Source: Beroe forskalii
Lineage: Eukaryota; Ctenophora; Nuda; Beroida; Beroidae
NCBI GenBank assembly: GCA_011033025.1
Contig: WFMF01000196.1
Coordinates: 186,001-250,000, forward strand
Direction: 5' to 3'
DNA: 64,000 nucleotides
Shown: piece after piece, positions 1 through 64,000 of the stretch
Position numbering within the stretch: position 1 is the first letter of the stretch
Layout of the letters: each line of letters starts with the position of its first letter
Made by a program: the position numbers and the translations under genes
Notes under the pieces: model-generated
What the model saw: only the letters and a program-made list of their open reading frames with translations
What the model was told of the DNA's origin: nothing
Database searches by the model: none

Positions 1-860
1 AGGTGAAGGTCCAAATTATCATTTATCAAGGATTTGTCCCAGGATCATGGAAGTGTCCCTAGATACCTGGATCAAGGAGTTTGTCCCAAAACTAAGGAGT
101 TTGTCCCAGAATCAGGGAGTGTCTCAGGATCGAGAAAAATGTCCCAGGATCAAGGAATTTATCCAATGATCAAGGAGAGTGTCCCAAGATGAAGGGGTTC
201 GTCCTAGGATCAAGGAGAAGGCCCCAGGGTCTAGGAATTTGTCCCAGCATCAACAAGGGTGTACCTTGACCAAGGAAAGTGTCGCAGGATTCAGCAGATC
301 AGGAGTTTGTCCCAGGATGAAGGAGAGTGTCGCATGAGTCAGGAGAGTGTCCCAAGATCAAGGGAGCTGTCCCAGGATCAAGGAGAGTGCCAAAGATCAA
401 GGGGTATGCTCCAGGATCAAGGAGTTTGTCCCAGGACCAAGGGGTTTGTTCCACGATCAAGGAGAGTGTTGCAGGATTCAGGAGAGTGCCCCAAGATCAA
501 GAGGTTTGTCCCAAGTTGAAGGAGAGTGCCCCAAGATCAAGGGGTTCGCCCCAAGGTCAAGGGGAGTGCCCAAGATCAAGGAGTTAATCCCAGAATTAAG
601 GAGCTTGTCCCAAAATCAAGGAGTTTGTCCAAGAATCAAGCTGAGTGCCTCCAGATCAAGGAAAATTTGCCACAATCAAGGAGAGTGCCCCAGGATCAAG
701 GAGATCGTACCAGGATCAAGGAGTTTGTCCCAGCTTCCCAGTATCAATGGGTGTGCCCCAGGATCAAGGGGTGCACCCCAGGATCAAGGGATAAGTCCTA
801 GGATCAAAGTGTGTCCTTGGATGAAGAACTAAAGAAGTTTATTGTGGGATCAAGGGGTTT
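1..860. repeat. 20-bp minisatellite
   Basis: Diverged tandem array with a unit close to AAGGAGTTTGTCCCAGGATC and a variant AAGGAGAGTGCCCCAAGATC. The period is about 20 bp, sometimes 17-21. The array runs off the left edge of the window. Stop codons are rare in the unit, so several overlapping open frames of 86-161 codons appear. They have no splice, start or domain support and I treat them as by-products of the repeat. Confidence 0.9.
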
Positions 861-1636
861 GTCCATTTTCGTAAAAAAATGTTCAAAAATTTAAAAAACC
901 CTTGCTGTAGCCCAAAAAAATAATGAATAAAAAATACAGGCCCGCACTACTTTTCCGATTCTTGGGCTAGGTTTTGTTTTCCTTGTTTGTTTGGGCATCA
1001 TCCCCACCCGTCAAAATAGCCGTTGACTTTTGAGCATAAAACAATGCGCACAGGCTTCATGTAAGTAGCCGTTTTCTAATGTAATCATTATTATAAAGGA
1101 TTAAGGCAGTTGAAGCACCGTGCTTAGTGCAACCCAAACGTCGGCTAAAAACGGAGTTGAAATCCCGCGATTTTTTGCAGGGTAGTAGAAAAATAAATTC
1201 CCTCTAGAGAAGCATTATTTTTATTTGAATTTAGGCTTTAGATTTTCCGTAATTAATGCTCAAAGTTGGGAAAGGAATTGCGAAAAACTAGATTTAGTTG
1301 AAGGTTTGATTCACCAGTTGCGCGCGTCGTTATGGTGATGGGTGATTCCGCGAAAAAACTGCATGTGCATTTTAACGAAGAATCTGCCATTTCGTTACTG
1401 TGTACTTTGGAAACGTTTCAACTGTTTTAAGTCATGATTTACGTTTTCAATGGAATTTTCGAATTTGGTTAAAAGTTTACGACAGAAGAATATCATCTCT
1501 AATCTCTTTGTTGGAGACTTGAACATTTTGATCCATTGTAATCAGCGATAATTCTTTTGTATCAAGTTATTTGTAGTTTCGATAGTTATATGCGAGGATT
1601 CGACAGAACTGAAGGAGGAAATTATTATTACTCAAG
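861..1636. other. Non-coding stretch with one repeat terminus
   Basis: No convincing coding sequence. At about 938-1005 there is an inverted copy of a dispersed motif (ACTTTTCCGATTCTTGGGCT, then GGGCATCATCCCCACCC) that also occurs at 37,440 and 39,241, so a fragment of that element family sits here. The rest is AT-rich and unremarkable. Confidence 0.5.
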
Positions 1637-3470
1637 TTAGAAGTGGGTTTTAAACAGATGAAAATTTGTAAAAATTTGATTTAAATGAGGTTGAATTCAT
1701 ATTTGTTGCCCATCTTTTCTCCGAATCTGAACTTTGGATTATTTATTTATTTAAAATCACAAATAGTATACACAACAAATTATACATTGTCATTTGCCCT
1801 ATATAAAATCATTCATGAAACATGAGGATGCCCCAACCAAAAGATTTGAATAATCATAGTTGAATAAAACATAAACATAGTAAAGCCTAACTTGTTGCAT
1901 ATGCTATGAGTGGGGCGCATGCAGAGTAGTCGAGACTACTCTATGCTGCACAATTACGCCCTCGAAAATCTTAAATCACACAATTGGCTGATTACATAGT
2001 TGGTAAAATTGCAAATATAATAAAATAATAATGATGACAAATATAATAAAATAATAATGATGAATTGCTTTTATTACTCTGAGTGATATAAAACTCTGAA
2101 ATATTGAAAAGATGTATGGAATGTGATGTGGGTGGTGAGCCTGATCCTGGTGGTCCCTATCATGAACAAAATATGCATCCCTTTTGAACCTTTTCCTCGT
2201 CTCCCTGTCCCTTACCAATCCTTCTGTCCCTTGCCTGTGTACCTTTCGCCTTTTATTATGCATGTCATAGGAAAACACTGGCAACAAATCGATGTTCTCT
2301 CATTATTCATGTTTACCAAAATTAGTCAAATTCACTGTCCGCCTTCATCCAGAGATATTCCTTTAGTTTAGTCTTAAAGGCTGTTAAGCAATTTTCAGAT
2401 CTTATATTCAATGGAACTTCATTCAACGTAGATGTGTACGGGTAGAAAAATGAGTTTTTGAAACGTCTATTCTAGGTTTTATAGAACATTCTAATTGGAG
2501 TTCATCAGATGATGACATACCCTAGTATATCGAGTTAATTTTGGGTCGGGGAGGTGCTTCTTCCTAAGATAACCAGGGATACTTGAAAATGGGCTTGGAT
2601 GATTGAACATCTTATAGAACAAGACCAAGTCATTATAATCAAACTTGTACTTCATCGGCAGGACATCTAGATTCTTCAATTTTAGGTGGTATTCTGATTT
2701 AGTGTAACTGCAGAAATCTTCACTGAAAACCCACTTAATGGCTCTTTTCTGCATGGCTTCAAACTTATCAATGTTTGTTTTGTGCACTGGCCTCCAGATT
2801 TGTGAACAATGCTCAAACTGTGACCGAATTATGGCTAAAAATATAATTTTACGTTGATTGGTGTTTCTATTGAAGGAGCAATTTCTTCGCAGAAGGCCAA
2901 TTTTAGAAAACCAAAAACCATTGTTCTTGAGTTTTTTTTATTTTTTTTTATTTACTGTTGTGTCCTCGACATTAATTTATAATCGCAAAATCTGCAAAAT
3001 TTTTTGATTCATATGCAAACCCTATGTAGATATTTCGTAATTTCGTTACGTTGCACCCCTCCCCCAGCAACAAAAAATTGCATCTATGACTTCGTTCAAT
3101 TTATTGTACGTCCAACTTACTATACGTCCAATTAAAGTTAGGAGTGGGTTATAAACAGATGAAAATGCAGACAATTTTGATTTCAATGAGCTTGGATTCA
3201 TATTTGTAGCCCATCTCATCTCCGAATCTGAACTTTGGATTAGAAAACCATTGTTCTTAAAATCTTGAGTCCTTATTTAATGTTATGTGTCCTTCGACAT
3301 TAATTTAAAATCACAAAATCTGCAATACTTTTTGATTCATACCTATTCAAATCCTATGAAAATATTTCGTAATTTCGTTACGTTGCACCCCTACCCCAAG
3401 TAACAAAAAATTGAATCTATGACTTCGTTCAATTTATTGTACATCCAACTTACTATACGTCCAATTAAAG
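1637..3470. repeat. Duplicated ~330-bp segment, first copy split by a LINE
   Basis: A segment of about 330 bp is present twice as a direct repeat. The intact copy spans 3138-3470. The other is broken into 1637-1740 and about 2906-3135, with LINE sequence between. Shared landmarks include TCTCCGAATCTGAACTTTGG, TTTCGTAATTTCGTTACGTT and the ending ACTATACGTCCAATTAAAG. The copies differ by point changes and small indels. The intact copy works as an empty-site control for the LINE insertion. Confidence 0.85.
1741..2905 (-). mobile_element. 5'-truncated non-LTR retrotransposon (LINE), reverse transcriptase C-terminal part
   Basis: On the minus strand, 2905 to about 2315 encodes the tail of a LINE ORF2: an LLRRNCSFNRNT segment, then QFEHCSQIWRPVHKTNIDKF and FEAMQKRAIKWVF, and finally FKTKLKEYLWMKADSEFD. 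This layout is typical of the region downstream of the palm domain in Jockey/CR1-like elements. A frameshift near 2495 separates the last part, so the copy is dead. The 3' untranslated region contains a stem-loop at about 1917-1952 (GCAGAGTAGT and ACTACTCTATGC arms) and ends in an AAAT-type tail near 1741. Its ends are defined by the intact paralogous segment at 3138-3470. Any target duplication is very short (about TAA). Confidence 0.85.
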
Positions 3471-3603
3471 AGAAAACCCAACGGGTTTTCTCGTAATCAA
3501 TATATTCCTCATCTCCTGTATTATCAGTCCTGTCACTTAAATGATCCCCTTTACTCCATGCATGTTTCCAGAATTCTGACCTATTTTACCTGTGATTTGA
3601 TTT

Positions 3604-3945
3604 GTGGGTCAGTGGTTTAGCGGTGTAGTGGTATCGATTTGGGCACAGGATCTAAAGATCATGAGTTGAAATCCCGGCCAGCACCACTGAGCTAAGGGTG
3701 AGAGATTTATTTTGAGCCTATGCAGCCCTACGGTTCACTCAGCCGAGCGTACAGGAGTACAGGAAACTGTGTGGGAGCCGGGAGGGGTAAATAAGGAGCT
3801 GCCCATTGCAGCGAAGTCTCGGGCAAATAAAGTATGGATTACACTTCCTTGACCGTCACTGGTTTGTTTCCTTTGATTCCTGTCATTGGCTGTACAGCTG
3901 CTGTTGGAATAGAATTAGAAGTAAAAACCTTTAAAAAAGTGATGG
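3604..3945 (+). mobile_element. tRNA-derived SINE, copy 1
   Basis: The head looks like a tRNA gene with an internal RNA polymerase III promoter: an A-box-like TAGCGGTGTAGTGG near 3619 and a B-box-like GAGTTGAAATCCC near 3664. The body (ACAGGAAACTGTGTGGGA, GAGCTGCCCATTGCAGCGAA) is shared with the copy at 7041-7285. The similarity continues past TGTCATTGGCTGTAC to GAAGTAAAAACC, so the element has a long 3' region. The open frame at 3834-4103 is a by-product of the element. Confidence 0.75.
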
Positions 3946-4039
3946 CCTGGCTCATGCAAACATCAATTAGCAAATTAGGCTTTTTATTAGCTCTATTGGA
4001 TAATGAAGGATTCAAAATTGAATCAACCTCGCAGACAAA

Positions 4040-4460
4040 AGCCATTCAAAAGGGTCAAAAAGCGTCAAAACGCGACCAAAAGTGTCAAAAGCGCCAGAAA
4101 TGAGTTCAAAAATGTGTAAAAACGCGACAAATGGCGCCCAAAAGTGTCGAAGTATGCGATAAAATGTGCCAAAAAAGCGTCAAAATGCGCCAAAAAGCGT
4201 CAAAATGCGCCAAAAAAAGACGTCAAAATGCACCAAAAACCGTTAAAATGCGACAAAAGGGTCAAAACGCGACAAAACACGTCAAAAGAGTACCCAAAAT
4301 TGCGTCAAAACGCGACAAAGCGCGTCAAAACTGTCCAAAAAATGCGACAAATTGTGCCAGACTATGTCAGAATGGTGTCAAATACAAAAAGTGTCGAAAC
4401 GCGACAAAAAGTGACAAAAAGCGCCTAGAATGTGTCAAAACATGCAAGAAAAATGACAAA
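4040..4460. repeat. Short-period AAAA-rich minisatellite
   Basis: Tandem variants of GCGTCAAAACGCGACAAAA and AAAATGCGCCAAAAAGCGTC, period about 13-14 bp. Open frames across it encode lysine/glutamine-rich repeats and are not credible genes. Confidence 0.85.
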
Positions 4461-4520
4461 CTGAAAATGTCGCCGTCCCCCTAGAAATGGGGGGTGTTAG
4501 AAGAAGAACACTGAACTCAC

Positions 4521-6448
4521 ATGGTAAGGGTCGCCAGATCGTGAACACCGTTTTGGTGAAGAATGGGCGTGAGGTGGGACAGTCCATGTTCTACCAGCCA
4601 CTCACTCAAACTCTGATCACTGTCCACTGAGGGGGAAACATTAAAATTAGGCTTTTACTGGCGATTGAAGAAGTAAAAACAACGTGGCATTAGCCAACAG
4701 GACACAGAACTCTTCTGTGATTGTAAACTTACCCTGTGCCTCAAAAAACTGGACATGTTTGTCTGAATTGGTAGGATGTGGTCTTATTTTATGTTCATAA
4801 CCCAACGGTAGAGATTTGTGCAAGAATTCTGTCTTATCTTCATTGATTACCACAGTATTATTGATAGGAAATTCTGCTTTAATTGGATCAGAACAAGCTT
4901 GTTCCAAATCAACCATTGGGGTCTCAGATTGGTTTGAATCTGTCGATTTCAAATCCCTGATTTGAGAAGCAAGCAAGATCACAATGTTAGTAATTTCAAT
5001 TTGGAACTTTGTTCTTGGTGATAGATTATTGATCATCCGACTGAGGACGTTCCACGTTTTACTAATTGAAGTAAAGTGTAGATTGGCATCAATTTTTGGT
5101 CCGTTTTTGACCAAGGAGTGGTTTTCATCATGGCAAGATTGCTGGTTTCCAATACATACACAGCAAAAGGAGGCCATAAAGATATCAGAGCTGATGATAT
5201 CAAATATTGAGTTAATACAGGAGGGTACAGACAATCTAAAATTGGTAACAGTACTTCATTATGGAACTATAATTTGATGCTAGATGAAAATATGAAAATA
5301 CTGAAAAACACAACAGCACAATATGAACTAAATATAAGTCAATCAATAACAAGTGATTAAGTATGGCTTTCCAGTGCAGAATTTATGACAAAAACAGAAG
5401 CTATAATCAATATACCAACTCTGGAGTGGACCTGGAATTCTAAGGATTCCACTTTTAAAATAAAGTCCAAGTTTGCAATTAAAGCAAAGCAAGGGGTCTT
5501 TCTTCATACTTTCATAATATCAATGAAGTTTGAGATCCAAAAATAACTCAACAAGAATAAACATATTTAAAAAGCCTTCTGCATGAGCTTATCCCAAGAA
5601 AACTTGATAACTTAGTATAATACTGAATAAAGTATCTGAAAAGTATTGAAAGCTATTGTAGACAAACTAACCTGAGGCAGTGTCAAGGGAGTCCATAGAA
5701 AGGTGCTTTTCCAGATGAGCCATCATTTTAGCTGTAGATGATATAATAGTTACTTATCAAGGGACGATAATTTATGTATGAAAGACATCCTAGATGATTA
5801 TTGGTAAGGGCCTGATTATTATGTAGTGAACATGATGCAAAGTTTTTACAAACATGTGCTACTACCCTCATTAATTTTATTAATGTGCAGTGTAAAAGGT
5901 CACAATAAACCCGGATCCATCCCCCTTCTCTACTTCTCTTCACTAAGTGTGTTGCTTAATTTCTTGATGCTTTGATTAATAACAAAGACCAAAGAGCAAG
6001 TTTCAGTTTCATTCAGGCAGGTGGTCACTGCACTTGACAGTGCTATGCCCTGGTACCAGGGGGTGAAAGCTGGGGGCCTACCACGTAAAAAGCTCTCGCA
6101 ATTTAAACACCCCAAAAGCTGAGGTAGGTATTGGACTGAAGATGGCTGCACACCACTCATCTTGGTGTGACTCACTTAGATCCTAACCCATATGTGTGTA
6201 GACCACTCGATTGAAAAAGGCCTCAATAAAGATGCGCGAAATTGTGTGCTTTTGATGGAATTTATATAGAAAGTTGAATCGCGCAGAGGAAATCTGATCG
6301 CCTTGATGGAGGCCTCTGTCAATCGAGCGGTCTGCACACATATGCGTACTGCTCTCCACATTGCATTACCTAAAGGGATCATGTTGGTGTTCAAGTATGG
6401 AGTTGGAGAAAAGTCTTGCAGATTGATGTCTTGAAGAAAGCACTCATC
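4521..6448 (-). CDS. SAM-domain protein gene (partial)
   Basis: Minus-strand exons, downstream to upstream: 4521-4626, 4733 to about 5235, about 5687-5737 and 6370-6448. The 4521-4626 exon, flanked by CCCCTCAG and GTGAGT, encodes a SAM start: SLSEWLVEHGLSHLTPIL followed by HQNGVHDLATLT. It joins in frame to the 4733 donor (CAGG then GTAAGT). The 4733 exon has no domain I recognise and ends GYEHKIRPHPTNSDKHVQFF-EAQ. The two small upstream exons (FLQDINLQDFSPTPYL; MAHLEKHLSMDSLDTAS) join each other in phase, but I could not find an in-phase acceptor between them and the 4733 exon, so an exon is missing or the join is wrong. The second half of the SAM fold is not visible below 4500. SAM domains mediate protein-protein oligomerisation. 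The specific family is unknown. Confidence 0.55.
6189..6344. mobile_element. MITE with ~36-bp terminal inverted repeats
   Basis: The left end begins CATATGTGTGTAGACCACTC. The inverted right end reads CATATGTGTGCAGACCGCTC, and the match continues to GGCCTC with few mismatches. The interior is about 85 bp and non-coding. Distant relatives with CATATGGATCGAT ends lie at about 13,797 and 20,262. Confidence 0.75.
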
Positions 6449-7040
6449 CTTAAAATATCATAATCCTACTGTCAAAAATATAAAAGCAAAAATATATAAG
6501 CAAATGTTATAGTTTCTGATCACGTGGCACCATATAAATACATGGACATACTGTTGAATCAGTATCACACACATGCAAATGGCAGCTTTGTGGAAATTTC
6601 AGACACTGATCTGTCTGATCTCAGAGGTGGCAACATCTCTTTAAACATCAATTCCAATCATCTGATCAGTGTAATTGTTATCAAACACCGAGATGATCAA
6701 TTGAGAGGGTGGAATTGCCAAGGCAGGAGTATCACAATGGAATGCATGAAGATCTGGTAAAATGCAGAATACCAAAACTTTCAATTTGAAATTTGAGACT
6801 GGGTTATCCCTTTTTGATAATGATGGCCAATGGCCAGTTGTTTACCCAAGAAGCTGAGGGGAGGTCAGAGGACTGCTACCTTGCACTGGAATTCAACCTA
6901 ATCATGATAGTAGCTCAGACTAAATGTGGGTTTGATTTCACATTGAGAATTCCATGTTTCACTGCAATAATAAATTAATCAAAGACAGAAATTTTTACAG
7001 AAGATCAGGCGAAATTTTCTACTTAAGCCTTCTACTACAT
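6449..7040. other. No gene seen
   Basis: AT-rich intergenic or intronic DNA upstream of the SAM-gene exons. Open frames here are short and have no splice or domain support. Confidence 0.5.
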
Positions 7041-7285
7041 ATACCATTAGTGGTCAGATGGTGTATTTGTATCACTAGTCTGGCCCTTGATTGAAAGATC
7101 CCAGGTTTGGCTCCCTCAGCCAATTCACTCAGCCAAGCATACAGGAAACTGTGTGGGAAAGTTAAATGAGGAGCTGCCCATTGCAGCGAAGTCTCTGACA
7201 AATTAAATGTCACTGGCTTGATTAAACTTGAATCCTTGTCATTGGCTGTACTGCTATTGGGATGGAAGTAAAAACCTTCAAAAAA
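7041..7285 (+). mobile_element. tRNA-derived SINE, copy 2
   Basis: Diverged relative of the element at 3604-3945. The head (AGTGGTCAGATGGTGTA, then GATCCCAGGTTTGGCTCCC) keeps the tRNA-like spacing with a decayed B box. The body ACAGGAAACTGTGTGGGA and GAGCTGCCCATTGCAGCGAA is nearly identical, and the tail TTGTCATTGGCTGTACTGCT matches copy 1. Confidence 0.7.
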
Positions 7286-7864
7286 TACTTAATGCAATAG
7301 TGTAAAAATCTTGCCCAAATTATTGTATTGAATATTACAGTGATGATTATTGCATTGCTTTTCCACTCATTGCACCAGTTGGGCAAGTAAATGCAGTATG
7401 ATAAGTTCATTTATCACATGCTTTCACCAATAAATTTTACTTCTATAAGTCTATACTTTATGAAGGAACAGAAACTTATGAGCAGAATGCAAATAAGAAG
7501 TTCCGTTTGTCATTTATGTGGCATGGCTTTGCTGCGTGATTTAGAAGTTTTTAGGAAAGGTTTTGAAGGTCTGATCACAGTGCAAATCTGTTCATGGTTG
7601 ATGGTGAAACTTGTGAAATTTGAAATCATTAATATTCAAATATTGGGTTCATTTCAAAGCGAGTTTGTCATTCACTGTTATTTATAAAATAATTTTTCCC
7701 ACGTCCAAGTATGTCACCTGAAACTTCTCCAAAGAAGTTCTTAAGACGGAAACTCGCACAGGTGTGTGTACACACTGCATGCTAGACTTCTGGAAAAGCG
7801 TACCGCACGCGATCTGAGCCACACAGGAGTATACATGTTGTCATGTTAGCAACTGAAGAAAAAA
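7286..7864. other. No gene seen
   Basis: Intergenic sequence. A 98-codon open frame at 7391-7687 has no recognisable domain, and I do not support it as a gene. Confidence 0.45.
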
Positions 7865-8865
7865 AAAATTAAACGCGCGCACTTTTCTGATGAAGAAACG
7901 AGCACACTTCTCCGAAGAAAAAACGAGCGCGCACTTCTCCGAAGAAAAGACGCGCGCGAACCTTTCAGAAGAAAAGACGCGCGAGCACTTTTCAGAAGAA
8001 AAGACACGCGCGCACTTTTCAGAAGAAAAGACGCGCGCGCACTTTTCAGAAGAAAAGACGCGCGCGCACTTCTCCGAAGATGAGACGCGTGCGCTCTTCT
8101 CCGAAGATGAGACGCGTGCGCTCTTCTCCGAAGAAGAGACGCGCGCGCTCTTCTTAGGAGTTAAGCAGAGACACGACGCGCGCGCATTTCTCAGAACACA
8201 GAAGCAGAGACGCGACGCGCGCGCACTTCTCAGAAGCAGAGACGCGCGCATCTCTTCTTCGGCGAAGTGCGCGCGCGTCTCTTCTTCGGAGAAGTGCGCG
8301 CGCGTCTCTTCTTTGAAGAAGAGACGCGCGCACTTCTTCGAAGAAAAGACGCGCGCGCACTTCTCCAAGGAAGAGACGCGCGCGCACTTCTCCGAAGAAG
8401 AGACGCGCGCGCACTTCTCCGAAGAAGAGACGCGCGCGCACTTCTCCGAAGAAGAGACGCGCGCGCACTTCTCCGAAGAAGAGACGCGCGCACTTCTCCG
8501 AAGAAGAGACGCGCGCGCATTTTTTCGAAGAAGAGACGCGCGCGCACTTCTCCGAAGAAAAGACGTGCGCACTCTTCTCCGAAGAAGAGACGCGCGCACA
8601 CTTCTCCGAAGAAGAGACGCGCGCGCACTTCTCCGAAGAAGAGACGCGCGCCTACTTCTCCGAAGAAGAGACGCGCGCGCACTTCTCCGAAGAAGAGACG
8701 CGCGCACTTCTCCGAAGAAGAGACGCGCGCGCACTTCTCCGAAGAAGAGACGCGCGCACTTCAGTCTCCTCCGAAGAAAAGACGCGCGCGAGGATCCCCG
8801 AAGGAAAGACGCGCGCGCACCTCAGCTTCTCCAGTTCTCCGAAGAAGAGACGCGCGCGCACTTTT
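7865..8865. repeat. 27-bp GC-rich satellite (GCGCGC plus CTTCTCCGAAGAAG)
   Basis: About 35 tandem copies of a 27-bp unit, consensus ACGCGCGCGCACTTCTCCGAA then GAAGAG. Each unit combines an alternating purine-pyrimidine GCGCGC run with a near-palindrome CTTCTCCGAAGAAG. 27 is divisible by three and the unit lacks stops, so long frames (up to 326 codons) are open on both strands, encoding Arg/Ala/Ser/Glu-rich repeats. I see no gene signals, so I call it a satellite and not a CDS. Base composition contrasts sharply with the AT-rich flanks. Confidence 0.93.
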
Positions 8866-9084
8866 CTTAATAAGATTTTGTAAGACTGCAGGTTCAGGTC
8901 CAAATTTGACAAAAAAACACGAGCTGCGCATTGCATTACTGAGTTGATATGCAGTGGTAAGTGATTACGTAGTAGGATTGAAGCAATGATTTGCTTTCAT
9001 CTAAATGTTGAACTTTAAGGACCTATGACCGAGTGAGGGTTTGGATTTAATCTCAATTAGAAGCCAAAAGATCTGATTTGTCGG

Positions 9085-9345
9085 AGGTTGTCAGGATACG
9101 TTAGAACGCGGGCTGCAGCTGACACGTCTGGTATGGTAAGAGGGCCAAAATGAGAGGGAATATTATGGCTGCTCATAAAAACCGGGCCCCGCTTTCTTGT
9201 GGCTGTTATGCGGGCGCTGTTGAAGATGCTACACTTTGTTTTTGATATTCTGCAATTATGGATTTACGAATATTGTAATAAAGTTTCAAAGCCCTTAGTG
9301 GTGCCCCTCCGGGGTTTTCAATTCAATTCAATTCTACAAAATTAA
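9085..9345 (+). mobile_element. 3' end of a LINE-like retroelement
   Basis: Contains a polyadenylation-like AATAAAGTTTCAAAGCCC, then a terminal segment CCCTTAGTGGTGCCCCTCC and GGGGTTTT, and ends in tandem CAATT repeats. That is the usual look of a non-LTR 3' terminus with a short-repeat tail. No coding part remains. Confidence 0.5.
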
Positions 9346-10700
9346 CCTACTTTTAAAGTTAATTATTAGATTTCTGCAAGATTTGTAGAATTTAGATGTC
9401 GTAATAAACTCAAAACTTTTTTCCTATACAGATTCAATATCAAATTTGCGTGAAAACTTCCATGAGATAACTTACACCATCAAGACCTGCCCTAAAATTT
9501 ATTAAAATTACCATACTCCGGAAATTAGTCACGAATTCGCAATTTGGTTTGTCAAATCGTAGGGCGTTTACGAGGTAATCTGGTAAACAAATTATTGCAG
9601 ATTGTTGGTCAATAGCTTTCTGTAATTCACGCATTGGTCAAATATGTTGTTGAATGTAATGCCATAATTTGAGCTATTTTCGTGATCAAAATTTCAATTT
9701 CGTGAGGTAATGACTTGAGGGGATAATTAATAATTATTTGAAGGAACGTGACTTTGATGTCCATATAAATTAAGCACCAAATTTATCTGCTTCATTTCTT
9801 GAAGGTGGTTTTTTTGGTTAGACTTCATCTAGCTTTGCTTCGTCGTAAAAATTTAAAAAAAGTTTGTAATCACAAAATTTTTAGTGATCTCGAATTGAAA
9901 TAAGATAAAATGTCTCACCTGATATGGGATGATGGAGTGAAGGTGAAATGTGGAACTGGAAGCCGGCTGTGTTCGGTGAGGATTTGATGGTATGGAACTG
10001 AGGGTGATCTTGGAACCCCTTCCATCCGGACATCCGACAAACGCCTCTTGATGTTAAAACTCATAGCATGAACTAAGGTAAGTGGGTTGTCAGAGGGAGG
10101 GAACATTCTGATATTTTAATTATTAGATTGAATTAGAATTAGGGAGTCTCTGCCCTCTGGGGTTGAGCTAGCAGGAGTTTGCCTCTGGAGACCCGGTGAT
10201 GAAGACACAGCATTGGTGCTGTGACTAGAATCCGGTGACCGCAGAAGAAGAATTAGAACACTGAATTGTGAAGTGGCCAAGTGGATGTAATTGTAAAAAT
10301 GCGATTAAATGAAATTGGGATAATTTCCAGAAATTATATTATTTGACATCATAATTTCACACATAAAATTAAATTCAAACCCAAACACCGTGGGATAAAC
10401 TTATGTAAAAATCTATGATTCATCACACATGGATCATCCATATTTTCGTTCGGGCATGTCTGTAAAAGACAAAATCAGTCATCAAATCAGTTTTTAAATT
10501 TAACTTTAAATCTAGACTGAATCAATGCATCATACCACACTTAACATTATCAACAAAATTAAAACATTTATCATCATTATATATGTCATCATCAAAACAG
10601 TGAAATCAACGTGTAACACAACAAACTTCTTAATAACTCCAAGCAAAAGCAGTTTTTTCCTGAGATAAATATTCCAGTAAAATCTCAGAGTTATTGAGCT
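9346..10700. other. No gene seen
   Basis: AT-rich spacer between the retroelement tail and the 3' end of VPS35. It presumably includes the VPS35 3' untranslated region on the minus strand. Small open frames (9440-9634, 9915-10,106) lack support. Confidence 0.5.
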
Positions 10701-10701
10701 A

Positions 10702-13700
10702 CTAGGAAGCAGCGAAAGTCATTCCATGTTTGGATTTGATGTAATCGAGGGTGCTGTTGAAGTGGTTCACGATCTGGTTGGTTGCTTCCCCGGCCTCTAG
10801 TCCGGGCATGTCTTCACGGATTTTACCAACCAGCTGAGATACCATGGTGCTGGTAACCTGCAAAAGAAAAGTCAGGGTAAACCATGTATTTCTAAATCTG
10901 AGAATGATTCCAATTTTCTACACGCATAGCAAATAAACGTACGTGATACTGATTTTACAGTATTAGGCGTTTGAACGTTTCTTTTGAAATGCCTTGAAAT
11001 GTTTTTGTCAGAAAAAAATCCTCAGTCACCACTGAGATATTTGTCGTTACCAATAGCCTGGTGGTTTTGCTTACCTCTGTGCAGCCGTTATCAAGGAAGT
11101 AGATGTATTTATTAAGTAACTCCACGAACAGCTGAACCTGGGGATATTTGTGGTGCTTGACTGTGATGATATTAGATGAGGGCTTAATAAAAGAGAGCAG
11201 TTTAAAACAAACAGTTTTGTTTTACTTCGAAGCATCGAATATCCCTGGGAGACTCTAGATTAGAGGAAGTAAGAAGTTATCAGTTAATTGATCTACCCAC
11301 CTGTACGGATGGTTCCATGCACTGATTACTGATTCTCACAGCCTTCTTCATGCTGTCCAATACTCGCTTACTTTCCTTCAGAGGCTCACCGTCATTCTCA
11401 CTGTTAACTCCTGACATGGGGGTAACATTAGGGGGGGGGCTGGTGGGGAGGTGGGGTAACTCAGAGTGATGGGGGGGGGAGATATTGCAAATCAGAGTCA
11501 GGGGTATTGTATTTTAGTCTTTAAATTCAACCAACTCTATTGTTATTCAGAGCTTTGACAAGTTCTCCTTTGACCCAAATGTTTCTCGGACCAAAATCAC
11601 TCCTTCACCCGGCCACACTTATACTTGAACTACTGCTCACCATTCATTCCCCATTCCCACAACTAAAAAGTAGTGGTAACTGTTGATTTCAACTCACCAC
11701 TCATTCCCCATTCCCACAACTAAAAAGTAGTGGTAACTGTTGATTTCAACTCACCACTCATTACCCATTCCCACAACTAAAAAGTAGTGGTAACTGGTGA
11801 TATCAACTCACCACTCCCCGCTCCCCACTATACTTAGTGTAGTGGTAACTGGTGATATTAACTCACCACTCCAGTAGAGATGAGCACAGAGACTCACTGC
11901 TCGACACTGGTCCGGTTTCTTCAGCAACTTGCTGCCAGCCCTCAAACACTGAAATTAAAACAGGGTTATATGGGAGTACCCTGTTTGCCCAATCAAAGAC
12001 CCAGATTTTCTATTCGAGGAATTCAGATTTTTCAATCAAAGAGCACAGACTTCTCATTCAATGAGCTCAGGATTTTCTATACAAGAGCTCGGATTTCCCA
12101 ATCCAAGAGCCCAGATTGCACAACACAAGTAGCAGTACGGTCTATAGTTGGTCGGGTAGAGACATGCCATGTCCAAATCACAAGATTGGGCAGTAAACTT
12201 TCTAATTCTCTAGAGATAATGCCAGTCTGCCTGTCTGTACCACGCAGGAATAACCCTTAAAGCCTTAACCCGGGTTCTTTGATGCCAAGTTGGTTTACCA
12301 ACCCGGACTCTGTCAGTATAAAACACAAGACTTCCGGGATGCGTGTAGTCATGGCAACGCCATGCAGCTATGGGAACACTCCCTTACAATTGCCATGTAG
12401 TGAATGCTCTGTTGCCATGGTAATGCCCTGTTGCCATGGCTTTCAGGGCTTGGAGTAGAGATGCCTGGAGCATTTCTACGATTACTATGCTCATTTGTAG
12501 GCAAGGAACTCGCTGTAATTTGAAATAATTCCCTCAACTGAGAGGCGGAATTAGAGCAAAGCTCTGCGGCAGTGTATTATGTGCCGCATTTCCGAGGAAT
12601 TGGAATTATTTTTCTTCGTTATTTTAGTGCTTCTTTACCACAATAATTCTGATTATAATCGTATAATTATCTCCATAAAGAACTGTCTTCTGGGAACAAT
12701 GGGATATTTCTCATTTGTCGGTCAAATCAACGGGGAATTCCAAATTCCTTGACTATAAAGCATAGAGTCCCTCAAATCTCAACCGGTTTGAGACAATGCT
12801 TGTTGGTATATTAGAATATTTTGATTGAACCGCTGAATGGCTCCCTATAGCCTGTTAAATGGGGGCTGTAACATGAATAGTATCGTGTACCAAGTTTGTT
12901 CCAGACAAGCAGTTTAATAACGTTATTACCCACATTCAATATAACCGAGCTTTATTATTGATATTGCAGAGACTTTAATTAATGTTATGTCCTGCACCAC
13001 GGTCATATGTCTTTTACATCATCAACACACCATTCTAAACCCTGATAATAACGTCACTCTCAAAGGCCTACAACCCATATCCACCCTAGAGGTGCGGCCA
13101 GTTTAATTTACTGTGCTGCGTCTATTCATAGTGAGTTCATGAGATGGATGTCGCTATTAAAGCTCACCATTTCAGCTGCTCTGGAATGACTTCGGAAGAG
13201 AACTTTTGTGACAGTTCGCCCTCCAGAAACCTAACTTCATACGATACTTTTAGAGTGACTTGAATTTCCTTCCCTAAATTTCTGTAGGTTTAGCTGCCTA
13301 ACTGACTTCTGTTTGGCAGCTTATCTAGCCTCTGATTGGCAGGTAACCTAGCCTCTGATTGGCTGATAGTGATTACCTAGCCTCTAATTGGCTGATATTG
13401 CTCACCTGACTTCTGATTGGTTCGTGGTTCTCCTCCGTGAAGTTGACTGTCCTCTCGAAGGTGGCGATGATGAGGGAGATAGCGATGAGTTGAGCTTTGC
13501 TATCACTCACTTCCTCCTCGTAGATTGCGAAGGCTTGCGACACAAACTCGTAAGCTATCGTTTCTGCGTGGTTTCGGAGATTTAGATTTAATGCAGAATG
13601 AGACGGAACTCCGAAATGAATAAAAAGTAAGATCAATTAAATTCAGATCTTTGGATATTGGCCGACGTGGTTTAAGTTTTTTAAGACAAGTGACCAAACC

Positions 13701-16700
13701 AGCAGACTTCCAAGTAGCAAAGTGAAGTCCTTCTACTCCAATAAACCAAATAAAGTAGTGTTTTGACAGGTATTCTACTGATTTAACGCCTATTTGTGCA
13801 CATGGATCGATCGAAAGACCCGTCGAAAGAATGCGCAAATTTCAGCAAAAATTCATTTAAAAGCAAATTGAAACCTTGCGCGCACTTTGCTCTTACCTGC
13901 GCTCTGTATCCCCATGAGGTCGCACGCCAGAGCAGCCTGAAGGAAGAGTCTAAGAGACAGGTCCCAGAGCTCTGCCTTGACAAGGGCTGCGAGGAGGGAG
14001 TTGATGTACTGCAGGATCTTGTTCACCTGAAACAGAGGGATGAGAATTGGATAGAAGAGAGATTTTCGCGTCGATACTCGATTGCATGGGGTAGGCATGG
14101 CTTAAATTTTCCGGGCATGGTTAATGAGTTTTGCTCAAAAGTTCAACTTACTGCTTACTGAAAAAGAGGGAGATTGTGTGGTAAGGAATAGAAAGGAGAG
14201 GATCCCAATCAGTGGAATGCAGTTCAAGAGATGCTTAGGGTGACTGTGAGCAAGGGCCAAGGAAAGAGGGAGCAAAGGCCAGAAATGAGAGGGAATGAAA
14301 AACGGCTGGGCAGAGAAAATGCTTAGAGGTTAGGCATGGCTTAAATTTTCCGGACATGAATAAAGTTTTTATTAGTTTTGCTCGAGAGTTCGCGGCCACT
14401 ACACACTCCTCGCTTGTCATTAATACTTGCCAGCCATCCACCGAGATTGGAGCATGATCCGCACAAGGTGCATATTGTTATGCTACTCACTTTCCAGTCA
14501 CCTTTATGCAGTAAATACCCATTAATCATTTAACTACCGATTGATCATTTAACGATAATTCAACCCGCCTCCTTGGTTTGATTATTGCGCCATGAACTGA
14601 GTAGGAACCGCCTGGTTAGAACTATAAACCAGGTAGTTACTGTTGAATTCATGCCGTAATCGAACAAAGTGGGCGTTTTGAATAATAATTAATCGGTAGT
14701 TAACTCAACATCACCACCACTGAACTACTGACTTACTGAAGCAATACCGCTTGAAGTATAATGTGAGTGTATTACCAGGTGATTGTTCATGCTCCCCCTG
14801 TTTTCTGCAGGGTATCGCATTCCCAAGACACCTGTCACAGCACAATAGAACCCTGCCTACACACGCCGCCCAGTAACCATGGTAACTCCCCTTCACAGTA
14901 ACCAAGGTAACCTGCACACTCCTGCAAGGGGCGGGGCTCTACTAAAGAGTTTCCTTATCACGTGACCTGCTTTTGTCACGTGACTTATTTTTATCACGTG
15001 ATCCGTGTTTTAAGGAGACACTCTGAGTCTTTATCCTCCGCGTTTCTTTATATGCTCTATATAATTGTCTAGCTAGACAATACGGCCGCTAAGAAGGTTT
15101 CTGGGTTGCCAGTAGCGCAAGGTCATTGTAAAAGGCTCGGATATATATTTTCAAAGGAGAAGGATTCCGGATCTGTGTTGTTACAAATCTGCCTTGCTGC
15201 ATGTTATATATTGAGGAGACACGTTGTAAATGCAGTGGTTATAAGTTTTATGCGAATATTTGATTTACACAGCTCGTTTAAAGCGTTGTTCTTTACAGGA
15301 ATAAACGTGAATATTTATGGTTTTTAAAACCGCACAATTTCTAGCAAATTATCTCATTAAAAAACCCAGGATATTTCAAACCCAAAATTCATCGTTTCCT
15401 GATCGTGCATATGTTGCTCATGTTTCCTTGAGCATATTTTGAAACTTATACAAAGAGTTTAAGACAGTTACAAACGCGAAACTTTGCGAGTCAGCCCGGT
15501 GATCGTAATTACCGGTAGATTTCTCCGCTGAGTGATACCGAACATAAGTACCAGAGATATAACGGGGGAGTTAAAGGTCACTTTGGAGTACCGATCTCTA
15601 ATTTATCAGCGGCGTGATATAGCCTACCCGTGGGTCCCTTTGACAGCCATTCTAAGCCTTTAACCCCAGTTACTGCCACTCACTTCACACTCACTTCATG
15701 CCTTCAGTAATATATACCGATCCTTCTTGACGGACAATACACGGAGTGTTTTACTCAGAAATTTATGATTTTATATATATATCATTCACGGACTTCTTGC
15801 GCAGGTTCATAGCTTGAGAAGGGTGGACACATCTACCTCAAAAGAACTCACATGACCAAATCACACTCTCCGTTAACAGAGGCGCGTTTGTGATTAGGGA
15901 ACAATTACTGCTGAAGATCGCCAGTCTATGCCTTTAGAAAACCTTCACAACAGTACTGGTGGTTGTTCTGCCTATATAATGATGCTTTGTGTGTCTACAG
16001 GCCAAGTATTCTGTTGATAAGAGCCGATATATCGGGGGAGGTTTTAGTAGCTGACTCAGCATTTCTATACGCTCTGCTGCTCTTGTGCTTTGAGTTATAG
16101 CAGAGGAGGGAGCACAAATCTCAGTTGTTTAGATTCCGTATATTTGGATCTCCTGACCATATTGTCAAGGATTGTGGAGGATGGCATGCCGTGTTGACAC
16201 CTTTAATAACATACCACCCCGCGTCAAAATCCTTTAGTGACACTCGGGGCATTAACAAGTTTAATGGGCGTGTATACTATGGCAAAACTCCGCAAGGCGT
16301 TACTATGGCAGCACTCCGCAAGCTTTTTAAGGGGCAGGAACTCACTGTTCCGAGACAAGGAGACTGTTTAGAACAATGGACTCCATCTCTCCAGCAGGGA
16401 CTGTTAATACAGGGAGAGGAGGAGGAACTATAATGGTCACACCTCCAGAACATTATAAATATAGTTTGCCGGGATTCCATCACGACTCTCTGAGGGGCGC
16501 TGTATATAAAGGGGGCGAGTAACGACCCGAGTCATATTCTAAGCGGCATTCAATGCTGAGTCATATTCTCAGCGTCATTCAATGCTGTGTCATATTCTCA
16601 GCGGCATTCAATGCTGAGTCATATTCTCAACATCAATTAATACTGGTTATAACTGTGTTATACGATTCACGGTCGAGCTGACTTACATGATCATTACAAC

Positions 16701-19700
16701 TCACATATTATTTTCACATACTACCTTAAAATCCTAATATTCCCCCTACTCCCTTAGCTCAGGGCCATCCTCAAGAGACAATCCCCCGAAGAGACTCTCT
16801 AGCGTAGAAGTAGATGGCTATCCTGGTGTTATGTGCCGCGATGGCTGTTCTTGGGGTGACTTGTCATGGAGCTGTCATTGACACTCAAGAAGAGGAAGGC
16901 GTCAACAGGGCTGCAGCTGAGACTGGGGTGAGTGGGAGGGGGCTTTCAGAGGGCGTTCTGAGACTGGGGCGAGTGGGAGGGGGCTCTCAGAGGGCGTTCT
17001 GAGACTGGGGCGAGAGTGGGAGGGGCTCTCAGAGGGCGTTCTGAGACTGGGGCGAGTGGGAGGGGGCTCTCAGAGGGCGTTCTGAGACTGGGGCGAGTGG
17101 GAGGGGGCTCTCAGAGGGCGTTCTGAGACTGGGGCGAGTGGGAGGGGGCTCTCAGAGGGCGTTCTGAGACTGGGGCGAGTGGGAGGGGGGCTCTCAGAGG
17201 GCGTTCTGAGACTGGGGCGAGTGGGAGGGGGCTCTCAGAGGGCGTTCTGAGACTGGGGCGAGTGGGAGGGGGCTTTCAGAGAGCGTTCTGAGACTGGGGG
17301 GAGTGGAGGGGGCTTTCAGAGGGCGTTCTGAGACTGGGGTGAGTGAAAGGGGGGCTTTCAGAGAGCGTTCTGAGACTGGGGTGAGTGGGAGGGGGCTTTC
17401 AGGGGGTGTTCTGAGACTGGGGTGAGTGGGAGGGGGGCTTTCAGAGGGCATTCTGAGACTGGGGTGAGTGGTAGGGGCTCTCAGGACCTGTTCTTTTAAT
17501 ACTTTAATAGACTGGGGTGAGTGGAAGGGGGCTCTCAGGGCTGCAGCTGAGACTGGGGTGAGTGGAAGGGGGTTTTCACTCTTTCAGAGGGTATTTTAAA
17601 TAGCGTTCAGAGCGTTATTTGAAATGCTCTTACAGCGATTTTTAATAACTCTCATAGCATTGTCTTAGATGTGTTCAGAGCATTGTCTAAGATGTGTTCA
17701 GGGCATTATCTTAGATATTCTTACTCAAACCAAGGTAACTGCGTGTGTCGCTGTCACAAATATCATAAAATTATGCTGTCATGGTAACTGCTTGTGGTGT
17801 TGTCATGATGAAATAATATTTTGTTGTCATGGAAACAGTTAGAGGTGTTGTCAAAGTTCTTCCCTCCCCAGGATTCTGGTTGTCACGGAGGGTACAACAT
17901 GCGGTACGACTTGGACTGTAGGAGGAAGAGGGCTGCTAAACGAGCTGCTGAGATGAGAGCTAAACGGGCTGCTGATCTGGAAGCGAGGATGGAAAGTCTG
18001 GAGAAAGAAGAGGAAATGGGGGAGGAGGATTTGAAAGAAGAGGAGGAGGAGAGGAGTGATGTCGAGAAGAGGTGATTGCGGGGAAACTTTAATCTTGAAT
18101 TCTCGCTTTACGATTAAAATGCTTTTTTGTATAGATTTTGGTTAAAATCTAACTTTCTCTTAAAATAATTTATTTTTCAGAGATGCTCAGGGCTACCAGT
18201 ACAACCGAGGCAAACGGTAAGGATTTCTAGAAACAAATTATCCTTGTTTTGCAACCAGAGTTAACCCTTTCATTTGCGTTGTGACATTGTTTCAAGATGT
18301 AAAGGCTTGACCCCACACCCAAGTCTTCTCATTTGTTTCACTTCAGTAAGTGATTTATTTTTTCAGGGATTCTCAAGGTTACGCGTACAACCGAGGCAAA
18401 AGGTAAGGATTTCTAGAAACAAATTATACTTGTTTTGCAACCCGGGTTAACCCTTTCATTGGCGTTGTGACATTGTTTCAAGATGTAAAGGCTTGACCCC
18501 ACACCCAAGTCTTCTCATTTGTTTCACTTCAGTAAGTGATTTATTTTTTCAGAGATTCTCAAGGTTACGCATACAACCGCGGCAAAAGGTAAGGATTTCC
18601 AATGTTAATTTATATCCGTTTTGCAAACCTTTCAATGGCGGTGTGACAACATTTCAAGATATTAAGGCTTTACCTTACGCTAATAACTCCTCTCATTTTT
18701 TGGTCCTAAAATAAGTGTTTTATTTTTCAGAGATTCTCAAGGTTACGCGTACAACCGAGGCAAAAGGTAAGAATTTTTAACCAATTAAACTTATTTGCAA
18801 CCCCTTCATTGGCAACAATTCAAGATGTAAGCGCTTTTTCCCACCCCCACCTTTAAACCAATACCGCCCCTCTTCAACCAATCACCATCCCCCTCTTCAA
18901 CCAATCTCCCCTCCTTTTAATCACCCCGCCCCCTTTAACTTATCATCCCGCCCCCTTTAACTTATCATCCCGCCCTCTTTAACTTATCATCCCGCCCCTT
19001 TAACTTATCATCCCGCCCCTTTAACTTATCATCCCGCCCCTTTAACTTATCATCCCGCCCTCTTTAACTTATCATCCCGCCCCCTTTAACTTATCATCCC
19101 GCCCCCTTTAACTTATCATCCCGCCCCCTTTAACTTATCATCCCGCCCCCTTTAACTTATCATCCCGCCCCCTTTAACTTATCATCTCGCTCAGAGCGGC
19201 AGATGAGCAGGGCTACAGGTATAGTCGTGGAAACGCAGAGGAGCAAGACTACAAATACGGCAGAGGAAACAGGTGCATCTTCATAAAACCTTCATCTGCT
19301 CCTTCATAAAACCTTCATCTGCTCCTTCATAAAACCAGTATCTGCTCCTTCATAATGCTTCCATCTGAATTCTGCCCCTTCATAAAACTATCATCTGCTC
19401 CATAAAGTATCATCATCTTCTCCTTTAAGATTTAACTATATCATAAACCAACTATAGCTACCTTTGCAAAACTATCAAAAGTAACCAATGTCTTCTCTTA
19501 CATATCTAGTACTTAAGCTCTAAACTTAAGAATTTAGGATCAAGTAGCATCTGAAACAGATGACTCCACCAGGGCATCAGAAGAACAGGCCTACAAATAC
19601 GGGAGGGGAGATTCCGAGGAACAGGCCTACAAGTACGGGAGGGGAGATTCCGAGGAACAGGCCTACAAATACGGCAGGGGAGACAGTGAAGAAGAGTAGA

Positions 19701-22700
19701 GCCTCTGAGAGGAGAAGAAAAGAAGAAAGAAGGGATGTGTTTTCCTCTGTCGTTCTGACATGGACAGTACATTATACATGCCCATAATATGTAAATATAA
19801 TCCATGAACACATAATTTGGAGGGCTATCCGAGCTATCTGCTTACATCCGAGTGGTATTTTCAATTCAATCCGAGATTGAGATACAATCATATTATTAGC
19901 GGTGAACTAAAGAATGATTTTATTTAGAAATTATAAGCTTTTCTTGCAATGAGATTTTGCCATAACATGCTGTAGCCTGTACATAGATTACGGATCTTTA
20001 GTTTACCTTGCATTCCAATAATTTACGACTTTCACTGAGTACCAATTCGAAAAAGCCTGTTGAAACTTTGTTAATTAGGCCCAGGTTGAATGATATTGTC
20101 ACTGGATCTCAACTAATGAACGTTTTATCGCGAGTAAGAAAGTATATCGATCACATTGAAAATTGCCTAACATCCATGTTATGACGTTATATCAGAATAA
20201 CATTTAGTGAATACTCGCATTCACAATTCACAGATTGCGAATGGTAATTCATATTTGTGTGCATATGGATCGATTGATAAAAACGCCAAAAAACTGTGCA
20301 TTCGACAGAAATTCTAGGAAAAGTAAATTGCGCGCTGAAAAATGCGGGTCTCTGTCAATCCCTTCATCGATCGATCCATGGGCTTAGTGTATATGCCATA
20401 TGGGTTATGCATTCTCATCCTAAAACTTCTAACAGCTTAGCACCATGGCTTTCCTGTTTCTCATTCTGATGATTACTACACTGGGAGTGGCTTGTCAGGG
20501 CGCTGCTATTGACTCAGAGAACGACCTGGGCTTCGATATGGAAGAGGTGAGCGGCAGTGAAATACTATGCCACCCTGGCACCGTGAGCCATTCATATTCA
20601 CACCATGGTAACTGATTGGTTTTCATGGTGACATTTTATTTCACTGACATGGAAACTGCTAGTTGTCATGATGACATCGCAATTCACATAGTTCGATGTC
20701 ATACTTGTGGCGGTGTCATAGTGGCGGTGTCATTGTGGCGGTGTCATAGTGACATAACATTTAACTGTAATGGTAACTGCTTGTTGTCATGGTGACAAAT
20801 TAATTCACTGTCATGGTAACTGCTTAATGTGTTGTCATGGTTACATCACAATTCACCTAGTTCACTGCCATGGAAACTGCTGGTTGTGTATTTATCAAGG
20901 TTCTCCTCCTCTCAGGAGTGTCTAACTGCTGCTAACATGCGATACAGCCTGGACTGTAGGAAGAAGAGGGCTGCTAAACGGGCTGCTGAGATGAGAGCTA
21001 AACGAGCTGCTATTGACTCAGAGAACGACCTGGGGTCGGCCATGGAAGAGGTGAGTCATTCATATTCACACCATGAGACCTATTTGGATATTTTCATGGT
21101 GATATTACAACTCACAGAGTTCAATGTCATGGAAACTACTTGTGGCGGGTCATAGTGACATAACATTTCACTGCCATGGAAACTGATGGTTGTCATGGTG
21201 ACATTATATTGCAATGTCATGGAAACTATTTGTTGTTGTGATGTTAATAAGGTTCTTCTCCCCTCAGAAGTGTAAATTAACTGGTTTTAACTTGCGGTAC
21301 GATCTGGACTGTAGGAAGAAGAGGGCTGCTGAGATGAGAGCTAAACGGGCTGCTTTTGACAGAGCCAACGGCCTGACTTCTGCCATGGAGAAAGCTGAAA
21401 GCAGAGGCGAACAGTAAGGCGTTACCAGGGAGACGTTACCAGGGCAACCAGGGAGACGTTACCAGGGAGGTGTTACCAGGGCAACCAGTGACACTTTACC
21501 AGGGTTACTATTGGAACATGTGAGATGAATAGAGCAAATGATAACAATCTTTGTATTTATAATTTCATAGTTTTAATCTGGGATTTTTAGAGTGGTAATT
21601 TGTGCCTGGGTTTTAATCTTTGATTTCATAGTTTACATTTTCTTAGTTATAATTAGTTTTTTAATCCAATTTCAGAAATCTTATATATGTATTGATTTGA
21701 CTTAATCTTAATTTGATTATAATTGTTAGCCCAGTGGAATTGTAACGTTAATTTGTTAAAACCTTCCAGAGATGTCAGTATCCAATTTCTCCTTCTCTAT
21801 AAATTCATCAAATTGGAAAATTTGCACAAGACTCTCTACATACAGAATTAAAAACCTGTTCTTTTGTTCGCGTTGAGATTTATTTCCCTCGTACATCTAA
21901 ACGTAAAAGTATAAAAACCATGAATCTAAAATTGTCGGAATTTTATCGGAGAGTAAGTCTATTTTACCAAGTCCTTCTTTTGGGGCAAAATCCCACCCCA
22001 GCCCCCAATCATCTACATTCCATTTCTTACCTTGTCCCTTCTAACCCGCATTTCCCTTCTTTTAACCTGCTAACCCTTCCCGCACTTATCCATCTAAATC
22101 ATCCCCTTACCCTAGACCCCTTATTCCACATTCACTTATCTCCTAACCCACTTAACCCCCTCACCTCCCCCTCGCCTCACCTTTTTCTCCCTTAACCCCT
22201 ATCCTCACCCCCTTATCCCCCTCGCCTCACCTTTTTCTCCCACTTGTCGTCCTCCTCTCTGATGTCATGGTACACGCGGCACAGCTCCATGGCTCGGAAG
22301 ACCAAGGAGGGCAGCGTGTACTGTATCCTCTTAACCCCTCCCTTCATCTCACCCTTATCCCCTCGCCTGACGCCTCACCCTTATCCCCTCGCCTGACGCC
22401 TCACCTTTTTCTCCCACTTATCGTCCTCCTCTCTGATGTCGTGGTACACGCGGCACAGCTCCATGGCTCGGAAGACCAAGGAGGGCAGCGTGTACTGTAT
22501 CCCCTTAACCCCTCCCTTCATCTCACCCTTATCCCCCTCGCCCGACGCCTCACCTTTTTCTCCCTCGCCTGACGCCTCACCTTTTTCTCCCACTTGTCGT
22601 CCTCCTCTCTGATGTCATGGTACACGCGGCACAGCTCCATGGCTCGGAACACCAGGGAGGGCAGCGTGTACTGTATCCTCTTGTCACTCCTTCTTTTTCG

Positions 22701-25700
22701 CTTCTAACCCTCCCCGCACTCACCCATATATCATCCCTTACCCCTAGGCCCTATCTCACCCTCCCCATCGCTTCACCTACTTAACCCCTAACCTCCCCCT
22801 CACCTTTTTCTCCCTTCACCTCACCCTTATCCCCCTCGCCCGACGCCTCACCCTTCCCCTTCACCTTCCCCTTATCCCCCTCGCCCGACGCCTCACCTTT
22901 TTCTCCCCTCACCTCCCCCCTTATCCCCTCGCCTGACGCCTCACCTTTTTCTCCCTTCACCCCCTTATCTCCCTCGCCTGACGCCTCACCTTTTTCTCCC
23001 TTCACCCCCTTATCTCCCTCGCCTGACGCCTCACCTTTTTCTCCCACTTATCGTCCTCCTCTCTGATGTCATGGTACACACGGCACAGCTCCATGGCTCG
23101 GAAGACCAGGGAGGGCAGCGTGTACTGTATCCCCTTAACCCCTCCCTTCATCTCACCCTTATCCCCCTCGTCTGACGCCTCACCCTTATCCCCTCGCCTG
23201 ACGCCTCACCCTTATCCCCTCGCCTGACGCCTCACCTTTTTCTCCCACTTATCGTCCTCCTCTCTGATGTCGTGGTACACACGGCACAGCTCCATGGCTC
23301 GGAAGACCAGGGAGGGTAGCGTGTACTGTATCCTCTTATCCCCTCCCTTCATCTCACCCTTATCCCCTCGCCTGACTCCTCACCTTTTTCTCCCTTCGCC
23401 TCCCCCTTATCCCCTCGCCTGACGCCTCACCTTTTTCTCCCACTTGTCGTCCTCCTCTCTGATGTCGTGGTACACACGGCACAGCTCCATGGCTCGGAAG
23501 ACCAGGGAGGGTAGCGTGTACTGTATCCTCTTGTCCCCTCCCGCTGTCAGGTGCTTCTTACACATGTTCAGGATCAGGAACTGCTGGTCTGGGATCTGGG
23601 ATGCCAGCTGGTGCACCACGCGACCTGTGGTTTGTAACACAAATTTGTAATGGATTGGCGGGGTTACATCTGAGACGCAGTTGTGGAGTAACTCAGTTCT
23701 GCGATGGGGTTGTTGGGTTATATATGGGGGGGATACCCGACCTGTGGTTGATTTGTGGGGTTACACTGATCTGAGGGGAGGGATCTGGGATGCCAGCTGG
23801 TGCACCACGCGACCTGTGATGGATTTGTGGGGTTACACAGTAATACAGATATGTGATGGAGTTGTGGGGTTACATATGGGGGGGGGGTGGAGATGAAACT
23901 GTGGGGTAACACAGATCTGAGATGGGGTTGTGGAGTAACACAGATCTGTGATGGATTTGGTGGGGTCACACATATCTGAGATAGGGTTGTGGGTTACATC
24001 TGAGGGGATAAATTGGTGGGATATTTGTGGATAGTTTGGGTGGCACGGCTCTGTTATGGATTAAGGTAGAGATCTGTTACGGATGGGGGGTAGAGACCTG
24101 CGATGGATTGGAGTAGAGACATCTGATGATGATTTCGGGGTACAGACACATTAAGAGAAAATTAGTCGCTATAATAAAATCCAATGACAATGAACAGTGA
24201 GGAGCCTGACCACATGACTCATTGGATAATAAGTAACGATTTTAATTTGATTCGATTTTACGCCAATGATCTATTTACACGATTTCATTACAAAATACTG
24301 TACACATTCACTATTATAATATCGAATGAATATAATACATGAATATAATACATGAGTTTGACAAGGAAGAGGTTATTAATTGAGGTTCACAAACTTTAGA
24401 TTTGCATTGGCGACTTGAACTATAGTTTTTCAGGCCTAACTATCGTCTACCCTCAATCCCTACACCCACGATTCACAGACAGCGGTTTTCAATATGCATT
24501 TCATAAAATGTACGCGATTTAAGTTTCCCGGTTCACTATATACGATATACTTTCCAGGAACTTATTGAATTCATAGGATAAATACTACAAGTTTCTCATT
24601 TTTCATGACCTGTACACAAACACATTTCACTCACCCACTAAACTCTGTTCAATCTCAAAGTCCTCAGGGTCATCAGGTTCTGTGGCCTGGTCTGTCTGCT
24701 CTGATATCAGGCACTGGATCATGTTCAGGAACAGATCCACCTGGGAAACATGAATCCATAAAAATTGGCAGTATCCAAGAAGCCCGACCACCATCGCGGA
24801 ATTCCGCGCGGAATTCCGTGGTTAAATTCCGCGCGGAATCAACAGCGGAATCAACAGCGGAAGATACTGCCTAGTGCCTAGGCTTCTTGGATACTGCCTA
24901 AAAATTATCCAAAATCCTGAACCATAGTTTTCTATTGTTACTTGAAGTTACTTCACGCAGACATAGCTGGCATTGGAAATCCCTATAAAAGTATCAAACC
25001 GAGTGTAAGAACTACGAGCTTTACAATAGTATCACTTACATAATACGAAAATCGAAAATGTTTTTTGCAATACTAGACCATACAGGAAATTTAGACATGT
25101 TGACGACATCAATTCAACATTCTAAAACCGAATCATGACGCCACTCTCAAAGACCTATATATTAGTTGTTTGCAACTCAAAAGACAGTACCTGATCATGC
25201 GAGTCGATGTGTGTGTCCGTCTGAATGACATGCTCCGTTATGTAGAAACACAGCTCCTTCCTGACTTTGTAATCGAGGAAGGAGAAAAGAGGAGAGAAGT
25301 GTTTCAACTCTAGGATTGTCAGCACATCCTCGTAGTGGTCCACGGGAACGCGCAGCATTCTGCTTAACTCCGCTGAGCAGCCTTTCGCGCGGGAGCTGGG
25401 GAGGGAATAGTCAGGTGAAATAGTCAGGGTGAGGGATGAGTGAAGTGGGAATAGGCCGAGGGAAGGGAACTTGGAATAGGCCGGGGAGGGATGTGGGAAT
25501 AGACCGAGGGAAGGGAAGTGGGAGTTAGGTAGGAATCAGGGAGTAGGCCGAGGGCGGGTTAAGGGAAAGAATCAAGAGTGGATAGTTTGGTACATAAGGG
25601 GGTGGAAAAGAGATGAAAGCAATAATTGCTCTTCCAAAAAACATCTCCCTCACAACTCACTTGTCCTGGTCGAATATGTTGAAGGTATTCTCGAGGACCT

Positions 25701-27022
25701 GGTCAACATAGTCTGTTTCGGAGGGGTAGACATTGAGAGCTAGTTTTATCAGGGCAGACTGTAGCGCAAGGATGTCTTCAGGCGGCATCTCACTGCGACT
25801 CTGAAAATCACAAGTGATAAGGGGATATCAATAAGGGATAGAGATTACGTAAACAACGATATTGAACCAACCCTCCACTCTGTTATCGTGTTTTAGGTAG
25901 TTACATTAGCGCAATTATTCAGAGACAATATTTGAAGTATGAACGATCCCTTTCCGGCGATCAAAGTATCAACAGAAATTATGCAATATTTTAACACCAA
26001 TTAACATTCATACAATAACTCCATACCTGAATGATCTGAGTAACTTTTCCGCTGAATATCTGGAAGAGTTTGATCTCTGGTGGGATGTTAGCTGGATCCG
26101 CCTGAGCATAACTCGCTAGTCGCCCGATGATACTGATAATAATGTTCCGGACGTTAACTTGGCCCTGTGGCTGACAGCACGTGTCCAGGAAAATATCCAG
26201 GGTTTTCAGGTGGAACTCATCGGGGAACACCTGATTGGAATTGACAGGGATTTTCTAAACTTTACTGGGAACTGGTAAAGAAAATATAATTTTTGAGGGA
26301 AACTTTTATTTATTTCCTGTCCAGGTTGTACGTTTAATTTCCAAAATGTAACGTCGTGCGCGCACAAAATACAGAAAATTGATCTTCGCGCGTGCGCTAC
26401 AGACGAATTAAAAGCTGAAACATGTGACCGATTCGTTAATGGCAATCAGTAATCCGATCCAGAAATTGCAGCTGTGCTGCGTATGCGATATGAATTATCA
26501 GCAGTATTCTGAACAAACCTGAATGATGCAGTCCATCAAGTATTCCTGGGCTATGCTGTCTTTGCAGTTGATCAGTTGCTTCAGAATCGCTGGTAGGACT
26601 TGCTGAAAACAATCTCAAACTAGATTTAGAAAAAGCTGAATAAGAACTGATCGAATGAGTCATTTCTCGACTGAGATATGGCTTCTGCTGGACTCGATCT
26701 ACTTACCCGATTCAAAATAAGACGTGGTTTGAGTGGATTACAGTTCTGCGCCACACAGCCACTACCCTAGAACGCGTTAAAACTGACGACCCAATTTTGG
26801 GTACAAGGAAAATATTTCTAATTCGAGATTTCAAGACACAAAGAAGACTCCTGATTGTCACTATCAACAGTGAGTTGTGCTGAAGTGATATCCTGGACTC
26901 ACGTTAGTGTATTTGTTGACGGTGACGCCCTCTAGTCGACTGAGTCTCTCCAAGTTAGTTCCCACCAGAATCTTCAGCTCCAGCCTCTCCTGCTCCCGCT
27001 TCTGTCTATCACGCGTGTGCCC
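10702..27022 (-). CDS. VPS35: VPS35, retromer core subunit (5' exons not found)
   Basis: Thirteen phase-consistent exons, 3' to 5': 10702-10858 (stop TAG), 11075-11137, 11301-11410, 11867-11948, 13406-13563, 13897-14026, 23431-23624, 24635-24740, 25191-25395, 25661-25800, 26027-26230, 26519-26602 and 26903-27022. They encode about 583 residues that match VPS35 block by block: [99 protein letters not shown] and [11 protein letters not shown]35 is the alpha-solenoid backbone of retromer, which recycles cargo from endosomes to the Golgi and plasma membrane by binding VPS26 and VPS29. The usual protein has about 800 residues. Roughly the first 200, including the PRLYL motif that contacts VPS26, were not found upstream to 30 kb. 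The 9.4-kb intron 14,027-23,430 hosts two plus-strand peptide genes and tandem partial copies of the next exon. Confidence 0.95.
11570..11866. repeat. ~62-bp tandem array copying a VPS35 5' splice site
   Basis: Three to four copies of a 62-63 bp unit (CACAACTAAAAAGTAGTGGT, then AACTSACCACT). On the minus strand each carries the exon-end-plus-donor sequence AGTG then GTGAGTT, identical to the true junction at 11,867/11,866. The array lies entirely on the intron side of the exon. Confidence 0.8.
13310..13405. repeat. ~25-30 bp array copying the 13,406 exon end and donor
   Basis: On the minus strand the exon ends CCAATCAGAAGTCAG followed by GTGAGC. The adjoining intron repeats CCAATTAGAGGCTAG-GTAATC, CCAATCAGAGGCTAG-GTTACC and CCAATCAGAGGCTAG-ATAAGC, each with an AG/GT-like junction. 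Copies begin at the authentic donor and decay with distance. Confidence 0.75.
13796..13890. mobile_element. Fragment of a CATATGGATCGAT-family MITE
   Basis: CACATGGATCGATCGAAAGA followed by sequence similar to 20,262-20,340 (both reach a GCAAATTG or GTAAATTG and GCGCGC segment). Only one terminus is recognisable. It lies in a VPS35 intron. Confidence 0.4.
14873..14911. promoter_or_regulatory. Pair of RFX X-box-like motifs
   Basis: GTAACCATGGTAAC (14,873-14,886) and GTAACCAAGGTAAC (14,898-14,911) fit the X-box pattern GTNRCC-N(0-3)-RGYAAC bound by RFX factors. They lie about 1.9 kb upstream of peptide gene 1. Function is inferred only. Confidence 0.45.
14958..15001. promoter_or_regulatory. 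Three palindromic E-boxes at exact 18-bp spacing
   Basis: TCACGTGA occurs at 14,958, 14,976 and 14,994, all three perfect 8-bp palindromes. The CACGTG core is the site of bHLH-leucine-zipper factors (USF, MITF/TFE, Myc classes). They lie in the large VPS35 intron and upstream of peptide gene 1. Confidence 0.5.
15002..16500. other. Intronic/upstream DNA without a gene
   Basis: No coding sequence supported. It is intron DNA for VPS35 and upstream DNA for peptide gene 1. An AT-rich TATATGCTCTATATAATTG stretch lies at about 15,050 and another AT run near 15,772. Confidence 0.5.
16501..16758 (+). promoter_or_regulatory. Candidate promoter and 5' untranslated intron of peptide gene 1
   Basis: A TATA-like TATATAAAGGGGGCG is at about 16,502. 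From about 16,528 to 16,625 a roughly 34-bp unit (TGAGTCATATTCTCAGCG, then RCATTCAATGC) repeats about three times. It carries TGAGTCA, an AP-1 type core, in two complete copies. At 16,741-16,758 a pyrimidine-rich tract ends in TTAG, a plausible 3' splice site just before the start codon exon. The second peptide gene has the same arrangement, with TTCTAACAG before its ATG. Confidence 0.45.
16814..19699 (+). CDS. Secreted peptide precursor 1 (cysteine-loop peptide plus amidated Q-x-Y-x-Y peptides)
   Basis: Seven phase-consistent exons: 16814-16927, 17872-18071, 18181-18216, 18367-18402, 18553-18588, 18731-18766, 19195-19272 and the last at 19573-19699 (eight counting the terminal one), about 220 residues. 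Exon 1 is a signal peptide ([20 protein letters not shown]). Exon 2 has [13 protein letters not shown], then RRKR, short KR-flanked AAEMRA segments and an acidic spacer. Four 36-nt exons each encode one copy: [12 protein letters not shown] once and [12 protein letters not shown] three times. The last two exons carry [20 protein letters not shown] and three [12 protein letters not shown] units. Dibasic sites and Gly-Lys-Arg or Gly-Arg suggest proprotein-convertase cleavage and C-terminal amidation. Gln after acidic residues suggests pyroglutamate ends, as in cnidarian precursors. The gene sits antisense inside a VPS35 intron. I know no described family with this peptide set. Confidence 0.85.
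16928..17570. repeat. ~41-bp array copying the exon-1 5' splice site
   Basis: About 15 copies of CTGAGACTGGGGCGAGTGGG then AGGGGGCTCTCAGAGGGCGTT, immediately downstream of peptide gene 1 exon 1. Exon 1 ends GAGACTGGG and is followed by GTGAGTGGGA. Several repeats (17,337-17,540) keep a perfect GTGAGTGG donor, others have GCGAGTGG. Long antisense and sense frames over it are repeat by-products. Confidence 0.9.
18145..18770 (+). repeat. Tandem exon-plus-intron duplication (186-bp unit, four microexons)
   Basis: Four nearly identical units at 186, 186 and 178-bp spacing. Each contains a TTTTTCAG acceptor, a 36-nt coding exon and a GTAAGGATTTC-type donor and intron (GTTTTGCAACC, GTTAACCCTTTCATT). 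The exon is 12 codons in the same phase at both ends, so any number of copies can be inserted or skipped without shifting the frame. Confidence 0.92.
18890..19190. repeat. 22-bp intronic minisatellite
   Basis: About 13 copies of CTTTAACTTATCATCCCGCC plus CC, in the intron before exon 19195-19272. The last copy runs directly into the 3' splice site ATCATCTCGCTCAG, so the array supplies the pyrimidine tract of that acceptor. Confidence 0.9.
20256..20402. mobile_element. MITE-like element with imperfect CATATGGATCGAT ends
   Basis: The left end is GCATATGGATCGATTGATAA. The inverted right end is CCATGGATCGATCGATGAAG, followed inward by TCTGTCAAT-like sequence that is also in the 6189-6344 element. 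It lies just upstream of peptide gene 2. Confidence 0.45.
20445..21417 (+). CDS. Secreted peptide precursor 2 (two cysteine-loop peptides)
   Basis: Three phase-0 exons, 20445-20546, 20916-21050 and 21268-21417 (stop TAA), give 128 residues. Exon 1 is a signal peptide ([20 protein letters not shown]) plus a short acidic stretch. Exons 2 and 3 are duplicates. Each encodes a cysteine-bracketed peptide, [14 protein letters not shown] and [15 protein letters not shown], followed by RKKR, then KR-flanked AAEMRA and a spacer like [13 protein letters not shown]. The core and the RKKR site match exon 2 of precursor 1, 3 kb upstream in the same orientation, so the two genes are tandem paralogues. This one lacks the amidated repeats. 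The disulfide loop (11-12 residues between cysteines) and tetrabasic cleavage are inferred. The start codon follows a likely 5' untranslated intron (TTCTAACAG then CTTAGCACCATGG). Product function is unknown. Confidence 0.85.
20580..21490. promoter_or_regulatory. Cluster of X-box-like motifs in and after peptide gene 2
   Basis: Both introns repeat phrases such as ACACCATGGTAACTG, CTGTCATGGTAACTGC, GTTGTCATGGTTAC, CTGCCATGGAAACTGC and ATGTCATGGAAACTA, mostly one half-site mismatch from the RFX X-box. Downstream, GTTACCAGGGCAAC at 21,435 and 21,472 fits GTNRCC-N2-RGYAAC exactly. Part of the density comes from duplication of intron segments (GTGAGYCATTCATATTCACA follows both donors). Confidence 0.4.
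21500..22240. other. No gene seen
   Basis: AT-rich then CT-rich sequence downstream of peptide gene 2, still inside the VPS35 intron. The CT-rich open frame at 21,920-22,195 belongs to the edge of the low-complexity region that follows. Confidence 0.5.
22245..23430 (-). repeat. Five tandem partial copies of a VPS35 exon end with donor
   Basis: The last ~95 nt of exon 23431-23624 (encoding [20 protein letters not shown], then [13 protein letters not shown]) plus its GTGAGG donor recur at about 22,245-22,340, 22,415-22,505, 22,590-22,685, 23,045-23,135 and 23,240-23,335. They are separated by CT-rich minisatellite built from GCCTGACGCCTCACCTTTTT. The copies lack the exon's 5' half and its acceptor. 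Reading frames are intact and only a few bases differ, so the duplication is recent or homogenised. Confidence 0.93.
23640..24150. repeat. GT-rich minisatellite on the acceptor side of the same exon
   Basis: Repeated GATGGATTTGTGGGGTTACA and relatives. At about 23,786-23,815 a short copy of the exon's 5' end (GATGCCAGCTGGTGCACCAC) followed by its splice acceptor (ACCTGTG on the plus strand) is embedded. On the minus strand this is the pyrimidine-rich end of the VPS35 intron. Confidence 0.75.
24767..24898. mobile_element. 132-bp MITE, GGCAGTATCCAAGAAGCC ends
   Basis: Starts GGCAGTATCCAAGAAGCC and ends GGCTTCTTGGATACTGCC, an 18-bp perfect inverted repeat. The interior contains CGCGGAATTCCGCG-type palindromes. 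It lies 26 bp from the acceptor of VPS35 exon 24635-24740. A fragment with the same left terminus is at 42,266. Confidence 0.88.
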
Positions 27023-29360
27023 CTGATGGACATTGACCAATCAGCGAACAGGTTGACCGTTAACTTACGTTCTGATTGGTGGCCTAACTCATGAAAATTT
27101 ACATACCAGTACAGTTTGATCTAACTCAGAAAATACTGCTTTCAGAATGTTGAATGGTGGCCAATATCAAGATATATAGTCGCTTAAGACCAATTTTTAT
27201 GCTAAAATTGACATTTCGTATCATGAATGACCCAAAGGCCCGAAAAATATGGCTAAAAACCGCCTTTACCATGTGACTGCATTGCAGTGAGTGCACTAGA
27301 ACCAAATAATGATACAGTTTTACACAGTTTTTTCTTCAAGTCCAAGTGTGTCGGAGGATTTTATTAATTTTGATCAGTGTCTCGAGGGGGGGGGTTGCTC
27401 CCACAGGTAAACTTGCCAGTTAACTCGTGGAAGTTTGCAGGTCAGTACAATTTAATCCAACTAAGAAAATGCTGCTTTCAGAATTTTGAATTTCGGCCAC
27501 TTTCACGATTATCCCGGCTAAAATGGACTAAAATGGTCTAATGACATAAAAGACCCATTGTTTTCACTTTTTCAGTACATGGGACTTTCTTGAAACATAA
27601 CTTATTTTCGATGCCAAGATTCTTCATGAATCATGTGAATTGTGACTGTAAGCTCAGTAAATGTTTTCTTCGGTGCCTATGCGTATACCTTAGTAGAAAT
27701 CTTGTAAATTATGATGATTATTTCAATTGTTATGTTATTATGATCCGCGTTTTTGAATTGTTCAATCTCAGAGTACTGATTACGGGGTGCAGATCGAAAA
27801 GGGTAAAAATTTTTGGAAAAAAAGAAAAATTAGAAATCCAAAATCAATTAATTGTTTAAGTGGTTTGGTTTAATTCATGTGGATAAACTGGTCCCCTGTA
27901 ATTACCAATTACCATTGCCTGATGCTTCAGCTGGAAAGACTGGCATGTTTTTATAAGTATATGACACAATGTGCAGTGCAGCTGTGATAAATTGAGTTTA
28001 AATAATCTGTGATCAAGTATAAGCACGCACATTTTACAAGAATTGCGCCTGCATGTCACAATCTCCAGCGCTGTACATTGTCCTGCTGTTCGAGTGAGAA
28101 ATCGCGAATAGCTTGATCAGTGTTAAATTTGTTTGAGCTGTGTTACTCGATTGTTACGATGGGTCGTCAAGTTCATGATGTGAGGTTTTTAAGGTGCAAT
28201 TTGTATGGGGCAAGATAGTTTGGATTTCACGATGCGGATGCCGAAATTTTTAAAAATTCAGTTGGTCATACGATTTATAGATCTTTGAGTTGGCCATGCA
28301 CTAATCAACAATAATACGAACCATTGGAGGGTGGTTTTGTGTCCATATGTGCAAAATTGCCCTGGTAAAATCATCGGATCAAAAATGGACCCAAAAATCT
28401 CAATTCGAACCAAAGGAGATCATAGAGTTATGATAATCTATAGAGTGCCAAATATTTTTGGAGACCTTGATCAAAACTTTTACAATAACATTAAGTGCGA
28501 AATCACAAATCATATTAATGACCTAAATCATAATATTAGACAGGGATTTGGGTCTTTTGATGCAAATTATTAAGTATAAATGGGTTTTGTGGTAATTTTA
28601 AAGCATACGATCCAATATCCATAAAACCGGTCAGAAATAGGCCAGCTAGATAAAGGCCAATTAGGTAACTTGTTATTGATACTGGCTCTGAGTTGGACAT
28701 GATTCGGTCTTGCTTATGACTTCATGAGCTGTGAAATCATGAAAATTGAAATATAAGTTCTCAGTTTCTATACATGCTATTGCTAACTTGCTAATGCTAG
28801 CAATTAATTCAATCCTAGGCATCGCACACTCTGACTCAGCAGTAACTGGAACAGCTCTTTCGAACTTTGGGCAGATTTAGTTTCGTTTTGTCCAAATCCA
28901 ATTCAATTCCACCTGGCATTTGTTTGCAGTTACACTCAACACGATTCGAAACATAGATTCGCTTTTTTTAACTGAAAATCTTTTTATCAATATCATCTTG
29001 ATGGTTTGGAATGGCTTGTGGTCAATTTGGAAGTATCTTAAACATGAAACCTGTTTTCCAGATGAATGACACGATAAAAGGGTGGCCTCCCAACGTCAAT
29101 TTTTCAGCGACTTGCAAACTACTGCGAGGCTGTCCAGGTACCCAGCGAAGTGACTAAAACTTAAACTAAAAAAACAAATTAAATGATATATCGTTGCCCG
29201 AGTCTGCCAAATAAATAAAAGTGCAAGGGGTCGTACCAGAAAATATTTTTTTTTATTTCTGTAGATCTGATATAAAATGTTTGGTTTTTCCCCTTTTTTA
29301 ATTTCTCTTTTACTTGTGTTATCAAATGCTAGCTCATTGTTTCTAATTCCACCTGTCCAG
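27023..29360. other. No gene seen between VPS35 and the zinc-finger exons
   Basis: I searched the minus strand for the missing VPS35 N-terminal exons and the plus strand for upstream zinc-finger exons and found neither. A 10-bp poly-G-like run is at 27,386. Remaining open frames are short and unsupported. Confidence 0.45.
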
Positions 29361-30026
29361 GACAAGTGGTAGATAATCTGAGTGAAGTCTACCCTGTAAA
29401 CTCACTCCCTCAAACCGTGGAGAAGGGGTTCCGCAACAAATGCAAATGGGGCACTTGCAGACGGAGGTTTGTGATCAAAATGCCCACCCACTAGTCACAT
29501 GGCACCTTTTTTATTTCACAAAACTCATGCGTCAGACAGGAAAATGGGCACTGGCGCAAATGGGTGCAATTGCACCCATTTTCGCTCATTTTTCGCTGTT
29601 TTCCAGTTGACTTTTTGCACTCAGCGCAAAATATTAGGCGCAAATTGAGCGCATAATGGACGCAAATGAACACAGTACTTTTTGGGGTCCGGAGCAGAAA
29701 TTTTTGCGCTCAATTAAATGGCCTAAAGTAGTGAAAAGTACCCATTTGTCATTTTCCAGTCATCGCTTTAACTTTAAGTTTAACCCATGCACTACGGCCC
29801 TATCTCCAGGTTCAACAAGCCCGAACTGCTGCTGGAGCACGTTGAAAAGTGCCACCTGTGGAGCCAGGACGCGGAGCCGCAGAACGTGCGGTGCCTGTGG
29901 AAGGGGTGCGCAGAGGACGAGGAGAGTAGGGGTGGAGAGGGGTTCTTCACTCAGAAGTACCAGATCATGGTTCATATGAGGGATCACTGCGAGACCCAGC
30001 TCTCTGTCAGGATCAAAGTGAAGTGA
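29361..30026 (+). CDS. GLI-type C2H2 zinc-finger protein, last two exons
   Basis: Exon 29361-29466 (acceptor CCTGTCCAG, donor GGAG then GTTTGT) joins exon 29810-30026 (acceptor ATCTCCAG, stop TGA) in phase. The joined sequence contains a finger, CKWGTCRRRFNKPELLLEHV then EKCH (C-x4-C, H-x4-H), and a second longer finger starting CLWKGCAEDE with HMRDH histidines. The C-KW-C spacing is typical of GLI/ZIC-like or ARID2-like fingers, which bind DNA or proteins in the nucleus. Upstream exons are not visible, so the family is undecided. The open frame at 29,656-29,979 is a shadow. Confidence 0.7.
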
Positions 30027-30249
30027 TGTGCCGGGAGATATTCATGGTGTGGTGTATGGGGAGATGTAGATCGATGTGATTAACTTAACTAAACTATAAG
30101 ATCAATACGATAGGGGTATTGATACTGATAGTGATAGGAGCAGTAAGAGTATGGGGTACAGCAGCCGAACCGTATTTATTTTGATATTGTTTTACTATAT
30201 TAAAGATATCGTGAATCAGAATGAGTTTCTGAGCATACATAAAGTTAAA

Positions 30250-30523
30250 CATAGCCATTTGTGAATGTCAAATTGATACCAAAATTTGCATGGATACAGT
30301 TTGTGGCATAAGACAGCGCCTGTGAAAATTTGAAGCATTTTCATCCAACAATGAAGATATTGCAAAATAAAGTCAGTTTGGACCGAAACTAGCAGTTTCA
30401 GTACTTATAGCATGGTCATTTTTGAATGAAAATGCTTTAAATTTTCACAGGCGCTGTATTATGCCATAAACTGTATCCATGCAAATTTTGGTATTGATTG
30501 TACATCTACAAATGGTTTTATGA
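30250..30523. repeat. Foldback element, arms ~75-105 bp
   Basis: Left arm from 30,276 (ATACCAAAATTTGCATGGAT) is matched by the inverted right arm ending at 30,494, with a handful of substitutions over about 75 bp (CAGCGCCTGTGAAAATTT shared). Weaker pairing extends outward (CCATTTGT-rich) to about 30,250 and 30,523. The loop is about 70 bp. A transcript would form a long stem. Confidence 0.85.
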
Positions 30524-30593
30524 GTGAAACTGAAATGGTCAAAATTTGCGCGCAGCACTTTTGGTCCGAAACTGATTCATGTTGTGCACAGTA

Positions 30594-30652
30594 AACGTCT
30601 GGCAAAGCGTACAACAAAATGTATGCCGGGGCATACATTTTGTATGCTTTGC
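30594..30652. repeat. Compact 59-bp hairpin
   Basis: CGTCTGGCAAAGCGTACAAC and AAAATGTATGCC pair with GGCATACATTTTGTATGCTT and TGCTAGACG around a 2-4 nt loop, with a short bulge. The size is like a pre-microRNA stem, but the tiny loop argues for an inverted-repeat remnant. Confidence 0.7.
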
Positions 30653-30824
30653 TAGACGCTGCTTCGCAAGTGCCTCGACTTAAAAATTTATCAAATTTAG
30701 AATAATGGCCAGACAAAGTGCGGCTCTGGCAATGTTCATGTGTGCTCAGAGTCAAGAATTTTTCATTTGCACCATACACATGCCCATGACCATATTATTA
30801 ATATTAATATGATCATTGCTTGCA

Positions 30825-32288
30825 CGGGGGGGGATCAGGTACTAAGTGCATGACACAGGGTGTGGGTGGGTGGGTCTCGGCCGAGTGTGAAATACAGTTA
30901 GTCATTGTGTACTAAGTTGGGTGGTCCTTGAAGTTTTTTGTACCAAACAGTTAGTACAGTGTACTAAATTGGGTGGTATTCCACAATTTTGTATCCAAAA
31001 TGTTAGTACAGTGTACTAAATTTGATAGCCAAGGACTTTTTAAATATATTTTACGGTCCTTTACATTTTTCTGACTCAAAAGTAAAAAGTTGGTTGGTAA
31101 AATTTTATTGATTGAAATCACCCAGTCATTTTGTGACCAGATTTAAACCAATCCATTGTTCTCTCTTGAGTCGGATACTTCATACTAGGCCTTATATTGT
31201 GCTGTAAGGGATATATCACATATTGATTTAGTCGAAAACAATTAAATTTTAGTTTGATTGATTGATTGAAAATTTTAGTTGATTGATCACGGGTACTTAG
31301 CCGAAAATTACTTCGATAGAAATTTCCAGATGTATAGGTAGGTAACGACCGGCAATGAACGATTCTTAATTTGAGTACATTACAAAAAATAAAGATTTAA
31401 AAAAATTATACAAATATGTTAGATTTTGTCGAGTTTGATTGGCAATCTGCCTATTCAGTATTCACAATAGGGGTAGGGGCCATCCATAAAGGACGTCCGC
31501 AAAATTTCGGCTATTTCAGACCCTTCCCCCTTGTCCGCAAACGTCCGCAACCTGAAATACCCCCCCTGCGGACGTCCGCATTTTCACTGAAAATCTTTTG
31601 TGTCATTATCTTTATGCCCTTTTTTCAAATAAGGTAACAAAATCAACTTTATTATTTTACTCAATACCGAAAATATAAGCCAAAATCCTGGAAAAATCGT
31701 CTATTTTCAAGTGAAAAACACCCAATTCGACCAAAATTTTCACATAAATGCGGACGTCCGCATTTGGCCAAACGCCCCCCTCCCCCTACGTCCGCAAACG
31801 TCCGCATTGGCCAGACTCCCCCCTCCCCCCCTCTTTGCGGACGTCCTTTATGGATGGCCCACCTACTTGATAATTGATCAAATTGTTTTAAGGCAATAAA
31901 AATAGCATCATTTAACAATTAACATATTGTGATTAATATTATATACATAATTAAATTAATAATTAGTAATCAAACAAACTTTAATAACTAATTTTAAAGT
32001 TTTCTATACTTCTTCTTACTCAACTGCATCGAAAATTATGATATTATAGTGTTTTCTATTCAGTACCTATTGCACTTCTGAATTACCTATAGGTAAGTTT
32101 GACTCGTAGTTCCCACAAGGTACCAATTTAAACTTTTAATTAATGTAATTAAGGGGTGGTCCTCGATTTTAGCTCAAAAAGAGTTAGTAATGTACCAAGT
32201 GTAGGGGTGGGTGGTCACGTTTCAAAATTTTCAGAAAAGTTCAGTTAGTACACCCTGTGTCATGCACTTAGTACCTGATCCCCCCCCG
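30825..32288. mobile_element. 1.46-kb non-autonomous DNA transposon with 39-bp inverted repeats
   Basis: Both ends begin CGGGGGGGGATCAGGTACTA and stay identical for about 39 bp (to ACACAGGGTGT). The element is flanked by GCTTGCA on both sides (30,818-30,824 and 32,289-32,295), a clean 7-bp target duplication. Left subterminal repeats of GTTAGTACAGTGTACTAAAT resemble transposase-binding arrays. No transposase gene is present. Superfamily is not assigned. Confidence 0.9.
31476..31860. mobile_element. 385-bp MITE nested in the 1.46-kb element
   Basis: Ends GGGGCCATCCATAAAGGACG and its inverted copy at 31,841-31,860 form about 27 bp of perfect inverted repeat (to CCGCAAA). The inside repeats CGTCCGCA several times. 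It lies inside the larger element and therefore inserted later. Confidence 0.85.
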
Positions 32289-32295
32289 GCTTGCA

Positions 32296-34501
32296 TTGGA
32301 ACTGCGGAAGTTTTCATATTGATTTAATGATAAGATTCACTAAAAGAAAAACAGAGATCTTGTAATTGTATAGCAATACGTAATATTCCATAATTAACAA
32401 AACACACGGATAAAAATATCTTCTGATAACAGGGGTAGTAATTATAAAGAAGTAGTACATCAGCCAATGAAATCGAAATCTATTAAGATTGCACGATACT
32501 CACACTGATTGAAATAATGATCGAAATAACAATACTTATCGAAGCTAAATTTAACATCTGAGAAGTAACTGTAAGAGAATCAGGATGATTCTGAAATTTC
32601 TACGAGAGCACTATTTTCATGTACGTGATACTCATTCTAGTTAATACAGTATTGCCATGTACGACTACTCACACAGTGCGCGCTACTTACAAATTTCACA
32701 ATGATTCTTGCAGGAACAGTGCCTTTACACAGAGAGAAGGCTATTCATGGCACCGAACATTGAACAATCAATCCCCATATTCGCACTATGCGACTGAAAG
32801 CATTATCCCTAAATACTAAACATTATCCCTAAATATTAAACATTACTTACTCAATTTTGAGCGCTTGCTACCTTTCCATATTTTTTGCATTACCAAAACT
32901 CCGCAATTATGGCCCATATAAATATCCGCCGTTTAACTTAAATGAATATGAATATATAAATTAAAAGTAATAAGATTAAATTTGTAAGATTGATGATAAC
33001 ACTAAAAGCTAATACTAGAATACTGATAACTCGATCAAAATTTAATCGGCCTCACATAAATATTTCAAAATCAGGATCCTTCATAAAAACAAGCATAATC
33101 TGAGTTAACAAAATCTATATCAAGAACAGGAAAACAAGAATTGTATCTAATGCAATAAGTTGTGATACCATTGCCAGCCAACAAATTAAGGATTACAACA
33201 TTCAATTCCAAATCTATGATATATCTGCGAGGCTATCGACTACACTCAGTTCGAACAACAACTATTCATAATCATTCATTACTACTGCTCCATCGACTCA
33301 TGCAATTTTCCTGTTTTGACAGTCCTACTGTTCAACAGTTCATGCGCTTCCAAAGAAAACAGAGACAAACTACAGAGCCAAAAGTGAAAAGGTGATCGGC
33401 CGTTGAGAGAATCAGATCAAACTCAAAGAGCAGTCGCAATGATCCACAAATAATAGTGAGCAGCATGTCTAATGTTAGCTCTAGCAAGATATTTGAGTGA
33501 AACATCATAACAGGGGCATGCCGAACACCTAAGTGCACAGCTTTTTAACAATAACAGCCGGTGAGCCGCGGACGATTAAGCAGCGCCTGCGCATGGAATT
33601 GGAAAAACCGTGCACGTAGGACTAGGAGTTCGAAATCTATTAAATATCGTATATCTAATTCTATCATACACTCATACTTTTTGATCTAATGACCTATGAG
33701 TACACATTCAGCAGCTACACTCTACAGTGAAAGGTATAAACTATAACACTAACAGTGACAGTTCGAATAGCAGTTTTTGTGCGCGGCGTAAGTTTGCGCG
33801 GCGTACAGACATGTATGCCGCGCACACAGGAATAAAGTTGTAACTGTCACCGTAATCAATAAACATGATCGCATATACTAGGTATAGAACATCTGATATG
33901 TAATAAGTATGAAATGTAAAAATAATTTCAATTCGCATTGCAAAACAAATTACAAATATTAAAACAAATATTCCTATTAGATTAAAGTTACCAGGCAATT
34001 TTTTCGGCCAAATATCGAGAATCGGGATAGAATTAGATTAAACTAAATACTGTTAAAACTAATGTTCTGCTTTAATACTGTTAAATACGTAAGATTATAA
34101 TTAAACGTAAAATAAAACCTTTTCAGTGATTCCTCAAAAATAAAGAGTGCCATTGTAACAACCAAAAACGAAATCAGGAATAGTCTAATGTCATAACAGT
34201 ATTATGGACAATTCCCATCTCATAAGGACCGATACCAATCACCAGGGACCATTGAAGTAAACCCAACAAGTGAACAAGGGGTCAAGTCGTCAATAGAGGA
34301 GGCCAGGAGAGCAGAGATCGCTAGAGTCAGTAGTGATCGCTAGCTGTTCGATAGTAAACAAGGATCACTATGGGTCATTATCTGGATAAGGCCAATGTCC
34401 ATCAGTGATAACACATATCTGATAAAGATGATGATAATTCTGATACTCATCGGTTTGTAGGTTTGGTTGTAATGTTCCATGGAGTTCATAGAATTAGATC
34501 C
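32296..34501. other. AT-rich spacer with one small inverted repeat
   Basis: No supported gene. Around 33,750-33,860 an inverted pair (CTAACAGTGACAGTT and AACTGTCACCG) encloses a GC-rich stem (GTGCGCGGCGTA / TGCCGCGCACA), probably another MITE remnant. Confidence 0.5.
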
Positions 34502-37500
34502 CTACCACACTCCAGGTACTACGTTGTACTTCACCATCTGAAACGTGCAGTTGTCAAATTTGTAGAGTAACAACATCAGGGTTACATGAATTGAGCAATG
34601 TATACACTGTACAGACCTTCTCTCCGGTTAAAAGTTGAATGTGGTACCAGCGAAATTTGACAAAGATGGCAGACTAACAGCCTATTAACAGTGTATTAGC
34701 TTGCCCGTAAGATCCCTAAATAGTCTTGAAATTGATAAATCATCACGCTGGATGATGGTCAATTCGTGTGCTGATTTGCCACAATAAAATAGAGCTATTG
34801 GACCAGCTAATACGCCGCTGATGGTAGTTTGGCAGTGAGACATACCTCTTGGTAGGACTTCCAAGCCCGGACCCCGTAGAAGGCAGGAGAGAGGCGGTTG
34901 TAGGATAGCACTCTCTTGACGGAGTGGATCAAGTGTACCAGGGAGGGAAGGAATACTAGCGGCCCGTCCAGACCTGCGGGAAGATATAGAGTCAGTAATA
35001 TGCCGTATGTTTAGCAGTGTGGGTCCTGAAATGATAAGTGACGAATATTCATTTATCAAAAGCATGGCATGGCTCGACTAATCAGTACACAGAGTACACA
35101 CGAGCCTGTGAACTGATTGCTATTTATTCATAAATATTACGCATACCTTACGAGACATATTTAAAAGGTACGAAATTTGGGGATTTTACGAAAAAATCCC
35201 CATATTTTCGTTCCCCCAAAATTTCGATCCCCAAAATTATTTCCCCCAAATTAGTTAATTGTGATTTGACTAACAGTGCATAAAATATGGAATTCCCAGA
35301 CAAATTTCAATAAGTATATCAGTGCAGAAGAGTTAAAAATATCTTAAATGCAGTAATTCCTAATAAAACCTTCTACACTCGACTCGATAAAAGGGATCTT
35401 GTACTGGAAATTCTACTACTTCGATCACCTCAGTGATATTGGCCTTTCTGAAGTTCTGATTTATTCCCAAAATTCAAAAGTCACATTATTTTTTTTCGAA
35501 TTTGAAAAAAGGCGAAAATCCCCTTATTTAATTTGGGGTGCATGAAATTTGGGGATTTTGAAAAATCCCCATATTTTCGAACCCCCAAAATTTCGATCCC
35601 CGGAATTATTGTCCCATGTTATTTTGTCTTGTAAGGTAATACTAAATCGTCTGCTTCTGTTGCCTGTAAGCAGTAACGTACCGCAGGCGAGGGCAATAGA
35701 AGCGAGGGCCATCAGTTCCCCGGTGATGAAGGGATACCGCATACTGCTCCAGAGGCCTGACACCGGAATCTTCTCATCCCCCACTGCTGCTATCGTCGTC
35801 AGACACGCGTTTATTGGGTGCTTCTCACCTTAGTAATAGTACACTTTATTTTCCAACTACCCCTGGCCCTGCACTCGTGGCTTGAGCGTGCCCGAGCCGA
35901 ATAACCACGTGACTAGCGCACGTGATGCTCTCTCATCCAGTCACAGGATATCCTGCTGAGCACCGCGTGCTTGTAAAGCAAGCACCAGAACTTGTATCGG
36001 ATAGCAAGCCGTTAAATAACTTTTCGGTGAATCGATATCTCACTGCTCACGGCTGGAACAATGCCAAAGAGGTGCAGCAGTCCGAAGGGAGAAGCGTGCG
36101 GTATGCAACTATGTAGGTCTTGCACGGAAAATAGGTGATTTAACGTGATCAACTCGCTATTCGAAACAAGAAATCTGACGTAATTTTTACTTTCTAAGCT
36201 GAATTTATGCGAGAGATAACCCAAGTAGTCAGTTACCTTGCTTGGTTAAATAGGCATAGGTAGTTGTTACATTTGTCAAAAATTTAGCCGAAATTCTTAT
36301 TTCATATTTCAAATTAAGGAAAATCGAAATGTTTTATGAAATCAAAACAAAATTCACGCTTTCGAAAATTTTTCCTGATTTTGACTTTTGAGACATAATC
36401 TCACGAAAAATTATAATTATCCCTGCGCTTTGAAAAATTCGTACATTCGTCACCGTTTAAAAATTCGTTACGTGCGTATAGTACTGTGTAACAACTATGT
36501 AAATAAGTGCGTCACTTAATTCGTGCGACCTGTGCACTAATAACTAATTAGCAGGAGTTTTTAATGAACAGAAATTCCAAAAACGCATTTCCAAAATCTC
36601 ATTGATAAGTTCTAAGTACTGAGGTAACCTGTTATAGACAATAGAGTATAGACCTACAACAAAGTTCAAATTAAAGATGATTCTACTTCCTTCGATATAG
36701 ATCTGTGAGGCATGTCTGTTGCGTATTGCAGCTGCTCCTTCAGCCGTAAGATATCTCAGGGTATCTCACCGTATCTATTACACTGTGTCACGTGCGATGA
36801 TGATGCGTATCACGTGATCTAGCCTACCACCAATAGATGTGCCGCGAAAAGGTCACGAAATTATTACGTACAATCACAGGACAGTACCATGTGGGCACAT
36901 GAATGAACTGCTATTGGTTAAGAGTTGTTGCGTGTTGGAAAATAAGAGCGTTATTGGTCGGCTGATATCATCTCGTGGCTTCGCCACTCGATGATATCAG
37001 CCGACCAATAACTACTCTTATATACGTGAATATTTTACAATCATAATGTTTTATTTACTTAATTCAGTGATACATCATATATTCTGCAGAAGAAAGATGC
37101 CTAGATTCACATCTACTTTATGGCTAGGCTTCTTTTGAAAACTCGCGTCTCGTAGGATTGAACCTCACAATTTGTACACTCATGAGGCACACTCAATAGC
37201 TGTATAACAGGTAGTTATTTGTACCTATTATGAGGTAGTGTCCCTGCAGTGTGGTGACCGTATACAGCACCAATCCCAGAGCGTATGTTCCACAGAGCAG
37301 CACCACCACACCACAGGTGGAGTAGAATGACGTATTGTCCTCTGATTGGTTCAATGTCGACGTAACTCCTTCTGATTGGCGAAGAAGGGATGAAGCCCAA
37401 AAACCAAAAAAACCCAAAAAAACCTTAAAACCCAAAAAAAAACCTAGCCCAAGAATCGGAAAAGTAGGGTGGGCCTTGGTTTTTTGGTATTTTTGGTATT

Positions 37501-40500
37501 TTTGGTATTTTTGGTATTTTTGGTTTTTTTGGTATTTTTGGTTTTTTTGGGTTAGGTTTTTTCAAAAATTTTGACTTTTTTCATGCCAATATGGATTGTT
37601 GATGCTATTAATGTGTTGTTATTGATATTACTATAGTTTCAAACAATATTCGTTAGTTTTATCGATGTTTTGGGTGATTTGTGGTGTTTTATATGACATA
37701 ATCAGTACATTAAGGCATTGTTTTGGTGAACTATCAGCAAAGCACTGCTCAAGAGTTGCCGAGGGTCAGCCAGCATGATCAGCAGGGGGTTAATAGTGGT
37801 CAGACTTGAATCACCAGGCCAGGGGGCCACTCAGTGCTGAAATAAGGACATAGGGGCCCTGCAAACTGCCAAGTGAGCTAGTGAACCAGGGGGTTTCTTA
37901 GGGCTCACTGGTTTGCTCATGGCTGATAAAGTTCAGACTAGTGTCATCTGAGATCAACAAGGTGTTTTGGAAAAGTCACCATTTCAAAGGATAGCCAAGG
38001 GTCGCCAGGGAGACAGTCACTTATGATTGTCCAATATCAAGGTAATGGTCAGAAGGAGCCAGGAGTTAGACAAGGTTAAGCAACGGGTCGCCATGCTACT
38101 ATGGGATCAAAAGGCTTTTGAGGGAAGAAGTTGAGTGAGGACAATCAAGACATCAGATAATCACTCATTCAGTTGTTATTAAGGGACAGCCAAGGTTTAG
38201 CATGAAGTCAGCCAATGGTCATGAAGGACCACTATTGCAGTCAGAAGAGGCAAGAAGGTCACTCAGGTTTAACTTCTTGCTAGGGGTAAGTGAAACGTCA
38301 AATAGGTATCAGAAAAGGTCAGTCAAATTTTCTCTGGGGTTGGTAAGGGTTTGCCAAGTGCAGTTTCGCCCTTGATTCACCTACCCTCCAAAGCAAAAAA
38401 GAAATATTTCCTGTGTGCTGGCGGTATATAATATGCAACTTATGTCCATGCTGGAGTGGAGAGAACCTATGCTTTAATGAGCCATGCAGTAGGACATCCA
38501 CATTCAGCCAGGCAAGACTCTTGCCTGGCTGAATGTGGTGGATGTCCTAGCTGCATGGCTCATTAAACAAGGAACTGAAAACCGTAGGGCTCCATACAGG
38601 GCTAGCGCTGCACCTTCTGGTAATAATGTTGCGATGTATATGCCTTTAGTTATAATATGCTCAAAATTAAGGGCCAGAAAAGGTTCTGTAAAGTATCCCC
38701 AGGGGTTAGGGTCACTCAGTCAGGTAGTTTTAGTATATGATTGTCTTGGTTCAGCAGGGAGGAATGTTAGGCCCAAAAAGGTCTTCCAGGACTCAATAAA
38801 GCAGGAGCAATAAAGCTGAGGATCAGCCTAAGTATGTACATAAAATACAATTGACAAGAAGCTCAGATAAGCTCATAACTCTATAATAAGGACCATGTTC
38901 AAACAGCTTTTGATAAACATTTATGTCCTAGAACAGTAATATGACCCCTTAGGCTAAGCTCGATTGGACCTGACCTGGAAAAAGTACCCACCAGACTCCA
39001 GTGTAAGGAGTTAAGGACCAATTTCAGAACGATTAGATGAGTGAAAATATTCAATTATATTCAGTAACTTACACAATTATAGGTCGTTTAGGCTACATAC
39101 CAAGCTCCTGTGGATCTACAGTCATATGGTAGACATCATAAAACAATCGAATTTTAACCTAAAAATCGTTTGGAAAGGTGCTAGAAATTAATAAAGTGTA
39201 ACCCAAAAAAAACCAAAAAAACCCTAAAAAAACCAAAAAAAACCTAGCCCAAGAATCGGAAAAGTAGGGTGGGGCTTGGTTTTTTTGGGCTTCATCCCCC
39301 CCAATCTAAGCACGAACACTATTGAAAGTGAAGAGATGATCTATCTTGTATAAAAGCAGAAGAGGACAAGCAGCTCCTGTTTTCCCTTACCAGGTGCAGT
39401 CAGCAGGTATCTTAGGGGCAGAAGAATTAGAGCAGGCTGCGCACACAGCGACCACAACATGAACCCCACACCGCACTTCTTATCAACGATATCTGGGGAG
39501 ATATTCATGAGTTTTATGATGCTGTAAAACCAATAACCATGCTTACTTCACGCCCACTGCGCGTTTATTGAATTCAAGTCAATGTTTATTATTGATTGGA
39601 TGAAATTAATATTGCCTTTGATTCAATATCCATCAAGGCATTACCTTAATTCCAGTCAATGAACAATGAACAGTGATTGAATTCCAGGCAGCACACAGGG
39701 ACTGGACCCCGAAGAATATGCGTTGATTGGATTCAAATCAATGTAGTATGTACCCTTATTGACATGAACCTCATTCAATGAAGACCAAACTAATAAATTT
39801 GGCAATTACGAATATTTTAGGAATTCTAACGACTCACCAGTGGAGGAAGTATGAGTCTTTTCCAAGCAGATGAGCTTAGCACCCAGGTATGTCACTGTCA
39901 TGCCCAGAACAACGCATGTAGGGTAAGAGAGGGAGCCGGTATTGTACTTATCTATACCTAGAAAGGGTGAAGTTCAGATGTTTGGTAATTTATTCTTGGC
40001 ATGACCATCGATTTTATGAAAAAGAACTAGCAGAATATTTTTATTTTTCTAATACCCTGAACGACAGAAGGATTATTAGCAAAAGCTTTATTGAAGTTGA
40101 TAAATTACTTAAAACTAGTGAATTAGTGAAATGTGACAACGGCTACCCACCAGCTTGCGTACAGAACAGGAGTGGACAGAGTAAGCCGAGTCTGATGCAG
40201 AAGAACTTGAGGTCGAAAGCAGGGAGGGGTCCTAGTTTGAAGCGGGGATTTGCAGCACCTCCAATCACTTGACTGACAAAGTGGACTGCGGGAGGTCTAT
40301 ATTACTGTAAAATGTTGTAAAGACTCGCACGGCCACAAGCACATGATATTTAATAATAATTGAAAGCTATTATTTTAAAATATCATAAGACTATCTTTTC
40401 AGCTGTAGAGAGCTGGGAGATCAATAGCAAATACTGAAATGTAATAAAAATAAAAGTAAACCAACCAGGGCTGACTCCGAAGAAGTCAGTATTCCAGTTT

Positions 40501-40657
40501 ACTCGCGCCAGGATGAAGATCCCATCCAGAGCACTGCCCAGATTGAAGACAAACCAGAGTGAGAGGTAGGGTATTTCTGAGGGTATCAACAGGTACTTGT
40601 GGTTTATCAACATTCCAGTCACCACTGCAACCACCAGAATCAGCAGACCACTTGCTC
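34502..40657 (-). CDS. Sterol C14/C7-reductase or lamin-B-receptor family membrane protein (5' end missing)
   Basis: Eight phase-consistent exons, 3' to 5': 34502-34537 (stop TAG), 34846-34973, 35682-35828, 37225-37341, 39391-39492, 39838-39957, 40151-40267 and 40466-40657, about 319 residues. Blocks match the ERG24/DHCR7/TM7SF2/LBR family in order: GGAANPR then FDLKFFCIRLGLL; KCGVGFMLW; EKIPVSGLWSSMRYPFITGE then LMALASIALACG; AFYGVRAWKSYQE; MVKYNVVPGVW. These proteins are multi-pass endoplasmic-reticulum/nuclear-envelope membrane proteins that reduce sterol double bonds. The match is weak at signature positions. The usual R-H-P-N-Y-x-G-D is RYPFITGE, and the H-R-x2-RDE-x2-C segment before KYG-x2-W is not conserved. 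Loss of catalysis or a changed substrate is possible. N-terminal exons above 40,700 were not found. Introns carry several transposons. Confidence 0.75.
35171..35620. repeat. Direct repeat of ~75 bp flanking 300 bp
   Basis: AAATTTGGGGATTTT, then AAATCCCCATATTTTCG and CCCCCAAAATTTCGATCCCC occur at about 35,169-35,250 and 35,541-35,615. The spacer has no coding capacity. It could be two solo ends of an element or a simple duplication, inside a sterol-reductase-like gene intron. Confidence 0.75.
35845..37017. mobile_element. 1.17-kb non-autonomous element, copy A
   Basis: About 97% identical by eye to 46,750-47,920, with sharp ends at TTTATTTTCCAACTACCCC and AATAACTACTC. A near-terminal inverted pair TTATTTTCCAAC / GTTGGAAAATAA and a strong hairpin close to the right end (ATTGGTCGGCTGATATCATC arms, GTGGCTTCGCCAC loop stem) are present. 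No clear target duplication and no transposase. It lies 16 bp upstream of the acceptor of the 35682-35828 exon. Confidence 0.9.
37387..39298. mobile_element. Probable 1.9-kb element with GGGATGAAGCCCAAAAA ends
   Basis: GGGATGAAGCCCAAAAA at 37,387 is mirrored at 39,298. Both ends carry AACCTAGCCCAAGAATCGGA and AAAGTAGGGTGGG in the same orientation within poly-A/C-rich sequence. A TTTTTGGTA microsatellite lies at 37,480-37,550. The interior is non-coding. A third terminus is at about 940-1005. The boundaries are a proposal. Confidence 0.55.
38473..38567. repeat. 95-bp near-perfect cruciform
   Basis: Left arm TTTAATGAGCCATGCAG, TAGGACATCCA, CATTCAGCCAGGCAAGA is followed after one base by its reverse complement with only a 1-nt and a 3-nt insertion. 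Arms are about 46 bp with essentially no loop, so it should extrude as a cruciform or be a young foldback. Confidence 0.9.
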
Positions 40658-41107
40658 CTGAAGATACATGAGTTGAGATCCTTTACATTTTTCAAACACA
40701 AGAAAATATTTTATTGTATCTATAATAACGAATTTTCGTGCCCTACACACTCGATCAAAAGATTTTCTTTAAACTTCTCCAGTTGGGTTCTGTGTAAAAG
40801 CAGAACCCCCACATCAAACAACAGGCTAAATTACTTTGAGGTGCGCCTCAGATTCGTATGCGATACATCAAATAGGCAGAGTCCGTGTCCCAAAGAGATT
40901 TCTTTAACACATGCTCTGTGACATAAACCCCTCGGAATCCGTGCTATACGCTTGCTAGGGCCTTACTAGTTAGGGTCTTTGAGGTCTATTATATTCATTT
41001 CTCATAACAGCTACGTTTTTGTTCTCAAATCCATGCATTATGTCATTGTCAAGTATGTGCCATGCAATGGAGTCATGGATAATGAGTAACATCTTACTAC
41101 TTATAAT

Positions 41108-41403
41108 TCTTCCTCATATATAAATAAATAAATAAATAAATAAATATATATCTGTCTGTCCGGTCTTCCTTATATATAGCCACAGACCTCTCTGACACCA
41201 CTCAGTACCCAATCAAGCATACCGATGATCGGAATGTTCATACGAAAGTACCAGTGACGTTTGACACCACCAGGTATATAGACATCACTTAGAGGAGTGG
41301 GCACACCCGATTAAAATAGACCTCATCACTGATAAGAACTACGGTACGAATTGCTGGAGCGAAAAAATGGTGAACGGTGGCCGGAGGCCACGGGCCCTGC
41401 TAG
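41108..41403 (+). mobile_element. Helitron-like non-autonomous element
   Basis: Begins TCTTCCTCATATATAAATAA. It ends with a hairpin GTGGCCGGAGGCCAC, GGGCCCTG and the terminal CTAG, followed by T in flanking DNA. A 5' TC, a 3' subterminal hairpin and CTRR are Helitron hallmarks. No Rep/helicase is present at 296 bp. Confidence 0.75.
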
Positions 41404-42265
41404 TTCTCACAATTTCACATTTTCACAATTGTGTCCCCTTTAAGTATTCTTTACATTATAATTTTACGTGAGCATTATTCAGTACGTGAGCATTATTGAT
41501 ATTCCTCCTCTATTCTTTAGCGCCTTTTGTAGTTAATTGTAGTTTGGATCTTCAGGAGATTCATCCGTTAAAATATTTTTTGTTGATTTTGAACAGCTCA
41601 CATGATGCGGAGTGCAGTCGGTTAGTGGCATCGATCAATTTATTTTCGAGCTTTCGATCCTTATTAAATTAAATTTTAATTTATAATTTTGCCACAAAAT
41701 TTGACTGCTTTCTGAGGATCTTTGAGTAAAGAACTTAAGTTTTTTCAAACTGAAGATGTTTGCTTGTAACATCGAAACGTTTTTTAGCCTCCTCAAAAAG
41801 CAGTTTAACTTTGTCACAAAAGTCTATTTTGATTTCCAATGTCAATGCACTAAAATAAGACGTTTTAAGGTCCTGCAGCTCAAAAATACGAATACCATGA
41901 GGCTTCATAAGTGCAGCAAATCATATTAAAGCTATGAGCTATCACATTTCGTGATGGTTTGACTGTAAAAATTCTTGCTATATTATTATTCTGTTTTTTA
42001 ATATTGTAGTCATGATCTAACTGAAAGATCGAAAAATTCAATGACATCAATTTTCTAACCTTGCTCCAGGCTCCTAGTTCAAATTAGTAGTAAAAAGGTC
42101 ATCAATAAGCATTGCACAATGACCGTCAATATATTTTGATGCTTGTGAATGACAACTATTATAATTAGAATTCATATTCAATTCTCTCCGAGTCTGTTTA
42201 TTGTTAGTCCAGTTCGAGGATTCAAATGCTACTCCGTCGTCTTATGTTGTTCGTATTTAGAATGT

Positions 42266-42410
42266 GGGCAGTATCCAAGTTGCCCGACACACTTAGTGGA
42301 ATTCCACTATCGAGTTAGTGGAATTCCACTATCGACTTAGTAGACTTCCATTAAGAGATAGTGGAATTCCACTACGAGTTAATAGACGTCCACTATCTCT
42401 GATGAGACTT
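42266..42410. mobile_element. MITE fragment with GGCAGTATCCAAG terminus
   Basis: Starts GGCAGTATCCAAGTTGCCCGAC, the same terminus as the 24,767 element, followed by several copies of AGTGGAATTCCACTATC (a palindromic unit). The opposite terminus was not found. Confidence 0.55.
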
Positions 42411-42633
42411 TTGATTGAGAGAAAGTTGACTCAAATGGTAGCTGAATTCCAAAACAATTAGATCAAAATATAGTATTATCACACAATCTGTTATATCAAA
42501 ATATCACTGATAAAATTGCTGGTAAAATTTAACTGGTAAAATTAAACTGATAAATTAAATTATGGTCCCTGCCTTCTCTTGTCGTCCGCGGCAGCAGCAT
42601 TCCCATCCTCCAGAAGACTGACTCTGCAGTTCA

Positions 42634-42858
42634 TCAGAAGGTTAGCAGGGTCAGATTCTGCTGCTGCAGACTGTCGTACTCATCGCTGTTCACGATCTTC
42701 ATCTCCGCTATCGGCCTCCACTTGTAGAAGGTTGATTTGCAGGAGCCAGTGCCCTGGATGGCGTCTTTGACAGGAACCCCGTTCTTGACCTGTCTGATCA
42801 CCTCAGCGTAGTCATCATGGATCCGCTGTGCCGTCAGGTGCGCTTCCTCCTCTTCTTA
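42634..42858 (-). CDS. Helix-turn-helix-like C-terminal exon
   Basis: The minus strand encodes about 70 residues ending in TGA at 42,634: EEEAHLTAQRIHDDYAEVIR, QVKNGVPVKDAI, GSCKSTFYKWRPIAEMKIVN, SDEYDSLQQQNL. A short helix, turn and STFYKWR recognition-like helix followed by IAEMKIV resembles a small domain found in many invertebrate proteins related to transposon or homeodomain-like HTHs. Codon use is GC-rich and coding-like. No in-frame start exists, so it should be a last exon. The acceptor near 42,858 (TTATAAG) is weak, and no upstream exon was identified. Confidence 0.5.
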
Positions 42859-43209
42859 TAAGGTAAATTGGTATTTCCAAAACTCATGAAATTAACGTAA
42901 ATAAACTTTGGCAATTTATTAATATTGGCAAATGCTTTCTATTTTACATGTTTACATTTGATCCAAAACTCTAGCATAAGATCCTGATGAATGGAAGAGT
43001 GCTATGGTGACCTACTCAGTGAACGTCCAACTCCTGACCTTGGGTTTGTAAAGGTGAGTGTTGATTGTGGCTATATTGCAAGTTTTACTTTCTTATGATA
43101 AGTATTAAGTATTCATCAGAAATGGTATATGCTTGAATGGACAATGGACAAACTATGAACTATCTTAAAATTAACACCGTAATTTTCAGAAATCAAGAAA
43201 ATATACAAT

Positions 43210-43917
43210 CCTGGTTCAGCAATGGAATTCAATGATATAAGCCAACCCTCTCAAAGAAGACCCATTGCAAACAGAAAGCCTTCAACTAACAAAACCTACA
43301 AAATAGGAAAAGTAAGAAACGTCAGGGAAGAACTAATTATGTTAGATTTCTTGAGCCAATGTTGGAAAAGTCACATCAGGATAGACAAACAGTTTGCCAG
43401 AAACCCTTTGACGTTCCCAGAAAGGCACAGAAATGAAAAGAAGCTTCCAAGAATTATCAATATGCATTCAAAGGAAGAACATAAAAAGTTATAAGCCAAA
43501 GATGTCGGATGCACACCTAAGAGAGCAAACTTTGTTGCATTCGAATTCCTCTAAAGCTAAATCATATAGAAGACTGCATTTTTTTATCAAAAGGGCAGGC
43601 CAGACAGAATAGATGTGTGCCTGACAGCAACATTCCTCCCTGAAGTGGATATTACTCGAAAAAAGAAACTCAGGGAGAAATCGTTGGATCCAGGTAACGC
43701 AGTGATTCAAAATGAAGATCCGTTTGCTTTTGTTACTGTCTTAGACGAGCTTAAGTTTATCAATCCATCAGAGGCTTGTCTTAGAATTTCTACAGAACTT
43801 AAGGAAGCAAATAAAAAGCTAAAGATATTTGAAGAAAAATGGGCCCACAGAAAATCTGAGTTTTTAAGCCAGAGTCATTGCTATAAGAAGATACGATTAT
43901 CAATCAAGAACTGAAAT
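43210..43917 (+). pseudogene. Frameshifted coding remnant
   Basis: Three consecutive open segments in different frames: 43,222-43,494 (MEFNDISQPSQRRPIANRKP ... NMHSKEEHKKL), about 43,494-43,605 (MSDAHLREQTLLHSNSSKAK) and about 43,594-43,914 (RIDVCLTATFLPEVDITRKK ... EEKWAHRKSEF). Composition is protein-like (Lys/Glu/Asn-rich) but no domain is recognised. The tight frame changes without splice signals suggest a decayed, perhaps retroposed, gene. A poorly resolved multi-exon gene is the alternative. Confidence 0.35.
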
Positions 43918-44981
43918 ACTGGTTCTAGTTGTGATACCTTATTGGCCCTTATTTAACCAGCCCTTGCACACAAAAAACAACTTTGAGATTTGTGTCCAAA
44001 GAGAGAAAGAGCCGGTTAAAAAGACGAGATAAAGTGAGGCCGACTTAATAAAGGCCGGTTATCTAAGTCAAATGAAACTTTTATTACTTGGCTTATACTT
44101 GAACGACATTTTGAAGCATAGATATTAACCTTAATCATGATATCACACCCGTAGTTGGGGTTTTGGTGCAATTTTATGAGGATGAATTGGTTTTCTTGTA
44201 TATTTTTGAACAAATATTCCTAGGTTTGGCATTTGACAACTGCTTGAAAAATTTTTGTTCAAGGGGACGGCTAAAATTATTCAAAAGTGATTCCATTCTT
44301 GTCCATAGGACCGATTATAGAAGGCCTGCTGAATAAAGGCCTATGAGGTATTGCTCATTGCTATTGAGTATACTTATAGATGACACCTTGAATTCTATTT
44401 ATTTCTATTGAAGTATTTAGAGAAAATAGCTACTTATGTGAACTATCAGTCGTTTGTGAATAATTAGTTGTGAATAATTAGTTGAAACTCAAAGAAAATT
44501 ATACTTGCTAGAAATGTCTTCAGCTATTCAATATATAAACAGTAAATTTGTTGTCAAAATCTATTGTTTATCTTAATGGGGAATTATTTCTTCATTCGAC
44601 ATTCAGTATGTTTCCCAAACAATATTAAAATTGTAAAATAACTGCTTTTTGAAGTTCCTATGTATTGCGAATAAACAAATAATTTCAGTCCTAACAAAAC
44701 ATTAATTTGCAGTACCATGGATTCATCCTGGTTACTGTGTGAAGATTGAAACTGTACTTTAGAATACGTTAGATAAATAGCTACGTGGGATCTATCAGGG
44801 CATAAGAAAATGGATTCTCACAAGAATTTTGTTGTTTGTTTTGCACAGTGATCCCATTGCGAAATTATTTAGCTGATTATCGACCAGTTGACCATTGACC
44901 ACCCTATCTTTGCATTTCTGATATGTTAGCTTTTTTAATTTGGGTCATTGGCATACTTTCATACGACCTAATTTGTTTTAG

Positions 44982-46549
44982 GATACAATGAGGTGATGGA
45001 GAAGGACGGCACTGGAAAAACTCCGAAGAACTCACACCGGCATGGCCATGCTCATCATACTCATGGACACACACCTCACACTAAATTCTACTCTGATATA
45101 ATCCGAAAGAAGCCAGGCCACTCTAGAGGACACAAGAAAAAAGCTGAACTTAGCTTTGGTCAGAAAGTCAAACACCTGCTTACATGTTACAAACCCGATA
45201 ATCATGAGATAGCCGGAGATGATTCGTGTGTCGGCAGCACCATTTCACGTTTAATCAGCGATACTTCTCATGTTGTCGGCGATACTTCTCGAGTAGTCGG
45301 CGATACTTCTCATGTAGTCGGCGATACATCTCGAGTAGTCGGCGATACTTCTCATGTGGTCGGCGATACTTCTCGAGTAGTCGGCGATACATCTCAAGTA
45401 GTCGGCGATACATCTCATGTAGTCGGAGATACATCTCATGTGGTCGGCGATACATCTCATGTAGTCGGAGATACATCTCATGTAGTCGGAGATACATCTC
45501 ATGTAGTCGGTGAAACCTCCGATGTAATCGGCGATACTTCTGATGTTGTCGAAGATACTTCTAACGAGGTAGGTGAAGTTAGCGATACTTCTCATGTTGT
45601 CGGCGATACATCTCGAGTAGTCGGCGATACATCTCAAGTTGTCGGCGATACTTCTGATGTAGTCGGAGATACATCTCATGTAGTCGGCGATACATCTCAT
45701 GTAGTCGGAGATACATCTCATGTAGTCGGAGATACATCTCATGTAGTCGGAGATACATCTCATGTAGTCGGTGAAACCTCCGATGTAATCGGCGATACTT
45801 CTGATGTTGTCGAAGATACTTCTAACGAGGTAGGTGAAGTTAGCGATACTTCTCATGTTGTCGGCGATACATCTCGAGTAGTCGGCGATACATCTCAAGT
45901 TGTCGGCGATACTTCTGATGTAGTCGGAGATACATCTCATGTAGTCGGCGATACATCTCATGTAGTCGGAGATACATCTCATGTAGTCGGAGATACATCT
46001 CATGTAGTCGGAGATACATCTCATGTAGTCGGTGAAACCTCCGATGTAATCGGCGATACTTCTGATGTTGTCGAAGATACTTCTAACGAGGTAGGTGAAG
46101 TTAGCGATACTTCTCATGCAGTTGGCGATACTTCTCAAGAAGTCGGCGATACTCAATCGGTGGGCAATAATTCTGGTGTAGTCGCTGATGAACCAGCAGA
46201 ATTGGAAGGTGGAAATACTCCCTGTGAAAACTTTGATGAAGCAGAAAAAACTGCAAATGCAGAATCGGAAAATGTCGACGAAACTGCTCAGGATTCTGCA
46301 GCTGCAGAAGTTGAAAATGTTGCTGAAGCAAAACAACCTCCTTGTCCAGAATTGCAGGTCTGCGATGCTCCGGCTGAAGCTGAACATGCTTCATTCACAG
46401 AATTGGAAGTCTACGATGCTGACTGTGAAAATACTGATAATGATGATATTGAAAATTCGCAAACTACAGAACTGCAGGTCGATGACCCTCCTCGTATAGA
46501 GGTCGATGAGGAAGATAATACTCCTGTCACGGAATTGCAGGAAGAATGA
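44982..46549 (+). CDS. Heptapeptide-repeat protein (D-T-S-H-V-V-G repeats)
   Basis: A single long open exon, preceded by a possible acceptor (TTTGTTTTAG at 44,981), ends with TGA at 46,549. It encodes about 520 residues: a His-rich basic N-terminal region (HRHGHAHHTHGHTPHTKF, then KKKAELSFGQKVKHLL), about 40 tandem heptads of the form DTS[HRQD]VVG from about 45,260 to 46,160, and an acidic Glu/Asp/Thr C-terminal region with repeated ELQV or ELEV. The heptads form a 261-bp higher-order unit present almost three times (starts near 45,322, 45,583 and 45,844) with near-identical DNA. No signal peptide or membrane segment is seen. The function is unknown. A His cluster suggests metal binding, an inference. 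The antisense frame 45,251-46,387 is also open but I treat it as a shadow. Confidence 0.7.
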
Positions 46550-46749
46550 TCGAAAGCATGGGGTTATGTATTATTTGAACTTCTGTATATTTGAGTATTT
46601 GGTAAAGGGTAAACTTCTTTAAATTTATCTCAGGCCCAATTAACAATTTTACTGAAAATTTATCATTGACCTACTGGATTGAGTACTAATTGTAACAGAT
46701 TTAAGGTACGAATCTTCTGCTTTTTCAGACTGGCAATACAATAGATATT

Positions 46750-47920
46750 TTTATTTTCCAACTACCCCTGCCCCTGCACTCGTGGCTAGAGCGTGCACGA
46801 ACCGAATAACCACGTGACTAGTGCACGTGATGCTCTCTCATCCAGTCACAGGATATCCTGCTGAGCACCGTGCTTGTGAAGCAAGCACCAGAACTTGTAT
46901 CGGATAGCAAGCCGTTAAATAACTTTTCGGTGAATCGATATCTCACTGCTCACGGCTGGAACAATGCCAAAGAGGTGCAGCAGTCCGAAGGGAGAAGCGT
47001 GCGGTATGCAACTATGTAGGTCTTGCACGGAAAATAGGCGATTTAACGTGATCAACTCGCTATTCGAAACAAGAAATGTGACGTAATTTTTACTTTCTAA
47101 GCTGAATTTATGCGAGAGATAACCCAAGTAGTCAGTTACCTTGCTTGGTTAAATAGGCATAGGTAGTTGTTACATTTGTCAAAAATTTAGCCGAAATTCT
47201 TATTTCATATTTCAAATTAAGGAAAATCGAAATGTTTTATGAAATCACAACAGAATTCACGCTGAAAAATTTTTCCTGATTTTGACTTTGAGACATAATC
47301 TCACGAAAAATTATAATTATCCCTGCGTTTTGAAAAAAATTCGTACATTCGTCACCGTTTAAAAATTCGTTACGTGCGTATAATACTGTGTAACAACTAT
47401 GTAAATAAGTGCGTCACTTAATTCGTGCGACCTGTGCACTAATAACTAATTAGTAGGAGTTTTTTAATGAACAGAAATTCCAAAAAACGCATTTCCAAAA
47501 ATCTCATTGATAAGTTATAAGTACTGAGGTAACCTGTTATAGACAATAGACAACAGCACTACAACAAAGTTCAAATTAAAGATGATTCTACTTCCTTCGA
47601 TATAGTTCTGTGAGGCATGTCTGTTGCGTATTGCAGCTGCTCCTTCAGCCGTAAGATATCTCAGGGTATCTCACCGTATCTATTACGCTGTCACGTGCGA
47701 TGATGATGCGTATCACGTGATCTAGCTCACCACCAATAGATGTGCCGCGAAAAGGTCACGAAATTATTACGTACAATCACAGGACAGTACCATGTGGGCA
47801 CATGAATGAACTGCTATTGGTTAAGAGTTGTTGCGTGTTGGAAAATAAGAGCGTTATTGGTCGGCTGATATCATCTCGTGGCTTCGCCACTCGATGATAT
47901 CAGCCGACCAATAACTACTC
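46750..47920. mobile_element. 1.17-kb non-autonomous element, copy B
   Basis: Second copy of the 35,845-37,017 element in the same orientation, with the same ends and the same 3' hairpin (about 47,852-47,912). Differences are small indels and scattered substitutions. It lies between the heptad-repeat gene and M1AP. Confidence 0.9.
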
Positions 47921-48195
47921 AAATTGGACGATACAGACAATATGACAATGATATGTAGGTATGTAGGGACATGTAAATTTGTAAATATTTAGGTAAACAT
48001 AGTTTCATACAGTGATTTTACGAGAGTTTTTATTAATTATCATCTTATTTCAAATACGGAAGAATCGAAATTCAACTTGCGATAAAAAATCGTCTTGTAT
48101 CAATTGTTTTTCATAGCATTATTGGTTATAATTTATGCCCTACTTTCTTAGCTAAAATCTACTTTCATTTTCCCCGTATTCCCGCTTTCTGGCAG

Positions 48196-51100
48196 CGATT
48201 CATTCTGCAATACCCCAGTCCCCATTTCCATTCCATCAACGAGTGTGCTCTGAGTGTAATAGATCTTCTGCTAGGACTAATGGGTATAAAGGTAGTGGTG
48301 GTGGACATGGCGCGGAGTCTGACTCGTGAGGTGTGTCAGATTATAAGTAAGGTGTGTCTGCAGGAGGTTTCCTTGTACTTGGAGCAGGAGGAACAAACAG
48401 CCTTCATGCTGGCTTGTCTTGCCACCCACACAGAGGTACTGTTTTACCGTGAGTTTTCATTGGTTTCAGATATGTACGTATGTAATGTATATGTATTACT
48501 ATTAAGTGTACTGAACATTTATTCAAATATTCAAGGTGTCTGGAACTCTGGAATTTCTTTATTGGTTGAATTTTTGATGAATGGTTTCCTAATACAACAA
48601 TCTAGTCTGTAGTGCCCAACACTCTAGTCTGTAATACTCTTTCTCATAGTCAGCTAAAACATCACCCTCCTCTCCTTTCCCTTCAAAAACAGTAACACAA
48701 ATCTCTCTTCCAGATTCTGTTCCCCCTGGACGTTGTTGGTGAAGACTCCCTCCATCGGGCTCGGTGTAGTATTGAGACGCTGCTCCAATTCCACCAGGAT
48801 ACCCCGCTAACAGACGGAGCAAGTCACCACACCCTCACTCAGTGTATTAAGTTTGTCTTGGACAGTGGGGGGAATCTCCTCTCAAACACGTATAATAAGG
48901 TGGGTGTACTTATTAGCCATAAACTCATACATAATTTGAACTGGTGGAAGAGGCACGCCTCATAAAATCCTACGACAATCTACTTAGTTGAGCTGCAATT
49001 GAAAACTTATTTTTAATTTATACAATACAAAACAAGATGGCAGATTTACAGCATGGAAATGATGTTACGATTGAATAGTTGTCCTACTGGAAGGGTTTAG
49101 TTTAGCTGAGTATACTAGATATCTATAATCATCCTGATGAAGGGAATCTAGCTAAAATCCCTGTTGCAATATTTCATTGAATATTGCTTATTACTGATTT
49201 TCTTCAGATAAGTGGAAGCGTGGACATTCTGTTCATCACTTGCCAAACACAGTTCAAGAACACAGTCGACTCCATTTTATCGTCTCTGAAGTGCTCAACC
49301 GCGAAGGTAATCTCCGAACAAGTTTTAGAGCCACCACTTCATTATCGGCCTTTAGAAACCTGCACAAACTATTAGAAACTTCTGTTGATTTCAACTACCT
49401 ACGGTGATAAGCCTGGCATTGTGGGTAAAGTCTATCACATTATCATATCGTGTTTTGTAAATTGAAAGTTGTCCCTCCTACCAATTTCTTACTCTTAAGA
49501 TTTCCACAAATCGTCCACATCCTCTTATCTAGAAGGTGGCAGTGATGACAATAACAGAGCAAAGTGACCTGGACAGCTCCCCGGAGTGTCTCACTGAGAT
49601 AGAAGATGTTACCGTTACTCCGTACACTGACACCATTCAGGTACTGAGAGACTAGTAATAATTTGAATTTGGGAAATATTAATCTTTATTGATTACCGTT
49701 ACACGTGTTTGTCTTCCAATGCGCATGTGGTGTGTCTGGTGTTTAGTTGCACTGGATTTTGAAAGATTTCCCCCGTTATGTCCACCCTCTTTTTTATTTC
49801 ACAATTCAAATTTTACATGACATATTTTTGATGTAAAATTTGAATTTTAAAATAAAAAAAACGGGAGAGAATACTTATAAACTCATGTATCTTTATATTT
49901 GTAAAATCCGCGTAGAAATGCCTGCGGAGTTGGTTCTTTGGCCGTGACGCTGAGCTGCTCTCCCTGCACCTATCAGAAGACGTGGTGGTGTCATGTGACG
50001 TGTGTCACCTAATGGTGGAGGTGTCAGCATTCCCCAGTGACACCCAATCAGCACTCACTCTGTCTCCTCCTGCTGTGCAGACCCCTGCTACTGAGAAGGT
50101 GAGGAATTGGGGAGGTGAGGAAGTGGAAAGGTGAGGAAGTGGGAAGGTGAGGAAGTGGGAAGGTGAGGAAGTGGGAAGGTTTGCGGGTTCTTATTCACTT
50201 CATGCTTTCATGGGGATCACTGGTATTGTGATGAAAGTATTGCAATCACAATATTTCATTAGATCAATAGCTCTAATATTTTCTAATGTATCAGCCATCA
50301 ACTCCATGTAGATTTCCTTTGGGCAAATCTAGAGAGTTAGAGCACCTTACTTTCACTGTTTAACTGGTGACATGTAATTTTCACAGGGTCTCTCGAATGG
50401 AATTACCTTAAAAGCGCTCCAGCTTTTCAAATCAGGTTACTACCTACATTTCTTATTTGAGGACCTTTGTGGGTTGAATTTAAATTTTAATTGAAGAAGT
50501 GTTTCTAAAATCTTAAAATGAATGCAGTTAACCATACCGGCAGAATCATGCCATTATGAGATTATGATTCCCAGATCTGATATGCGAATCAGTGCTGTTT
50601 GGCACCCCCATGCTCCTTTTACCCACCACTCATTGGACTATAGAGTGGGATGTGCTAGAGAAGAACCAGCATAACTTCGCAGCCCTCTGTAAAACACTCG
50701 CTGATTCGGTGAGTGCTATTAGTTTTTACTTTTTAATCCGGGAACGTAAGATTTGGGCAAAAATCTCCAATACGTAATTGGAGGTATGAAGATTGGTGAA
50801 CTGGTACGTCAGACACGAAGTGTGACGTACGATTCATAGGTTGCTGGAAACTATAAACGATATAGTGGGAACAGCGAAACGTCGAACGTTTTCAGATTCA
50901 ATCTAAGAAATGTTTATATTGTTGGTCGGTACCACCGTGAAAATACGTAAACGTTACGCGCGATGCAAATTATGTGACCAGACATTAAAATAAAACATTT
51001 GCTGTAACAGAAATTGCGCGGCGTTTCGGCGCGCGTTGGCCTCACCTTGAAAGAAAAAGGATCGACTTACCAATTAATTTTAATCGATCCATTTCAATTC

Positions 51101-51770
51101 CGTTTTAAAGACTATAAACATCCGAATAATTCTTCAGGGAAATTTTCTCCTGTGTCAAAACACCGGTAATATACACAGTTACTTCCTGATTCTCGCTGAA
51201 CCTGGAGGAAGTGCCCTGATAAAGCCCATAGTCAGTATGGAGTTCTTACTCCCCCGGCCAAACGTCCCTCTCATTCAACCGTCATTGGATGCTCAGCAGT
51301 TGATAGGTAGGATAATATGCAATATCCGGTTGTTAAATTGTAACTAGAAAGCCCGTCAATTGGACGCATTGTTGAATGGGAGGCAACGTGATCAGTTGGA
51401 CGTTTAATTAAATTTTGGAAATTGTAGAGTCGTAGAAAATACTATTCATATTTATAAAAGGAACGGATTTGCTTTTTGATCCCCATATCCCTTATTCATA
51501 TCTTTATTTACTCCAGGAAATTCACTGGGGAAGCTAGAAGCACAATCAGCAGAGCAACCATATTCTCCCGTGAATTTCATGTCAGATATTTACACTTTCC
51601 TGTCACTGAAAATGTCTCCTAAGAAAAAGAGGCTCCTCGACCATAACAAAGCAGTTGAGTTTTTAAATTTCCGCCAGAAATATTATACCCAAAAACACCA
51701 TTTCATTCGAAGACTTCATTTCTTAAATTTAATTGATTATCTTCAAATCTTAATCGGTATCCCTTCATAG
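48196..51770 (+). CDS. M1AP: M1AP, meiosis 1-associated protein
   Basis: Nine in-phase exons: 48196-48435, 48714-48899, 49208-49306, 49533-49640, 49916-50098, 50387-50435, 50575-50708, 51138-51306 and 51517 to about 51770. Identity rests on ordered blocks shared with vertebrate M1AP: SGSVDILFITCQTQ (strand of the N-terminal domain), CLRSWFFGRDAELLSLHLSE, ALQLFKSDLICESVLFGTPM, TTHWTIEWDVLEKNQHNFAA then LCKTLADS, and FLILAEPGGSALIKPIVSME. In mammals the protein is needed for progression through meiosis I in spermatocytes. Its biochemical role is unclear. The first exon with the start codon was not found just upstream. The 3' end is uncertain: either the frame stops at 51,770 or a weak donor leads to 51,813-51,881 (GLYEGQNYMNRGPTSKPSYG). 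Confidence 0.85.
50099..50180 (+). repeat. 17-bp array copying the M1AP exon-5 donor
   Basis: The exon ends ACTGAGAAG and is followed by GTGAGGAATTGGGGAG, GTGAGGAAGTGGAAAG and three copies of GTGAGGAAGTGGGAAG. Every unit has AG followed by GTGAGG, a good 5' splice site. The array starts exactly at the true donor. Confidence 0.88.
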
Positions 51771-51881
51771 CTTCATATTTAATCTCATTGTTTCTTCATC
51801 TTTTGATTTCCAGGGGCTCTATGAGGGGCAGAATTACATGAACAGAGGACCAACATCCAAACCATCGTACGGATTCAGATA

Positions 51882-53150
51882 GCACTAAAAGTTGCTTTGT
51901 CATTTACTTAAGATCAGATAATTTGACATTGAAATCAAATACCTTTAACCGGTAACGCCTGTCAAGTTTAAAAAAACAACTGTTTTGTTTATTAAAATGA
52001 ATTCGATAATATCAGGTAACCTCACCCGTGACGGCCTTCTTTTACCGGCCCAATAATCGGCCCTCACGTCCAAATATTGAAAAGTCCATTATTTAGGGCA
52101 GGTTAGGTTAGATAAGGGGCTGATATGGTATTTTCATTTAAAGTGGACGATGAATTATTTTAGGAAAATTTTTATATCTTGAGGAAGAATGTTTAATGAA
52201 AAACATTTATTTGATGTATCATGATGTTAAATATGTTTCATTTGTAATTGTTTCCCAGCAAAATGACAGGAATTTTAGAGGTGAGAAAATAAATCATATG
52301 TATTTGCAAAACGATAAACAACGAACATCAATAGTGACTATAATCCGAATCGGCAGCGTTCGACTATAATAAACTCGTTGTCTTCCACTGACAATTTTCA
52401 ATAATAATATAATTCATGGATTAAAGTTAAACTGAAAATTCAAATACAATTCAGGTTTTGATCAAAATTACACGTGAACTATGTAATGATAAGAATATCT
52501 GAAATTCATTCTGGTTCATAGAAATATCTTCAAAAGATATTTCTCTTCATAATATCTTTTTTACCGATATCAATTAACTTTAATTTCACTCAGTCAAGCT
52601 TTAACTTACAGCTCAACTTACAACTGCCCGGTAGTACAATATTTCGATCCTGCCAAAATTTCTACATAAAAAAGTCCTGAATGTTCAAACAAATTCATAA
52701 ATGCTATAAGTATAAGGAGTTGATTGCCAAAGTGGTTTGTATCTATGCACCAAAGCTGTCCTAATTCGAGCTATGCAGTTCCGATTTTAATTCTAAATCT
52801 ATCATCTAGTACGCCATCATCATTCAAAGTTAAACTTGAAGTTGAAGTTCAACCCAGCAAACTATTGAAAATATGTTAGTTAAAGTTCTCACGAAAAATA
52901 AATTGGCAATAAATGTGACCAACCACTCATAATCGAAATAAAACATTGCTTCCATCAAAATACTTGAGTATATGAGGATGCTTATCTATTATACTTCAAA
53001 CTTTGAAATCAGTTTATGAATATCTGATCCTCATCCATAATTTAAATACAATTTGGTCTTTCGCATCGATAGATTGATAATGACATAATATGATCAGTGA
53101 AGCGGTGATCAAATCGCTTGATGATCATCAACATCTACCAGACCAAGCGT
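51882..53150. other. No gene seen between M1AP and the LIM gene
   Basis: AT-rich convergent spacer (the plus-strand M1AP and minus-strand LIM genes end towards each other). It presumably holds both 3' untranslated regions. No coding or repeat structure noted. Confidence 0.5.
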
Positions 53151-56100
53151 TCAAACTGAGGTCTTGAGCTGCATTTTCTTTGTTTTGCCTGAAATAAAAT
53201 TTCAGATGAACTCACGGCCACGTTCGAATAATCTCTGGCAGTGGCAGGGCATATTAGAATCTACCTATTTGAATGGTGCCGGCTTGTTTAAGTGACGCAA
53301 AACTTCGAACTGACCTTGGGCAGTAACCCAAACAACTATAAAATTAAACTTGAAATTTCCAGCGCTAAATTTACCTAGCCGTATCATGTTCATCTTCTTG
53401 ATGCAGACGTCACAGTAAGGGAAGCCGTCCACCACGAACACATTGTAGAGAAGGGTGGCTTTGTCCAGGAGGGCGTTGTCACAGTGCTTGCAGATGAAAC
53501 ACGTTTGGTGATATGTGGAAGCAGAGAGGTGATTTCAAATTACAGCTTGAATAATAATATTTATCGATTTAAGGTTATCGAAAAAGGTAAAATTAATATA
53601 AGAAGATAACTCCATAAATCTGATCTAGAGGATCACAAATTTTCAATCTTTATGTCTTCATGTTATCTTTATGTCTTTATGCTATCTTTATGTCTTTATG
53701 ATATCTTTATGTTATAGGTATAACATCCCAGTTTTAATCTGCAATCATCAACTGCATCATCCTATTCCATTACCAGTCCATGGCTTCAACAACCTTACTT
53801 CCGTACAACTCAGGCACTGACAGTAATTGGAAATGGTGTCAAGGAATTAGGAACTCACGTGAAGTTTGTGTTGTCGAGGTGAATTGAAGCTTTGGTTCCA
53901 ATAGCTTGGACACAGCACCCGCAAATAACGTGATTGTTGTATGTATCTGCACTTCGTCTCTGAAGGAATGAAAATGTAAATGTATCATGATGATTGTGGG
54001 TTTTGAATTTTCGATTCCGAATCAATAATTATAACAAAAATCAAGATCATTAAATACCAACATAAATAACAAATTATTGATTTGATTGTGGTTATCATGA
54101 TCTAGTCTGTTGCTGCAAAGAAAATTTGGCAGGCGTGGCTACCAGCACTCTTTTTGCGGTGTGCTGCGCGCTGCCATCTCAGTCTTGCACGTGCAAATAA
54201 AGTGCCTGGCAACGCACGGCAGTCTTGAACTATTCCGACACGACCGGCTGGCCGGTCGGCTAGCCGGCCGGCTAGTCAATCAGCCGGTCGGCTAGCCGCC
54301 CGGCTTGCCAGTTAGCCGGCCGGCTAGCCGGTGAGCCAACCGGCTAGCCGACCGGCCAGCCGGTTAGCCGGCCGGCTAACCCTATTCCAACACCCCTTTG
54401 TCTTCCTTCTCCAAAGCTTCGTTTGCCTTCCTTCTCGGGCGAAATATCCGAAATCAGCGTATCCAAATTTTCAGGACTGCCTCTCAATCGGTGCATTAGT
54501 GGGTTAACGTATTCTCGCGGTATACCTACGTATCTCGCGTCATCAAGATAAGAACATCGCTCTGATCCTACTTGGGATCGCATTCACTCACGTGTCTTAC
54601 GTGAAGATGCCTCATCACATGATCTGAACCGAATAGTAGCCAGCTGAACGTGTGCAAGGTCTCATATCCCATCGTTGGTGTTGTTCTTGTTGGAGAAGGC
54701 GTGGAGGAGCCAGATGAACTGCGTGAAGGTTATGTTCTGCTGATCCAGGATGGAGTTGTGTCTGATTTGAGTCAAGATATTGCAAAAGGCAGCAAAATAT
54801 AGGCGTGGGAAACTTCTGTCACCACGAAGCCTTTTCTTCTCTGACCGGGAAGTTTTAGATCCCATGTTGATAGATCGATGTGTTATAACTCTCAAACGAT
54901 TTCCAGCAGAATATCTTGTAGTAGTGCGCGCACCGTGCAAATAAAGTGCCTAGCAACGCACACGTGCCACTTCAGTTCTATTAACGCATTTTCAATTCGT
55001 TCCATATTGCTGGAGCTCTCGATCCCAAGAGAACCGTTGCTTTGAATCAAGATGGAATTGGCACTGCCCCTTCCAGACATTCTGCTAATCACTGCCCTGG
55101 CCCTCATATCTGTGGTGGTCATGGTATCGAGTATTGTACTTCTCCTGACCCTCGCCAAACGCAGAGCTTCCCCGGAGGGAAGTGTCCTGGACTTGGAGAG
55201 GAAACTGGAGGACATGACGGAGTCAAACGAGATGAACTTTGAGGAGTTCACAGAATCCATGGAGATCCTGACAGAACATCTGGAGAAGATGGCAAAGAGG
55301 CTCCAACCGAGAGTGGTCCATATCAGCCACGCTGAAACCACCATCTGTGTTGCAGAGCGTGTTGATATGGGACTACAAGTGGACATGGAAGAGGACACTC
55401 TGCAAGCAGCAGATGGAGAAGGAAAAGAGGAACCCGCTGCTGTTCCTCCTACCGACCCAATATCACCGGTTCTGGAGACAGGAGACTGCCAGTCTGATCA
55501 GGCAGTCATTCTTATAACAGAGTGATGCCATGCCTTTTTAAAGACACCATTTATCGGATTTTAGCAACACCACATTGAAATTTTATTAACGGTCCCTAGT
55601 TTACTAGGGGCCACAGTGGGGGGAGGACTGGTAAGCCTCTTCGTGCCAGCTTCTGGATGTCCAGAGGTCCCACTGCCGCGGATCTGACCCGGCTGATGAT
55701 CCAGGAGTGCGGTCAACTCCAAAACAAAATTATAATTCCACAATAACTTGATGATTAAATTAATTATCAATTATGGGCGTGATAATAATTATGAACGTGA
55801 TAATTATGATTGAAAAGAATAGGAATCGATAAGTTGGTCGGTACGTACGTACGTCACGTCGGCCCAGTTGATCTGATATATCATATCAGTTAATTTGATG
55901 TTTATACAAACAAGATTGCAGTCTTTTCCGTACAAATTTTACCTCTTTTACAATGCGCGTTCCGTAAAGTTTGCCGCGCATCGAAGATCGACACATTCAG
56001 CATTTCACAAGTTCGCGCCGCTCAATCAAATAAATCATATGGTCGTCCTCAAATCACAAATAACCCACCAATTTATGCCCAACAAGTGTTAGATGTCTGT

Positions 56101-57848
56101 CTAGAGAATCATTTCCATCCGTCTGAGCAACACTTTCTCTGTAGTTCTGAGGAGAGGTGGGATTAGCTAATGAAAGGCTGGATCAATTTATTGAAAATCT
56201 AAAAAATAGTTTAAAAGACAAAAAAAACTTTAAAACTGTAAACCATGAACTAATTGATGAATGAGGATAGTATTGTATAAATGAATTGGATCAGCCTACA
56301 TTTGCTTTGTCGATGTTGAACTTGTTGACCTCGTTGAGAACGTCGTCCATCTCAGAAGTCTGAAAACATGGGAATATTTAATTGAATGGTACAGATAGCG
56401 AGCGGGCAAGTCCCTATGGGGTTAGGGTTTAGGGTTTGGGACAGGGTTATGGGGCTTTACTGGGGATGGTTTTGTCATTCAATCGTAAATGGCCTCATGG
56501 CAAATATTGTAAAATGAATATCGTCATCAGATGTTTAACTACCAAAATTCAGACTTACATAAGACTTTTGTGATTTGACCGACACTTTGTGCACGGACAG
56601 CACTATACTTTGCTGTTCCACGCCATTCAAATGATTGGTCAACGAATTGTTTGATTTTGCTGTCACGTGGTTTGCTTTTTTAGGATCCCCGATTACGTCG
56701 TATTCATTCACATCGTTTCCCGCAACTTTTGCATTCTTTGAAATCTTGCAGTAGATGTTTTGAGGCTTCTTCTTGAATCGAAACAATGACATTATTTTCG
56801 TTGATATCCGCTTTTTGATCGATACAGCCGGTTTTTTCAAGGTCAAATGTAGCTTTGATTGGCTATTATCAGTTGAAGTAAACTTGAATTCCTTAGCTTC
56901 GATACTATTCAACTTGTCGCATCTTTGACTTCTTTCAGTGGTAGAAAACCCATCCTTCACAGCAGTCTTATGACGCTCTAATTTCTGTGAGCTATGATCG
57001 AGTTTGATGTTGAATCTATCAGCACAGCACGACTTGAAGGCTCTTCCCTCGTCACTCGATAAGAGCACACTCTTGCAATCCTCGGAATCCTCGAGAACAG
57101 CGAACACATCATCGGAAATGTAATCACTCTCCGAACCACCCCGGACTCCGCGATCCACAGACGCCACCCTCCGGTGACTGCCACTTTCCTCTGCTGGTGA
57201 GTCTGTCAGACCACTTCTCCTGGACCTCGTCTTCTTCTGAGCGGCTCCACACTTCCCACACTCCACGAAACTCTTCATCTCCGGACAGCTCTCAGGACGA
57301 CATGAGGACAGTCTCTTGTGAGGACGGCTCATGGTCCGTCCCGCGCAGGACGCACTCCGTCCCACCGGACGGAGTGGCCCTGGTTTGCCGGAAACACTGC
57401 GGAACGAGCCGTGCGAGAGGCGGCGTTTCCTGCTCTCGTAGCTACGGATATTCTGCTCCATTTCCTCAGCCGGAGCCAGGACGGTGTCGAACAGCGGGTT
57501 GATAACTTGGGCGGGTTCGGGCGGGGGCCGGTAGTCAGGGTTGAGTTGTTTGAGCACGGAGTCCAGGTACTCCAGCTGATCTTTGTACGACATCTCCGAG
57601 AGGGATGTCTGGTTGGAGACAGGTGATAGGATGTCACGCTCAGGTGATGTCAGATCCCGATATTCAGGTGATGTCAGATCCCGATATTCAGGTGATGTCA
57701 GATCCCGATATTCTGGCGATGTCAGATCCCGAATCGGGACATCGGAAGAAGGGGATTTCCGATATTCTGTCAGGCCAGTATCGGGAGATGCCATTTCTCG
57801 ATCAGATGGTGAATTCTCTCTGCTTGACGACGACATGTTTCCTGACAT
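53151..57848 (-). CDS. Single-LIM-domain protein with long disordered N-terminus
   Basis: Exon chain in phase, 3' to 5': 53151-53188 (stop TGA), 53375-53514, 53859-53959, 56069-56146, 56300-56359 and 56559-57848, about 568 residues. The long exon, from an ATG with GCC before it, is Ser/Arg-rich with four EYRDLTSP repeats, a segment QLEYLDSVLKQLNPDYRPPP and a Lys-rich end. A short amphipathic exon follows (TSEMDDVLNEVNKFNIDKAN). The LIM domain spans two exons, CGCCVQAIGTKASIHLDNTN and then YHQTCFICKHCDNALLDK ... FPYCDVC, giving the full eight zinc ligands. The protein ends KTKKMQLKTSV, a class I PDZ-ligand-like terminus. LIM domains are zinc-binding protein-interaction modules. A single C-terminal LIM with GTKASIHL resembles LMO7/LIMCH1, but assignment is tentative. 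The 53,515 acceptor lacks AG. Confidence 0.7.
54236..54385. repeat. GC-rich palindromic array (CCGGCTAGCCGG units)
   Basis: About 12 overlapping copies of CCGGCTAGCCGG, GCCGACCGGC and similar near-palindromes with a period near 12 bp, in an otherwise AT-rich LIM-gene intron. It should form alternative hairpins. Confidence 0.85.
54663..54800 (-). CDS. Short open segment of unknown status
   Basis: The minus strand reads NSILDQQNITFTQFIWLLHA then FSNKNNTNDGI and stop, with GC-rich third positions as in real exons. A possible acceptor (CAAATCAG) lies just upstream. It may be an alternative last exon of the LIM gene or a separate small gene. No domain is recognised, although ITFTQF is loosely EF-hand-like. 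Confidence 0.3.
55052..55525 (+). CDS. Small single-pass membrane protein gene nested in the LIM gene
   Basis: An uninterrupted 157-codon frame opens with MELALPLPDILLITALAL, continues ISVVVMVSSIVLLLTLAKRR (one hydrophobic segment, residues about 8-34, followed by basic residues), then a coiled-coil-like stretch LERKLEDMTESNEMNFEEFT and MEILTEHLEKMAKRLQ. The C-terminus is acidic (EEDTLQAADGEGKEEPAA ... QAVILITE). The ATG context (CAAGATGG) is good. It is intronless and antisense within the LIM-gene intron 53,960-56,068. Topology by the positive-inside rule would place the long C-terminal part in the cytosol. No family is recognised. The antisense frame of 168 codons is a shadow. Confidence 0.6.
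   Translation: MELALPLPDILLITALALISVVVMVSSIVLLLTLAKRRASPEGSVLDLERKLEDMTESNEMNFEEFTESMEILTEHLEKMAKRLQPRVVHISHAETTICVAERVDMGLQVDMEEDTLQAADGEGKEEPAAVPPTDPISPVLETGDCQSDQAVILITE
55597..55716 (-). CDS. Possible extra exon of the LIM gene
   Basis: The minus strand encodes ELTALLDHQPGQIRG, then PEAGTKRLTSPPPTVAPSKL, with GC-rich coding-like codons and a Pro/Ser-rich composition that suits the disordered part of the LIM protein. Splice sites are weak (GTTTTGGAG acceptor, CCTA then GTAAAC donor) and the phase does not join the next LIM exon. It may be an alternative exon or a decayed one. Confidence 0.3.
57640..57735 (-). repeat. 24-bp in-frame coding repeat, four copies
   Basis: GGTGATGTCAGATCCCGATA plus TTCA on the plus strand, four near-identical tandem copies, encodes EYRDLTSP repeats in the LIM-gene long exon. 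The unit is a multiple of three, so copy-number change leaves the frame intact. Confidence 0.9.
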
Positions 57849-60800
57849 GGCGAGTATGAGAATTTTGGAAGCATTATCCTATTTCTATCTTCTAAAGGGT
57901 GTATTCTGGTAGACAGAAAACGAATGAGAAAGCAATGACTGAGTACACGATTTTTAACGATTTCAGAATTTTACGGTGCCATGAATCAAACTTTAATGAA
58001 TTTAAATATCAACCTCGCAAACGCAAATTACAGAATTACCAATCAAAAGATCCAATGGAAGTCACATATCAAAAATGCACCAATCTAGAGCAGTGATAAA
58101 TAACAAAATAAAATATCAAGAAACCAGGAAAGACTGCAGACCATGAGAAGTATTGAATTCTCATGACGCATCCCAAGAAATTGGTAGGTCACAGGAGTGA
58201 TCAATCTTTTAATGACTGAAGTGACTAAACGAGCAAATGAATAAACTGGTACTAATTTAAAGCAAGGTTATTACTTTATTAGTTGTGAATGATGCACCCA
58301 CAGGGCATTTTATCGACAGATTCGCCTCAGTTATATTAGCACAATAGCACATTGCGCTCACACTACTTACGCATCGGTGAATCGAAATATAAAACAAAGA
58401 GTGAAAATCGAACGACCTCTCTGCTTTTAGTCGAAATCGTTGTACGGGATATTCTCGCTGAACGGTGAAAATAATAATTTCTCACTTGACAAATATAGTA
58501 ACCATAACGCACATCTTAGCACGCGACTGACAAAACCATTGATCTGCTAATTTACTGGTCTCACGACATCTCCATCGAGCATTTAACCCGGTCATTTACA
58601 AATAATTCATATCACCCGATGGTATCAACCAATGAATAACCTTGACTCATATCACGTGACCGTAAACCAACCAATCAAATGAGAGGATTGAGAGTTGGCC
58701 CTGAGGACGAGTCCCACAGAGAAGCACTTATTAATAGTGCACATGGTAATGGCGGTGGCTGCAGGAACACAGAATGACAAGTTATGCTTTTAGGGCGTAG
58801 TAATGTAATACATTATGAGATTTCTAATGATCTTCATACCCCAATACTATGGGGCATATTATTACGATTAAGTTGACTATGTGCGTGCGGAGAAATCAAG
58901 AAGTCATCAATGCCTAAGGCATTAAATTTAATGCAGAACAAAGCAAAAACCAATCAAAAGTATTTTTTGGATATCATCAAGTCGATTACAGTACAATGTT
59001 ATATTAACCGAAAGTCTATACTTCAATGATGACTTCCTAAAATGAAGTCAATCTAGAGGGAAATATTAGAATCACCTAAATTCTTAAATTAAATGGCAGA
59101 ATTTGAGAATGCACGTCTATTTAAATTAGCATTAACACAACAACTGAGAATTGAGTTTCGAACACGCGTTGACTACCAATCAACTTAGATCCATTAGCAT
59201 TCATGGTGTTGTAACATCCCCTTTTACGAATTTCGTAGAATTGAACTGAAACATGGGAACATGGAAACAAAGCAAGCTGCAGCAATGGTTCACAACCTCC
59301 CACTATAACTTAAAATCACCACCTCAAATGGCAAAATAAACTGAAGATCTTTCTTAATGCACCTTACCAATAACTAACTTTATATAGCTATCGTTAGGGG
59401 TCCTTACGTAAACCGAAAACTCGTGCACTTTCAAAGAACCGTGACTTGTCCCGCCCATTAATAAAGAATTAAAGATTTTGCAATTTATTTGATATAATAT
59501 TTCTATTAGGGCTAAAGCGGGTTGAACTTGAACGCTATGAGCGAAGCAGTGAGGTAAATGAACGCTAGAATTGAACGAAATCTTTTATGGTCAAATTCAG
59601 TTGAATTCAAGGGTAAGCTGTGGGGGAGGCATTTCTGATGCAGCATGACATCATTTCTCAATAAGCCATGATTCAAGGTATTCTGAAGGTGATCACAAGG
59701 TATAGACGTTTGACGTTGACGTACCACGCATTCTAATAATTTAAATGGGTTTTTACTAGTTTACTGTTTGTGAAAACTTGTGAAGCAGTTTGGAGCATGA
59801 ATTTGCCGAGCATACTCTTTCCAAATCACTTTTCAGAATTTCATTATCTTCCAAGGTGGCGAGCTTTGAATTGTAACATTCTGTCATTCCAGGAAGATGT
59901 CACGCGTTCATCGGAATGTACGACGAAGATGGACGATACAAAATTGCATCAAATTCAAGGCTTGGCTTATCTGTACAAAACACTTAACTGCAGCGCAAAC
60001 TGATACTAAAAATATAAAAACAATTTTGATAAAAAATATATACATTCGTAGCTAAACTATTTAAACTATTTCTAATAAAACTAAGCAACTATGTGTGCGC
60101 GGACTGTGCTTGTGACACACAATTACACAGCTGCTACAAACATTCGCTCAAGATAATCAGACGGTTGAGATGGCGTCATTATCACAGCTCAAAGTGGTGA
60201 GTAGATGACATTATGCCCTGATTCGTGTCGCTATGTTCCCGGAGGCATCCTGTTCGCGTGTTGCAGTGCATTAGATTTTCCGTGTCAAACACAACGAGTG
60301 AGTCGAGTTAAGTAGTAAGCAAGCAATCGACAGAGCGAAGTGCTTGCTCGTACGTATGTTTGTGTTTATAAGGAGCGCACGAATGGTTGCAGTCTAGAGT
60401 GACGTAGTTGTCATGGTTTTAAGTGGCAAGTTGCCGACCTTGAATCGGCTGTTTTTTATGTGCAGTCAGCAATTGCGCGACGAAGCAGCAAAATCACGTA
60501 AAAACGCACGAAAATTCTCAATTTTTAACAAGTGGTAATAAATTAATGCAAATTATCAGAAAACATGAATATTCGCAGTATTTTGGAAATGCCGTGTAGC
60601 AGAACGTGAATAGCTCTAATTCAGTAATTAAGAATTAATAACAGTTTAAAGGAAACTGATGTGATGAGGTCCGAGGTTCCCACAAATTAATTACTTAATT
60701 AACGAGAAAATTACGTCATCAATCTAACCAAGATATATTCAACTTCAACTTTCAAGGTTTCAAAAAGCTCACATTACGAGATAAGGGATGCGATGTGCAA

Positions 60801-62092
60801 CAGGTCTAAGGCTAATGAAAGTGAGGGGAAACTAACGAGGGTGGCACTTACTCACATAGGTCTGTGTACTCGTGTACACAGAACAAAAGCCTCAACAGCA
60901 AAAACGGGGAATGAAACAACTTGAACAATGGGATTTAATTAATGTTAGAATAGTTCGGTTACTGAATAATGCGGCATTCTAGGGGGTTGTTACCCCACTA
61001 CGTGTGTCGGGTTAGGGAATGGTGCTGGTTATTGAGACACGTGGCAATCTGAAGGTGTTGCAGAGCTCTACATGGATATGATGAGATTGAGAAATAAGTT
61101 TCATTACAATGATGTGGTAGAGAGAAGGTTGAAAGGACAGCGGACCTAGGATAAGGAACTACGGCGTACAAGGAGTGAACACTGAACATACCTAGCAATA
61201 AAACGTAGCAACAATTCTAAACGTCTAAAAGTTTCCGAGCGTTACTGATTGATTGAATGAAGAGCAGCACGGCCATTTTCAACTAATGTTACCGTAGAGA
61301 AAGTATTTAAACGCTAAATTTCTCATTTTGCCATGAAAACACAAACATTGCTTCAAATCAAGTAGTTTGCTTGCCTCAGGGCATTGGCTGGTATCATGGT
61401 TTTGAGGCTGGCATGAGGCAGACAGAACGGGTTGTACCAGGCTATACGAGATAAAACCTTTCTGCACTATATTTAACGTACCTAACGGCGTGCTCACTTA
61501 GGTACTCACTTAGATACATAATACCGCTGACGATGGCATAATCAGAGGAAACAGCCACGAAGACATCTTAAAGTCTTAACTAGAGGTTGTGTACGGGTTG
61601 TAATCCGGCAGCAGAGCGTTACGTCATTATCATGCCTTAGAATGGGGAATTGATGACATCGAGTACCTTATGTGCAGCCGGAACATACAAAATAATACAA
61701 AGATACGCACACAAGGCACGGTTTGCCGCTTAACAAAGAACATCAGAATTTGAGACACATTGCGCCCGGACGAAAGTTTTAAAATTGTAAATACATAAGT
61801 ATATCATCAAGTTTTGATGGATCTCTGTACGGTCTTGGATAGACTATTAGAATTTTTAGGCAAAATGGTCTCAGGGGGCCAAAATTGAAAACTGTAAACT
61901 GACAACGATTTCAAGGCATAACTTATGACTTTTTAAATAATCACTGGGTAAAAGTATCATCATTTTGATTATCAATTGATTATTCAATTACATTTAGCAA
62001 ATATTTTAATTAACAACGAAGCTATAAGAAACCACCAATTAACTAATCAATCACGTTGATTGGAAAGCTGTCAATGAGTCGTGTCAAGTTAC
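57849..62092. other. Spacer between the LIM and PDZ exons
   Basis: No coding exon supported on either strand. It may contain the LIM-gene promoter (upstream of 57,848) or, if LIM and PDZ belong to one gene, a long intron. Small open frames (59,121-60,003; 60,998-61,497) lack domains and splice sites. Confidence 0.45.
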
Positions 62093-64000
62093 CTTGATGT
62101 ATCTGTTCCAGAGGTCGCGTATGGTGGCGTTGTCTAGCTCTGTTCTGTAAGTCTCTCGCTTGTGTTTCTCCAACAGAGCCCTCCATTCCGATAACCCTGG
62201 CCCTGTGAGGGAGGACTTTAGTTCTAGAAACTGTCGAGACTTCAAACTTAGGATGGTAATTTTCTGGACGTCCTGAATGAAAGTCTATCATACTACCTAG
62301 TACCTAGTACCTACTACAAGTACTAAAAGTGCCGACATAGCTGCAACAACAAAATGGTTATGTTATGAAAAATGAACATTTTTCAATCACCATGATCATA
62401 ATATCATTCGCCGTGCTGAAACACTTTCTCTAGATAACTAACCTGAAGCAATTGGAGCAGATTCAACCCGTCCAATGCTGATAGGAGTTTTAGTAATCTG
62501 CTCCTCAACTGGGGGCGACTGGTGTTGTCTACCCATGAATGGTGACGTCATAGTCTCTGCGGTCGATGTCATAATCTGCGATGGTGTCTCAGCTGACGTC
62601 ACTGTTGCTGTTTCTGATGACCTCACAGTGACTGTTGATGATCGTGTTGTGGGAGGGGGGTTAGGTCTAGCATCGGTCAGAGGCTTTGATGCTTTCAATG
62701 ATTTGGGGGTAATGGAAGCAATGTTTTCGGGTGAAGCTCGGTGATTTGCGACAGGTATTCTGGTGACTGGCTTGCTGGTGACTGGTTGACTTATGACTGG
62801 TTTGCTGGTAACTGGGCGTGTTGCTACTGGGATCTTGCTTGTTGAGTTGCAACTAGTTGTTCTGGGAGTGGTTTGCATGGTAGCGACAGGTATAGGACTA
62901 GATGCAATGGCTGGTAGAGAAGCAGCTGATACTGGTTGTGTTGCTACTGGTTTTACCGGTTCAGCTACCACTTGATTCACTGGTTGAGTTGTCACTTGCA
63001 CTGGTTGAGCCAGGCTGCTTCGTTTATCAACGGAGTTGCTAGATTGTGTTCGGCCTTGCAAAAACAGACTCTCTGAAAAATTACCATTGGATATGATTTC
63101 TCGTTATTAATCTTACTAAATTCATGCCGAAAATGGAAGACTATGAAATTTTAGAGGATTCAAAACATACTGTGGTAAGATGTTCAATTAAAGTAAAAGA
63201 ACAACAACAGCAACAAACGTCTGAACTTATTACCTTTGTGTTGATCATTCAGTGTTTCATTTGGAGGGAGTCTGCATATTCCAAGATACACGTGACCATC
63301 AGTGAATACCTTAGAGATAAATAGACCATTAGATTTCAGTCAGTCAGTCAGTCAATAAGTCAGTGAGTCAATCAATCAATCACTCAGTGAATCAGTCAAA
63401 ACCCAGTCAATCAATCAGTCAGCCTGTTTGTCAGCCTGTTTGTCAGTTACTCAAATAAATCCATAAAATATCTCACCGTCTTTATCTTAGCATTGACGTC
63501 TCCCAGTTTCATGTTCCCAGTGTTGATACCGTTTACTGTGATGACGTAATCTCCAATATTGAGCCCTGACTTGCTCGCATAGGAGTCTGAAGACGTTTTC
63601 GAATGATTGTTTGAATTGACAGGTCCAATCAATAGTTAGCCACATAATAGTCGAGAATGACGTTTTAGAATCAAGAGTAGCTATAGAATTATAGATAAGT
63701 AGATAACATTCATATCCAATTATAAGAAATACAATTCCATGTACTGGAAAAGTCAAAAGTACCGGGAGTAACAGCAGTTATGATGGGGTATCCCGTGTCA
63801 GTTTCCTTGATGGTCACCCCAAACTCGTTAGTTTCCTCGTCCTTTTCCACCAGTAAGGTGAACTTCCCTCCCTCCGCACCAGTGCCCCTCCCATCAGCTT
63901 CTACTGCTCCAGAGCCTTCTGATTCCACGCCACCTCCAGCACTGGTTGCAGATGTCGCACCAGCAGCAGCAGTGGCGCCCTCACTAGACTTGAGCCGTCC
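62093..64000 (-). CDS. PDZ-domain protein (partial, continues past the right edge)
   Basis: Minus-strand exons: 63763-64000 (open to the window edge), 63477-63586, 62443-63071 and 62093-62272. The first two form a PDZ domain: KFTLLVEKDEETNEFGVTIK (FGVTI is the GLGF-type loop), GYPIITAVTP, then SYASKSGLNIGDYVITVNGI and LGDVNAKIKT. PDZ domains bind short C-terminal peptides. The third exon is a Thr/Pro/Val-rich linker with PVATQPV and SKPVTSQPV-like repeats. The fourth is a 60-residue phase-0 exon (ITILSLKSRQFLELKSSL ... EWRALLEKHKRETYRTELDN) of helical character that I do not recognise. The third-to-fourth join is out of phase, so an exon is missing or 62093-62272 joins elsewhere. It lies upstream of the LIM gene on the same strand. 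An LMO7-like PDZ-plus-LIM gene is possible but unproven. Confidence 0.65.
63335..63450. repeat. GTCA-type microsatellite
   Basis: Imperfect tandem CAGT/CAAT units (GTCAGTCAGTCAGTCAATAA) and two copies of CAGCCTGTTTGT, in the intron after the PDZ exon 63477-63586. Confidence 0.8.

Follow-up and report, generated by a model that had tools for sequence, protein, structure and literature searches.

Two tandem paralogous genes of the ctenophore Beroe forskalii as probable preprohormone genes

Ctenophores are perhaps the sister group of all remaining animals. Their peptidergic nerve nets are relevant to the question of a single versus multiple origin of neurons. Oxytocin/vasopressin, somatostatin, and CCAP are cyclic peptide hormones with two cysteines, the ring of which lies by a basic cleavage site. 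The ctenophore precursors named for Bolinopsis mikado and Mnemiopsis leidyi in the excerpted text of PMC9525235 are those of NPWa, FGLa, RWFa, VWYa, WTGa, NVFa/NIFa1 and 2, TFQa, LNSa, and PARa, with 13 precursors in B. mikado. The same excerpts describe acidic residues as major cleavage sites and an N-terminal pyroglutamate as a conserved feature (Hayakawa 2022; PMC9525235). Acidic flanks without KR were documented by mass spectrometry as a processing style in a ctenophore other than Beroe (PMC9525235).

The window analyzed here is the whole stretch of 64,000 nucleotides of B. forskalii DNA. COX1 of the assembly matches that of B. forskalii at 100% identity, which places the source in this ctenophore or in a very close relative. 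Two adjacent genes at 16814-21417 on the plus strand contain all the elements named in the original prediction. When joined, the exons give one open frame per gene, of 220 amino acids (eight exons) in gene 1 and of 128 amino acids (three exons) in gene 2; all nine introns are of the GT-AG type, with matching phases.

16814..16927, plus strand: gene 1 exon 1, signal-like N-terminus (20 residues) and acidic spacer, phase-0 donor (from joined frame and hydropathy)
17872..18071, plus strand: gene 1 exon 2, Cys-bracketed peptide (27 residues given), acidic spacer, end VEK(R) (from joined frame)
18181..18216, plus strand: gene 1 exon 3, 36-nt phase-2 microexon, 11 residues and (R)
18367..18402, plus strand: gene 1 exon 4, 36-nt microexon, 11 residues and (R)
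18553..18588, plus strand: gene 1 exon 5, 36-nt microexon, 11 residues and (R)
18731..18766, plus strand: gene 1 exon 6, 36-nt microexon, 11 residues and (R)
19195..19272, plus strand: gene 1 exon 7, 25 residues and (R), two copies with acidic N-flanks
19573..19699, plus strand: gene 1 exon 8, three copies of a 12-residue unit, then the stop
20445..20546, plus strand: gene 2 exon 1, signal-like N-terminus (20 residues) and spacer (15 residues), phase-0 donor
20916..21050, plus strand: gene 2 exon 2, 43 residues
21268..21417, plus strand: gene 2 exon 3, 27 residues given, protein end and stop

Minisatellites are abundant in the introns and flanks of the locus, and an Rfam scan of the window at gathering scores gave no matches.

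The Beroe pair resembles the Bolinopsis mikado and Mnemiopsis set in phylum, basic plus acidic flanks, and predicted short amides and pyroglutamate (excerpts of PMC9525235). Gene 1 is also similar to cnidarian Antho-RFamide in its acidic residues before Gln, its many copies, and the use of Gly as amide donor (excerpts of PMC9545775). The cnidarian precursors in these excerpts have classical convertase signals at the C-terminal side, whereas five of the nine gene 1 copies have no KR there, and the peptides themselves differ (PMC9545775). Repeated copies, basic sites, and Gly donors agree with the precursor layout that had been predicted, and the spliced frames are intact. The two genes are very probably preprohormone genes, the products of which would be cleaved and, in the case of gene 1, amidated as set out below and act as secreted signals, most likely as neuropeptides rather than as secreted peptides of another kind. 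Expression, processing, and a signalling role of both genes are what we infer from this layout.

Both proteins start with a signal-like N-terminus, which ends in VTCHGA in gene 1 and in VACQGA in gene 2. As judged by hydropathy, the hydrophobic cores have mean Kyte-Doolittle values of 3.1 and 2.8 over 11 residues, and by eye there are small residues at -3/-1; signal cleavage would take place near CHG-A and CQG-A, respectively. The relatedness foreseen for these N-termini was borne out: the two proteins agree at 12 of their first 23 positions, a value reached by none of 20,000 shuffles. A single BLASTP comparison of the N-terminal parts gave 38/72 identities (E 3e-14), and in both genes a phase-0 intron separates the signal exon from the Cys exon. 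These data support tandem paralogy of genes 1 and 2. The original prediction had derived both from one duplication; the paralogy stands, but more than one duplication is needed because the Cys exon is itself doubled within gene 2. The AAEMRA segment between basic sites and the Cys-bracketed core, both predicted to be shared, occur three times each, the core once in gene 1 and twice in gene 2. When the window was simulated 200 times with a first-order Markov model, the count was 0 for AAEMRAKR and averaged 0.06 (maximum 2) for C.{10,13}C[RK]4. GKR by itself is not enriched in the window (11 observed vs 19 expected in the Markov copies). For the Cys-core exons, with gene 2 exon 3 aligned by hand, dN/dS was 0.30-0.40, on just 4-7 silent and 6-10 replacement changes.

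A convertase would cut at RRKR, RKKR, or KR, after which the basic residues would be trimmed. Both genes would thus release Cys-bracketed peptides with the consensus C-x4-5-N-[ML]-R-Y-[DS]-L-D-C, presumably with one disulfide; gene 1 would yield one such ring peptide, and gene 2 would yield ring peptides only, with no amidated repeats. As in oxytocin/vasopressin, somatostatin, and CCAP, a short two-Cys ring lies beside a basic site; unlike in these hormones, 11-12 residues separate the cysteines and the core reads N-[ML]-R-Y-x-L-D. Beroe is a predator, and the Cys-bracketed peptides, the only output of gene 2, might be non-neuronal secretions, e.g., defensive or digestive ones, with signalling left to the short amides. 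Such a role is unlikely, albeit the alternative that deserves most weight: one two-Cys ring next to four basic residues would suit a cyclic peptide hormone equally well, and sequence alone does not choose between the two. Domains of the enzymes proposed are present in the same genome. PF03712 (PAM) was found above the cut-off at five places on three contigs and PF01483 (convertase P domain) at eight places on five contigs, with one match of each containing in-frame stops. The occurrence of these two domains is not confined to enzymes of neuropeptide processing.

Amidated repeats were expected in gene 1 only, and the nine occurrences of Q-x-Y-x-Y-x-R-G (mean 0.015, maximum 1 in the Markov copies) are indeed all in gene 1. 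In every copy a Gly occupies the position of the amide donor, which gene 2 lacks. With Gly converted into a C-terminal amide and Gln into pyroglutamate, gene 1 would produce pQGYAYNR-NH2 (three copies), pQGYQYNR-NH2, pQGYRYSR-NH2, pQDYKYGR-NH2, and pQAYKYGR-NH2 (three copies). The two-gene locus in this way provides precise predicted peptide masses, open to direct testing. The calculated [M+H]+ values are 853.395 for pQGYAYNR-NH2, 910.417 for pQGYQYNR-NH2, 911.448 for pQGYRYSR-NH2, 911.437 for pQDYKYGR-NH2, and 867.447 for pQAYKYGR-NH2; for the disulfide forms of the ring peptides they are 1544.572, 1458.617 or 1587.660, and 1658.767 or 1786.862. Four copies are each alone on a 36-nt exon and followed by KR; the DS or DA between the preceding KR and Gln would have to be trimmed, or else the product would be the longer amide (about 1072.48). 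In the other five, the N-flank is acidic and Gly is not followed by KR (RG is followed by KR in four copies, by N in two, and by D in three), and their C-terminal cut is proposed by analogy only, because KR is absent.

In the later copies, QDYKYGRG and QAYKYGRG, a G-R precedes the second G, and cleavage at the single Arg inside YGR would lead to pQAYKY-NH2 (calculated [M+H]+ 654.325) and pQDYKY-NH2 instead of Arg-amides. This is improbable. The residue preceding Arg is, in order, N, N, N, N, S, G, G, G, G, and one peptide form common to all copies would favor the Arg-amide, because YNRGKR needs Arg inside the amidated peptide.

As far as searched, the precursor family appears to be new, of a kind already known. 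Among ~5.8 billion proteins, none was found at E <= 1 in the 4332 (gene 1) and 275 (gene 2) candidates; the search relies on shared exact 5-mers, so divergent orthologues may be missed. Pfam gave no family for gene 1 at E <= 10 and, for gene 2, a single match below the cut-off (13.6 vs 27 bits), and neither gene had a match in the PDB. In NCBIfam, gene 1 had three weak matches, the strongest at E 0.00012 with 19.6 bits (cut-off 650), which were attributed to repeat composition; gene 2 had none. No orthologue in another species was found in the databases searched, and no relative of either gene in the rest of the 216-Mb genome, within the sensitivity of the search. The claim that the family is undescribed holds for the protein databases, Pfam, and the PDB, none of which returned a whole-protein match to a known non-peptide family; the known ctenophore precursors were compared by name only. 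Ten precursor names appear in the excerpts; not one ends in a YNR, YSR, or YGR amide, and PARa has, by name, just the final Arg-amide in common with the gene 1 peptides (PMC9525235). Literature searches, weak evidence of absence in each case, returned no report pairing ctenophores with NRamide, no paper with the phrase "each exon encodes" among those listed, and, for neuropeptide precursors with microexons, schistosome work only, as far as titles and abstracts tell. The word "neuropeptide" does not occur in the main text of the Beroe ovata genome paper.

A search of the genome with the gene 1 repeat region gave 101 matches at E <= 10, including gene 1 exons 7 and 8; the four microexons are absent from these matches. 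Of 18 further loci retrieved from these matches, six were examined, two of which look precursor-like (L012 with QMPGRG-LSEE repeats and L014 with QPLGLG repeats) and four are low-complexity repeats. At locus L033 of this genome, a precursor-like frame without interruption encodes QPLGLG ten times, always with G or S as the next residue and with the N-flanks SSEE (seven), SSKE (one), and ELKE (two). Low-complexity repeat frames (four of the six loci examined) are common in this genome, and the gene 1 repeats are rich in Tyr with charged residues, as might be expected of secreted structural, mucus, or adhesive proteins with Tyr/Arg-rich repeats, the basic sites of which are not used for release. 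The copies are short, however, with processing sites between them, splicing restores a KR at each of the five gene 1 junctions between 2/3 and 6/7 inclusive, a Gly donor is present every time, and gene 2 lacks such repeats, which makes proteins of this type very unlikely.

The preprohormone reading also agrees with part of the changes among the exon copies. The three copies in exon 8 differ at 2, 6, and 6 of 36 nucleotides and at no amino acid, and exons 4-6 encode an identical peptide with silent changes only. Exons 5 and 6 are identical at 34/36 positions and introns 4 and 5 at 100/139 aligned bases (p 0.004); for exons 4 and 6 and introns 3 and 5, the values are 35/36 and 98/139 (p 0.0003). 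Two comparisons speak against it. In the youngest pair, exons 4 and 5 (33/36, vs 146/150 for introns 3 and 4), the exon is not more conserved (p 0.13). Exon 3 differs from exons 4-6 in two residues, with a base identity of only 78-83%. Although minisatellites fill the introns and flanks, decaying or never-functional duplicates with frames still open are the least probable explanation, given that changes are silent only in exon 8 and among exons 4-6 and that all 11 exons are free of stops, frameshifts, and damaged splice sites.

The layout of one peptide per microexon shows a route by which multi-copy precursors can grow through exon duplication. The four 36-nt phase-2 exons of gene 1 are symmetric, each encodes one complete peptide, and each can be skipped without a frameshift. 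Upon retention of the intron after exon 2, 3, 4, 5, or 6, the frame stops directly past KR. Tentatively, the locus could be a dual hormone locus, in which both genes supply a Cys-ring peptide and a splice-adjustable gene 1 adds a Tyr-x-Tyr-x-Arg-amide; if so, splicing might tune the peptide dose of gene 1 or switch its output to the ring peptide alone. Phase-2 introns with GTAAG/GTGA donors account in part for the stop after KR, which to that extent is a by-product.

After inspection of positions 15500-23500 of the window, which is G000:C243:186001-250000, exons were joined by script in this assembly of 216 Mb in 1134 contigs, and the model, drawn from sequence alone, comprises two plus-strand genes in the region:

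16814-19699, plus strand: gene 1, 8 exons, product of 220 residues
20445-21417, plus strand: gene 2, 3 exons, product of 128 residues

All nine introns have GT-AG borders, and phases agree throughout both genes. The gene 1 product runs from an N-terminus through an acidic spacer, a Cys-bracketed (ring) peptide and a second acidic spacer to nine copies of Q-x-Y-x-Y-x-R-G. In gene 2, the N-terminus is followed by two units of a Cys-bracketed peptide plus AAEMRA-KR. Four gene 1 exons (3-6; 18181..18766) are phase 2 microexons of 36 nt carrying one repeat copy each, and at each junction from exon 2/3 through exon 6/7 splicing creates the Arg of a KR. Intron 1 of gene 1 contains a 41-bp minisatellite of about 14 copies (window 16917-17563), which also covers the last bases of exon 1 together with the splice donor. 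Between 16917 and 17547 the sequence around this donor, CTGAGACTGGGGTGAGT, is present six times, and at 17540 a larger part of the end of the exon is repeated, so that donor-like sites lie downstream of the real exon 1 donor.

The pair is read here as real, intact tandem ctenophore peptide precursors that are probably functional. For Q.Y.Y.RG, 200 first-order Markov copies of the window gave a mean of 0.015 and a maximum of 1 (9 observed), for C.{10,13}C[RK]4 a mean of 0.06 and a maximum of 2 (3 observed), and AAEMRAKR did not occur (3 observed); GKR alone was not enriched (11 observed versus 19 expected). Over their first 23 residues the products share 12 identities, a number reached by none of 20,000 shuffles. 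The original prediction regarded the genes as paralogues from one duplication. Paralogy is borne out by BLASTP (38 of 72 residues identical, E 3e-14 in a single comparison) and by the phase-0 intron that separates the signal exon from the Cys exon in both genes. A single event is not, since the second Cys exon of gene 2 is a repeat of the first, which calls for duplication of an exon as well as of the gene.

Exons 4, 5 and 6 of gene 1 encode the same peptide, and the three copies in exon 8 differ at 2, 6 and 6 positions per 36 nt with no amino-acid change. In the older microexon pairs, conservation exceeds that of the co-duplicated introns: exons 5 and 6 are identical at 34/36 positions versus 100/139 for introns 4 and 5 (p 0.004), and exons 4 and 6 at 35/36 versus 98/139 for introns 3 and 5 (p 0.0003), with 14 gapped positions excluded from each of the intron comparisons. 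For the youngest pair this does not hold (exons 4 and 5, 33/36; introns 3 and 4, 146/150; p 0.13). The tests overlap in their data and so are not independent of one another. Exon 3 is the divergent microexon, sharing 78-83% of its bases with exons 4-6 and differing from them in two residues. The dN/dS values of the Cys-core exons were 0.32, 0.30 and 0.40, on few changes and with gene 2 exon 3 aligned by hand (one residue dropped, four gapped).

The family had been called apparently undescribed, and this holds as far as searched: neither product had a match at E <= 1 among ~5.8 billion proteins or any match in PDB, and in Pfam gene 1 had no match and gene 2 none over the cut-off. The pair would thus be a new sequence family, within that scope, of a known kind. 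Elsewhere in the genome, no Cys core was found at E <= 10 beyond the three exons here and no QxYxYxRGKR pattern beyond the four microexons; the start of gene 2 recovered only itself, in a search insensitive enough to miss the gene 1 signal exon. Most unusual are the hybrid content, a ring peptide with amidated repeats, and the one-peptide-per-microexon array. Sachkova reportedly predicted over a hundred Mnemiopsis precursors in 2021, and a published relative may exist, for example among these. The ten precursor names printed in Hayakawa et al. (2022; PMC9525235), compared as names only, include no YNR, YSR or YGR amide.

A proprotein convertase would cut at the basic sites RRKR, RKKR and KR, and the Gly following Arg would donate the C-terminal amide. 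Convertase P-domain matches occur at 8 places on 5 contigs (one containing in-frame stops), and PF03712, an amidating-enzyme domain, exceeds its cut-off at 5 places on 3 contigs (one with an in-frame stop); neither proves neuropeptide processing. In the microexon copies DS or DA sits between KR and Gln and would have to be trimmed to give a pGlu end. The last five gene 1 copies are preceded by DE or EE, and the next residue is Asn in two of them and Asp in three, without Lys-Arg. Their acidic N-flanks resemble the acidic residues that mass spectrometry in the ctenophore Bolinopsis is reported to show as major sites of cleavage; the same authors call N-terminal pyroglutamate a conserved feature (Hayakawa et al., PMC9525235). 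Because of these published features and the repeat flanks of locus L033, pGlu-x-Y-x-Y-x-Arg-amide is the favoured predicted product, with a cut inside YGR in the later copies as a less likely alternative.

In L033 (G000:C714:96500-104000), a 292-aa frame (3385-4260) starts with a hydrophobic N-terminus and holds ten acidic-flanked copies of QPLGLG; it is likely a one-exon candidate precursor of amidated peptides. Its copies are preceded by SSEE (seven), SSKE (one) or ELKE (two) and each followed by Gly or Ser, an arrangement that suggests wider use, in this genome, of acidic N-flanks together with a non-basic residue past the amide Gly. L032 (G000:C547:203000-210500), with a 285-aa frame (4140-4994) of 23 QMPGRGLSEE copies with acidic flanks, looks like a further candidate and shares the GRG ending with the later gene 1 copies; no signal exon was identified at this locus.

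Retention of the gene 1 intron after exon 2, 3, 4, 5 or 6 gives an immediate stop past KR (in VEKR or GKR), retention past exon 1 or 7 gives no immediate in-frame stop, and skipping any symmetric 36-nt exon keeps the frame. Retained intron 2 would turn gene 1 into a ring-peptide-only precursor like gene 2. As the stops follow in part from intron phase 2 combined with a GTAAG or GTGA donor, peptide output set by splicing is a possibility and not evidence of regulation.

Ctenophores were absent from the groups first proposed for searching. COX1 was located on contig C1134 (13,339 bases), and its translation matches a UniRef Beroe forskalii entry with 100% identity across 500 residues. Several of its AGA/AGG codons lie at conserved Arg positions and ATA at conserved Ile positions, the usage of non-bilaterian mitochondria. 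ARAGORN in bacterial mode found no tRNA in 10 kb of C1134, as likewise reported with tRNAscan-SE for published B. forskalii mitogenomes (PMC6991124). This makes the host a ctenophore, either Beroe forskalii or a very close relative.

Elsewhere in the window, six tandem minus-strand copies of one VPS35 exon (22231-23526) have identical protein over the stretch, each followed by a GTGAGG donor, and frame 23407-23760 matches Pfam Vps35 over the cut-off. A 525-aa frame at 44972-46549 contains tandem GDTSHVV/GDTSRVV repeats and barely exceeds the Pfam grass antifreeze beta-roll cut-off (32 versus 30 bits), a match that may reflect repeat composition alone.
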